Below are positions 1 through 40,205 of a stretch of DNA of 40,205 nucleotides, in pieces. The stretch's first letter is position 1; the number at the start of each line of letters is the position of its first letter. Both the position numbers and the translations under genes were made by a program. The stretch comes from a virus. The stretch lies in IMG/VR virus record IMGVR_UViG_3300049218_000513, positions 1 to 40,205 of that record. One strand, given 5' to 3'. The notes under the pieces were generated by a model. That model was given only the letters and a program-made list of their open reading frames with translations, searched no databases and had not been told where the DNA came from.

Positions 1-252
1 ATGAAGACGATCATCCTCTCGGTCAGCGCCGCCAAAGACCTCGACGCCCTCCCGCGCGATGCACGAAACATGATCGAGTCCGGGCTGCACCGCTATGCCA
101 TCAGCGGCCAGGGGGATGTCAAGGCGCTCACCGGCCGCGATGGCTATCGGCTCCGGATCGGCAGCTATCGCGTGATCTTCGACGAAAGCCAGACGACGAT
201 CCTGGCAATCTACATCGGCCGGCGATCGTCAACCACCTATCGAAGGAACTGA
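1..252 (+). CDS. RelE/ParE-family toxin of a type II toxin-antitoxin pair
   Basis: An 83-residue protein of typical RelE/ParE size. The N-terminus (MKTIILSVSAAKDLDALP) matches the family's first strand and helix, and the middle holds the hallmark strand pattern LTGRDGYRLRIGSYRVIFDE, where basic residues face the RNA or the target. Family members either cut mRNA on the ribosome (RelE) or poison gyrase (ParE); the sequence alone does not say which. The gene starts at the first base of the window and looks complete. It is followed after 4 bp by an XRE-type gene, the usual toxin-first layout of this class. It is on the plus strand, opposite to the phage late operon, so it could be a prophage stability cargo or host DNA next to the prophage. 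Confidence 0.85.
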   Translation: MKTIILSVSAAKDLDALPRDARNMIESGLHRYAISGQGDVKALTGRDGYRLRIGSYRVIFDESQTTILAIYIGRRSSTTYRRN

Positions 253-256
253 CATC

Positions 257-646
257 ATGACCGAGCCACAGATCATCCGGACGCCCACCGGCGATGAGCT
301 CATTGTGTTGAGTCGGGCGGATTACGAGGCGCTTCTCGCCCGCGCTGCGGCCGCCGATGAGGATGCCGAGGACGTTGCCATCTACGATGCGCGCAAGGCC
401 GAGCTGGCGCTCGATGGCCAAGGAACGCTGCCGCCCGAAGTCAGCGCCGCGATGCTGACCGGCGACAGCCTTCTCCAGGCGATCCGCAAATGGCGCGGCA
501 AGACGCAGTCCGTGGTCGCCGAGCTCGCCGGTATCCAACAGGGCTACCTGTCCGATCTGGAGAGCGGTCGCCGGAATGGCGCTCCAGACACGCTCGAGCG
601 TCTGGCGTGCGTGCTCGATGTACCGGTGGGCTGGATCGCGCGATAA
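257..646 (+). CDS. XRE-family antitoxin, partner of the upstream RelE-like toxin
   Basis: 129 residues. The N-terminal part (about 8-35, TPTGDELIVLSRADYEALLA) resembles the short dimerisation segment of Phd/RelB-like antitoxins. The C-terminal part (about 75-125) is a Cro/C1-type helix-turn-helix, with recognition-helix signature IQQGYLSDLESGRR and the tail LERLACVLDVPVGWI. It probably binds the toxin through one end and its own promoter through the other, which is the usual autoregulation for such pairs. The ATG lies 4 bp after the toxin stop, so the two are cotranscribed. The gene runs head-on into the phage late operon, and a strong hairpin separates the two. Confidence 0.85.
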   Translation: MTEPQIIRTPTGDELIVLSRADYEALLARAAAADEDAEDVAIYDARKAELALDGQGTLPPEVSAAMLTGDSLLQAIRKWRGKTQSVVAELAGIQQGYLSDLESGRRNGAPDTLERLACVLDVPVGWIAR

Positions 647-654
647 GAATCACG

Positions 655-682
655 AAAAGGCCCCGGGGTCTCCCCCGGGGCC
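655..682 (-). terminator. Intrinsic terminator at the end of the phage late operon
   Basis: A perfect 10-bp stem (GGCCCCGGGG at 659-668, CCCCGGGGCC at 673-682) with a four-base TCTC loop. Read on the minus strand it is followed by TTTT, so it acts best on transcripts arriving from the lysis genes. The plus-strand side lacks a T-run, but the stem may also slow readthrough from the toxin-antitoxin pair. Confidence 0.85.
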
Positions 683-721
683 TCTCGATCGCCAGTGCAG
701 TCGGTCGGATGCGAGCGGCCG

Positions 722-1309
722 TCAGCTCGCCGGCGGCGAGGCCTTCGGCGCCGGCGAACTCGCGATGTCCTGTACCAGCGCCGGCGCCCCCGACAGAAGC
801 GTCGCGCTCGAGGCAGCCAAGGCCGGCAGGGTGCCGACCGAGACCGTCGGATCGGCCGCGAGCAGCTTGCCCAACGCCGCCTCCGCGCGGGTGAGAACGC
901 TCGCCTGGCTGATGCCCATCGTCTCAAGCGCCTTCGGGACCTCGGCCATGATGTAGTTCGCGCCGGCGGCGATCGCTTGGTTCTTCACGGTGACATCCGT
1001 GATCGCGGCGCCCTTGCTGGCTAGGAAAGAATAGGCGATCGCGCCGGCCTTGCCCTCTGCCGTCTGGATGGCCGCGGCGGCCGCGCTGGTCTTGGCGATC
1101 CCGAGCTTGGCATAGAGCCAGGTGGTCACCATGCCGGCGACGACGGTGCCGGCGGCCGACAGCAGGCCGAGCAGCCATTGCACCACCGGCGAGAGATCGA
1201 TGACGGTGCCGCCCGTGGTGGTCTGCGCCCAGCTCGCCGGCGGCCGCAGCGCCAGGACGATGAGCATGATGAGCATCGCCACGACGGGGCGACGGAACAG
1301 GCTTTTCAT
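722..1309 (-). CDS. Holin-like membrane protein, last gene of the late operon
   Basis: 195 residues. The N-terminus is a signal-like hydrophobic segment (about 8-28) ending in an ASWA-Q cleavage-like site. A second membrane segment follows at about 42-68 (VVQWLLGLLSAAGTVVAGMV), then an Ala-rich, probably helical region with repeated A/E/K pattern and a Pro/Ser/Ala tail. Two N-terminal hydrophobic segments followed by a helical cytosolic or periplasmic part resemble the LLH (superfamily 6) phage holins. Its place after the SleB-type hydrolase and before the terminator fits a lysis role. No catalytic motif is seen. The holin assignment is an inference from topology and neighbours. Confidence 0.5.
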   Translation of the reverse strand: MKSLFRRPVVAMLIMLIVLALRPPASWAQTTTGGTVIDLSPVVQWLLGLLSAAGTVVAGMVTTWLYAKLGIAKTSAAAAAIQTAEGKAGAIAYSFLASKGAAITDVTVKNQAIAAGANYIMAEVPKALETMGISQASVLTRAEAALGKLLAADPTVSVGTLPALAASSATLLSGAPALVQDIASSPAPKASPPAS

Positions 1310-1365
1310 GGATCCGGATCCTTATACATGTGCAGGGGAGGCGGATGGCCGCCGCGCGGCGGGGT

Positions 1366-1686
1366 TTACGAAGCGGGCGTCGTCGGAACGGTGCTGGGCG
1401 TGACGCCGTTGCCAGGCGCCGAAGTCGCGAGATAATCCGTCAGCGCAGCCGCCGCGCTGAGCGCCTCGCTCGAGGTCGCGCCATAGGTCGTGTTCGCGGC
1501 CTCGGCGGCGGAAAGCAGCTTCGTCGCCTCGGCGATCACGGCCTGGCTCGGCGTCGGCGTCGCCTTGTAGGCATCGAGCAGAGACGTGGCCGAGGCGATC
1601 AGCGTCGGGGCATCGGCCACGACGGCCGCGCAGCCACCGATGGCGAGCGCGCCCGTCAGCGCGCCGATGAGGGCGAGTTTCTTCAT
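1366..1686 (-). CDS. Small lipoprotein in the lysis cassette, candidate outer-membrane spanin
   Basis: 106 residues from the ATG at 1686, chosen because it gives a clean lipoprotein signal: MKK, a hydrophobic stretch and the lipobox AIGGC with Cys19. An AGGAA ribosome-binding site lies about 8 bases upstream. The mature part is Ala/Thr-rich and predicted helical, with a Pro/Thr/Ser tail. Two-component phage spanins pair an inner-membrane coiled-coil protein with a small lipoprotein, and an inner-membrane candidate lies just upstream at 2247-2603. The separation of the two by the hydrolase gene is unusual. It could also be a superinfection-exclusion lipoprotein. Lipoprotein status is well supported; the function is not. 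Confidence 0.6.
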   Translation of the reverse strand: MKKLALIGALTGALAIGGCAAVVADAPTLIASATSLLDAYKATPTPSQAVIAEATKLLSAAEAANTTYGATSSEALSAAAALTDYLATSAPGNGVTPSTVPTTPAS

Positions 1687-1751
1687 GGTGCGGTTCCTGT
1701 TTCTGAGGAGGGAGGAGCGGCGCCGATCGGCGCCGAACGCGTAGCCGGCGA

Positions 1752-2204
1752 TCAGGCGATGCCGGCGTAGAAGGCGTGGTGCTGGATGGTGACGGCCGGC
1801 ATGTGCCCATGCGTCCAGGCAGGGGCGGCGACCGCCGGGTTGACGTAATGCGTCGCACCCGCGACCAGGTCGGTGCCGAGCTTGAAGATCGCCTCGGCCG
1901 CATCGACCACTTGGCGCATGGCGCTGTAGGTCGGATCGTCGTAGGTCAGCGCCTCCATCTTGGCGCGGTTCGGATCGCCCTCGAGCCAGCACGAAAACTG
2001 ATAGGCGCGCTGGCAGGCGACCGCGACGGAGGTGTCATGCGCGAACTGGCCGTCCGGCCGGATGACGCGATGGAACACCACCATCGCCACGGCGAGCTGG
2101 CCCGCCAGGGGCTCGCCGCGCGCCTCGCCGTAGAGCGTCTTGGCCAAGATATCCCGGTCCGTCTCGGTCATGCCGAGATCGGTCATCGATGCGGTTTTTG
2201 TCAC
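1752..2204 (-). CDS. SleB-type cell-wall hydrolase, phage endolysin
   Basis: 150 residues of the Hydrolase_2 (SleB/CwlJ) family. These enzymes cut peptidoglycan and serve as endolysins in many alphaproteobacterial phages. Signatures are LYGEARGEP with the catalytic-type Glu at residue 27, QLAVAMVVFHRV, the segment CWLEGDPNRAKM, and GATHYVNPAVAAPAW near the C-terminus. No signal peptide is seen, so release through a holin is expected. The start is a GTG at 2204 preceded by GGAG at a suitable distance; ATGs at residues 7 and 12 are alternatives. It follows a terminator-like hairpin that could reduce its transcription relative to upstream genes. Confidence 0.88.
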   Translation of the reverse strand: MTKTASMTDLGMTETDRDILAKTLYGEARGEPLAGQLAVAMVVFHRVIRPDGQFAHDTSVAVACQRAYQFSCWLEGDPNRAKMEALTYDDPTYSAMRQVVDAAEAIFKLGTDLVAGATHYVNPAVAAPAWTHGHMPAVTIQHHAFYAGIA

Positions 2205-2219
2205 ACGAGACTCCAGTCA

Positions 2220-2247
2220 TAAAAAAAGCCCCGCGACTGGCGGGGCT
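2220..2247 (-). terminator. Intrinsic terminator or attenuator inside the lysis cassette
   Basis: On the minus strand an 8-bp perfect stem (AGCCCCGC / GCGGGGCT) with a 5-base CAGTC loop is followed directly by seven T residues (plus-strand A-run at 2221-2227). It overlaps the stop codon of the spanin-like gene and sits just before the endolysin gene. It should end most transcripts before endolysin, lipoprotein and holin-like genes, unless antitermination or an internal promoter feeds them. Confidence 0.85.
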
Positions 2248-2603
2248 CAGATGTCTTCCATGCGCGGCAGCTGCGCAGGCGGCGGCTTGCCCGAATGCCA
2301 ATCGCTGAACCACAGCGTCAACATTCCGTAGAGGCGCTGCGTCTTCTCATAATGGCCGAGGCCGCTCGAGCGCTCGCGGTCGCGATCCAGCCGCAGCATC
2401 TCGTTATCCTCGCGGAGATCCCGCACGAGACCGCGGGCCGCGTCGTTCAAATCCGCCTGGGCGTCCCCTTCACGCTGGCGCTCGTCACGCTCGCGTCGAA
2501 AGGCCTGGATCTCCCGCAGCGCGGTCGCCGCCAGCGCACCAATAGGAATAAGCGCACCAAGGCCAAGGATGAGAGCGCGGCCAAAATCATTGCTCCACGC
2601 CAC
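2247..2603 (-). CDS. Membrane-anchored coiled-coil protein, candidate inner-membrane spanin (Rz-like)
   Basis: 118 residues. One N-terminal membrane segment (about 9-30, RALILGLGALIPIGALAATAL) is followed by a highly charged helical region (about 31-85, rich in R, E, D, Q), then a Pro-rich tail. This is the layout of Rz-type inner-membrane spanins, which span the periplasm as coiled coils and fuse the inner and outer membranes at lysis. The start is a GTG at 2603, 1 bp after the upstream stop, with GGAGGG about 9 bases before it. Its stop overlaps a terminator hairpin. Sequence similarity to a named family is not obvious. Confidence 0.5.
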   Translation of the reverse strand: MAWSNDFGRALILGLGALIPIGALAATALREIQAFRRERDERQREGDAQADLNDAARGLVRDLREDNEMLRLDRDRERSSGLGHYEKTQRLYGMLTLWFSDWHSGKPPPAQLPRMEDI

Positions 2604-2604
2604 G

Positions 2605-3063
2605 TCACGACGCCCTCCGGATGTTCTTCACCATCGCCGTGACATTGATCCCCAGGAAGCCGAAATAGAACCAGATCACCGGGATGATGTTGCCGGACAC
2701 CACGAAGTTCCAGCCGAGCGCGCCCAGAAGCAGAGATGCGAGGAAGGCGCCCGCTGCCCGCTCGCGCCAGTCATTGATCAGCAGCGCGATCAACTGAGAC
2801 ACGCCCGAGCCGGCGATCGCCGCCGCCCAGACCCATTCCGGCGCGATGCCGAAGATGAGATCATAGGCGCCGTGACGGTTCATCTCCCGCGGCAGGATTA
2901 GAGCCGTCACCCCATAGCCCGTCATGACCCAGCCGCTCCACCACTCGGCCCACCAATGCGGCTGTCTGTTGAGCTCCCGCAGACGCGTCCAGATCACGTG
3001 AAAGATCATCGGGATGCTCCCGCTATGTGCGCCCGCGGGCTGAACCGAGGTGTTCACTGCCAA
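2605..3063 (-). CDS. Multi-pass membrane protein of the lysis region, holin candidate
   Basis: 152 residues with about four hydrophobic segments: near 45-60 (GWVMTGYGVTALIL), 70-95, 98-117 (AAGAFLASLLLGALGW) and 120-140 (NIIPVIWFYFGFLGI). The N-terminus is Trp-rich. No enzymatic motif is visible. It is translationally close to the spanin-like gene (1 bp spacing) and two genes upstream of the endolysin, so a holin or antiholin role is plausible. The 195-residue protein at 722-1309 is the competing holin candidate. Confidence 0.45.
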   Translation of the reverse strand: MAVNTSVQPAGAHSGSIPMIFHVIWTRLRELNRQPHWWAEWWSGWVMTGYGVTALILPREMNRHGAYDLIFGIAPEWVWAAAIAGSGVSQLIALLINDWRERAAGAFLASLLLGALGWNFVVSGNIIPVIWFYFGFLGINVTAMVKNIRRAS

Positions 3064-3085
3064 ACTCTCCTACCTTAGCCGTGCC

Positions 3086-4180
3086 TCAATGCCCTGGAAT
3101 ACAATGTGGTGTCGGGGCGTTGGCGTTGGCCTGCAATTGAGCCCCCCATCGCATTATCTGGTCAGGTGCCACGGCTTGCTGAAAATACCCTGTTGTCGTG
3201 CCCGGCCAGACCTCGATATCCGTAGCACCGACGGATATCCCGTAATTCATCGTGTCGGTCCAGTCCTGGAGCGCGGTGTTCATCTGGAGATTTATCGGCT
3301 TTCCCAGCTGAGAAAACAGCGTATACATTTGAGCAACGGTTCCATACTCTGGTGTAGGCACCCCACCGAGGGTTCCGGCTTGGAGTGAATGGTTGGCTAG
3401 AATCGCCATTGAACCGCTAGCTGCACGCCAAGCTTGTATCACACTATTAGTTGTTGCCTGGTCAATAACCGCCATACCCGAGTCGAGGTGCTCGAAGTTA
3501 TTGAACGCCCAGTGCAACGGTGTGTTTACCCACGCAGCATAAGACGCCGGCGAGTTCTGCAAACAAGCCAGATACAGCGCATCTGTGTAGCCCGCAGCTT
3601 TCATATTTGTTACGGCGAGCGTGGTGCCGAGTATGACAAACGGCTCATCGGTTATCGATGAGCAGGCCGTGTTCGAGACCTCACGGATCAGCGGGTTCGT
3701 ATCGTAGATGGCAGCGAGTTGATTTTGCAGGCTCGTCCAGGCCGCCTGGTAATCCGCATACCAGAACCGGCCCATGTGAAACACCTCACCGGCGCCATTG
3801 TCGTAGTTGACCACGGAAGGGCCGTCCAGCGTCTTTGCCCAGTCAGGCGCGAGCAGCGCCCCCTCGACATTGAGGCGCACGCCGAGCGGCGTCTGCGGAT
3901 ACTCCGCGTTGTAGGCAGTGACTACGGCGAGCGCGCTGTCGATTGTCGAGGTGTCGATCGTCGCTCCTTGCGTAGCCTGCAGAGCCTTCCAGGCAATGTT
4001 GATGACGACGCCATTGAAGACGCCGGGCTCGTTTAGAATTGGCGTCATGTCGTTGTCCGGGTTCCCGCTAGAGTCCTCGTCGACCGGCCCCATAGACACG
4101 ATCCCCACAAGCGGGGTTTTGACGGCAGCAAAAGCGGGCGTCGAAACCAGCAGCGCCCCTATGATCAGAAGGGCCCTCAT
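3086..4180 (-). CDS. Exported TIM-barrel-like protein, possible glycoside hydrolase
   Basis: 364 residues with a clear Sec signal peptide (MRALLIIGALLVSTPAFAA, cleavage after AFA). The mature part alternates hydrophobic strands and helices in a way typical of (beta/alpha)8 barrels: GVVINIAWKALQ, LGVRLNVEGALLAPDW, DEPFVILGTTLAV, ALYLACLQNSP, HWAFNNFEHL, INLQMNTALQDW, DIEVWPGTTTGYF. Acidic residues at strand ends (DEPF, IEVW) could be catalytic, but no family active site can be named. It lies 3 bp after the signal-peptide-bearing SGNH fibre gene. Base composition looks more AT-rich than its neighbours, especially around 3300-3660, suggesting separate acquisition. A role in surface-glycan modification is an inference. 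Confidence 0.5.
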   Translation of the reverse strand: MRALLIIGALLVSTPAFAAVKTPLVGIVSMGPVDEDSSGNPDNDMTPILNEPGVFNGVVINIAWKALQATQGATIDTSTIDSALAVVTAYNAEYPQTPLGVRLNVEGALLAPDWAKTLDGPSVVNYDNGAGEVFHMGRFWYADYQAAWTSLQNQLAAIYDTNPLIREVSNTACSSITDEPFVILGTTLAVTNMKAAGYTDALYLACLQNSPASYAAWVNTPLHWAFNNFEHLDSGMAVIDQATTNSVIQAWRAASGSMAILANHSLQAGTLGGVPTPEYGTVAQMYTLFSQLGKPINLQMNTALQDWTDTMNYGISVGATDIEVWPGTTTGYFQQAVAPDQIMRWGAQLQANANAPTPHCIPGH

Positions 4181-4183
4181 GGA

Positions 4184-6742
4184 TCAGAACCCTACCAAAT
4201 TGGCCGTTGCGAAAGCGGTAGCGCCTTGGTTGCCATTGAGCCCGGCCGCGATATCGGCGTGGCCCAAGTCTGTCGGGTGGATGCCGTCTGACCAGTGCGT
4301 CGGCCAGATCGATAGGGTAGCACCGGCAGCGGGCGCGGAGGTCAGGCCAGAGACGGTCAGCGTCGTCGCCGTGTTGTCGCTGATGATCGCCGTCTGCCCC
4401 ATGGTGCTGCCCGAGGTGATCTGCACAACCCGATTGCTCAGAGCGTGCGCTGTGTAGGACGCGGCGCCGATCGGCAGAGAGGTGGTCGTCGGCGTGCCCG
4501 TGAGAACCTGCCCGGTATATGTCGCGGTCGCGGGGACCGGCAAGAAGCCACCGTTGACGGTGGGGACGCCAGCCGAGTTGACCTCGCCGGCTGCCTGAGC
4601 CTCGTCGAAGAACCTGTAGACGCAAGAGCAAGGCGTGCCGCCACTGGTGACAGGGACGCCGGCCAGGACCTGAAAACCGTTCCGCATCCAGGTGTTCACG
4701 AACACCCGGGCGCCCTCATAGGAGGTATTCGCGATCGACTCATTGGCGAGTGTGAGCATGTGGTCGGTCGTGGCTACGCGCGGAATAAGATCAGAAACGA
4801 TAACCCGCCGACCCGTTTCATGCACAAGCTGAGCGAGCTTGAGAATGCAGGTAGCAGTCTGCACCCCCGTGGAAGCGCCCGAGTAGATATCATTGGTCCC
4901 AAGGGCGATCCACACATACTGCGCATATTGCATAAAGTTCCAGCGGGTGTTGGAACCGTATTGCCCATTCGAAATCATCGAATTGCACGTCGTCGAGGGC
5001 AGGCTAGCGTTGATATAGTCGTTGTTGCCGCTGCCCGACATCGCCAGGCCGAACCAGCTATTATAGAGCGCCGTCGTTCCAAGAGCCGTGCTGCCGGGCA
5101 GGATGTTGAACCCCGCCCCGATGCTGTCGGCTAGCAGCATCTCGCTGAAGCCGCCGGAGGTCTGGCCGAGCAGATAGGGGCGGCTGATGAGGCCCGAATT
5201 TGGGCCAGGAACCGGTAGAACCCCCGTGAAGCCCACATTGAAGCCATCGGCACCGCCCGCATAGAGGGCATTCGTGGACATGGCCACGCCGCTGTTGTTG
5301 GCGCCCTCCACCGTGTCGTTGAGTGGATAGGTGTGGTAGGTCGAGTAGGGCGGCGTGGCGATCGTGGCGGGGATGGAACCGTTATCGACATAGGTCAGCC
5401 CAGGAACCAAGATCGCGGCGAGGTATCCCTCACTGCCACTCGTTACGCCGCGATATATTTTGTAAGTCTGATAGACCGGCTGACTACCCACAGGGGCTAC
5501 GTCGGTGATTGTAACCGATTGATTTCCCGAAGTGGTGGTGACTGCAACTTCGGAGGTCGGGCCACTTTCGACGCCATTCGCAACGGCCGTTTCTTTGTAG
5601 TAATATGTGCCGACCGGGAGTGAGCCGCCAGCCGTCGCCACCGCTGTAAACGTGGCTGGGGCGCGCGCGACATAGCTTCCCAACCGGATCGAAAAGGGGC
5701 TGGACGCCGGGATATAGATGCCGAGAGGATCGGTCGTGACGCCAGCGCCCTGCGTGCCGGCAATCATCGTCGTCTGCGCGTTTTGCGTGAACCAGACCGG
5801 AGCGGACAGCGCGGGAGATGCGCCAGACGGGCTGTATTCGGCAGAGCCGTAATAGAAAACGGGGTTTGGAAGATTGATCTCAAGTCCATTAGCCGCTGAC
5901 TGCGTCGGGAAAAACAGCTTCAAGGCGTCAATGTCGTAGGGCTCGGTATAGGTGACGCGGGTGGTCTCACCGTTGCCTCCCTGAATGGGATAGAAGCCTT
6001 GCTCTGCGCCGATGAAACTATTCTGCCCGATGAAGCGGTAGCCCGTCGTTGGGTAGACCTTAGAACTCGGCACGACGTTGTTTGCATCCGTCGGAGCGAC
6101 GCCATTTGCCACGCCGACTTGCGCGAATGGAACCGCTGCGCTCGCTGTCGCCGCAGCGGCTGCCCCAAGGGCGCCGTCATAGAACGTTCCATTCGTGGTG
6201 CCGTTCAGCGCAGAATAAAGCTCCGAGCTGGTAATGGCGCCCGTCTGGGTGACCACGCTCTGTACGGGGGCCTGGGCCGCCGCGGCCGTGAGCGAAATCG
6301 CGCCCGGGACACTGGACGTAGCAGCGGGAAGCTGCCCGGCCGTCGCCGTGCCACTAAGATTCCCAAAGCTCGGCTGCGCGAACAGCGGGTTGCCGCCGGT
6401 GTCCACACCCGTCTGGAACTGATTGGATGGTGCCGCGGCTGATTTGATGCCGCCGCGAACGGAGGCCGTCGGCGCTTGGAGATTTCCACTGAGGTCCAGG
6501 GCGGCTGCATAGCCGGGGACACCGACCTTACTGACCGGCAGGGCTGCGGTCGCCGCCGTGGCAGCCGAAGACGCTGCGGCCGCTGCGCTGCCGATGGCCG
6601 CCGCCACACTCGTGGCGCCATTCGGCAGCACGCCGGCGGGCATCGTGATGTCCGAGACTTTGTAGTTAGGATAAACCTGCGCAATAGCAGCGCCGGCAAG
6701 CAAATTGCTTGCGAGCAGCGCTCCGCCGAGAAATCTCATCAT
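4184..6742 (-). CDS. Large fibre or exported protein with C-terminal SGNH esterase domain
   Basis: 852 residues. Residues 1-21 look like a Sec signal peptide (LGGALLASNLLAGAAIAQ). Residues 30-230 are Ala/Ser/Thr-rich and fibre-like. Residues 360-455 resemble a fibronectin type III-like beta domain (GTYYYKETAVANGVESGPTS). An SGNH hydrolase fold follows: ADSIGAG with Ser540, ALGTNDIY at 613-620 with the Gly and Asn blocks, and DGIHPTDLGH at 819-828 with Asp819 and His822. Such domains remove acetyl or other acyl groups from polysaccharides. A long insert (about 690-815) separates the Asn block from the Asp/His block. The start overlaps the stop of the 93-residue gene (ATGA). A signal peptide on a phage fibre is unusual. 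Confidence 0.75.
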   Translation of the reverse strand: MMRFLGGALLASNLLAGAAIAQVYPNYKVSDITMPAGVLPNGATSVAAAIGSAAAAASSAATAATAALPVSKVGVPGYAAALDLSGNLQAPTASVRGGIKSAAAPSNQFQTGVDTGGNPLFAQPSFGNLSGTATAGQLPAATSSVPGAISLTAAAAQAPVQSVVTQTGAITSSELYSALNGTTNGTFYDGALGAAAAATASAAVPFAQVGVANGVAPTDANNVVPSSKVYPTTGYRFIGQNSFIGAEQGFYPIQGGNGETTRVTYTEPYDIDALKLFFPTQSAANGLEINLPNPVFYYGSAEYSPSGASPALSAPVWFTQNAQTTMIAGTQGAGVTTDPLGIYIPASSPFSIRLGSYVARAPATFTAVATAGGSLPVGTYYYKETAVANGVESGPTSEVAVTTTSGNQSVTITDVAPVGSQPVYQTYKIYRGVTSGSEGYLAAILVPGLTYVDNGSIPATIATPPYSTYHTYPLNDTVEGANNSGVAMSTNALYAGGADGFNVGFTGVLPVPGPNSGLISRPYLLGQTSGGFSEMLLADSIGAGFNILPGSTALGTTALYNSWFGLAMSGSGNNDYINASLPSTTCNSMISNGQYGSNTRWNFMQYAQYVWIALGTNDIYSGASTGVQTATCILKLAQLVHETGRRVIVSDLIPRVATTDHMLTLANESIANTSYEGARVFVNTWMRNGFQVLAGVPVTSGGTPCSCVYRFFDEAQAAGEVNSAGVPTVNGGFLPVPATATYTGQVLTGTPTTTSLPIGAASYTAHALSNRVVQITSGSTMGQTAIISDNTATTLTVSGLTSAPAAGATLSIWPTHWSDGIHPTDLGHADIAAGLNGNQGATAFATANLVGF

Positions 6743-7020
6743 GAATACTCCGGGGTCCCTGAGTTGCTCCAGAGCGTCGGCGTCCCAGCAATGGGAGCGG
6801 TCGGAAGCCCCTGGATAAGAGTGATCAGCGCGGCCTGGAGCACTGCCGAGGTGAGCGTGAACGACCCGCCACCCCCGCCGCCGATGAGAATGGCGATCTG
6901 CTCGACGGTCACATATCGCGTGACTGTCAAGCTCCCCGAGATCTGATCGACGGGAATTCTGTCGGTCAGACCGGCACTCCCCGCCGCCGGTAGATTCGAT
7001 ATGGTTGTCGTGTCTGACAC
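6739..7020 (-). CDS. Small tail-fibre-associated protein, unknown function
   Basis: 93 residues. The start (TTISNLPAAGSAGLTDRIPVDQ) resembles the short N-terminal segments found on phage fibre or fibre-adaptor proteins. Next come a hydrophobic strand, a poly-Gly linker (IGGGGGGSF), and a Leu/Ala helix ending in LWSNSGTPEYS. Its stop overlaps the ATG of the 852-residue protein by ATGA, so the two are translationally coupled. It may be the adaptor or attachment piece for that protein. No enzymatic motif is visible. Confidence 0.6.
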   Translation of the reverse strand: MSDTTTISNLPAAGSAGLTDRIPVDQISGSLTVTRYVTVEQIAILIGGGGGGSFTLTSAVLQAALITLIQGLPTAPIAGTPTLWSNSGTPEYS

Positions 7021-7033
7021 TGAATAATTCTCC

Positions 7034-7762
7034 TTAACCGCTCGAGGAGGAGCTGATCGGTAGGCCGGACTGCGTCACGAGGGCGGCGCCCGCCTGCGTC
7101 AGAAACATCGCGCCGCCTGAGATGCTGGCGGAGATGATCGTGGCTCCCGACTGCGTAACGAGCGTGGCGCCGGCCTGCGTGACGAACATCGCGCCGTCCG
7201 AACCGCTGCCGCCCGAACCGCCGCCGGATGAGGACGCAAGCAGGGCCGCCTGAGCGAGGATCAGCGCCTCGTTCGCCGCGGCCTGCGCGGCGGCAATCAG
7301 GCCCTGGATGTAGGACAGTGCGACCTGCACGACCTGGATCTGCGCCGGCGCCGCACCTTGCCCGGGATTGATGACCGTGACGGTCGCCAGCAGCTCGATC
7401 ACGCGTCCCTGCGCCGTCATTGCAATCAGGTCGATGGCGTAGCTCTGGCCTGGCGTGCCGCCTACGTCGATCCAGATCACGGCGAGCTTGCCCCAGCCGC
7501 CCAGATAGACGATCGGCAGCCCTGCGGGCCCGACCGAGCCGAGAGCGACCGACGCAACGGTGTCGCCGGCCGGAATGCGTGCCGTCAGATCGAGCGCATA
7601 GTCCCATCTTGTGCCGACCGTCTTCGACGGGAGCGGCACGCTGCCGCTGGCCGACACGCCGCGCGTCCCGGCTGCCGACACGCCCGGCAGCACCACCGTC
7701 CTGTCTGCCGATGGCGCCCAGCAGATGGCCGAGGCGACCGAGGTGTAGCCGACCGTCGTCAT
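7034..7762 (-). CDS. Fibre-tail adaptor-like structural protein
   Basis: 242 residues. Residues 50-130 form a beta-rich domain (WDYALDLTARIPAGDTVASV, WIDVGGTPGQSYAIDLIAMTAQGRVIELLATVTV), a pattern seen in phage fibre-tail adaptor proteins. A helical Ala-rich segment follows (about 145-185). The C-terminus has imperfect repeats of MF(V/L)TQAGA(T/A)LVTQSG separated by Gly/Ser linkers. Its start overlaps the stop of the preceding 110-residue protein (ATGA). It probably connects baseplate and fibres; this is inferred from domain pattern and location. Confidence 0.5.
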   Translation of the reverse strand: MTTVGYTSVASAICWAPSADRTVVLPGVSAAGTRGVSASGSVPLPSKTVGTRWDYALDLTARIPAGDTVASVALGSVGPAGLPIVYLGGWGKLAVIWIDVGGTPGQSYAIDLIAMTAQGRVIELLATVTVINPGQGAAPAQIQVVQVALSYIQGLIAAAQAAANEALILAQAALLASSSGGGSGGSGSDGAMFVTQAGATLVTQSGATIISASISGGAMFLTQAGAALVTQSGLPISSSSSG

Positions 7763-8091
7763 GGCGTCGTCGTGGCGAATTGGATCGAGATGGCATTCGC
7801 CAGGATCGTCACCCGCTGACCGTTGGTTTGCGCGGCATCAGCGTTGATGGGGGCAGTGAAGTTACCAAACCACCACTGCGCGCCGGCGCTATCGAACATC
7901 GCCCAGCTGGTAAGAGCCGTCCCCCATTGCGTCAGTGGAGTTCCGAAATCCGCCTGCGCATCGAGCGAGGCCTGACCGCTGACCAGTGTCGTGATGGTGA
8001 AGGGCACGCGCGCATAGCCGCCGCCGGAGGGCTCCGTCAGCGTGGTGCCGGTCAAGGTTCCGATGCCCAGGAAGCCATTGATGAAGGCCAT
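7759..8091 (-). CDS. Small phage tail-fibre-region structural protein
   Basis: 110 residues from the ATG at 8091, chosen over a GTG at 8100 because GGAG lies 8 bases before the ATG. The N-terminal part (FINGFLGIGTLTGTTLTEPSGGGYARVPFT) matches a pattern common in small phage tail-fibre proteins, where an EP-SGGGYAR motif precedes a beta domain with a conserved Trp (SWAMFDSAGAQWWFGNFTAP). It is coupled to the next gene by an ATGA overlap. The exact role is unknown. Confidence 0.55.
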   Translation of the reverse strand: MAFINGFLGIGTLTGTTLTEPSGGGYARVPFTITTLVSGQASLDAQADFGTPLTQWGTALTSWAMFDSAGAQWWFGNFTAPINADAAQTNGQRVTILANAISIQFATTTP

Positions 8092-8136
8092 GGCCGTCAC
8101 TCCCAGAAAAGAGGTGATCGCGGGCGAAAGCGGCTG

Positions 8137-8550
8137 CTAGTCGAATGCCGGAATCGGCGGCGCAGTGGGAAGCGGCGTGTCAGATCCCGCGATGATCTTG
8201 CGAAGCGTTTCCCGGTATGCCTTCCAATCGGCGGGCACGCCCTTGCCGATTTCAAAGCAGCGCATCACGACTGCTTCGGAACTGGCAACCAGCGCCTTTT
8301 GCGCAGCCCGCTGAGCGACAACCTTCGCTATGCCGGCGACCTGCGCGGCGGTCGGCGTCGGCTTCGGAATCAACTGGCCATGGAGATGATGGGAATCGCC
8401 CTTCCGCGCTGCCCACTGGGCCGGCGAGAGCTCGACGAACTCGGGCTGATTGAAGTCCAGGCCATCATATGTCACGAAGCCGGTGTCGTAATAGCCCAGC
8501 ACGCGGGACGGCTGAGAAGCCGCGGGGTCGATCTTTGCGTAGAATGCCAT
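8137..8550 (-). CDS. Tail fibre assembly (chaperone)-like protein
   Basis: 137 residues. The N-terminus (FYAKIDPAASQPSRVLGYYDTGF) and the C-terminal segment WKAYRETLRKIIAGSDTPLP, followed by a Pro-rich end, resemble Tfa-type fibre assembly proteins, which end in a W-x-x-YR-x-x-LR motif and help fold the distal fibre. It lies 1 bp downstream of the coiled-coil fibre gene, the usual fibre-chaperone order. The family match is to the C-terminal motif and context, so it is moderate. Confidence 0.6.
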   Translation of the reverse strand: MAFYAKIDPAASQPSRVLGYYDTGFVTYDGLDFNQPEFVELSPAQWAARKGDSHHLHGQLIPKPTPTAAQVAGIAKVVAQRAAQKALVASSEAVVMRCFEIGKGVPADWKAYRETLRKIIAGSDTPLPTAPPIPAFD

Positions 8551-8551
8551 C

Positions 8552-9436
8552 CTAGTAACCTATTGCGATGTAATAATAGCCGTCATTGCCGCCGGCGGGC
8601 GCCGTGTTGATGGCCTGATACCCGCCGGCGTTAACGGTCTGCAGGCCGAGCGCGCCATTCTCCGGAGGCACGCTGGCAAGGAACGACCCGACGATGATCA
8701 GACAGGTGTTCGGGAAGGTGATGCCGTATGAAAAGTCGTTGGCAATACTCCCGGTTTCGACATCGCCGCTGCCCCATTGCAGGATCATTCCGCCGGGCAG
8801 CTTCTGATAGCCAGTCGTGCCGTCGTTAAAAGTGAACTGGCTGGCGACAATAATCGGGCTCCCGGAGACCTCTGCCGTTCCCGTAAAATTCGGCGAGTTG
8901 ATCGGCGCCTTCGTATTCTCGACCCCTTCCGCACGGGACGTTTCCGCGGAGATTGCAGCGCTCAGAGTGCTTTCTGCGCCCTCCGCGCGCGTCGTCTCGG
9001 CCGACACCGCATTCGTTCGATTGGTCACCTCGGTCGAGATCGAGGTGCTCAGAGCGCTTTCCGCGGCTTCGGCGCGCGTCGTCTCAGCCGAGATGGCATT
9101 CGTCCTGTTTGTCACCTCCGTCGAGATTTCCGTGCCGAGCGTTGCCTCCGCCCCTTCGGCGCGCGTCGTCTCGGTCGCGATGGCCGTGGCGATATACGCC
9201 ACCAGAAGGGTCGCGATCTGATTCTGGAGAGTCTTGCTCAGCGTGCCGCCGAAAGCCGTAACGAGGTTGCAGAGTTCCTCCTGCACGGCATTGGCCCAAT
9301 CCTCATCGACGGTGGTCGGAAAGATCGGTGGTGAAGCTCCGGGCGTCCCGCCCGTGAAATAGCTGTTGGGTTTTGGCCCGACGGCAGCTGGCGTCGGCAT
9401 CGTCGAAACGGCCGAGGCAATATCTATGCGATGCAT
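8552..9436 (-). CDS. Tail fibre protein with heptad-repeat shaft and gp53-like tip
   Basis: 294 residues. The N-terminus (MHRIDIASAV, then FTGGTPGASPP and DEDWANAVQEEL) matches the baseplate-attachment part of P2/Mu-type fibres. Residues 89-174 are about three tandem copies of a 29-residue unit (ETTRAEGAE...ISTEVTNRTNA), predicted to be a trimeric coiled-coil shaft. The C-terminus (about 208-294) resembles the gp53-like receptor-binding tip, with YQKLPGGMILQWGSGDV and closing beta strands NDGYYYIAIGY. It sits just upstream of a fibre-assembly-like gene. It is the best candidate for the main receptor-binding fibre. Confidence 0.85.
   Translation of the reverse strand: MHRIDIASAVSTMPTPAAVGPKPNSYFTGGTPGASPPIFPTTVDEDWANAVQEELCNLVTAFGGTLSKTLQNQIATLLVAYIATAIATETTRAEGAEATLGTEISTEVTNRTNAISAETTRAEAAESALSTSISTEVTNRTNAVSAETTRAEGAESTLSAAISAETSRAEGVENTKAPINSPNFTGTAEVSGSPIIVASQFTFNDGTTGYQKLPGGMILQWGSGDVETGSIANDFSYGITFPNTCLIIVGSFLASVPPENGALGLQTVNAGGYQAINTAPAGGNDGYYYIAIGY
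8915..9172 (-). repeat. Tandem 87-bp repeats encoding the fibre shaft
   Basis: About three in-frame copies of an 87-bp unit encode residues 89-174 of the fibre. Each unit carries ETTRAE-AE and, in the first two, ISTEVTNRTNA. Such repeats allow the shaft length to change by recombination. Confidence 0.85.
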
Positions 9437-9449
9437 AATGGTCCCCGGT

Positions 9450-10484
9450 TCAGAACATCGAACGGAAGCGCAGCCCCGAGGCCGCGGGCCTCAGGATCGG
9501 CGTGAGCAGCTGGCCGACCAAGGGACCCACAAGAGCCAGGTCGTTCGGTCCCGTCGGATGCAGACCCGTCGGGTCGATGCCGAAGGCCGTGTTCAGCGCA
9601 CCCGTCGTGTTGACGAACTGCACCCGTGTCGAGCCGACATCCGAGACGGCAGCCTGCAGGGCGGCCGCCTGGAAACCGCCGAAGGGCTCCAGCACGGCGA
9701 TCTGCGTCTTCTGCGGCGTGGCCGCCAGCATCCCCGACAGCACCTGGATCAGCGCGGCCGTCACGGCCGCCGGGGTCGCCGATTGGTCATTTGTTCCATG
9801 GTTGATGATGATCAGGTCAGGCGCCGGCGTGAAAACCCGTGGCACGCCCGGCAGCTGTTGGTTCCAGTAGACCGTCGCCGCCGGCATGTTGCCGGATCCG
9901 CCTTTCGTGAGCCCCGTCGCCCCGAATCCGCATATGCCGATCTCCGCGCCCAGCAGCTCCCGCTGCTGGAAAGACCAGCACGACTTATTGTCGTTCCGAT
10001 CCGTGTCGTTCGCGGCTGTCGAATTGATCGTCCGGACGCCCTCCGTGATGCTGTCGCCCAGCACGAAGACGTTCAAAGGATATGAGCGCGGCAGATAGAC
10101 CGATGCGCCTGCATCGATCGTCAACCCCGTGAAGATCACGGCGGTGTTGGACGGCGCGTTCCACCGGTTGATCGTCTCCGAGGTGGATTTGACCATCACT
10201 TCCAGCAGGTGCCAGGCCGACGCGGTCGTGTCCGACGGCATCGCCAGCGTCACGGTCGCCGCGACGCTATAGGCCGTCCAGGGACCGTAGCCATCGATCC
10301 TCGCCCAAATCTCGGAATAGGGCGCTGAAAGATTCGCGGTATTGACGTTCAGGACGCAGGAGTTGCCGGTGAACAGCGTCCGGAAATAGGCCCCCGCGCA
10401 GATCGTCGTGGCACTTGCGCCGGCGATCCAGTTGTACGGCGAATAGAGGATCGCCGGGTTATTGGCCGCGATCGCGGTGGTCAC
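9450..10484 (-). CDS. SGNH/GDSL esterase, tail-associated deacetylase-like protein
   Basis: 344 residues. Residues 1-130 form a beta-rich N-terminal domain, like the jelly-roll of CE2-type carbohydrate esterases. An SGNH hydrolase follows: block I GDSITEG at 143-149 with Ser145, block III NHGTND at 228-233, and Asp304/His309 in DPTGLHP. Such enzymes remove acetyl groups from glycans. There is no signal peptide, unlike the 852-residue protein. The start is a GTG at 10484, 1 bp after the stop of the LamG gene, so the two are probably cotranslated. It likely trims host surface polysaccharide during adsorption. Confidence 0.8.
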   Translation of the reverse strand: MTTAIAANNPAILYSPYNWIAGASATTICAGAYFRTLFTGNSCVLNVNTANLSAPYSEIWARIDGYGPWTAYSVAATVTLAMPSDTTASAWHLLEVMVKSTSETINRWNAPSNTAVIFTGLTIDAGASVYLPRSYPLNVFVLGDSITEGVRTINSTAANDTDRNDNKSCWSFQQRELLGAEIGICGFGATGLTKGGSGNMPAATVYWNQQLPGVPRVFTPAPDLIIINHGTNDQSATPAAVTAALIQVLSGMLAATPQKTQIAVLEPFGGFQAAALQAAVSDVGSTRVQFVNTTGALNTAFGIDPTGLHPTGPNDLALVGPLVGQLLTPILRPAASGLRFRSMF

Positions 10485-10485
10485 G

Positions 10486-11478
10486 TCACATCCACCGGAA
10501 CAGCGGCGTGCCGCTCGCCGCCGTCACGAACATCATGAGCGTGCTAACAAACGGCTCATCCCAGTTCGGTCCGGTCCCTGATCCCGAGGCCGTGAACTGA
10601 ACATCGGCCCCCTGCGTCGCGGAGGATGTGGCGGGCAGGATCGTATAGGTGACGCTGTCACCTGCCTTCATCAGCAGGCGAATGCCGGAGGCTGGCGACG
10701 GTCGCGTGCCGATCGGCACAGAGAGCGGCGCCAGGCTATCGAGGCCGGTGCCGTCGAGATGATAGAGAGAGGTCATACCCTCGGTTCCGGCATAAGGCGC
10801 CGTCGGGGGGGTGAAGGCGGCGGTATATTTGGCAATCGGCCAGATGGCCACTTCATCGATCGATCCCGCCCAGCGGTTCGGACCTGGCTGTCCGTTCGCG
10901 CCGAGCGGCAGGCTCGCCGACTGGCCCCAATCGCGCACGCCGAAGCACCCGAGCGCCGCATTGTAGACGAAGGTATTGGTGGCGCTGCCCGCCAAGGCGC
11001 CATCGACATAGAGGCTCACGGTCGTCGCCGTCACCACAAGAGCAAGATGATGCCAGCTGCCGTCGCAGATATTGACAGAGGTTGTCAGATCGACCTCGCC
11101 GCTGCCCGGATAGGCCACGCCGATCGCTTGCCCCGCGTTGTCGCAGCCAAACCAGAACAGAAAAGCATAGCCTGCCGCGACCTGCTTTGTTCCGTTCACC
11201 GTCCCCTGAACCCTGGCCTCGACGGTGAAGGGATAGGACGACGGCAGCGGGTTGATGCTCGCCTGCGCGTAGCCCCCGCTGAGGCCCGAGCCGAACCCTG
11301 TAGCCGCGGCCGTGAATACGCCGCCCACCAAGGAAAGGCCCGGATAAAGCACAGGCTGAATCGGTCCCACGCCGGCTACTCCGTTCGGTGCTGTTGGAAT
11401 GTTGTCGAAGGCTTCGGTCAGGTCGGCCGCCGTCAAGACAGCGTTGTCGATCCACTGTCCGTTTACATAGGCGGTCAT
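10486..11478 (-). CDS. LamG-domain (concanavalin A-like) tail protein
   Basis: 330 residues. The N-terminus (YVNGQWIDNAVLTAADLTEAFDN) resembles baseplate-anchoring segments of fibres. Residues 70-235 form a LamG/ConA-like lectin domain with diagnostic stretches PFTVEARVQG, DGSWHHLALVVTATTVSLYVDG and WAGSIDEVAIWP. The remaining C-terminal part is beta-rich with a terminal VTAASGTPLFRWM. It probably binds glycans and may position the SGNH esterase encoded 1 bp downstream. It follows the gp48-type baseplate gene, the first fibre position in Mu-like order. Confidence 0.75.
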   Translation of the reverse strand: MTAYVNGQWIDNAVLTAADLTEAFDNIPTAPNGVAGVGPIQPVLYPGLSLVGGVFTAAATGFGSGLSGGYAQASINPLPSSYPFTVEARVQGTVNGTKQVAAGYAFLFWFGCDNAGQAIGVAYPGSGEVDLTTSVNICDGSWHHLALVVTATTVSLYVDGALAGSATNTFVYNAALGCFGVRDWGQSASLPLGANGQPGPNRWAGSIDEVAIWPIAKYTAAFTPPTAPYAGTEGMTSLYHLDGTGLDSLAPLSVPIGTRPSPASGIRLLMKAGDSVTYTILPATSSATQGADVQFTASGSGTGPNWDEPFVSTLMMFVTAASGTPLFRWM

Positions 11479-11509
11479 CTGGGAGACTCCTTCTGCGACG
11501 CGCGGTCGT

Positions 11510-12145
11510 TCAGCCGAGCGGCGTCGACCCGAGCACGAAGCTGTCGAGAGCGGATGTGACGTAGTTGAAGATCAGGATCGTCTGCGGTGGCGAAAGCCTC
11601 TTGAAAACGCATTCCAGCACTGTGGCGGATCCCGGCGCGGCCAGCCGACCGATTTCTCCGAACCAAAGAATGTTGACCTGCCAAGCGGCCCCCCAGTCGT
11701 CGCTCCAGAGAGGCTGTCCCACCGCGTTCACACCGATGCGGAAGGGCGCAAACTCGGTGATGCTGATCTCGTAACCATAGATCGCGGCGACAGCCGTCAG
11801 CGACGCGATGGAGTATCCGCCTGTCGCCGCCAGGCGCGCCGCCAGCGCCTGCTGTCGCTGCTCGATCGTGGGGCTCAGGGGCGTGCAGGGATCCGGCAGC
11901 CCGAAAGTTTCCTCCCAGGCCGGCAGCAGCAGAACCGAGGTCGGCGGGTAGGATTCGGTCTCCGTCAGCTGCGAGATCTGGCCGCTGAACTGCGCCATGA
12001 GCGCGGACTCGCCGACGCGCAGCTGCGCCATGATGCTGCCCGGCAGGTCGTTCCAGATGCGGCCGCGCGGCTGCAAGCGGCTGAGAAGGTCGGCATAGTC
12101 ATCCTGCCCGGCGGAGGGCACCGGGTTCGGTGGCAGGGCTTGCAT
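11510..12145 (-). CDS. Mu gp48-like baseplate protein (DUF2313/YmfQ family)
   Basis: 211 residues. Family features are DDYADLLSRLQPRGRIWN near the N-terminus, the central LLPAWEETFGLPDPC, and the ATGGYSIASLTAVAAIYGYEI segment. The C-terminal domain ends with VFKRLSPPQTILIFNY. In Mu-type tails gp48 caps the baseplate wedge and links to fibres. It lies 4 bp after gp47 and before the fibre genes, the standard order. Confidence 0.85.
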   Translation of the reverse strand: MQALPPNPVPSAGQDDYADLLSRLQPRGRIWNDLPGSIMAQLRVGESALMAQFSGQISQLTETESYPPTSVLLLPAWEETFGLPDPCTPLSPTIEQRQQALAARLAATGGYSIASLTAVAAIYGYEISITEFAPFRIGVNAVGQPLWSDDWGAAWQVNILWFGEIGRLAAPGSATVLECVFKRLSPPQTILIFNYVTSALDSFVLGSTPLG

Positions 12146-12149
12146 GCCG

Positions 12150-13265
12150 TCAGCTCCAGGTGAGCGTGCCGAGCTGGGCCAGCTGCCCTGCCGACACCGT
12201 CACGTCGGCCGCTGGCGCCGCCAGGTCGAAACTGCCGACGCCGGCGGCCGTCTCGATCGCACCCGAAATCTGCTCGACGGGAAGCGTTCCTCCCGTCTGA
12301 CCCGGAATGATGCCATCGCCATAAGTCGCGGTCGGCGTCGTCGTCACGAAGAGGGCCGCGAGCGACACGCCGATATTGACTTGCGCCGTTGCCAGCGTCG
12401 TGCCCGCCTGCGGCACAAGGTTGAGGACTCTGACGTTCACCGGCGTGCTGGTCAGCGCGAAGGCCTGGAAATTCGCGGTCACCGGGCGCACGGCATTGAT
12501 CGCCGCCTCCACCGCGGTGATGTCCGCGCTCAGCGGGAACGGATCGGACCGGCCATCCATCATGAAGGCCACGTCGACCGTGTTGGCGCCACGGTTTAAG
12601 GGGAAAACCCAGACGCGGGTGACGCCGGGAACAGTCTTCGCCCAGGTCTGATAATCCCAGATCGAGCCGCCCATGGGCTGGTTGCTCATGCGCTGCTTCA
12701 GCCGCACCTGGCCGTCTTCGTCGCTTTCCACATCCGTGCCGCCGGTCAGGCCCGCGCTGCCGACGGGCACAGTGGCCGAGACGCCGGCGATCGCTGTTGC
12801 GGGCGTCAGCACGGTCCCGGCGGCCGCGTTGCCGGCCGAGCCGCCGGCGGTCGCCTCCACCGAAACGGTGTCGCTGCCGCCGCCCGTCAGCTCCAGCGCC
12901 GCCTGCGTCGTGTAGATCACGCCGGTGGCCTGATTCTGCAGCACCCATCCGGCGCCCACCACCAGGCCGGCCGTGCCGGAGATGATGACGGGGCCCGCGG
13001 CCGGTGCGGCGTTCTGGCGCGGCACGCCGACGCCGGCCATCCAGCGCGTGAGGTAAGGGCCGCGCGAGCTGAACGGGATCAGCACCCAATCGATCAGACG
13101 CGCCATATAGCCATACATCTGGTCGGTCTGACCGGCCAGGATCTTGCTCAAGATGACCAGCGGGCTGCGCCGCAGCAGCGGCAGCACGCCGGGTATCGCC
13201 GAGAAGGCTGCGATCGCCTGGCTGTAGAGCGTCTGCAAGCTCGGGCGGTTGAAAGACCCGCTCAT
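12150..13265 (-). CDS. Baseplate J / Mu gp47-like wedge protein
   Basis: 371 residues, the size of the baseplate J family (P2 gpJ, Mu gp47). Features are SKILAGQTDQMYGYMARLID at about 42-60, the beta domain with GAGWVLQNQATGVIYTTQ, the acidic-turn segment LTGGTDVESDEDGQVRLKQR, and SIWDYQTWAKTVPGVTRVWV. It forms the outer wedge of the contractile-tail baseplate. The start overlaps the stop of the gp46-like gene by ATGA. Confidence 0.9.
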   Translation of the reverse strand: MSGSFNRPSLQTLYSQAIAAFSAIPGVLPLLRRSPLVILSKILAGQTDQMYGYMARLIDWVLIPFSSRGPYLTRWMAGVGVPRQNAAPAAGPVIISGTAGLVVGAGWVLQNQATGVIYTTQAALELTGGGSDTVSVEATAGGSAGNAAAGTVLTPATAIAGVSATVPVGSAGLTGGTDVESDEDGQVRLKQRMSNQPMGGSIWDYQTWAKTVPGVTRVWVFPLNRGANTVDVAFMMDGRSDPFPLSADITAVEAAINAVRPVTANFQAFALTSTPVNVRVLNLVPQAGTTLATAQVNIGVSLAALFVTTTPTATYGDGIIPGQTGGTLPVEQISGAIETAAGVGSFDLAAPAADVTVSAGQLAQLGTLTWS

Positions 13266-13765
13266 GAAAAGCCCATCCGCGTCACGGTCGTGATGCCCAT
13301 CGTCGCGTTCCAGACCACGTCATAGGCCGTGTTCACCGTCTGACCGCCGATGCTTTGGGCGATGTTGACGATCAGCGCCGCTGACCCGATGCCGGTCTGG
13401 ATGGCTTGACAGGTCACCGACTGCGCCACCTTGTCCTCCTGCATCCATGCCAGCGCCTGGACGCAGGCCTGCGCCATCTTGTTGAGCGTTGTCTGCGTCA
13501 GCAGCTCGTTCACGTACAGCCAGAGCTTGCTGCCGATCAGATCCGGCGGGTTGTCGCCCTGCTGCTGCAGAAACGCCGTATCGGCCCACCAGCCGCGCGG
13601 ATCGGTGCTGCCGCGCGGCAGCGTGTCACCGGGATCGGCCTGCCGATCCGTCAGCAGGCTGATCAGCACGGCGGTGTCGAGCGTGGCGTCCATCGCCAGG
13701 TCGCCGCCCGCGATCACGAAATCGCCCGTGCCGGTCGTATTGTCGTAGATGATCAGCAGATCCAC
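13262..13765 (-). CDS. Mu gp46-like baseplate protein
   Basis: 167 residues. The family signature is seen in LLTDRQADPGDTLP, then RGWWADTAF, GSKLWLYVNELLTQTTLNKMAQACVQALAWM, and a beta-rich tail. GP46-type proteins are baseplate components related in position to P2 gpW/T4 gp25. It lies between gp45-like and gp47-like genes, exactly as in phage Mu. Confidence 0.9.
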   Translation of the reverse strand: MDLLIIYDNTTGTGDFVIAGGDLAMDATLDTAVLISLLTDRQADPGDTLPRGSTDPRGWWADTAFLQQQGDNPPDLIGSKLWLYVNELLTQTTLNKMAQACVQALAWMQEDKVAQSVTCQAIQTGIGSAALIVNIAQSIGGQTVNTAYDVVWNATMGITTVTRMGFS

Positions 13766-13768
13766 GGA

Positions 13769-14335
13769 TCAGGTCCCCGGCACGGGCGGGCCGCTGTCGC
13801 CGCCGCCCGGCGTCACACCCGACTCTTCGAGCCCCAGCAGACCGATATTCGTGGTGCCGAAGCCGGCCGTCACATTCGCCGTCGCCGTGATCGCGCCGGT
13901 CACCGCCATGCCCTGGCTGGCCGCGATCGGGGCGTTGACCTGGAACTGGCCGCCATTCGGCGTGGCGATGATGTTGCCGGTGCCATCCAGCACCAGGCTG
14001 CTGCCCGCCTTGTCCACCAACTCGATCTTGCCGGTGCGCAGGATGATGCGATGGCCGTTTCCGACAAGTCCCCATTCGCCGGGCTGCAGGTCAACCTGCA
14101 CCTGGCCGACGGCGTCGCCGGCGAGCGCCACCTTGTGGTCACGCGTGCCGTTGCACTGCAGGATCATCACGTCGGCGCCGGGCGACGGGCGGGCCGTGTA
14201 GCCGGGCGGGAGCAGCAGCTCGACGCCGTTGAAGGTCTCATTGTCCAGCGCCGTCACCTGCAGCTCCGTCCGCGGACCCACTGTCGCACCCGCCACCTTG
14301 CCGCGCGTAATCATGCTCATCAGCGCCGCCCACAT
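13769..14335 (-). CDS. Mu gp45-like baseplate spike (central puncturing) protein
   Basis: 188 residues. It begins MITRGKVAGATVGPRTELQVTA and contains the repeated beta pattern and segment GADVMILQCNGTRDHKVALA of Mu gp45 proteins, the membrane-piercing spike. The middle (GNGHRIILRTGKIELVDKAG) and the Gly/Thr-rich C-terminal beta-helix fit a trimeric spike. The stop is followed by a 3-bp gap to gp46; its ATG overlaps the stop of gp44. An internal ATG at residue 7 is an alternative start. Confidence 0.88.
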   Translation of the reverse strand: MWAALMSMITRGKVAGATVGPRTELQVTALDNETFNGVELLLPPGYTARPSPGADVMILQCNGTRDHKVALAGDAVGQVQVDLQPGEWGLVGNGHRIILRTGKIELVDKAGSSLVLDGTGNIIATPNGGQFQVNAPIAASQGMAVTGAITATANVTAGFGTTNIGLLGLEESGVTPGGGDSGPPVPGT

Positions 14336-15435
14336 TATTGATTGGCGCTCCCGATGCCGTCCAGGTTCCAGACGCCCGAATGGCCGCGGCCGCGACGCTT
14401 GCGCAGCCGGACCTCACCGGGATCGGGCGTGAACCCCTCCGGCGGCCCGACGGTCAGCATGCAGGTCTTCCCGCGCGACGGATCGTAGCGGTAGCTCACG
14501 CCAGCGATCAGCATGTCCGCGTTGATCTGCAGCGGTTGGCAATCGACCGAGACCATCTGGTTGAGCGTCCAGAGCGACCCATCCGGCTGCCGCCAGCCCT
14601 CCACTTCGATATCGGCAAGCGTCGCGCGCCCGAAGGCGTAGCGCATCTCCCAATTCGCCCGCTGCTGCATGCCCTCGGCGCTGAGCTGGCTCTCGGCGAT
14701 CGACACATGCGGCCGGTAGCGCGGCACGCCCGGGTCGATCGCGACCGCCTGCTGCGAGGTCTGTACCGTTCCCGTCGCCTTGATGCCACTCTGGCCCTTG
14801 ACGATGTAATGCGAGAACCGCTTCGCGACATTCAGCCGGGCGCGGTAGGACAGGACATTTTGCCCCCAGATCAGGCTCCCGGAGGCCTGGGTCGACCCGG
14901 TCCGCGTCAGCACCAGGTTACCCATCGGATCATCCGTGAGCAGCACGGCGCTCATGCGCCCCAGCCGCTCCAGGAACTGATATACGGTCTCGGCGCGCTG
15001 GATGGTGGCGTCCTGCACCACCATGCTCGCATCGGTCTGCAGCACCACGCCGATGCCGAAGGGCTGACACATCGCATTGGCGATCGCGCCCAGCGTATAG
15101 CCCTGGAACTGCCCACTCGGGATGTCGAGCGCGCAATCGACCAGGTCCTCCGTCTTGCTGCGGATGCGGATCGTGACGTTATGCGACTGCGCGTCGCCGG
15201 TCGGTTCATAGCCGTCGACATAGCCGGTCGCGATGCGGTCGCTTCCGTCCATCAGCACCACGGACGTCCATGGCGTCAGCTGCCACGGCGTGTCGGTCCC
15301 GGCCCAGCGCTCGGTGACCGGAATGTCGCCGTCGCCGCACATGCGGTCCAGCCCGCGGTTGAACCGCATGCCAAACCAGCCGGAATAGGCCTGTCCGTTG
15401 GCGAGCACCGCGACGGTCTCCGAAGCGGCGCTCAT
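14335..15435 (-). CDS. Mu gp44 (P)-like baseplate hub protein
   Basis: 366 residues, the size of Mu gp44/P and the P2 gpD-related hub family. Characteristic stretches are YSGWFGMRFNRGLDRMCGDG at the start, GYVDGYEPTGDAQSHNVTIR, SKTEDLVDCAL, and LSYRARLNVAKRFSHYIVKGQ with the hub fold. The C-terminus is basic (LRKRRGRGHSG). It is expected to form the trimeric hub that carries the gp45 spike. The stop overlaps the gp45 start, and the start overlaps the gpN stop. Confidence 0.88.
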   Translation of the reverse strand: MSAASETVAVLANGQAYSGWFGMRFNRGLDRMCGDGDIPVTERWAGTDTPWQLTPWTSVVLMDGSDRIATGYVDGYEPTGDAQSHNVTIRIRSKTEDLVDCALDIPSGQFQGYTLGAIANAMCQPFGIGVVLQTDASMVVQDATIQRAETVYQFLERLGRMSAVLLTDDPMGNLVLTRTGSTQASGSLIWGQNVLSYRARLNVAKRFSHYIVKGQSGIKATGTVQTSQQAVAIDPGVPRYRPHVSIAESQLSAEGMQQRANWEMRYAFGRATLADIEVEGWRQPDGSLWTLNQMVSVDCQPLQINADMLIAGVSYRYDPSRGKTCMLTVGPPEGFTPDPGEVRLRKRRGRGHSGVWNLDGIGSANQ

Positions 15436-16934
15436 GCGGCCAACGCGACGCCGGCGGGCGGCATCCAGCCGGCATGCCAGACGCTGTTGAGCTGGGCCAG
15501 CTGCGACGCGCGGGTGCCGTCACGATAGAACCGCTGCGCGAGCACGGCCGCCGGCAACGCGGCGTTCAGGCTGTAATCCACCAGCGACGGCAACGCCTGC
15601 GCCCGCTGATAGCTGTCATTGGCGGCCAGCATCATCATGCCCCGCCAGGCCATCGCCAGATCGTCCTGATGCGCGGCCGAGGCCGTCTCCAGCTGCGTCT
15701 CGATCAGCGTCTGCAGCTGCTCGCCCGCGGCCTCGGCAGCCTGTTTGTCAACCCAATCGATCGAGGCGTAAACCTGCGCCACAGCGCATGTAAAGCAGCC
15801 CTGCACCAGCGCCTGCGTGGCCGCCACGGTGGCGGCCGCCGCGGCTTGGTTCTGCGGCAGGGTGATCATAGCCGGCACAGTACCCGCGGCAACCGCCGAA
15901 GCGATCGTCGGCGCCGTCCAGGCGGCGAGGGCGGCCAGGCCAAGCGACGGATCGACGGGCGGCGGCGGCACCAGCGGCGTTCCGGCCACCGGATCGTCCG
16001 TTGCCGTCGTCTGGACCGCCTGCGCCGTCGCGAGGGCCGTGCTGACGGCCGCCGCGTTGACGGCGGCGGTCGCCACCAGGCTCGACGGCAGGCCGCCCAC
16101 CAGCACGCTGCTGGTCGCCTGCGCGGTCAGCGCGGCGATCGCCGAGGCGGCCAGCGCCTGCGCCACCGCCGGATTGGCCGAGGCCGTCTGTGCCACCACC
16201 AGCGCGGCCGCCGAGCTGGCGAGATTCGCGACCGCGGTCGCCGTCGCGGCCGTATCCTCCGGGTCGCCGCCGAGCGAGCCCGCCATCTGCACCACGGAGG
16301 AGAGCAGGGACGGCGGCAGGCCCAGCGAGCCCAAAAATGTGCCGCCGAAGGATTCCAGCTGCGTCGTGACCAGCGCGCCCAGGATCGCGGGATTGGAGGC
16401 GATCAGCGTCGCGTAGCTATACACCCTCTTCGCGATCGTCAGCGCCGAGGCAATGCCCGCCAGCAGCGCCGAGGCGGTGTCCGTGCCGCTGATCGGGCTC
16501 GGCTGTTGGCCATCCTCCCAAAATTCCAGGTCGAATTGCGCGATACCCGCCGGCGCGATCTGCTCACGCATGCGCATAAGCGCCGGCTTGACCTGGATAT
16601 TGCCGAGATAGGGGTGCACGAGCGTGCCCGTGCTGCCGTCTCCCCGCACCGCCTGACGCAGGGCATCACGCTGCGCCATGTAGTCGTCGCCGAGCACGAA
16701 GGCGCGGACGCGATAGACGCCGCCCTTGCGTCCCAGATCCTCGGCCGAGGGCGTGTCGCGGCCCGGAAACTCGTGCAGCACGCCGCGGCGGCCGCTGTTT
16801 TCCTCGTGGCTCTCGACATTGAAAGGCACGCCGCGGAATGACGCGGGCAGTAGCTGCCTGAGCCAGGTCGGCGAGCCGATGGTGCCCTGGGAGGAGGGCG
16901 CGATCGACGCGAGCGTGCCGAGAATCCCGCTCAA
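15432..16934 (-). CDS. Mu gpN (gp43)-like DNA circularization / baseplate protein
   Basis: 500 residues. The N-terminal DNA_circ_N domain is clear: WLRQLLPASFRGVPFNVESH, HEFPGRDTPSAEDLGRKGGVYRVRAF and GTLVHPYLGNIQVKP. The middle (about 160-370) is very Ala-rich and helical, longer and more repetitive than usual. The C-terminus (FYRDGTRASQLAQLNSVWHAGWMPPAGV) is the conserved family end. In Mu this protein links tail tip to baseplate. Both ends overlap neighbours by four bases. Confidence 0.88.
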   Translation of the reverse strand: MSGILGTLASIAPSSQGTIGSPTWLRQLLPASFRGVPFNVESHEENSGRRGVLHEFPGRDTPSAEDLGRKGGVYRVRAFVLGDDYMAQRDALRQAVRGDGSTGTLVHPYLGNIQVKPALMRMREQIAPAGIAQFDLEFWEDGQQPSPISGTDTASALLAGIASALTIAKRVYSYATLIASNPAILGALVTTQLESFGGTFLGSLGLPPSLLSSVVQMAGSLGGDPEDTAATATAVANLASSAAALVVAQTASANPAVAQALAASAIAALTAQATSSVLVGGLPSSLVATAAVNAAAVSTALATAQAVQTTATDDPVAGTPLVPPPPVDPSLGLAALAAWTAPTIASAVAAGTVPAMITLPQNQAAAAATVAATQALVQGCFTCAVAQVYASIDWVDKQAAEAAGEQLQTLIETQLETASAAHQDDLAMAWRGMMMLAANDSYQRAQALPSLVDYSLNAALPAAVLAQRFYRDGTRASQLAQLNSVWHAGWMPPAGVALAA

Positions 16935-19105
16935 TTCGGGCCTGCGACCATCAGATTATAGCCCACATCGGCTTGATAATTGCCCACATCACCGGTGGTC
17001 GTGGTGGTGATGCTCACATTCGGCGGCACATTCTCAAAAACGACGTGATGGGTGACCGTGCCGCTATTTCCCACCGGCGGCGCTGGAGCGCCCGTCCAGG
17101 GGACCTGCGGAAGCGGCGCCCACCGGCCGAAACCGCTGCTGCGGCCGTCCGGGAGGTCGAAGGCGGATGGCGCGCCGGGCGCCGATGCCGCCGGCGCTGC
17201 GGCCGCGCCGTCTGGAATGCCGAGGAAATGCTCCATCTGCTTGAAAACGGCCCATTCCTTGGCCGGAGCAGCCCCGCCCTCGACCCGCGCCTGGCCGGGC
17301 GAGCTCAGCGCGTCGAGCTGCTTGATCTCCGCCGGCGTAGGAGATTGCCCGGCCTGCAAGTGAAACGACTGGAGCAGCTTCTGCTGCGCCGGGTTGAGAT
17401 CGACTTTCGAGCCCTGCGACGCCACATCGTAGGTCGCGAAGGCCGTTGCCACCAGGCGGCCCGTCAGGCTCCCCTTGAATTTGTCGTCATACGCCTCCTC
17501 GGCCGCGGCCGCGGTGTTCCACGCCGCCGAAAGCCCCTTGCCGACGAGAACCGTGAGGTCTTTCGTGAGACCAATCAATTCCTTGAGGTCGCGGATCATC
17601 TGCGCGAAGGGGCCAATGAGCTTGATCCCGAGCAGCCCCAGCAGCGCCGCTTGCCATCCGATCGTGTCGTCGACCAGAGCGTTCACATCATATGCCGCGC
17701 TGGCGATCCAATGCTCAAAGTGGGAAGCATCTTTCAGAGCTTCTCCCCAAGGCATCGCCTTCAGGGCGTCTCCCAGGTCCTTCACGCCGTGCGCCACGTC
17801 GAGGCTAATCCAATCTTTGTTGACCGCCATCCACTGGGTGAAATCATCGAGCAGCGGCGTCATCACCGGCGCCAGGTCGGCACTCAGCCGGGTCATGAAG
17901 GATTGGCTGACATACTCTGCCTGCTTCCAGCTGTCGTTGAACTGCTGCAGGTGATCGCGATCGACATCCGTCAAGGCAGGACCAAGCTTGTCGGCTTCGT
18001 TCGTCAGGTCCTTCATGCCGTCACGCCCCATGATCAGCAGCGGCAGCAGATCCTTACCCGCGCGGCCGAAGAGCGTGGTCGCAAGGTAAAGCCGCATCTG
18101 CGGATCGGTCGTGTTCTTGATCGCTTCTGCTACCTGCGGAAGGATCTGGGAAAGCGGCTCCATGTGATGATGGGCGTCCTCGATCGAGATACCCATCTTG
18201 TGGAACATCTCCGCCGCCAGCTTGTTCTTCCCGCTGGCAGCCTCCTCCATCGTCACGCCGAGCTTGGCGAGCGACCGATCCATCGTGTCGACCGGCACAT
18301 CCGTCATCTTGGCCGCGTAGTGAAAGGCCTCCAGCTGATCGACCGTCGTCCCGAGCTGCTTGCTCATGGCAGCAAGAGCGGCCTGCTCCTCGACGGTATC
18401 GTGGATCATGTCCATGATTCCCTCGGCGGACCCGAACGCTGCGAACGCGCCGAGCATCGGCAGCATCTCGCCAAGCGACTCGCCCGACTCGCCGATCGTC
18501 TCGCGCAGTTCGCCGAACCGGTCGTGCAGGATTTCGATGTGCTCGCTCAGCCCGGTCCAGCCATGCCCACGGCGTTCCCGGCCTTCGTGCTCCCCGCCTT
18601 CGTGTTCCTCGCCTTCTTTGCGCCCCTTGCTCTTCGGTGCTTCCTCCGAACCGCCTTCCTCATGCTCGGCGGTCGCCTCGTTGTAGCGTTTCAGCGCCAG
18701 GTAGTCGGCCATTGAGACCATGCCGTCGTCGCGCCCCGGCAGATGGGCAGCCATAGCCGCGTCAATACCCTGCTGCCGCATCGCGAAATGATCGGCCGGA
18801 TTGATAAGCATCGTATTCTCGGCGTCCGCGCTGATCGCGGCTTGCACGGCATGGAGCCGCTCCATCTCCGTCTTCACCGCGGCAGCGGTCAGGCCCATTC
18901 TGCGCAGCTCGGCCTCGGCCGACACGAAATGCTGCGCCATATTGTCGTCTTCGTCGACTTCCTTGAGGTGCTCGAGTTCCTTTTCGACCTGCGCGGCGGT
19001 GAAACCGAGCTTCTCGAACGCGCGCTCGACGCTGGCCATAGCACCCGCAGTTTGATCCTCGGCGGTGATGACCGCCTTGAATTTTGCGTTGCTATCGTCA
19101 GCCAT
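16931..19105 (-). CDS. Tail tape measure protein
   Basis: 724 residues from the ATG at 19105, preceded by GGAG 7 bases upstream and overlapping the frameshift-extended chaperone stop; an upstream in-frame ATG at 19144 is less likely. The N-terminus (KFKAVITAEDQTAGAMASVERAFEKLGF) matches tape-measure starts. A charged helical region (about 155-185, rich in E, H, G, K, R) is followed by hydrophobic segments (LGEMLPMLGAFAAFGSAEGI, WQAALLGLLGIKLIGPFAQMI). The protein sets tail length and is injected with DNA. Its length predicts a moderate tail of roughly 100 nm if 1.5 angstrom per residue applies (inference). Confidence 0.9.
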   Translation of the reverse strand: MADDSNAKFKAVITAEDQTAGAMASVERAFEKLGFTAAQVEKELEHLKEVDEDDNMAQHFVSAEAELRRMGLTAAAVKTEMERLHAVQAAISADAENTMLINPADHFAMRQQGIDAAMAAHLPGRDDGMVSMADYLALKRYNEATAEHEEGGSEEAPKSKGRKEGEEHEGGEHEGRERRGHGWTGLSEHIEILHDRFGELRETIGESGESLGEMLPMLGAFAAFGSAEGIMDMIHDTVEEQAALAAMSKQLGTTVDQLEAFHYAAKMTDVPVDTMDRSLAKLGVTMEEAASGKNKLAAEMFHKMGISIEDAHHHMEPLSQILPQVAEAIKNTTDPQMRLYLATTLFGRAGKDLLPLLIMGRDGMKDLTNEADKLGPALTDVDRDHLQQFNDSWKQAEYVSQSFMTRLSADLAPVMTPLLDDFTQWMAVNKDWISLDVAHGVKDLGDALKAMPWGEALKDASHFEHWIASAAYDVNALVDDTIGWQAALLGLLGIKLIGPFAQMIRDLKELIGLTKDLTVLVGKGLSAAWNTAAAAEEAYDDKFKGSLTGRLVATAFATYDVASQGSKVDLNPAQQKLLQSFHLQAGQSPTPAEIKQLDALSSPGQARVEGGAAPAKEWAVFKQMEHFLGIPDGAAAAPAASAPGAPSAFDLPDGRSSGFGRWAPLPQVPWTGAPAPPVGNSGTVTHHVVFENVPPNVSITTTTTGDVGNYQADVGYNLMVAGPN

Positions 19106-19621
19106 TCGCTCTCCGATCTGAAATCCGCCGAGCCTGCTCCGCATGGAGCAGCAGCTCGGGGATCGTCAGCTCCATGATGTAAGGAAGAGAACCCCAGAAA
19201 GCGCCGAGGTCGAAGTAGAGATCGAGGATCTCGGCTACGTCGAAGTCTCTTGGAACGGCATCGCGATTGTCCCCGGAGCCTTCGGCGCCGCCGCCTGGGG
19301 ATGCGCCGGAGGCGCGTCCCCTTCCGCTCCTGCCTTCTCGGGCGTCGGCGCGAAAAAACCCAGCACGGCGCCCATCACGTCCATCCAGTCACGGGCGCTG
19401 ATCGTATCGGCACTGCTCGGCGGGATATTGCCGAGCCTGACGATGTAGGCATGGACAGCCGCAGCATCCACGACCATCGACGACGTGTCGCCCTTCCGGG
19501 TGAAGGTGCGCGGCAAACCGCAGGCCGCGATGTCTTTGCCGCGCGGTTCCTGCAATGTCAGTTGCGCGACAGTCTGTCCATGCGCCTGGATCGGGTCCGC
19601 CAGAGGGACGGTCGTGCTCAT
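19098..19621 (-). CDS. Frameshift-extended tail assembly chaperone (gpGT-type, gp41-gp42 fusion)
   Basis: Predicted 174-residue product made by a -1 shift at the T_TTT_TTC site (19352-19358). The first 90 residues equal the gp41-like protein. The next 84 residues are read in the -1 frame without a stop, ending at TGA 19098-19100. The extension begins with a Gly/Arg-rich linker and then has a protein-like helical domain (DVAEILDLYFDLGAFWG, then ELTIPELLLHAEQARRI). The TGA lies within the first codons of the tape-measure gene. This G/GT arrangement upstream of the tape measure is conserved in long-tailed phages. I checked frame continuity by hand. Confidence 0.8.
19235..19621 (-). CDS. Mu gp41-like tail assembly chaperone (gpG-type)
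   Basis: 128 residues. It begins MSTTVPLADPIQAHGQTVAQLTLQEPRGKDI and has the family pattern of Mu gp41/FluMu tail chaperones, including a core AARDWMDVMGAVLGFF-like helix. The C-terminus is a Pro/Ala-rich tail. The chaperone coats the tape measure during tube assembly. Its start overlaps the stop of the tube gene by ATGA. A slippery heptamer in codons 88-90 produces a longer form. Confidence 0.85.
   Translation of the reverse strand: MSTTVPLADPIQAHGQTVAQLTLQEPRGKDIAACGLPRTFTRKGDTSSMVVDAAAVHAYIVRLGNIPPSSADTISARDWMDVMGAVLGFFAPTPEKAGAEGDAPPAHPQAAAPKAPGTIAMPFQETST
19352..19358 (-). promoter_or_regulatory. Programmed -1 frameshift site T_TTT_TTC
   Basis: On the minus strand the frame-0 codons are GGT TTT TTC, which gives the canonical X_XXY_YYZ heptamer T_TTT_TTC. 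Re-pairing one base back keeps perfect or near-perfect codon-anticodon matches. The -1 frame then stays open for 84 codons to the tape-measure start. I did not identify a convincing downstream pseudoknot by eye, though the following sequence is GC-rich. Confidence 0.8.
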
Positions 19622-19995
19622 GAGCCAGTGATCTCCGTAATGCCGCCCGGACAGTATAAGCAGATCGGCGACTTACCCGTTTCGGTATCGAGTTCCGTGT
19701 CATCACCCCAGAAGGCGTTGTTCCCGACATACGTCTTGCCATTCACCAACTCGGCGGTGACCGTGCTGTTGGTGATGTTCTGCAGCGCCTGCAGGCTGAG
19801 GCCGCCATAGTCGGAGATGTCGCCCTTCATATAGGGCGTCACGAACTTCTGGGTTGCGCCGAGCGGGCCAGACTGGCCTTCCACCGGCTTCCTCTGGATT
19901 GTGTTCGGCTGGATCTTCCAGTTGCCCTGCAGCCGATACTGCACGCCGTCGATCGCCATATAGAGCGTGCCGGCGATTGCCTTTGCCGAAGCCAT
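19618..19995 (-). CDS. Tail tube protein (Mu gp40/M-like)
   Basis: 125 residues, usual size for the Tail_tube family. Features are AGTLYMAIDGVQYRLQGNW at the start, PNTIQRKPVEGQSG, GATQKFVTPYMKGDISD, and LNITNSTVTAELVNGKTYV-like beta strands. It forms the inner tube of the contractile tail, under the sheath encoded just upstream. The stop overlaps the start of the chaperone gene (ATGA). Confidence 0.92.
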   Translation of the reverse strand: MASAKAIAGTLYMAIDGVQYRLQGNWKIQPNTIQRKPVEGQSGPLGATQKFVTPYMKGDISDYGGLSLQALQNITNSTVTAELVNGKTYVGNNAFWGDDTELDTETGKSPICLYCPGGITEITGS

Positions 19996-20032
19996 CTCAT
20001 GCGTTCCTTATTCTTTGAGGACTGCGGATCGG

Positions 20033-21550
20033 TTACGCGGCCGCGCTCGTCTGGCCTGTCACGAACTGGAACTGGTTGAGAATGGCGGTGTTGTAGAGGC
20101 CATAGACCAGATCGGGGGCGAACAGGATGTCGATGCGGCCAGGGTTCTGCTGGTTGATCTGCACGATGCTGTTGGCGAGCATATCCTGCACGTTCTGATA
20201 GAGCCCTTTGCTGACTCCAAGCTGGTAGCTGCCCGCGAGCAGGGCCTTGACGCCGCTCGGCGTGAATCCTTTCACACCCGGCGGAATCGCGGTTCCCTCC
20301 GCGAAAATCAGGCCATTCGCCAGTTTCGGACCGAGGTCGCCGGCGACGATGCGGTTGCCCGCCATGATGCCATAGAGCGTCGGCGCGTCCAGATAGCTCT
20401 GGTCGGGCTGACCGAACTGGTTGTCCTGATAGGTCGTCACCATGCGTTGCAGGTAGACACCGCCGGCCTGGTCGTAGCTGAGCGTCGCGCAGCCCGTGCT
20501 CAGCAGCGCCTGCTGCATCGGCTCGGTGAAGCGACTGCTGGCCGCCGGCGCCAGCACGCCCTGCACCTGGATCCCTTGCAGCCCCGCATTCGGTTGGTTC
20601 CTGATGGCGGGCGCCGCGGCGCCCATGCAGGCCGCGCCCATCTCCCAAGCCGGTGTCGGGCACGGGTCGATACCGATCAAGGTGGTGTGGGCATCGTTCA
20701 TCGCCCCCGTTATCGCCGCGAGGCTCGCTTCCGAACCCACCAGGGCGGTCCACACATGACCGTAGATCTGCCGCAGCGGACCCCATCGGCCCGTGCTGAA
20801 ATTCATCATCCCCGTCAGGGCAGCTGTCTGGGCGGCCCCGGAGTAGGGCGAGAAAATAAAATCATAGGGAACCGACCCGAGCGCCGCCGCGACGCCGGTG
20901 AGATCGGGGTCCTGGGTTCCGGTCGCCCCGAATGAAATTCCAAGCGACACTCCGGACGGGAGCGATTCGCCCCCGAGAGTTCCGTAATAGGCGACACGGA
21001 TATCGATCGTGCTTCCGGTCGCCCCTTTCCATTTGCAAGTCAGGGTGACAGTACCGGTGGCGGCGGCGGCCGTGACGGGCAGATCGGGCGCGGCATTGAT
21101 CGCCGCCGCGATATTGGTCGCGATCGTTGCCGACGCATCGCCGGTATTGACGGCAACAGGGACGTTCTGACCCGCGATATAGAGCGGGATCGTTCCGGCG
21201 AGCACGCTGGCCGCGGAAATGATCACGGTATAGGTCGCCGCCACGCCGCCGCTCGCATCCGCCAGCGGCAGGCACCACACGTAGCCCAGCGTGTCGTTCA
21301 GCAGATACTTTTCGACCGCGCGCGCCAGGATGGAGCCGCGACCGAACAGGCTGCGCGCCATCGCGGTCGAGAAGACGCAGACCGGCACTTCCGGCTGTGC
21401 CACAAGGCTCTGGCCGATGAGCAGCCCGACCTGCGTCTGCACGTCGAAATTGGCCTGGCTGTTGCTCATCTCGAGTGAGAGCATAGGCACCAGCAGGTTG
21501 CTCGGCGTGTAGACGAACGGCACCGATCCCGCGGCGGCTGTCCCAGACAT
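20033..21550 (-). CDS. Contractile tail sheath protein (Mu gpL-like)
   Basis: 505 residues, the typical length for Mu-type sheath subunits. The N-terminal part has GSVPFVYTPSNLLVPMLSLEMSNSQA; the core includes FSTAMARSLFGRGSILARAV, GTIPLYIAGQNVPVAV and FIFSPYSGAAQTAALTGMM; the C-terminal part has GCATLSYDQAGGVYLQRMVTTYQ and PGRIDILFAPDLVYGLYNTAILNQFQF. These are conserved strands of phage sheath proteins. Contraction of this layer drives the tube through the host envelope. Confidence 0.93.
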   Translation of the reverse strand: MSGTAAAGSVPFVYTPSNLLVPMLSLEMSNSQANFDVQTQVGLLIGQSLVAQPEVPVCVFSTAMARSLFGRGSILARAVEKYLLNDTLGYVWCLPLADASGGVAATYTVIISAASVLAGTIPLYIAGQNVPVAVNTGDASATIATNIAAAINAAPDLPVTAAAATGTVTLTCKWKGATGSTIDIRVAYYGTLGGESLPSGVSLGISFGATGTQDPDLTGVAAALGSVPYDFIFSPYSGAAQTAALTGMMNFSTGRWGPLRQIYGHVWTALVGSEASLAAITGAMNDAHTTLIGIDPCPTPAWEMGAACMGAAAPAIRNQPNAGLQGIQVQGVLAPAASSRFTEPMQQALLSTGCATLSYDQAGGVYLQRMVTTYQDNQFGQPDQSYLDAPTLYGIMAGNRIVAGDLGPKLANGLIFAEGTAIPPGVKGFTPSGVKALLAGSYQLGVSKGLYQNVQDMLANSIVQINQQNPGRIDILFAPDLVYGLYNTAILNQFQFVTGQTSAAA

Positions 21551-21559
21551 GATGCGCTC

Positions 21560-22210
21560 CTAACTCTGAAACGGAATGGTGAAGCTGGATTCGGCACGCC
21601 CGTCGGGCCCGCGCGTGCGGGGCGACGGCGTCGGCGTGTTGTTGAAACCGGCATCGAGATCGTCGGTGAAGGCGCCCGTGGGGCTGGCCACGTTGATGAT
21701 GTCCTCGGTGACCGTCACCTGCGACAGCGGCACGCCGCCGCGCTGGCGATACTCGGCCGTCGTCTGCAGACCGATCAGGTGTACGCCACGGCCGATGATC
21801 CGGTCGCCGCTCTGCTCCGTCGTCAGCACCGCCGTCCGTGTCTCGATCGAGGCGACGCGCTCGATGCGCAGGTGGCCGCACTCATCCTTCATCGACCGGA
21901 AGGCCGGATCGCAGAGCAGCGCGTCCAGGATCGGATCCATCAGCGCATCGAGATCGATGCCGCATTGCGCCTCATCTACGGACGCCGTCCTGCCTTCGAC
22001 CACCAGCATCTGGATCGTCTTGAGCAGCGGCTGTCCGGCCGTTCCCATTGCCTCGCCACGGCATTCCGGCGTGTAGACCAGCAGGATCGGCAGCTCCGGG
22101 TTCGTCACCGGCGCCGCCCGCGTCGGATAGACGCGTGATCCCGCCGCCGTGTTCGCGGCAATGAGCAGCTGCACCGCGACCGTGCGCAGCTGCGTCGCGA
22201 AGGATGTCAT
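21560..22210 (-). CDS. Tail terminator / completion-like protein
   Basis: 216 residues. It begins MTSFATQLRTVAVQLLIAANTAAGSRVYP and has the segment NPELPILLVYTPECRG, a pattern shared with phage tail terminators (lambda gpU, Mu gp37 type). The gene sits between the head-tail connector genes and the sheath, where the terminator is expected. The C-terminal extension (about 160-216) contains DDLDAGFNNTPTPSPRTRG and is of unknown role. Function is inferred from pattern and position. Confidence 0.6.
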   Translation of the reverse strand: MTSFATQLRTVAVQLLIAANTAAGSRVYPTRAAPVTNPELPILLVYTPECRGEAMGTAGQPLLKTIQMLVVEGRTASVDEAQCGIDLDALMDPILDALLCDPAFRSMKDECGHLRIERVASIETRTAVLTTEQSGDRIIGRGVHLIGLQTTAEYRQRGGVPLSQVTVTEDIINVASPTGAFTDDLDAGFNNTPTPSPRTRGPDGRAESSFTIPFQS

Positions 22211-22216
22211 GACGCC

Positions 22217-22588
22217 CTATAGGCTGGTGACGAGCAGGCTGATCTTCACGTTGCCGCCGCTGTCCGGGCCTTCGGCAACCGCGATCTTCCAGGTCTCGCC
22301 CTCGACGATCACCGTGGCCACCCCGTTATTGAGGGCCGACACCGAAATGCCGGCCGAGGTCAGCTGCTCCATGCTCATGCCGAGCTGCGGCTTGGCGACG
22401 ATTGACATGGCGTTTGTATTAGGGTCGTCGCGCAGCTCGCGCAGGGCGCGCTCCCAGATGCCGAGCAGCGGCGTCACGCCGTCGCCGAGCGTCGAGATCA
22501 CCGGCTGGGTCACGTCGAGCTGGATCGACACCGGATCGCCGAAAGCAGAGACGCAGGCCTGGGTCACCAGGGAGTCGAAGTCGATCAC
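22217..22588 (-). CDS. Head-tail attachment protein (lambda gpFII-like)
   Basis: 123 residues. It begins MIDFDSLVTQACVSAFGDPVSIQ and ends in VEGETWKIAVAEGPDSGGNVKISLLV, the layout of the lambda FII head-tail joining family. FII-type proteins form the ring that receives the tail. It lies between capsid and tail genes, in the usual order. Confidence 0.65.
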   Translation of the reverse strand: MIDFDSLVTQACVSAFGDPVSIQLDVTQPVISTLGDGVTPLLGIWERALRELRDDPNTNAMSIVAKPQLGMSMEQLTSAGISVSALNNGVATVIVEGETWKIAVAEGPDSGGNVKISLLVTSL

Positions 22589-22589
22589 G

Positions 22590-22787
22590 TCAGGCGGCCG
22601 GCGCCGGCGGCGTGGTGTCGTCGTTGGTGGCGGCCGCCAGGTCCACCAGTCCGTCCCGGATCAGGCGCTCCGCCACATCCGACGGCAGCTGTATCGAGCG
22701 GCCTTCTTCAAAATGGTGGTGACCGTGGCCGTGATAGAATCTCATTCCCGGCTTCGGCGTCACGGCCGTCAGGGAGATCGCGGCCAT
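22590..22787 (-). CDS. Small protein between capsid and connector genes
   Basis: 65 residues. The short beta-type sequence RFYHGHGHHHFEEGRSIQLP is unusually His-rich, and the helix DVAERLIRDGLVDLAAA and an acidic/Pro-rich tail follow. Such small genes lie at this position in lambda-type heads and are thought to be head-completion pieces. No specific family is recognised. It starts directly after the capsid gene stop. Confidence 0.55.
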   Translation of the reverse strand: MAAISLTAVTPKPGMRFYHGHGHHHFEEGRSIQLPSDVAERLIRDGLVDLAAATNDDTTPPAPAA

Positions 22788-23888
22788 TTACGCCTCCATC
22801 CGGGCCGACCACAGAACCTCGGGGCGCGTGCAGATGTGGAGCGGATAGCTCTCCACCTCCATGCGCCACCACTTCTGCCTATCCCTATCCATGATCGGGA
22901 TGATGTAAGTCGGCTTGCCGGGTTTATTGACCCACTGCGCGGTGTCGCTCGGCGCCCAGGCGACGGTGAAGACATCGTTGGCGCCCTGCGGAAAGAACTT
23001 CACCTTGTCGGGCTGGATTGCGATCGAGGTCATATCATCGCTGCCGCGATAGTTGATCCAGTAGATGTCGCCGAAAAGCATCGGCGTCAGGATCGATGAA
23101 TTAGCCGAAAGCGGATTTGCGTCGTCGCCGCTGCCCTGAAACGCACTGCCTTTCCGCAACTCGGCCGCCTGCACCCAGTTGTAATAGGTCAACGTCACGT
23201 CAGGATGGGTGATGAGCTGATCCCAGAACGCGTCGCCCGCAAGCCCGATCACCTTGGTGCCTCCGGTAAATGCACCTTGGCTTGAACGCGACATTCCACG
23301 CACGATGCCATTGCATAGCGGGCGGAGCGCGCCGGATGTCTTTGCAGTCAGATTGAAACCAATCTCTTCCGGTTGCTGGATATTGAACTCATTGAACCAG
23401 TTAAACAGAATCGTGCCGTCGGCATCCAAGAGCTCACCCTGCACTGCGGCCAGGCGGTGCCGTTCCCACGTATATTCCAGGTTGCTCGTCAACCCCGTTG
23501 GACCACTGAGTCGGCGGGCGACCTCCGCCTGCACTTGCATCATCACGCTCTCGGTGCCGAATTCGCGCACATCCATGAGCTCCGAGGCATAGACTGTGTC
23601 GCCCGTCGCAAGCCGCGGCGCTTCGAAGTAGCGCATCTGGCGCTTCTCGGTCTCGCGTTCTGTGGGCGGCGCGCCGCGCGCGCTGGTCGGGATAATCGAA
23701 AGCCGGCCCTGGCGCTGCTCGACCGCAAGCGCCTTGGTGCGGATTGGCTTAGGCTTGAAAAGCTTGAGCGCTCCAAGTCCCTGCGGGTTGAATGGGTTGC
23801 GCTCGACCGCTTCGGTCAAGCTTACGGTTGTGAATGCGTCATTGCGGAAGACGTTGAGTATCGTCCCGCCGCCAACAGATCCAGACAT
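22788..23888 (-). CDS. Major capsid protein (lambda gpE family)
   Basis: 366 residues, near the 340-350 usual for Phage_cap_E. Characteristic stretches are NPFNPQGLGALKLFKPKPIRTKALAVEQRQG, RETEKRQMRYFEAPRLATGDTV, LEYTWERHRLAAVQGELLDADG, and a C-terminal domain including MDRDRQKWWRMEVESYPLHICTRPEVL. It builds the icosahedral shell with the decoration protein encoded just upstream. Confidence 0.93.
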   Translation of the reverse strand: MSGSVGGGTILNVFRNDAFTTVSLTEAVERNPFNPQGLGALKLFKPKPIRTKALAVEQRQGRLSIIPTSARGAPPTERETEKRQMRYFEAPRLATGDTVYASELMDVREFGTESVMMQVQAEVARRLSGPTGLTSNLEYTWERHRLAAVQGELLDADGTILFNWFNEFNIQQPEEIGFNLTAKTSGALRPLCNGIVRGMSRSSQGAFTGGTKVIGLAGDAFWDQLITHPDVTLTYYNWVQAAELRKGSAFQGSGDDANPLSANSSILTPMLFGDIYWINYRGSDDMTSIAIQPDKVKFFPQGANDVFTVAWAPSDTAQWVNKPGKPTYIIPIMDRDRQKWWRMEVESYPLHICTRPEVLWSARMEA

Positions 23889-23904
23889 TGCAATCTCCCC
23901 CCGT

Positions 23905-24840
23905 TTAACGCGCGATGATGCCGGCAGTGGCGAGCACGGCGAGCGCCTGCACCTGGCCGCTCTCGGTCACCGTCACCGTGAAATAATCGCCCTCCATGAA
24001 GGCCGTGCCGCCGGCGGTGATGGTGAAGGCGATCTCGTTTGAAAAGGCCTCACCCACGCCGACCGTGCCGAGGACCTCGCCGGTCGGGTCCGCCACCACG
24101 AATTCCAGCGCAGACTCGGCGGTGATCGTGTAGGCGCCGACCGGCACCGGGGGGTAAATGTTGCCGATCTGTGCGGCCGAGACGATGGACAGCGATCCGA
24201 TCGTGCCGTTGCCGACATTGCTGCCGCCGGCGGCGGAAGAGATGCCGCCGGCCGCGGCGATCGACGGGTCCCAGACGAGTTCCTTCTGGTTGACCTCGCA
24301 CTCCCGCGTGATCACGGTCACCTTCTTCGAACCGCCGGCCGGAACGACGGTGCGATTGTAGAGGATCGCCAGGTTCTGAGCCGGCGTACTCGAGGTGTAG
24401 GGCTGCCAATTCAGGGAACCCGCGGCCACGGTGATCGTGAACCCATCGCCCGCCACGAAGGCCGTGCCTCCGGCCGTGATGGTGAAGCCGATCTCATCCG
24501 AATAGGCCGTGCCGGTCACGCCGTTGCGCAGTTCCTTGCCCGCCGGGTCGAAGACCTGGAAGGCCGTCGCCGCGGTGAAGGTTACCGTGTAGGCGCCGGC
24601 CAGCGCGCCGAGGCCCGCGCTCAGGGAGCCGACGGTGCCGGTGCCGGTGTTGCCGCCGGATTTTGCCGCCGAGGTGAGCGTGCCGGTCGTGACTTGCGTC
24701 ACCACCAGGCCGGGATCCAGCAGCAGATCCGAGCCGCCGGAATTGCTCATGACGCCAGGGTCGCGGGAGCGGTTGCCGGCCGCTTCCCGCACAAGGAAAG
24801 CGCCGTCGTAAAAATGCTCGTAAAGCACCGGGGAAACCAT
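23905..24840 (-). CDS. Head decoration protein with two inserted beta modules
   Basis: 311 residues, about three times the length of lambda gpD. The N-terminal 1-50 (VREAAGNRSRDPGVMSNSGGSDLLLDPG) and segments at 145-195 (NLAILYNRTVVPAGGSKKVTV) and the end (ALAVLATAGIIA) fit the HDPD decoration fold. Two similar modules interrupt it (62-139 and 205-292): GNTGTGTVGSLS...GAYTVTFTA...FTITAGGTAFVAGDGFTITV and GNVG-like NGTIGSLS...GAYTITAES...FTITAGGTAFMEGDYFTVTV. The modules probably protrude from the capsid surface. Confidence 0.85.
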   Translation of the reverse strand: MVSPVLYEHFYDGAFLVREAAGNRSRDPGVMSNSGGSDLLLDPGLVVTQVTTGTLTSAAKSGGNTGTGTVGSLSAGLGALAGAYTVTFTAATAFQVFDPAGKELRNGVTGTAYSDEIGFTITAGGTAFVAGDGFTITVAAGSLNWQPYTSSTPAQNLAILYNRTVVPAGGSKKVTVITRECEVNQKELVWDPSIAAAGGISSAAGGSNVGNGTIGSLSIVSAAQIGNIYPPVPVGAYTITAESALEFVVADPTGEVLGTVGVGEAFSNEIAFTITAGGTAFMEGDYFTVTVTESGQVQALAVLATAGIIAR

Positions 24841-24852
24841 CGGTCGCGTTCC

Positions 24853-25602
24853 TTACCAGTTGCGGGCTTTTTGCATCGCGACGTCCCAAGACGTGGCGAT
24901 CGTCTTCGGCGCGACGCCCGGCGGCGCACCGGCGCCGCTGCCGATCACCGCCGCGGGCGTGGCGTAGCCGCCCATGCGCCCCGCTAGCCCGCCGCCGCTG
25001 CCACCGTTGCGCAGGATCGCGATCGCGCGCGTCGCGGAGAGGCTGGTTCCGAAGGCGAGCTGCGCGGCGAGCGGCGTGTTCCTCGCCGCGGCCGGGTCCT
25101 GGAAGATCGCCGCACAGCGGCTCCGCTCCCGCAGACGGGCCTGAGCGCGGCGCTTGCGGCGTAGCCGCGCGCGCCTGGCACGACGCATCGTCTCATCCGG
25201 CTCGCGGTCGACGGCTTCGTCCTCATCGCCTTCGGCGTCATCGTCGGGCTCGCCGTCATCTGCCACTTGGTCAGGGTCCTGCTCCGGCGGCGGCGCGTCC
25301 GGATCGGGATCGTCATCCGGCGGCAGCTCGTCATCCGACTGCATGGAGGGATCATCGTCGCCGGCGTCATCGCCCGTCGGCTTTTTCTTCGGCGGCTTTG
25401 CGGGAGAAGGCGTCGGATCGCTCGGCGGCGGATTCGCGGGATCGTCGTCATACCCCGCGCTCTGCAGCTCGTCCGCGTGACGCTGCCGCATCTGCTCTTC
25501 CGTCTCGGCCTCGGCGCGCACGTTCGCGGTCGTGGCAAGCAAGCGTCGCTGCCGGGTCGAGGCGCGGTTTCCCGCCCCGATCCCGAGAAAGTTCAAGTTC
25601 AT
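24853..25602 (-). CDS. Probable scaffold protein, very acidic middle and conserved C-terminal helix
   Basis: 249 residues. Residues 50-140 are dominated by Asp, Pro and Glu with a DDGEPDDDAEGDEDE-type acidic run. A strongly basic stretch follows (MRRARRARLRRKRRAQARLRER). The C-terminal part (RCAAIFQDPAAARNTPLAAQLAF, then GTSLSATRAIAIL) matches the scaffold-like segment usually fused to the end of phage S49 proteases. Here it is a separate gene directly downstream of the protease and upstream of the decoration protein. Alternatives are an internal head protein. Confidence 0.65.
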   Translation of the reverse strand: MNLNFLGIGAGNRASTRQRRLLATTANVRAEAETEEQMRQRHADELQSAGYDDDPANPPPSDPTPSPAKPPKKKPTGDDAGDDDPSMQSDDELPPDDDPDPDAPPPEQDPDQVADDGEPDDDAEGDEDEAVDREPDETMRRARRARLRRKRRAQARLRERSRCAAIFQDPAAARNTPLAAQLAFGTSLSATRAIAILRNGGSGGGLAGRMGGYATPAAVIGSGAGAPPGVAPKTIATSWDVAMQKARNW

Positions 25603-25612
25603 TGATTTTCCC

Positions 25613-26887
25613 TCAGAGTGTTTGCAGGAACTCGGCGAATGCCGCGTCAGGCGCCATAACCGCGTCGGCGAGTTTCAGTTGCACACCCTCGGCGCCGAGG
25701 AAGGCATCTGCTTCGGTTGCACGGACGAGCGCGGGATCGATACCGCGATTGCGCGCGACAGTCGCCACGAACAGCTCGCCGAGCGTGTTGACATCGGATT
25801 GGAACCGGTCACGCGCCTCCTGCGATAGCGGAATGACATCGAGCCCGTCCGCCTTCCGCGTTCCGAACTGGATCACGTGGACGGTGATCCCATTTTTCAG
25901 AAGCGCCTGCGAAATGTCGGCAAAGACTGCGATCACGCCGATGCTGCCCGTGCCGCCGGTGCGCGGGACGATGATGCGGTCCGCTGCTGACGCGATCGCA
26001 TAGGCCGAAGAATAGGCCTGATCATCGAGAATCGCCCAGATGGGCTTGCGGCCGCGCGCGGCATAGATGGCGTCGACCAGGTCGAAGAGGCCGCAGACCT
26101 CGCCGCCGGGGCTGTCGATCTCGAGTACGATGCCGCGCACATCCGAGTCTTCAAGCGCCTGCGCCACATTGAAACGGATGCCGTCATAGCCGGTCATACC
26201 GATATAGGGCCGGATGCTCCCCAGCTTCTGCACCAACGTGCCGCAGACAGGAATGATCGCGGCACCGTTCACCACATCGTAGCCACGCTGGGGGCGTTCT
26301 CCGCCGTCCTCTAGATCCAAGCCGGTTAGCGCCACCATCTCACCGTTCGGGCGCAGCAAGTTCGTCACGCCGAGGCGATCGGCGAGGGCCTTCACGATGA
26401 TTTCGGCTTTCGCCGGATGCACCGCGAGCGGCGTATTGAACATCCGGTGCATCAGATGCGGCAGCATGTGCGTGCTGCTGATAGCCGGCCGGCGCGCCAG
26501 AGTCCCGGAGGTCTTACGCGGCGCTGTCTTAGCGGCAGCGGCGACGCGCTGTTCGTAGTAACCCAGGATCTGCCCCGCGCGCTGCCTCTCCCGGTCGGCT
26601 GTTCGCACCGCTGCCAAGCCTGGAATCGCCGAATCGACTCCGGCCTTAAGGACAACGAGCTGACCGCCGACGATATCCGCGAACGGCAGCTTGTAGCCTG
26701 CGCGCGTATTCGGATTTTGCGCGTCATAGAGCGCGAATCCGCGTCGTGCGACCTCGGGCCGTGGGTTGCGTCCGCCGATGCCGGCTGCGTCCAGCATGCG
26801 CGTCGCGGCAGCGGCGCCATCCCAGCCGTGACCTAGACAGAGCGACAGCGTCCGAGACGCGCCGCAGCGCCAATCTGGCTTCGTCAT
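25613..26887 (-). CDS. S49-family capsid maturation protease with N-terminal extension
   Basis: 424 residues. The conserved S49 part starts near residue 141 (HLMHRMFNTPLAVHPAKAEII). It has the oxyanion-region motif EIDSPGGEV (SPGG at 259-262), the Ser nucleophile in AYSSAYAIASAAD (Ser293 or Ser294), GGTGSIGVI, and a candidate catalytic Lys345 in TRKADG. Residues 40-95 (ARRGFALYDAQNPNTRAGYKLPFADIVGGQLVVL) form an extra domain of a type also found on other phage prohead proteases. The protease matures the prohead. The usual C-terminal scaffold part is absent and encoded by the next gene. Confidence 0.88.
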   Translation of the reverse strand: MTKPDWRCGASRTLSLCLGHGWDGAAAATRMLDAAGIGGRNPRPEVARRGFALYDAQNPNTRAGYKLPFADIVGGQLVVLKAGVDSAIPGLAAVRTADRERQRAGQILGYYEQRVAAAAKTAPRKTSGTLARRPAISSTHMLPHLMHRMFNTPLAVHPAKAEIIVKALADRLGVTNLLRPNGEMVALTGLDLEDGGERPQRGYDVVNGAAIIPVCGTLVQKLGSIRPYIGMTGYDGIRFNVAQALEDSDVRGIVLEIDSPGGEVCGLFDLVDAIYAARGRKPIWAILDDQAYSSAYAIASAADRIIVPRTGGTGSIGVIAVFADISQALLKNGITVHVIQFGTRKADGLDVIPLSQEARDRFQSDVNTLGELFVATVARNRGIDPALVRATEADAFLGAEGVQLKLADAVMAPDAAFAEFLQTL

Positions 26888-28581
26888 GCGGGCTTCGGCT
26901 TTCGTTCGTCAGTTGCCGCGTTCGATTCCGCTCCCCCAGCCGCCCAGTCGGGCATCTTCAGGCCGAGACGCTTGAACTCATCCACCTCGGCAGCACGCTG
27001 CTGCAGCACGTCGCGCCAATCGGCGCCGGATATCTCGGCGACCACCGATTCGAGCGTGCCGAAGCCGGCATCCATGCCCAGCACCTCGCCCTGCCGCTCC
27101 TTGACGGGATCGATCCAACCGCGGCCGGGGCCGATCCAGCGGCATCCGGCATACGCGGCGCGCCATTCCGCGAAATCCGGAGCGCCGGCGGGCAGCGGCA
27201 CATAGCCTCGGTCAACCGCTTCCTCGAGCCAGGCGGCATAGACCGGCGTCGCAAATCCGACCGCGAAGTCCTGCCGCCGGCGCAGCAGCGTCTTCCAGGC
27301 CACCAGCATCGCCGCGCGCGCCGAGCTGTAGTTCACCCGAGAGTAGTCGCGGGAGATTTCCTCGGCGGTCGCTCCGGTCGCCGCCGAGATCGAGCGCAGC
27401 ACCGCGTGCTCGAAAGCCTCGAATTCGGAGAGCGCGTTGTCCGAATTCACCGTCTCGATGGACTCGCCCGGAAACAGCTTGGGGATGCGGATGCCGCCCA
27501 TGACCATCGGCGGGTTCGTCTCGCCGAACGCCTCGCGCATGCCCTGATACGCGCCGATCTCCTGGCCGTCCGTGTCAAGCGCTTGGCGCACCATCTCCGT
27601 GTCATAAGGCGACTTCACGAAGATCCCGATCAGGGCATGAAGAACCGCGCGCTGCAAGCTGACCTGGTCATAGCGGCTGAGCATCTTGAAGCGCGGAATG
27701 ACGGGCATCAGGATCGGCGTTCCGCGGTGCTGACCGACACGACGGCGATCGAAGTCATGCACCACGATGGGGCGACCCCAGGGCGTCTCGCGTTCGAATC
27801 GGTCCCAGATCATGGAGGCCGCCGCCTCGAACCACGCGTTCGGTTCCGCGCGCCGAAACCAATGCGCGACCGGCGCGCCCAGCAGATCGATCTCCACGCC
27901 GCCGCGCATGCGATCGGTATCCAGGGCCTCATAGGGATTGCTGAGCCGGTCCGGATCCATCAGCTGCACGCGGGTGGCATAGCGGGCGGCGCCGGCCGCG
28001 ACGGAACCCTCATCCCACAGCATGATCCCGATGCCGTCGCCGTCGCGGATCTTCGAGATGAAAGCGAGCCGCATCATCTGCGGCACGGTCAGCGCGCGCG
28101 CGCCGTCGCACCAACGGCCGGGATCGTTCGCCCAGAGGTTGTACTCGGCTTCGGCCGCCTGGCTGAATTCCGTGGCCCAGACCCCGTCGAGCCGCTTGTC
28201 CTGCCGCACCAGCACCCGCCAATTCGGGGTCGGCCGCGGAAAGAAGGTGGCGCCGACAGCCGAGTCCGCGATGGTGTCGAGCGCGCCGGAGGCCCAGCCG
28301 TCGTTGCGATCGAGGTCGCGCGAGCGGCCGACGGTGCGGTCGCGATCGACATTGATTTCCGCGTCCGGCGAACGGACGTTTGGAAACCATTCGCCAAAGT
28401 CCTGGCCGTGCCACGCCTGCGCATCGTAGGCCCAAGGGCTGCCCCAGTGCCCGGGGCCGCGATCATGGCCGCCGCGCTCCGGCCCCTCGGACACGTTCAG
28501 CATGGCCTTGGCGCGCACGCGGGCGACCTCGGCCGCCGGGATCTTCCGGCCGCTTGCATCGACGAGGCCCGGGCGGCTCAT
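26884..28581 (-). CDS. Portal protein (lambda gpB family)
   Basis: 565 residues, near lambda gpB length. Conserved segments are GSPWAYDAQAWHGQDFGEWFP, DLDRNDGWASGALDTIADSAVGATFFPRP, EAEYNLWANDPGRWCDGARA, RVQLMDPDRLSNPYEA and YSRVNYSSARAAMLVAWKTLLRRRQDF. It forms the dodecameric DNA gate at one vertex. Both ends overlap neighbours by ATGA, giving tight coupling with gpW and the protease. Confidence 0.93.
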   Translation of the reverse strand: MSRPGLVDASGRKIPAAEVARVRAKAMLNVSEGPERGGHDRGPGHWGSPWAYDAQAWHGQDFGEWFPNVRSPDAEINVDRDRTVGRSRDLDRNDGWASGALDTIADSAVGATFFPRPTPNWRVLVRQDKRLDGVWATEFSQAAEAEYNLWANDPGRWCDGARALTVPQMMRLAFISKIRDGDGIGIMLWDEGSVAAGAARYATRVQLMDPDRLSNPYEALDTDRMRGGVEIDLLGAPVAHWFRRAEPNAWFEAAASMIWDRFERETPWGRPIVVHDFDRRRVGQHRGTPILMPVIPRFKMLSRYDQVSLQRAVLHALIGIFVKSPYDTEMVRQALDTDGQEIGAYQGMREAFGETNPPMVMGGIRIPKLFPGESIETVNSDNALSEFEAFEHAVLRSISAATGATAEEISRDYSRVNYSSARAAMLVAWKTLLRRRQDFAVGFATPVYAAWLEEAVDRGYVPLPAGAPDFAEWRAAYAGCRWIGPGRGWIDPVKERQGEVLGMDAGFGTLESVVAEISGADWRDVLQQRAAEVDEFKRLGLKMPDWAAGGAESNAATDERKPKPA

Positions 28582-28847
28582 CGAAACACCACCGACATCG
28601 GCCTGCGGCGCCCTTGACCCAGGGCAGCATTCAGCTCGCCGATGAAGTTGCGCAGGCTCGCTTCGTTGGCGCGGCTGTATGTCACGCTGCGCTGGCCATC
28701 GCCGGAGGAGTAGGACAGAGTCACTGGCATGCCGCCGGTCACGAGGTTGCCGAGCGCCGTCTGCGCCTGGGTCCGGAGCGCCATCAACGCAGCCGGCGAC
28801 ATTCCGATGAACGGGCCCGATTCTGGCGGTCCGAGGGTGAATGACAT
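28578..28847 (-). CDS. Head-tail joining protein (lambda gpW-like)
   Basis: 89 residues. The N-terminal helical part (MSPAALMALRTQAQTALGNLVTGG), the beta hairpin VTLSYSSGDGQRSVTYSRANEASLRNFIGEL and the basic tail (GQGRRRPMSVVFR) match gpW-type connector proteins. It lies between terminase and portal, the lambda order. Confidence 0.85.
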   Translation of the reverse strand: MSFTLGPPESGPFIGMSPAALMALRTQAQTALGNLVTGGMPVTLSYSSGDGQRSVTYSRANEASLRNFIGELNAALGQGRRRPMSVVFR

Positions 28848-28848
28848 C

Positions 28849-30942
28849 TCAGGCGCTCCGTCGCGCGAAGCGCGCGCTGAGGGCGCTCAGGGCGGTTTGG
28901 CTCAGGCCGCGACGCGGCGACGCGATGCTTGTTCGCGGCGCGCTCTCGGTCTGCTCACCCGCGAAGACCAGCGAGTTCGTGTCCCATGGCGCCGCCCAGC
29001 TCGGCGGCTTCTGCCAGTCGAGCCGTCGCAGTCCGAAGAGATGCGCCATGACATGGCTCATCACCATCAGGTCGAGCGCTTCGTTGCGCGCATTGGCGGC
29101 GATCGGCTCCCACTTTCCCGAGGGCAGCCGCTGTTCGGCGAAAAGCTGCTCGAACCATAGATGCGGTCCTGTCGCGCTCTTCAGCGCAGCCGGGAAATGG
29201 ACGCACCATGGCTTGCCGGATTCGGCGACCGCCAGATGGTCCGCAAGGCTATCCTTGAACAGGTTCGGCGCGAAGAAGCCGATGGGAATCTGCCCCCGTG
29301 CCGCGGCGAAGCGGTCTTTGCGCGCGCTGTCGGGATAGGAGATGACGATGCTCTGCGCGCTCGGGCCCGAGGCGCCCTTGAGCAGCAGCATGTTCCAGCC
29401 CTCGCGCCCGTCGAAGCGCCCGAGCATGCGCGCTAGCCTGGAAGTCCGGGCGCGCAGCCAGGCCGCATACGCCCTCTCGGTCACGCCCGCCTTGCCGCCG
29501 CTGTCGCAGCCCGTCGCCAGGACAAGCATGCGCCGACCTGATCCGTCCGCGAGCGGGTAGCTCGCTTCGGCAGCACCCCGCAGCATCGCATCCCAATCGC
29601 TGTCGCTCACCGCCGTGTCGGCCGAAGACACCTGGAAGTCGACGATCCAGCTCTCGCCGTTGACGCCCCAGCCGCGCACCAGGCGCTCGAACCGGCGGGC
29701 CTGCACATCGACCGAGCTGGTCAGGAACCGGACGCCCTCGGGCACGAATCCCATTCGGAGGCCTTCCTCGGCGCGCATCGCCACCGAATTCGCATCCGTG
29801 CCGGAGACGCTGCGCGGCGGCGAGTATGGAACGCCCCACTGCTTGACGATGACTTCGCGCAGGCCGCGCGTGTCTCCGCTACTGGCGGCCGCCCGCTCGG
29901 CCTCGACGCGGGAGCGGGCAAGGCCGGCGATGCCGCGCAGCAGGAACGGGCTCATCACGCCCACGATCCAGAAGCCGGCCGTCGGATTCGGCGGTGGGTT
30001 GCCGATGACAGAGCCGTCCGGCAGCACATCCTGGCCGCGGCGCGCCCAGAAGCCCTCCCGGTTCATGGCGCGGCGCTCGCCGTCGGCGATCAACGTGCCG
30101 CAAGACGGGCACAGCAGCGCGGCGGCCGTTTCGACCTCATCGAGCGAAGCATCCTCGGGATAGACAAGGCGCATGACGCGGCTGGTGCCCGGGTTCGGGG
30201 AGGAGAATGCGCCGCAGGACGGGCAGGGCCACCACCAGGTGCGACGATCGCTGTCGCGATAGACGGCCATGATGCCGGCGTCCCAGAGCTCTTCGCTCTC
30301 ACCGCGCGCACGGTCGCAATGGCTGATGGCGAGCAGATGGCTTTCGGCGCCATAGGTCTGCCGGCGCACGTCGAGCTGCGTCTTCGGGTCGCCGAAGTCT
30401 TCGTCGTAGGCGTCCCACTCGTCCGCGATGATGCGGCGGGCTGTCTTGCTGATGAGGTTCGATCGCGTCGCGGCCAGGAACTGCGCCGTCATGCCGCCGC
30501 GGAATCGCTTGAACCCGAGGCTGTCATCGGTCGGCCGCAGTCCCTGCTTGGCCTTGATCTCCGGATGCGCCTCGATCAGCGGATTGATCGAGTTCTTCAC
30601 GAAGGCCTTCACGGCGTCGTCGGTCTGCATATACCAGAGCAGCGGCGCCGGATCGGCATCGATCGTCGCCAGGAAGAAGTTCTCGGCGATCGCCGTCTTG
30701 CCGCACTGGCCCGGCCCGACCAGGGCTGTGGTGGTGTAGAACTCGCTTGCGAGGGTCTCCATCGGCTCGCGCAGGTAGGGCGCTGTGCGGTGGTCCCAGA
30801 GGCCCGGGCGGCTGCCCTCGACCCAGCGATGCGCCGCCGCCCAGTCGGCGACGTTGACGGCCGCCGGCGGCACGAAGGCGCTCTCCAGCGCATCCAGCAC
30901 GACGCGGCCGGCATGGGCCGTCTGCATGGCGGCTTCAGCCAT
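28849..30942 (-). CDS. Terminase large subunit (GpA family)
   Basis: 697 residues. A Walker A motif GPGQCGKT lies at 76-83 and a Walker B-like DEWDAYDED near 174-182. A zinc ribbon-like pair follows (CPSCGAF near 240 and CPSCGTL near 275). The C-terminal part (GVNGESWIVDFQV, LATGCDSGGKAGVTERAYAAWL) matches the nuclease domain of lambda gpA-type terminases. The family typically cuts at cos sites. The start overlaps the small subunit stop by a few bases. Confidence 0.93.
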   Translation of the reverse strand: MAEAAMQTAHAGRVVLDALESAFVPPAAVNVADWAAAHRWVEGSRPGLWDHRTAPYLREPMETLASEFYTTTALVGPGQCGKTAIAENFFLATIDADPAPLLWYMQTDDAVKAFVKNSINPLIEAHPEIKAKQGLRPTDDSLGFKRFRGGMTAQFLAATRSNLISKTARRIIADEWDAYDEDFGDPKTQLDVRRQTYGAESHLLAISHCDRARGESEELWDAGIMAVYRDSDRRTWWWPCPSCGAFSSPNPGTSRVMRLVYPEDASLDEVETAAALLCPSCGTLIADGERRAMNREGFWARRGQDVLPDGSVIGNPPPNPTAGFWIVGVMSPFLLRGIAGLARSRVEAERAAASSGDTRGLREVIVKQWGVPYSPPRSVSGTDANSVAMRAEEGLRMGFVPEGVRFLTSSVDVQARRFERLVRGWGVNGESWIVDFQVSSADTAVSDSDWDAMLRGAAEASYPLADGSGRRMLVLATGCDSGGKAGVTERAYAAWLRARTSRLARMLGRFDGREGWNMLLLKGASGPSAQSIVISYPDSARKDRFAAARGQIPIGFFAPNLFKDSLADHLAVAESGKPWCVHFPAALKSATGPHLWFEQLFAEQRLPSGKWEPIAANARNEALDLMVMSHVMAHLFGLRRLDWQKPPSWAAPWDTNSLVFAGEQTESAPRTSIASPRRGLSQTALSALSARFARRSA

Positions 30943-31543
30943 GGGCCACGGCAGCCTCAGCCTCGATCGGCGTCAGATAGGCGCCGGCCTCGCGCACGAA
31001 GGTGCGCTGCGCGTCCGCGAATCGCTGCTCCAGCGCGCGCACGACGGACGGCGGCAGGTTCTGATCGGCAGCCGCCTGGCGCACCGCGGCGCGCTGCATG
31101 CGGCTATAGGTCGCCAGGGCGGCCACCAGCGCCTCGCTGACCTCCGCTACCGGCACGAGCTGGCCGAGGCGTTCGGCTTCCTGGCGGCGCATGGAGGCAA
31201 GCTTCAGCGCCTCGATCTGATCCTTCGTCGAGAGCTTCGAGCCGCTGGACGGCTGCTCGACCTGGTCGAGGATCAGGGGAAGGACGAGCTGGGCCAGAGC
31301 TTCGTCCCGCTCGGCGGCGCTGCGCGCCTCGGCTTCCTTCTGGGCCGTCAGGAAGTCGACGACGGCCCGGAGGTTGAACTTGTAATCGCGGCCGTTGGTG
31401 CCCGGCTGCAGGATGGGGAAGTCGGGATAGCGCTCGATCCAGTTGCCGATCGTCACCACCGAGGTCTTGAGGTAGCGCGCGAGCTCACGCTTGTTGACGA
31501 CCCCCAATTCCTCAGAAGGTGCAGATGTCAACAACGAAGACAA
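30935..31543 (-). CDS. Terminase small subunit (Nu1-like)
   Basis: About 202 residues. The N-terminal winged helix-turn-helix is seen in VNKRELARYLKTSVVTIGNWIERYPDFPIL, with the wing segment NGRDYKFNLRAVVDFL. The rest is helical (oligomerisation and TerL contact). The start shown is a TTG at 31543, with AAAGGG a short distance upstream. A later alternative start closer to residue 14 cannot be excluded. It recognises the packaging site and recruits TerL. Confidence 0.85.
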   Translation of the reverse strand: MSSLLTSAPSEELGVVNKRELARYLKTSVVTIGNWIERYPDFPILQPGTNGRDYKFNLRAVVDFLTAQKEAEARSAAERDEALAQLVLPLILDQVEQPSSGSKLSTKDQIEALKLASMRRQEAERLGQLVPVAEVSEALVAALATYSRMQRAAVRQAAADQNLPPSVVRALEQRFADAQRTFVREAGAYLTPIEAEAAVAHG

Positions 31544-31696
31544 TCGAAAGCCCTTTCGAATTTACAAAAACCGTGTCTCAAACCGGGGTGCGAATTACCC
31601 GTGGGACATGCGCTGGGCCAGGAAGGACCCGCGGCGAATGCATAGCTCACCGGGCAGGGCAGGGCTCTCTTCGACGCAGACCCGATCGGGATTGCT
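31544..31696 (-). other. Intergenic stretch before the terminase genes, candidate packaging-site region
   Basis: 153 bp without a convincing gene. It holds a perfect 10-bp palindrome CCCGATCGGG at 31681-31690 and an inverted repeat CGAAAG-CC-CTTTCG at 31546-31559, just before the terminase start. GpA-type terminases usually cut near their own genes, so a cos site could lie here; no known cos sequence is recognised. Confidence 0.3.
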
Positions 31697-32473
31697 TTAT
31701 CTCGCAGTGCTGCGCGCCATCTCGATCGCCGCCGCCATCTCCCGCCCGAACGACGCCTCGACAGTCGCCAGCACGAGATCGTCGAAGGCGAAGCGCGGAG
31801 CGTAGACGGGCACGCGATCCGTGAACCACAGGATCGGTTCGACATCACCTTTCCCGAGCAGCTGCATGATCGCCTTCGCGCGCCCATCCGCATCGCGCCA
31901 GACAAAGAAGTCCGTCCCGGTCCGCTTGCTGGCCACGAGCTTCTTCCGCAGAAGCCGGCGGCGCACCGCATCGGAGACGTTGGCCTTGTAGCCTTGCTCG
32001 CCAAACGCCGACACGCGCGAGATGGCCTGAACGATAAGGCCGCTTGGCACGTTGCCATAGGCGTCCAGCGTTGCCTCTGTGCCTTCGCCCGGCGTCCAGA
32101 ACTGATCCGGCTGCATCACCCCGGCTCGAATCAGCGCGTTCTCGCTGCGCTTGTGCGCGCGATTGCCGCCCATGATCTCGGCCGATAGCCAGTTCTGCGG
32201 CGCTGGACCTTTGCCGGTGAAGTCTTTCACCAGCACGGTCGCTTCCAGCTTTGCCTTCGTCGCCGGCACGACGCGCAGCGCATTCAGCGTGCTCGGGGTC
32301 GGCCGATCGAAGATGTGCGGCATCTTTTCGACGATCGCCTTCTGCGCCGCCTGAGCGCAATGCGTCAGAGCGACAGCGCCGGCGAAGCGAAGCTGCTTTT
32401 CCACGTCGCCGCGGAAAGCGTCGGAGAATTTCGCCAGATCGCCGGCCAGGCTAATTTTGAACGGGGCGGCCAT
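31697..32473 (-). CDS. Minor structural-like phage protein (gpZ-like, uncertain)
   Basis: 258 residues. The N-terminus is ISLAGDLAKFSDAFRGDVEKQLRFA, then ALTHCAQAAQKAIVEKMPHIFDRPTPSTLNALRV. This FDRPTP-TLNAL pattern and the later GAG-type turn (PGEGTEATLDAYGNVPSGLIVQAISRV) recur in a family of minor proteins of lambda- and Mu-like prophages, sometimes called minor tail Z-like. The C-terminal part (FVWRDADGRAKAIMQLLGKGDVEPILWFTDRVPVYAPRF) is typical of that family. Its place before the terminase is uncommon. No enzymatic motif is seen. Confidence 0.55.
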   Translation of the reverse strand: MAAPFKISLAGDLAKFSDAFRGDVEKQLRFAGAVALTHCAQAAQKAIVEKMPHIFDRPTPSTLNALRVVPATKAKLEATVLVKDFTGKGPAPQNWLSAEIMGGNRAHKRSENALIRAGVMQPDQFWTPGEGTEATLDAYGNVPSGLIVQAISRVSAFGEQGYKANVSDAVRRRLLRKKLVASKRTGTDFFVWRDADGRAKAIMQLLGKGDVEPILWFTDRVPVYAPRFAFDDLVLATVEASFGREMAAAIEMARSTAR

Positions 32474-32505
32474 GATCTAGGACATCCTTGACCTCCAAAC
32501 AGAAA

Positions 32506-32535
32506 CGCCCGCCAGGGCTGGAACCTTGGCGGGCG
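32506..32535 (-). terminator. Intrinsic terminator between early and packaging genes
   Basis: A 9-bp perfect stem (CGCCCGCCA at 32506-32514 with TGGCGGGCG at 32527-32535), extendable inward by G-U and G-C pairs. On the minus strand the stem is followed by TTTCTGTTT. It likely stops early transcripts before the late genes. Confidence 0.75.
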
Positions 32536-32589
32536 CTCATACTCGCAGAGTAGTGATTGAATACGATTCGTCTGGGCAATCTGTCAAAC

Positions 32590-33090
32590 CTAAACCGAAA
32601 ATTTAATCCTCAGCGCAACAGCGATCATGCCGACGCCGTCGCCGTGCCAGCTCTCGGCCGTATGGTGGCTGATGCCCAGCTCGCGACCGATCTTTCGCCA
32701 GCTGTAGAGATGACGATCGTTCAACGGATGCACCAGCATTCTCCGGCCTATGACGCGCCGCAAAGCGACGCGCGTCACCGGGATCAGACTGATCCATGAC
32801 AGCGCTTCATCCATCTTCGAAATGCGCTCAGCCGATGGAAGCGCGGGTCGAGGCGTCGCCGTATGCCAGCCATAGGCTTCGATCGCCCCATGAACGACTT
32901 CGGGATGACCCGTCCGTAGATGCGTCGAGTGACCGCGCACGGGCAAGGTGAGCAGAACGCGGCCGGCATCCTCCAAACGCGCGACGACCAGCTCTTCCAG
33001 CGAAACGGAAGGCCGATCGTTGTGAGATCGATCTCGTTCCCAGCCGTTCCCAGCTTTTTCCCAGCTTCCTTCCCAGCTTAAGACATTCAT
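32590..33090 (-). CDS. DUF6362-family early protein
   Basis: 166 residues. From about residue 28 it matches the DUF6362 pattern: LEELVVARLEDAGRVLLTLP, HPEVVHGAIEAYGW, RPALPSAERISKMDEALSWISLIP, and the helix-turn-helix-like end WRKIGRELGISHHTAESWHGDGVGMIAVAL. Such proteins appear in alphaproteobacterial prophages; function unknown, but a DNA-binding role is plausible from the C-terminal part. The first 20 residues (SWEGSWEKAGNGWERD) come from GCTGGGAA repeats of the array described at 33036-33265, so the ATG at 33090 may be correct while the N-terminus is repeat-derived. Confidence 0.7.
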   Translation of the reverse strand: MNVLSWEGSWEKAGNGWERDRSHNDRPSVSLEELVVARLEDAGRVLLTLPVRGHSTHLRTGHPEVVHGAIEAYGWHTATPRPALPSAERISKMDEALSWISLIPVTRVALRRVIGRRMLVHPLNDRHLYSWRKIGRELGISHHTAESWHGDGVGMIAVALRIKFSV

Positions 33091-33265
33091 ATCATTATCC
33101 TATTAGGAATAGAGATATAGCTGGGAACGCTGGGAACGGTTTTTGACCCATATATGAAAATTCGCCAATGACGAATGAACATGCATAGGGGGAAACCCGT
33201 TCCCATGTTCCCACGTGGTACACGTCTGATATTGCGGGATTTTTCGTTCCCAGCTTGTTCCCAGC
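33036..33265. repeat. Iteron-like array of (G)TTCCCAGC repeats, candidate replication origin
   Basis: Eight near-perfect copies of TTCCCAGC or its complement occur at 33036-33044, 33046-33054, 33058-33065, 33070-33077, 33120-33128 and 33129-33137 (inverted), 33246-33254 and 33257-33265, plus two partial copies near 33199-33212. Within groups they are spaced 9-12 bp, about one helical turn. AT-rich stretches (33085-33119, 33138-33190, 33266-33297) lie between or beside them, in an otherwise GC-rich genome. A CCACGTGG palindrome sits at 33211-33218. The helical phasing suggests cooperative binding by one protein, as at iteron origins or operators. The array lies directly downstream of the helicase gene. 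Confidence 0.6.
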
Positions 33266-33298
33266 TTAGACAGGTCTGATTTGAAAGAATTATTGAGT

Positions 33299-35143
33299 CT
33301 AGGCAGATGACGGGTCATCGTCAAAACCAAGCTCTTCCGCGCTGACCCAGGTGCAGCGGCCCTTCAAACTGCCGACGCGAACCTGCATTTTGGGTTCGCG
33401 AGCACTCTCAAGTCGCCTGAGATCGTAGATCCAGCGATCGCCCTCCCAGCTTGTGCCAGCGAACAGCTTGCGCAGTTCGACAGCCCCAGGCGCGAACCAT
33501 ATGCCATTCCCGTGAGCAGCGCGAGGCGCTTCACGCCCGCGCGCATCCTTGGCCTCATTGTGGCGGATCACGCGCATGCCGTGGTTCGCAAGAACGGTGC
33601 GAGCCAGGTTGTCAGACACCTCAAATTCCAGATGGGAGTGCGTCTGCAGAACCTGACCGATCAGCGAGCCGATCTGCGCGCGATCCGTCGAGCGCGAAAG
33701 CTGCACGGTGCTGCTCATCAGATGCCGCACCATGCGCTTAGGCGCGTCCTCCATCAGCGTTTCCTCGGCGCCATGGATGAAGGCTTCCAGAGCGTCCACG
33801 CCTTCGCGGCAATCGCGCCCCGATGGCTTGCCTTCATGCGTCAGTATCCACCAACCAGCCAGCAGAGCGCCAATCTGGTCCATCTCCCGTGGCGCGGAGC
33901 CCGATTCGAGAAGCTGCGCCCTGAAAAGCGTGATCGATTCCTGGAACAGCTCAGAGCGTTCCAGGGCGCGACCCCAAAGCGACGGCCCTGCAGCGGAGAT
34001 GTCTTCGACCAGCTTTTTATGCGCGGTCTGATGATCCTCGCCGGCGGCCGCGCGGACGAGCTCGATCAGCGTAAAGCGCGAGAGATGTTGCGGCTGCATG
34101 TCGGGCGGCGAGATCGCGGCCATGACGATGCTGCCGGCGATCTGAAAGCTGCGCGCTTGGCCGTCGGCACCGCCGCGCGTGCCTTTCGTGCCTTCGCCAC
34201 CGCTGGCGGAGAGAACCATGTCCAACAGCACCCGGGCGCCGTGCTGATCCTGCCGATCGGCCGCTTCATCGATGTAGATAGGCATGGCGCGGCCGCTGAT
34301 CGACTGTTCGATGCCGGCCTTGCTGGTGTCGTTGCTATAATAGTGCAGCGGCGACGCCGCCTTCATCACGTTTAGCAGCGACGACTTTCCGGTCGCCATG
34401 CCGCCGAGCAGAAAGCCGGCCGGTCGCCAGCGAGCCGACGCGCCGTAATAGCCACAAGCGATCAAGCCCAGCACGGCGATCTCGCCGCCCGGCTTGCGAA
34501 AGTTCCACAGGGCTTGCAGGTCGCCTTGCAGCTGCAGGCCGACGCTTACGTCGCATCCATTCGCGGGGCGGGGAACAGGCGCGGCCGCCGCCCACACCTG
34601 GTTGCCGGTGCGCGTGCCCGGCTTTTCCCAGACGCCCTTGATCAGGATCGCGTCACCGCAATGAACCACGGGAAAACCGCCTTCGCCCGGCCACACGCCG
34701 GGTGCACGCAGCACGACGTGTTCACCATAAAGCCCTTGCTCGCCGCACTCGCGCTGCAGCCACTTCGCGGCGTTGTTGATCGCGAAATCGACGACGATTT
34801 CGACCTCGACCTTCTCTCCGTTCTCCTCACGCTGGACCTTCGCCTTTTTCGGGAACTCTTGTCGTAACCAGGCGTCGCTTCCCAGGAACAGGGCGAGCAG
34901 CTCATGCCGATTGCCCAGGGCGCGGGCGCCGAGCTGCCGCTTCTGCCCGCGCGCATCGAGAAAGTGGAAATGACCCTCGAGGTGGCCGAGACAGGTGAGA
35001 GGACACGGCAGCTTGTCAGGCGGTGATCGATCCTCTGGCGGTTTCGTCGGACCTCTGCCGCCGCCTCCACCATCGATCACTTGAAACGCCCGCCCGGCGC
35101 CCTCGATTGCGCTACGGACATTGCGCGTGCCTTCGTCGCTCAT
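33299..35143 (-). CDS. Phage replicative helicase (AAA+/SF3-like)
   Basis: 614 residues from the ATG at 35143, chosen because it follows the DUF4031 stop and removes a low-complexity N-terminal extension. Residues 50-235 include LGARALGNRHELLALFLG, RECGEQGLYGEHVVLRAPGVW and HCGDAILIKG. The ATPase core has Walker A GGMATGKS at 247-254, Walker B IYIDEA at 289-294, and a sensor/arginine-finger region SIVMAAISPPDMQPQHLSRF at 338-357. Such proteins are found with Toprim primases in prophages and are thought to unwind the origin. The gene ends next to the iteron-like array. Confidence 0.78.
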   Translation of the reverse strand: MSDEGTRNVRSAIEGAGRAFQVIDGGGGGRGPTKPPEDRSPPDKLPCPLTCLGHLEGHFHFLDARGQKRQLGARALGNRHELLALFLGSDAWLRQEFPKKAKVQREENGEKVEVEIVVDFAINNAAKWLQRECGEQGLYGEHVVLRAPGVWPGEGGFPVVHCGDAILIKGVWEKPGTRTGNQVWAAAAPVPRPANGCDVSVGLQLQGDLQALWNFRKPGGEIAVLGLIACGYYGASARWRPAGFLLGGMATGKSSLLNVMKAASPLHYYSNDTSKAGIEQSISGRAMPIYIDEAADRQDQHGARVLLDMVLSASGGEGTKGTRGGADGQARSFQIAGSIVMAAISPPDMQPQHLSRFTLIELVRAAAGEDHQTAHKKLVEDISAAGPSLWGRALERSELFQESITLFRAQLLESGSAPREMDQIGALLAGWWILTHEGKPSGRDCREGVDALEAFIHGAEETLMEDAPKRMVRHLMSSTVQLSRSTDRAQIGSLIGQVLQTHSHLEFEVSDNLARTVLANHGMRVIRHNEAKDARGREAPRAAHGNGIWFAPGAVELRKLFAGTSWEGDRWIYDLRRLESAREPKMQVRVGSLKGRCTWVSAEELGFDDDPSSA

Positions 35144-35154
35144 AGCCCAGTCTT

Positions 35155-35499
35155 TCACTCGCCAGCCGCTTTGCTGAGGGCTTTTTCGGTAAACCGCTTC
35201 TCGGCTTCGGCCGGCGGCAGCAGCGCGCCGCCATGACCCCGCCGCCAGGTGCTCATGCAGGCGCATTGGCGCAGCGTAATCTCCACGGCGCCGGCCGCGA
35301 CGGCCAGCGACCGCTTAGACAGCGCGATGTCGTAATGGCTATCGTGCGTTGGCGGCCCCTGATGCCACTTGCGGGCCACGCCGATCGCCGCCGCCATCGC
35401 GTGCAGCTCATCATCGGTATCGGCGATCATGTGCGACATCTTCATCCGCGCGAACCGCCCGAGCGGCCGCAGATACATATCGTCGACATAGACGGTCAC
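35155..35499 (-). CDS. DUF4031-family protein
   Basis: 114 residues from a GTG at 35499 that overlaps the preceding stop (GTGA). The family pattern is clear: VTVYVDDMYLRPLGRFARMKMSHMIADTDDELHAMAAAIGVARKWHQ, HYDIALSKRSLAVAAGAVEI. DUF4031 proteins are small phage and plasmid proteins of unknown function. The paired Asp and His residues could bind metal, but no reaction is known. It is 11 bp before the helicase start. Confidence 0.85.
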   Translation of the reverse strand: MTVYVDDMYLRPLGRFARMKMSHMIADTDDELHAMAAAIGVARKWHQGPPTHDSHYDIALSKRSLAVAAGAVEITLRQCACMSTWRRGHGGALLPPAEAEKRFTEKALSKAAGE

Positions 35500-35687
35500 T
35501 TCTGCAGCCTGACCGCGAGCTGGGCCATCACCTGCTCGATGCCCGGGCGATCGGGAGGAATCACGCCAGTACCGTCGCAGACATCGCAGGCTGGCGGCCT
35601 GCGCACCGTGACCATGCCCGGCCGAATGATGATCGACGGGTAGTAGGCGCCCATCTGCCCGCAGACGCGGCACGGTCTCACCCGCAT
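35496..35687 (-). CDS. Small zinc-ribbon-like protein (DnaJ-type cysteine motifs)
   Basis: 63 residues. Two Cys pairs are visible: CRVCGQMGAYY near residues 6-9 and CDVCDGTGVIPP near 34-37, the second like the CxxCxGTG of DnaJ zinc fingers. A Pro-rich segment and a short helix follow. Its ATG overlaps the end of the primase by 10 bp, and its stop overlaps the DUF4031 start. It may bind DNA or partner proteins during replication; function is inferred. Confidence 0.7.
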   Translation of the reverse strand: MRVRPCRVCGQMGAYYPSIIIRPGMVTVRRPPACDVCDGTGVIPPDRPGIEQVMAQLAVRLQK

Positions 35688-36727
35688 TCGGAAAACCCCA
35701 TCAGTGCATCGTTGAAATCGGAGCCGATCGGGCTGCGCGCCACGCGCACCTCCAGCCCGCGCGCCATTAAGGCATTCTGCCCGCGCACCAGCCCACGCCT
35801 GGCCTCTGGCGCGGTGTCGTTGTCGGCCGCGATCGTCACCCGCTTGATCTGATCCGGAAGGCCGATACGGGCGAGGTTCCCAAGGCTGACGCTGGCCAGT
35901 ACTCGAGCCTCGGGAACAGCCAGCGCGATCGACAGGCAGGTCTCGATCCCTTCGCCGATCACGATCAGATCGTCAGCCGGTGCATCGGCGAGGGACTTGC
36001 CGGAAACCCCGCGCCACAAGCGGATGCTGCCGCCTTGCATGCGTCCCAGCACCATCTTCGTCTTCTGCAGCGGCGCCTTGCGCCAGACGCCGGCACGATC
36101 GGTCGCGAGCCAGGTGCGATGGGTCGCCACATGCGCGCCGTCGGCACCGCTGATCGCGGCCACCATGGCCGGCCAGGTGCGCTGGCTCTCGACGTTATGG
36201 AGCGACGGGTGGAATCGCAGCGCCCGCGGCTGACGGCCGAGGCGCGACAGGTCGATGCCGCGCGCCTTCAGATAGTGGTCGACCGGAGTATCGGCGAGCG
36301 CGGGCTTGGCATGAAGCCAGAGCGCGAGAGCTGCCGCACGAACGCGGGCGAGTTGCTCCGTCTCGTCTTCCTCCGGCTGTGAAGGCGGCGGCGTCGCGGG
36401 ACGGGTCGGCGCGGCCGCGTCATTGCCCAGACCGAGCCACTGGCGGGCCCAGCGCAGCGCCTCACGCCGATCGCCGCGATAGTTGACGGCCGCCACCAGG
36501 TCGAGCGCATCACCCGTCTCGCCCGTCGCGAAATCCTGCCAAACGCCAGCCTTGGCGCCCGTCAGCCGCACGCCAAGGCTTCCGCCACGCTCGCCGGCGA
36601 GGCTGCCGCAGCGCCATTCCTGGCCGTCACGCCGGCCGGCCGGCAGCAGCTCGCGCGCCAGGGACGGCGCGCGGGCCGCCAGCATCCGCGCGATGGAGCC
36701 AGCATCGTGTTGATGCGTGGCTGTCAT
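35678..36727 (-). CDS. Phage DNA primase with Toprim domain
   Basis: 349 residues from the ATG at 36727 (TGATG coupling to the upstream stop). The N-terminal domain (QEWRCGSLAGERGGSLGVRLTGAKAGVWQDFATGETGDALDLVAAV) resembles the primase zinc-binding fold but lacks the usual Cys/His set. The Toprim core has VIGEGIETCLSIALA with Glu259 and Glu262, VTIAADNDTAPEARRG with Asp302/Asp304, and the end GSDFNDAL. It is expected to synthesise primers at the fork together with the helicase encoded downstream. Confidence 0.88.
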   Translation of the reverse strand: MTATHQHDAGSIARMLAARAPSLARELLPAGRRDGQEWRCGSLAGERGGSLGVRLTGAKAGVWQDFATGETGDALDLVAAVNYRGDRREALRWARQWLGLGNDAAAPTRPATPPPSQPEEDETEQLARVRAAALALWLHAKPALADTPVDHYLKARGIDLSRLGRQPRALRFHPSLHNVESQRTWPAMVAAISGADGAHVATHRTWLATDRAGVWRKAPLQKTKMVLGRMQGGSIRLWRGVSGKSLADAPADDLIVIGEGIETCLSIALAVPEARVLASVSLGNLARIGLPDQIKRVTIAADNDTAPEARRGLVRGQNALMARGLEVRVARSPIGSDFNDALMGFSECG

Positions 36728-36972
36728 CAGGCCGATCCCGCGCAGCTGGAGACCACAGCGGCTTTCCGCCGTAGCCTGCAGGCCGCCAGCGTGATGGCAT
36801 TCGCCAGCGCCAAGGGCAGACGCAGGTCGTGGCCCGGGCATTCGTCAGCGATCAGGATGCCAAGCGCCACAGCGAGATCGATGCCAAGGTTCTCGACGCC
36901 GCTTTCCAGCCGTAGCCGGTCCAGCAGCGCGCGGCCACGATCGAAGCTCTGAGGTGTGCAGTCCAGACTCAC
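36727..36972 (-). CDS. Small early protein of unknown function, GTG start
   Basis: 81 residues from a GTG at 36972 (GTGA overlap with the upstream stop). The composition is Leu/Ala-rich and helical (GRALLDRLRLESGVENLGIDLAVALGILIADE, LANAITLAACRLRRKAAVV). It is coupled both to the upstream HTH-like gene and to the primase. No motif is recognised. Confidence 0.65.
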   Translation of the reverse strand: MSLDCTPQSFDRGRALLDRLRLESGVENLGIDLAVALGILIADECPGHDLRLPLALANAITLAACRLRRKAAVVSSCAGSA

Positions 36973-37829
36973 GCAATTGCCCCGCGGAGGGAAGGCGTCA
37001 GCGCGAATGGCGGCATGCCGAGATCGGCGCGCTTCGCGTTGATCTTGTCTATCGGTAGCGTGCCGCGGCCCACCATGATTCCGCGCTGGCCTGCCCAATG
37101 GATGATCTCGGTCGCATTGGCCGGTACCGGCGTCGTCGAGACCGACTGCTCGGCGGGACCGCCGCGCGTCCAACGATGTGCACCGGCGAAAACTGTCACG
37201 CGATACGGGTTGATAGGGGGACCTGGAAGCGCGTTCACGGCGGCGATGATCTGCGCCATCGGCGCGCCGGTTTCATAAAGCGGCTGCGCCACCGCCAGAC
37301 GCTCCGGCGTCCAGGAATCGGGCGGTTTCAGCCGGGATTCGGGCGGCCGCTGCCAACCCTTCGTCGCCGCCATTGCGCCGATCTGATTTTTCGAAACCGC
37401 GATCTTCGAAGGCAGAGCGTTCAGTCGTAGTTCGATATCGCCGAGGGGAACGCCGCTCGTATAGGTCTCGCGCAATAGCTCCAGCCGCTCTGGCGTCCAT
37501 CGAGACGCACTCAAAAAAGCCGCCGGCGGAGCTTTCGGCTCCGCCGGCGCCGGGTCCCCACGCGACTTATTCCCGTGGGATCCCGAAGTCTGGGAGGAAA
37601 CGTCCAAGAAGTCCCCAACCGGCGCGTCATGCGACACGGGCGCCACCGGTTGGTCAGTCACCGGCGAAGCTGACACCTCCGCCGGGTGGGAATGCGGTGC
37701 CACGGTGGATTCGAGCCGCCGGAACTCCGCTTGTAGTGCGCCCGTGAAGTTCGCGATTGCCTGCGCCAGCTCAAGGCAGGCACGCTCAAGGCGATCGAGG
37801 CGCAACAATGGTGGCGATTGGTCGCTCAT
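36969..37829 (-). CDS. Tandem helix-turn-helix protein, possible GcrA/Myb-like DNA binder
   Basis: 286 residues from the ATG at 37829 (ATGA overlap with the GcrA-like gene). Residues 5-45 form a helical segment. A low-complexity Pro/Ala/Ser linker (about 50-108) follows and contains a terminator-like hairpin (see 37513-37549). Then come two similar units: 109-161 (RWTPERLELLRETYTSGVPL, then NALP) and 172-223 (SWTPERLAVAQPLYETGAPM, then NALPG, and RVTVFAGAHRWTR). The WTPERL-x-x-LY-x-G-x-P pattern resembles the first helices of GcrA and Myb/SANT-type domains. A third weaker unit may lie near 240-275. It may bind repeated DNA sites; the target is unknown. Confidence 0.7.
   Translation of the reverse strand: MSDQSPPLLRLDRLERACLELAQAIANFTGALQAEFRRLESTVAPHSHPAEVSASPVTDQPVAPVSHDAPVGDFLDVSSQTSGSHGNKSRGDPAPAEPKAPPAAFLSASRWTPERLELLRETYTSGVPLGDIELRLNALPSKIAVSKNQIGAMAATKGWQRPPESRLKPPDSWTPERLAVAQPLYETGAPMAQIIAAVNALPGPPINPYRVTVFAGAHRWTRGGPAEQSVSTTPVPANATEIIHWAGQRGIMVGRGTLPIDKINAKRADLGMPPFALTPSLRGAIA
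37513..37549 (-). terminator. Terminator-like hairpin inside a coding gene
   Basis: On the minus strand a 12-bp G/C-rich stem (plus-strand halves at 37521-37532 and 37538-37549, five-base loop at 37533-37537) is followed after two bases by six T residues (plus-strand A-run at 37513-37518). It has the look of a strong intrinsic terminator, yet it encodes the Ala/Pro linker of the tandem-HTH protein in frame. The T-run is also a T_TTT_TTG slippery heptamer in frame. Confidence 0.65.
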
Positions 37830-38269
37830 GCCGCGACCAGGCGCTTGATGGGCGTGAACGCGATCGCCCGATGTACGGCGCAATACGGCTCAGCCACGTC
37901 CGTTCGGGGCTCGCCGCAGTATTTGTGGGTCGCGGCCGCCGCAAACGCCCACATGGGCCAGCGGCAGCCGTCTGCAGGCGGCCGCTCACGTGGCGCGGGC
38001 TTCGGGATCGGCGCGGCAGCTGCCCGCTTCGCGCCATCCGGCAATTTCAGCGCCGCCGCCCGCTCCGTCTTGGAGGGCGCCTGCGCTTTCGGCGTCACTG
38101 AAGTCCGAATCGGGCTCGGCCGCGACGCGAGCTGGAGGCGATGCGCTTTCCCGACGACGGCATTCTTGCTGATGCCGAGAGCTTCGGCGATCGCGGATGC
38201 TTTCCAGTCCGAGTCCCACATGGTGCGGAGCTCGGAAATCATCAGCTCCGTCCAAACCGCGTCGCTCAT
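37826..38269 (-). CDS. GcrA-family transcription regulator
   Basis: 147 residues from the ATG at 38269 (ATGA overlap with the preceding gene). The N-terminal GcrA helix-turn-helix is clear: VWTELMISELRTMWDSDWKASAIAEALG, ISKNAVVGKAHRLQL. The linker is Pro/Ala/Lys-rich. The C-terminus has GCRWPMWAF, CGEPRTDVAEPYCAVHRAIAF, matching the conserved C-terminal element of GcrA, which contacts RNA polymerase sigma70. GcrA proteins activate cell-cycle genes at methylated GANTC sites in alphaproteobacteria. A phage copy may redirect host transcription or time early genes. Confidence 0.85.
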   Translation of the reverse strand: MSDAVWTELMISELRTMWDSDWKASAIAEALGISKNAVVGKAHRLQLASRPSPIRTSVTPKAQAPSKTERAAALKLPDGAKRAAAAPIPKPAPRERPPADGCRWPMWAFAAAATHKYCGEPRTDVAEPYCAVHRAIAFTPIKRLVAA

Positions 38270-38472
38270 AGGTCGCCTTTCGCGGGCCGCTTCGCGCGGG
38301 CTTTCTTCTTCGGTGAAACGGTGACATCGCGAATGACCGGCGTCTCGGTCCGCTCGCGCTCGATCGGCGGCGGCATGCGGATCACCCCACCACGCGCGAG
38401 CGTGTAGCCGGTGCTTGTGCGCAGCTGGTCGTGCAGCTGGGGGAACCGGCTGGAATCGAGACGCGCGCTCAT
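38266..38472 (-). CDS. Small basic early protein
   Basis: 68 residues. The N-terminal half has FPQLHDQLRTSTGYTLARGG, and the C-terminus is very basic (KKKARAKRPAKG), so nucleic-acid binding is plausible. Its ATG overlaps the stop of a 22-residue peptide ORF (ATGA), and its stop overlaps the GcrA-like start. No family is recognised. Confidence 0.55.
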   Translation of the reverse strand: MSARLDSSRFPQLHDQLRTSTGYTLARGGVIRMPPPIERERTETPVIRDVTVSPKKKARAKRPAKGDL

Positions 38473-38537
38473 GGGATCGCTCCGGCGGCCGGATCGTTGC
38501 CGACCCGGCCGCCTTCACCTACCGTTGGTGCTGTCAC
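38469..38537 (-). CDS. 22-residue peptide ORF, copy 1 of the GG-x-VGND motif
   Basis: GTG-started 22-residue ORF (VTAPTVGEGGRVGNDPAAGA plus two residues). Its stop overlaps the ATG of the 68-residue gene. The same peptide motif occurs at 39404-39472 and within the gene at 38765-38947. No clear ribosome-binding site precedes the GTG. It may be a leader peptide or an uncoupled remnant. Confidence 0.4.
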   Translation of the reverse strand: MTAPTVGEGGRVGNDPAAGAIP

Positions 38538-38556
38538 ACGACCGACGGAGGATTCT
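38480..38556. repeat. 77-bp direct repeat, copy 1 (leader of the small plus-strand gene)
   Basis: About 90 percent identical to 39415-39491. It ends in GGAGGATTCT directly before a TTG start codon on the plus strand. On the minus strand it encodes most of the 22-residue peptide. A weak promoter-like pair TTGCCG-17 bp-TACCGT is present. Confidence 0.85.
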
Positions 38557-38808
38557 TTGGCCGAACTATCGATGGCACGCGTTGCCGAAAATCTGGAAAT
38601 ACTTCGCGCCGAAACGCAGATGCTGAGCATCGTCGTTACCGGTCTACTGAGAAACGCGACGCCAGAAGCAAAAGCGTACGCAGTCAACCTCATAAATGAA
38701 GCCGCAAAAGCCGAACCAAGGTTCGCGCTGGACTTCCAAGGGGAGGAGTTGGCGAGGCAAGGCATCACTCGGCTGGCCTCTGACTGGATTGCGGTGCTGA
38801 CGCTATAA
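38557..38808 (+). CDS. Small plus-strand gene A, helical protein, TTG start
   Basis: 83 residues from TTG 38557, the position matching the ATG of the related gene at 39492. GGAGG precedes it by 6 bases. The sequence (AELSMARVAENLEILRAETQ, then LSIVVTGLLRNATPEAKAYAVNLINEAAK) is mostly helical with no known motif. It lies on the strand opposite to the operon and its 3' end overlaps the gene at 38765-38947 by 44 bp. Confidence 0.6.
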   Translation: MAELSMARVAENLEILRAETQMLSIVVTGLLRNATPEAKAYAVNLINEAAKAEPRFALDFQGEELARQGITRLASDWIAVLTL

Positions 38809-38947
38809 AAATATCCATTGCCAGCCTGTACTGCCGAAGCACCGCATCCCAGTCGTCACCTGGGACATAGGCCGCTTGCTGCTGGGTCACACCGCCGGCG
38901 GCTTCGTCATTGCCGACTTGGCCGCCTGCCGCTGTTACTTCATCCAT
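38765..38947 (-). CDS. Small early protein carrying the GG-x-VGND motif
   Basis: 60 residues from the ATG at 38947 (overlaps the upstream stop by 8 bp). Residues 5-20 (TAAGGQVGNDEAAGG) match the 22-residue peptides, and residues 20-28 (VTQQQAAYV) match the N-terminus of the neighbouring 155-residue protein (VTQQHAPHV). The rest (DDWDAVLRQYRLAMDIFIAS) is one helix. It looks like a fused version of the peptide plus the start of its neighbour. Confidence 0.55.
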   Translation of the reverse strand: MDEVTAAGGQVGNDEAAGGVTQQQAAYVPGDDWDAVLRQYRLAMDIFIASAPQSSQRPAE

Positions 38948-39407
38948 GACCGCGCGCCTCCCGACGCCCCAGGATGGCTTCGGCCCGCAGCACAACCAGC
39001 TTGACATCCACAAGGTCGGCCAGAGCCTTGGCCCGCTGCGGGTCGGAAAGCGGCGCGCCGGACAGATGCGCGGAGATCTGCGCAAATAGGTCCGCGACAT
39101 CGGCGCCCAGGCGGGCGACCTCGATGGCGAGGTCCGTCTCCGACATGGGCGACACGGGGATCAGCTCGTACCCTTGCGCCCGCGCCAGGGCGGCCGTCAC
39201 AAGCGGCTCGCCGGCGACGGTTTCGGCGTCCAGCAGCACATCGACCGGGACGTAGCGGTCGCTATGGACGTTGCCATAGTCGCTGGCGAGGCTGCGCGCC
39301 GCCCGCGTACAGGATGTCACGGCCTCGACGCCACCAAGGCGACCCACCAGGAGCTTCCAGGCCGTTTTGACTCTGGCATAGACGTGCGGGGCGTGCTGCT
39401 GCGTCAC
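38940..39407 (-). CDS. Phage regulatory-like protein, CII-like by position
   Basis: 155 residues from GTG 39407 (GTGA overlap with the peptide ORF). Residues 8-60 contain VYARVKTAWKLLVGRLGGVEAVTSCTRAARSLASDYGN, a helix-turn-helix-like region, followed by RYVPVDVLLDAETVAGEPLVTAALARAQGYEL. This type of sequence (PVDV-x-x-x-DAE-x-x-x-G-x-PLVT) recurs in phage regulators of the CII group. The C-terminal part is helical. It may control early genes; the assignment is moderate. Confidence 0.5.
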   Translation of the reverse strand: MTQQHAPHVYARVKTAWKLLVGRLGGVEAVTSCTRAARSLASDYGNVHSDRYVPVDVLLDAETVAGEPLVTAALARAQGYELIPVSPMSETDLAIEVARLGADVADLFAQISAHLSGAPLSDPQRAKALADLVDVKLVVLRAEAILGRREARGHG

Positions 39408-39472
39408 GGCGCGCCTCCGGCGGCCAGGTCGTTGCCGACCCGGCCGCCTTCACCTACCGTTGGAGCTTCCAC
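39404..39472 (-). CDS. 22-residue peptide ORF, copy 2 of the GG-x-VGND motif
   Basis: GTG-started 22-residue ORF (VEAPTVGEGGRVGNDLAAGG plus two residues). Its TGA overlaps the GTG of the 155-residue gene. It is nearly identical to copy 1 at 38469-38537. Whether it is translated is unknown. Confidence 0.4.
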   Translation of the reverse strand: MEAPTVGEGGRVGNDLAAGGAP

Positions 39473-39491
39473 ACAACCATCGGAGGATTCT
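39415..39491. repeat. 77-bp direct repeat, copy 2 (leader of the small plus-strand gene)
   Basis: About 90 percent identical to 38480-38556, with 32 consecutive identical bases in its middle. It ends in GGAGGATTCT directly before the ATG at 39492. Confidence 0.85.
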
Positions 39492-39746
39492 ATGGACGAA
39501 CAATCGCTCGAAAGAGCGCTCAATATGGCCAATGGCGAGGCCATTTTCGCGGGCCTTAACGTGGCCGCGCTTTGGACCGCCCTCATCAAGCACGGGCTGA
39601 TTCCAAAGGATGACGCTGTCGCAGCAGTGGATGCCGTTTTGCTCATGCTTGAGAAGCACCGGAAATCAAGTCCGCTGGGCCCTGCGCCGGTCGATTACGC
39701 AAGATCTCGGACACAAGCTCTTCTTGAGCGCTGTTCCAAAATGTAG
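39492..39746 (+). CDS. Small plus-strand gene B, helical protein
   Basis: 84 residues from an ATG with GGAGG 6 bases upstream. The sequence (DEQSLERALNMANGEAIFAG, LWTALIKHGLIPKDDAVAAV, LLMLEKHR) is helical with a hydrophobic core, and it has the same length and layout as gene A. No enzymatic motif is present. Its 3' part overlaps the opposing gene at 39643-39909 by 104 bp, so one of the two may not be translated or they may regulate each other by antisense. Confidence 0.65.
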   Translation: MDEQSLERALNMANGEAIFAGLNVAALWTALIKHGLIPKDDAVAAVDAVLLMLEKHRKSSPLGPAPVDYARSRTQALLERCSKM

Positions 39747-39909
39747 CGTCCACAACGGTCGGCGTCCGCGACGGCTTGACGATGGATCGTGGCCACCGCA
39801 TCCACGGTTCCGCCTGCTCCATCGGGAGCCGCCGTTCACGGAACAACCGAATCCCCTCAGGCAATCCCTTGGGGATCTTCGCCGGCCGGCGTAGCGCGAA
39901 CCGTGTCAT
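39643..39909 (-). CDS. Small early protein of unknown function
   Basis: 88 residues from an ATG at 39909 coupled by TGATG to the upstream gene. The sequence is rich in Arg, Pro and Trp (FALRRPAKIPKGLPEGIRLF, WMRWPRSIVKPSRTPTVVDA). No family is recognised. It overlaps plus-strand gene B by 104 bp. Confidence 0.5.
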   Translation of the reverse strand: MTRFALRRPAKIPKGLPEGIRLFRERRLPMEQAEPWMRWPRSIVKPSRTPTVVDATFWNSAQEELVSEILRNRPAQGPADLISGASQA

Positions 39910-40205
39910 CAGATGCGCGCCTCCCGAAGCGGCCCTTCAGGCTGGATTGGCTCAGCTCGTACGGATGGGTCTGGCGAATCTTCCCGACGCCATTCAATGG
40001 CTTCGAACACTCGGCGCCCCCTGATCACAGCCAATTCACGGAATCTCACTGCGATGCCGCCTGTGAGGATGCTCCAGAATTCGCGCGGAACGTCCGGACG
40101 CTGCACCGCCATGCGAAGCGTTGATGTCCCGTCAACCAGATCAAACCAAAGATCCGAGCAGCAGACTACGTGCGTCGCCACGAGTGACGGTCTCACGTCA
40201 TCCAT
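39909..40205 (-). CDS. Early protein of unknown function, possibly cut by the window edge
   Basis: 98 residues read from an ATG at the very end of the window; the gene may extend further. Segments include DLWFDLVDGTSTLRMAVQRPDVPREFWSIL and RGRRVFEAIEWRRED, a mixed alpha/beta pattern. Its stop overlaps the next ATG (TGATG). Function unknown. Confidence 0.5.
   Translation of the reverse strand: MDDVRPSLVATHVVCCSDLWFDLVDGTSTLRMAVQRPDVPREFWSILTGGIAVRFRELAVIRGRRVFEAIEWRREDSPDPSVRAEPIQPEGPLREARI

Follow-up and report, generated by a model that had tools for sequence, protein, structure and literature searches.

The window, an entire viral contig of 40,205 bp, contains two small plus-strand genes, A and B, that run against a minus-strand operon, and the 3' ends of which overlap the ends of opposing genes by 44 bp for gene A and 104 bp for gene B (Table 1). 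An earlier note described both genes as following a near-identical 77-bp leader and this holds, with the leaders (38480-38556 for gene A and 39415-39491 for gene B) being 89.6% identical, sharing the same end, GGAGGATTCT, and leading to a TTG start in gene A and an ATG start in gene B. The repeat extends around both leaders to 92 bp at 88% identity and the second copy matches with E = 2e-29, so the repeat is not due to chance. The view that this is a duplicated cassette with its own start signals can be extended well beyond this phage, as the same arrangement with a conserved Shine-Dalgarno sequence, start codon and promoter-like -35 and -10 hexamers is found in dozens of prophages. What the earlier note did not contain are two further copies in a longer contig, a possible degenerate copy, and two conserved hairpins, H1 and H2, on the minus strand.

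Table 1. Positions in the window of genes A and B, the surrounding operon genes and the parts of the two element copies
Feature	Position	Strand	Remarks
Gene A	38557..38808	+	ORF, 83 aa; TTG start; small gene opposing the operon
Gene B	39492..39746	+	ORF, 84 aa; ATG start; small gene opposing the operon
Operon gene, start adjoining element A	38266..38472	-	
Operon gene overlapping 3' end of gene A	38765..38947	-	60 aa; from sequence
Operon gene, start adjoining element B	38940..39407	-	CII-like activator, PHROG 101, E 1e-6
Operon gene overlapping 3' end of gene B	39643..39909	-	88 aa
Element copy A	38466..38567	- (operon strand)	Covariance-model match, 96.7 bits
Element copy B	39401..39502	- (operon strand)	Covariance-model match, 104.3 bits
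Possible degenerate element copy without small gene	38879..38952	-	14.1 bits, E 0.014
-35-like hexamer TTGCCG, gene A	38497..38502	+	In H2 loop; TTG 96-98% conserved, 65 copies
-10-like hexamer TACCGT, gene A	38520..38525	+	17 bp from -35; A and T 98% conserved
Shine-Dalgarno GGAGG, gene A	38547..38551	+	From sequence
-35-like hexamer TTGCCG, gene B	39432..39437	+	From sequence and column conservation
-10-like hexamer TACCGT, gene B	39455..39460	+	From sequence and column conservation
Shine-Dalgarno GGAGG, gene B	39482..39486	+	From sequence
Hairpin H1, copy A	38518..38551	-	About 9 bp; -10 A opposite bulged T
Hairpin H2, copy A	38484..38513	-	13 bp, GCAA loop
Hairpin H1, copy B	39453..39486	-	From covariation
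Hairpin H2, copy B	39419..39448	-	13 bp, GCAA loop

Gene A is supported by a second-codon-position GC minimum of 0.42 and by homologues of 32-38% identity in two other phages or prophages with the same element ahead of each. One genome (G393) carries a full-length relative at 31% identity that is preceded by GGAGGATTC and a start, with an upstream hairpin that agrees in size but not in sequence, and the same prophage has a second element copy ahead of a different gene. Relatives of gene B occur in Acetobacteraceae genomes, the best at 41% identity, and its homologue in G361 has the same element at its head. The conservation in related phages to which the earlier note had looked is thus found for both genes, together with the element. 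Its suggestion of a cargo immunity function found no backing, with neither A nor B matching a defence family, or an annotated family above the cut-off, and with gene A giving no match to the PADLOC defence models; a nucleotide search with the 2.4-kb region in phages and plasmids returned nothing useful. Next to this region are genes for a GcrA-like regulator (37826-38269, Pfam E 1e-16) and for another protein, part of which weakly resembles GcrA (36969-37853).

In the longer contig, IMGVR_UViG_3300049217_000371 (49,289 bp), the A and B proteins are identical and two more element copies are present in the other early operon on the other strand, where a reverse ORF begins at GGAGGATTC and the operon gene begins at the opposite end. 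One of these reverse ORFs encodes a proline-rich peptide of 39 aa, which is found again behind the element in other prophages, a weak likeness given its low complexity. Similarity among the four copies of this phage is 81-92%, and duplication is their probable origin. Both early operons also have genes whose starts are preceded by another repeated leader, TCGGGAGGCGCG, with 4 exact matches in 16 kb against 0.7 expected; its sites are at the minus-strand starts 38947, 39909 and 40205 of the window and at L020:7677-7688(-), 9068, 9363 and 10326(+).

The leader is a member of a large and apparently undescribed family of elements of about 100 bp in the phages of acetic acid bacteria. When one element was compared by DNA BLAST with 397 genomes of the Acetobacteraceae, to which Asaia lannensis belongs, GC-rich palindromes gave chance matches and nothing else, and a covariance model was therefore needed. 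This model (R1) was built from six aligned copies that had themselves been found without a structure model, and was matched at full length with 32 bits or more in 33 of the 397 genomes, as counted from the match table, with usually 1-4 copies per prophage. A larger alignment, A5, taken from larger regions, holds 65 unique copies. Against Rfam the element had no match above the gathering score, the window giving one sub-threshold match and six copy-bearing loci giving tRNAs only. Outside the family, several matches in a class-wide sample are unrelated hairpins; five others (L146, L148, L151, L152 and L154) resemble diverged elements, and in four of the five a small inverted ORF is present. L146 (G449) has three copies within about 1.6 kb, two with an inverted small ORF, and two in which the H2 loop reads GAAA rather than (G/A)CAA and H1 is kept. 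In one prophage group element matches on both strands overlap at a single place (L097:4633-4754, L099:1188-1309 and L142:9253-9374).

These counts need to be read with the manner of collection in mind. R1 rewards G-U over A-C as well as the conserved bases of its seed, and as most copies came from R1 the larger counts are biased upwards; the seed and a set found by a sequence pattern are the only ones free of pairing bias, although the pattern search did demand the loop and -35 bases. Related copies are also not independent of each other.

On the small-gene strand the element reads TTG-N17-(C/T)A(C/T)(C/T)(A/G)T, followed by GGAGG and then the start codon, with the TTG of the -35 and the A and T of the -10 conserved in 96-98% of the 65 copies. 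Among the 59 copies outside the seed the spacer is 17 bp in 49 and 18 bp in 7, and when the 32 positions invariant in the seed are ranked by their conservation in the non-seed copies the five promoter bases come first, second, third, fourth and joint sixth. The features of a sigma-70-type promoter that are present are the TTG of the -35, a spacer of about 17 bp, A-11 and T-7. A strict sigma-70 consensus scan of the region returned no promoter, there being no good match to TTGACA/TATAAT, and the -10 hexamers CACCAT and TACCGT are weak by consensus. A promoter for the small gene within the element is therefore strongly suggested by sequence, though not proven. The start site itself is found in most copies, with a Shine-Dalgarno sequence and ATG, GTG or TTG near columns 4-11 in 51 of 65 (8% of random positions), and for 25 of 46 copies a codon-based caller that was blind to the element has a small gene begin at this site, compared with 1% at random positions. 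There are 14 or 15 of the 65 copies that have no small gene at the expected column, some of these having a start displaced by 25-50 nt.

The opposite, operon strand of the same element is able to form two hairpins, which in the six seed copies consist of 9 bp (H1) and 13 bp closed by a four-base loop (H2). In the seed 97.7% of cells are paired and 8 pairs are double-changed, with pairing falling to 17-49% when the arms are slid. In A5 93.3% of cells are paired, at most 53% with the arms slid, and double changes are seen in 20 of the 22 pairs, with 290 double-change cells against 85 +/- 7 in shuffles. It is apparent that the stem sequences of H1 and H2 differ completely between phages, and between copies, with the pairing kept. 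Folding of single copies agrees with both hairpins for copy A; for copy B H2 is always formed and H1 appears in a longer piece but is absent from the minimum-energy fold of an 87-nt piece.

The single mismatches in H2 indicate which strand is folded, being G-U rather than A-C on the operon strand by 74 to 6. As the covariance model favours G-U, the count was repeated on viral contigs found by the H1 pattern and the loop, a pattern without any requirement for H2 pairing, and with L098, a chance pattern match rejected as an element, left out; here the ratio was 25 to 1. That the mismatches are almost all G-U on the operon strand points to a hairpin selected there, and the folded molecule is probably the operon-strand RNA. 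The bases of the element that are most conserved are largely unpaired in this structure, with the promoter TTG placed in the loop of H2 and the A of the -10 opposite the bulge of H1. An intrinsic terminator was rejected, as no T-run follows H2. A conserved peptide on the operon strand (..VGEGGRVGND..) was also rejected as a general explanation, codon-position bias being absent in the element itself. In 57 of 58 copies one of the operon-strand frames is free of stops, but a -10 box read in complement in this frame is unable to give one. A codon-position bias of 106:48:46 occurs in an operon-strand frame downstream of the H2 loop in one subgroup only (L062:14847 and downstream, L099, L104 and L111), as if an operon peptide starts inside the element.

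The proteins encoded behind the element are mostly of 40-150 aa and fall into several groups that by sequence are mostly unrelated to each other; they include A-like proteins (three phages), B-like proteins (two), proline-rich proteins, an 'ALIQAAATLT' group and many singletons. When closely related small genes are compared in pairs, there is an excess of changes at third positions (23:8:4 and 15:3:3). Searches of the small proteins against PHROGs, Pfam and PADLOC gave almost no matches, and with PADLOC only two models were matched by the 46 small proteins, by one member each and both WYL-type. Three paralogous 53-aa membrane-like proteins (WQLLKDLLRLGAVLALLYLLAV) are encoded in a rightward early operon at L004:6894-7054, 7679-7840 and 8613-8774, and two of the three follow element copies.

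All 10 genome loci tested are prophages, with phage-family proteins nearby that include terminase, primase, helicase and tail proteins, and in 40 of 46 cases the next gene beyond the element has the orientation of the operon. The distance from the element to that gene is variable, from 95 to over 300 nt, whereas the position of the small-gene start is fixed. Where prophages have copies on both sides of the regulatory centre, L167 among them, the operon strand points outward. The family includes phiKM1, a mitomycin-inducible phage of Komagataeibacter maltaceti (lysogen NBRC 14815) that is predicted to be functional (PMC8566455), in the deposited annotation of which the element is flanked by PhiKM1_170 (reverse) and PhiKM1_180; another copy is located upstream. 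In L092 and L096 the elements are followed by operon proteins that by eye are similar to the CII-like activator encoded next to element B. Lambda CII activates antisense promoters, and by analogy this CII-like activator might activate the weak antisense promoters here.

We lean, with somewhat more belief than doubt, towards A and B being self-promoted small-gene cassettes that are carried backwards in early operons by temperate phages that infect acetic acid bacteria and are silenced by structured operon RNA. Within this, the anatomy of the cassette, with its element, start signals, hairpins and inverted gene, is well supported by comparison of the copies, and it is from complementarity only that we infer the silencing of the small gene. 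When the early operon is silent, in the prophage state or early in the lysogeny decision, the small gene would be transcribed from the promoter in the element. When the operon is transcribed its RNA would form H1 and H2 across the small-gene promoter and leader, with the loop and arm of H1 complementary to the predicted 5' leader and Shine-Dalgarno sequence of the small mRNA, and this structured countertranscript, together with transcriptional collision, would silence the small gene. The antisense control of A and B that the earlier note had proposed is thus plausible, with the covarying RNA hairpins of the operon strand lending it indirect support. More tentatively, and with less confidence than doubt, it may be suggested that the element represents a new, two-faced class of regulator, with the essential promoter bases placed in the loop and bulge of two covarying RNA hairpins of the opposite strand, and serves as a reused plug-in that would express any small gene only while the early operon is off.

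The hairpins may instead serve the operon, insulating the early mRNA by blocking Rho or by being processed and thus protecting the next operon gene. This is the main rival, and one we regard as unlikely but deserving of serious attention, as about 250 nt of operon RNA go untranslated at each inverted small gene, and the hairpins sit on the operon strand between this untranslated stretch and the next operon gene, the start region of which comes directly after H2 in the window copies. It does not account for a next gene that begins anywhere from 95 to over 300 nt away when the start of the small gene is fixed, nor for a loop and bulge that coincide with promoter bases. A role in control of the small gene is favoured because its start is the constant partner of the hairpins, whereas the operon gene lies at a variable distance.

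The remaining readings are all of low probability. That the hairpin works as single-stranded or cruciform DNA, be it a Frpo-like promoter, a replication start or a site for a hairpin-recognising recombinase that spreads the cassettes, seems quite improbable to us; multiple copies do head unrelated genes, G-T is also tolerated in DNA hairpins, the best-conserved bases are largely unpaired and Frpo promoters fold too (PMC11541004), yet neither a recombinase nor a single-stranded stage was identified for these tailed phages, and the top conserved bases are exactly those of a -35 and -10 at 17-bp spacing. Very improbable is the reading of the palindromes as operators for a phage repressor that controls both strands, even though they overlap the -35 and -10 of the small-gene promoter and occur in several copies per phage. 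A DNA-binding protein would fix the sequence, whereas the stems are wholly different between phages and copies with the pairing kept, and the G-U bias is left unexplained; with the stem sequences not conserved, this reading was rejected. Least credible is a plain duplication of a translation leader within one phage lineage and without special function, which would fit the similarity of the four copies in this phage but is contradicted by the persistence of the element and its pairing in dozens of diverged prophages, the small genes of which are different.

Repeated elements at the start of small phage genes have been described before. In cluster K mycobacteriophages the SAS/ESAS repeats are short sequences found where unrelated small genes of the non-structural half of the genome begin. 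About half of them have an inverted repeat upstream, and the authors find RNA pairing of these inverted repeats unsupported; the SAS itself is a 13-bp box, GGGATAGGAGCCC, that lies within 3-7 bp of a start codon and nearly always has the same orientation (PMC3203893). The acetic-phage element likewise heads unrelated small phage genes with an inverted repeat, but unlike SAS/ESAS its pairing covaries strongly and its gene opposes the operon, and the SAS box had 0 matches at up to 2 mismatches in the 16 kb that hold the four element copies. A promoter and stem-loop repeated among shuffled small accessory genes is also described for the PeSL of T4-like phages (cited in PMC4503421); judged from that description, in different phages, the promoter-like signal and stem-loop repeated at small accessory genes appear similar. 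Moron genes, accessory genes of prophages, lie antisense to lytic genes with their own promoter (PMC7067206). The genes headed by the element similarly appear to have their own promoter-like signal and oppose lytic genes in prophages, the difference from morons being that one element heads many unrelated small genes. We know of no report of moron genes that share one structured start element.

In IS10 the hairpin RNA of the opposite strand (RNA-OUT) overlaps the 5' leader and Shine-Dalgarno sequence of the mRNA of the gene (RNA-IN). The structured operon-strand RNA would overlap the 5' leader and Shine-Dalgarno sequence predicted for the small mRNA in a similar way; unlike IS10, no dedicated short antisense promoter or transcript was identified, the operon transcript itself would be the antisense RNA, and a second hairpin covers the -35. 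Tailed phages inject double-stranded DNA, which is unlike the setting of the Frpo promoters. These single-stranded promoters of conjugative plasmids carry a -35 and -10 within a folded region that heads early genes, as the element does, but their fold mimics double-stranded promoter DNA whereas the key bases of the element are mostly unpaired (PMC11541004).

Two orphan genes are thereby placed in a regulon-like family of small phage genes, all of them within reach of one model, and the phages concerned include at least one that is sequenced and inducible, phiKM1. If the switch reading is true, the element would give temperate phages a compact means of carrying genes that are on in the lysogen and are shut off automatically by the RNA of the lytic operon. 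Small uncharacterised prophage genes of this kind are candidates for the control of lysogeny and the manipulation of the host, and the element allows them to be listed.
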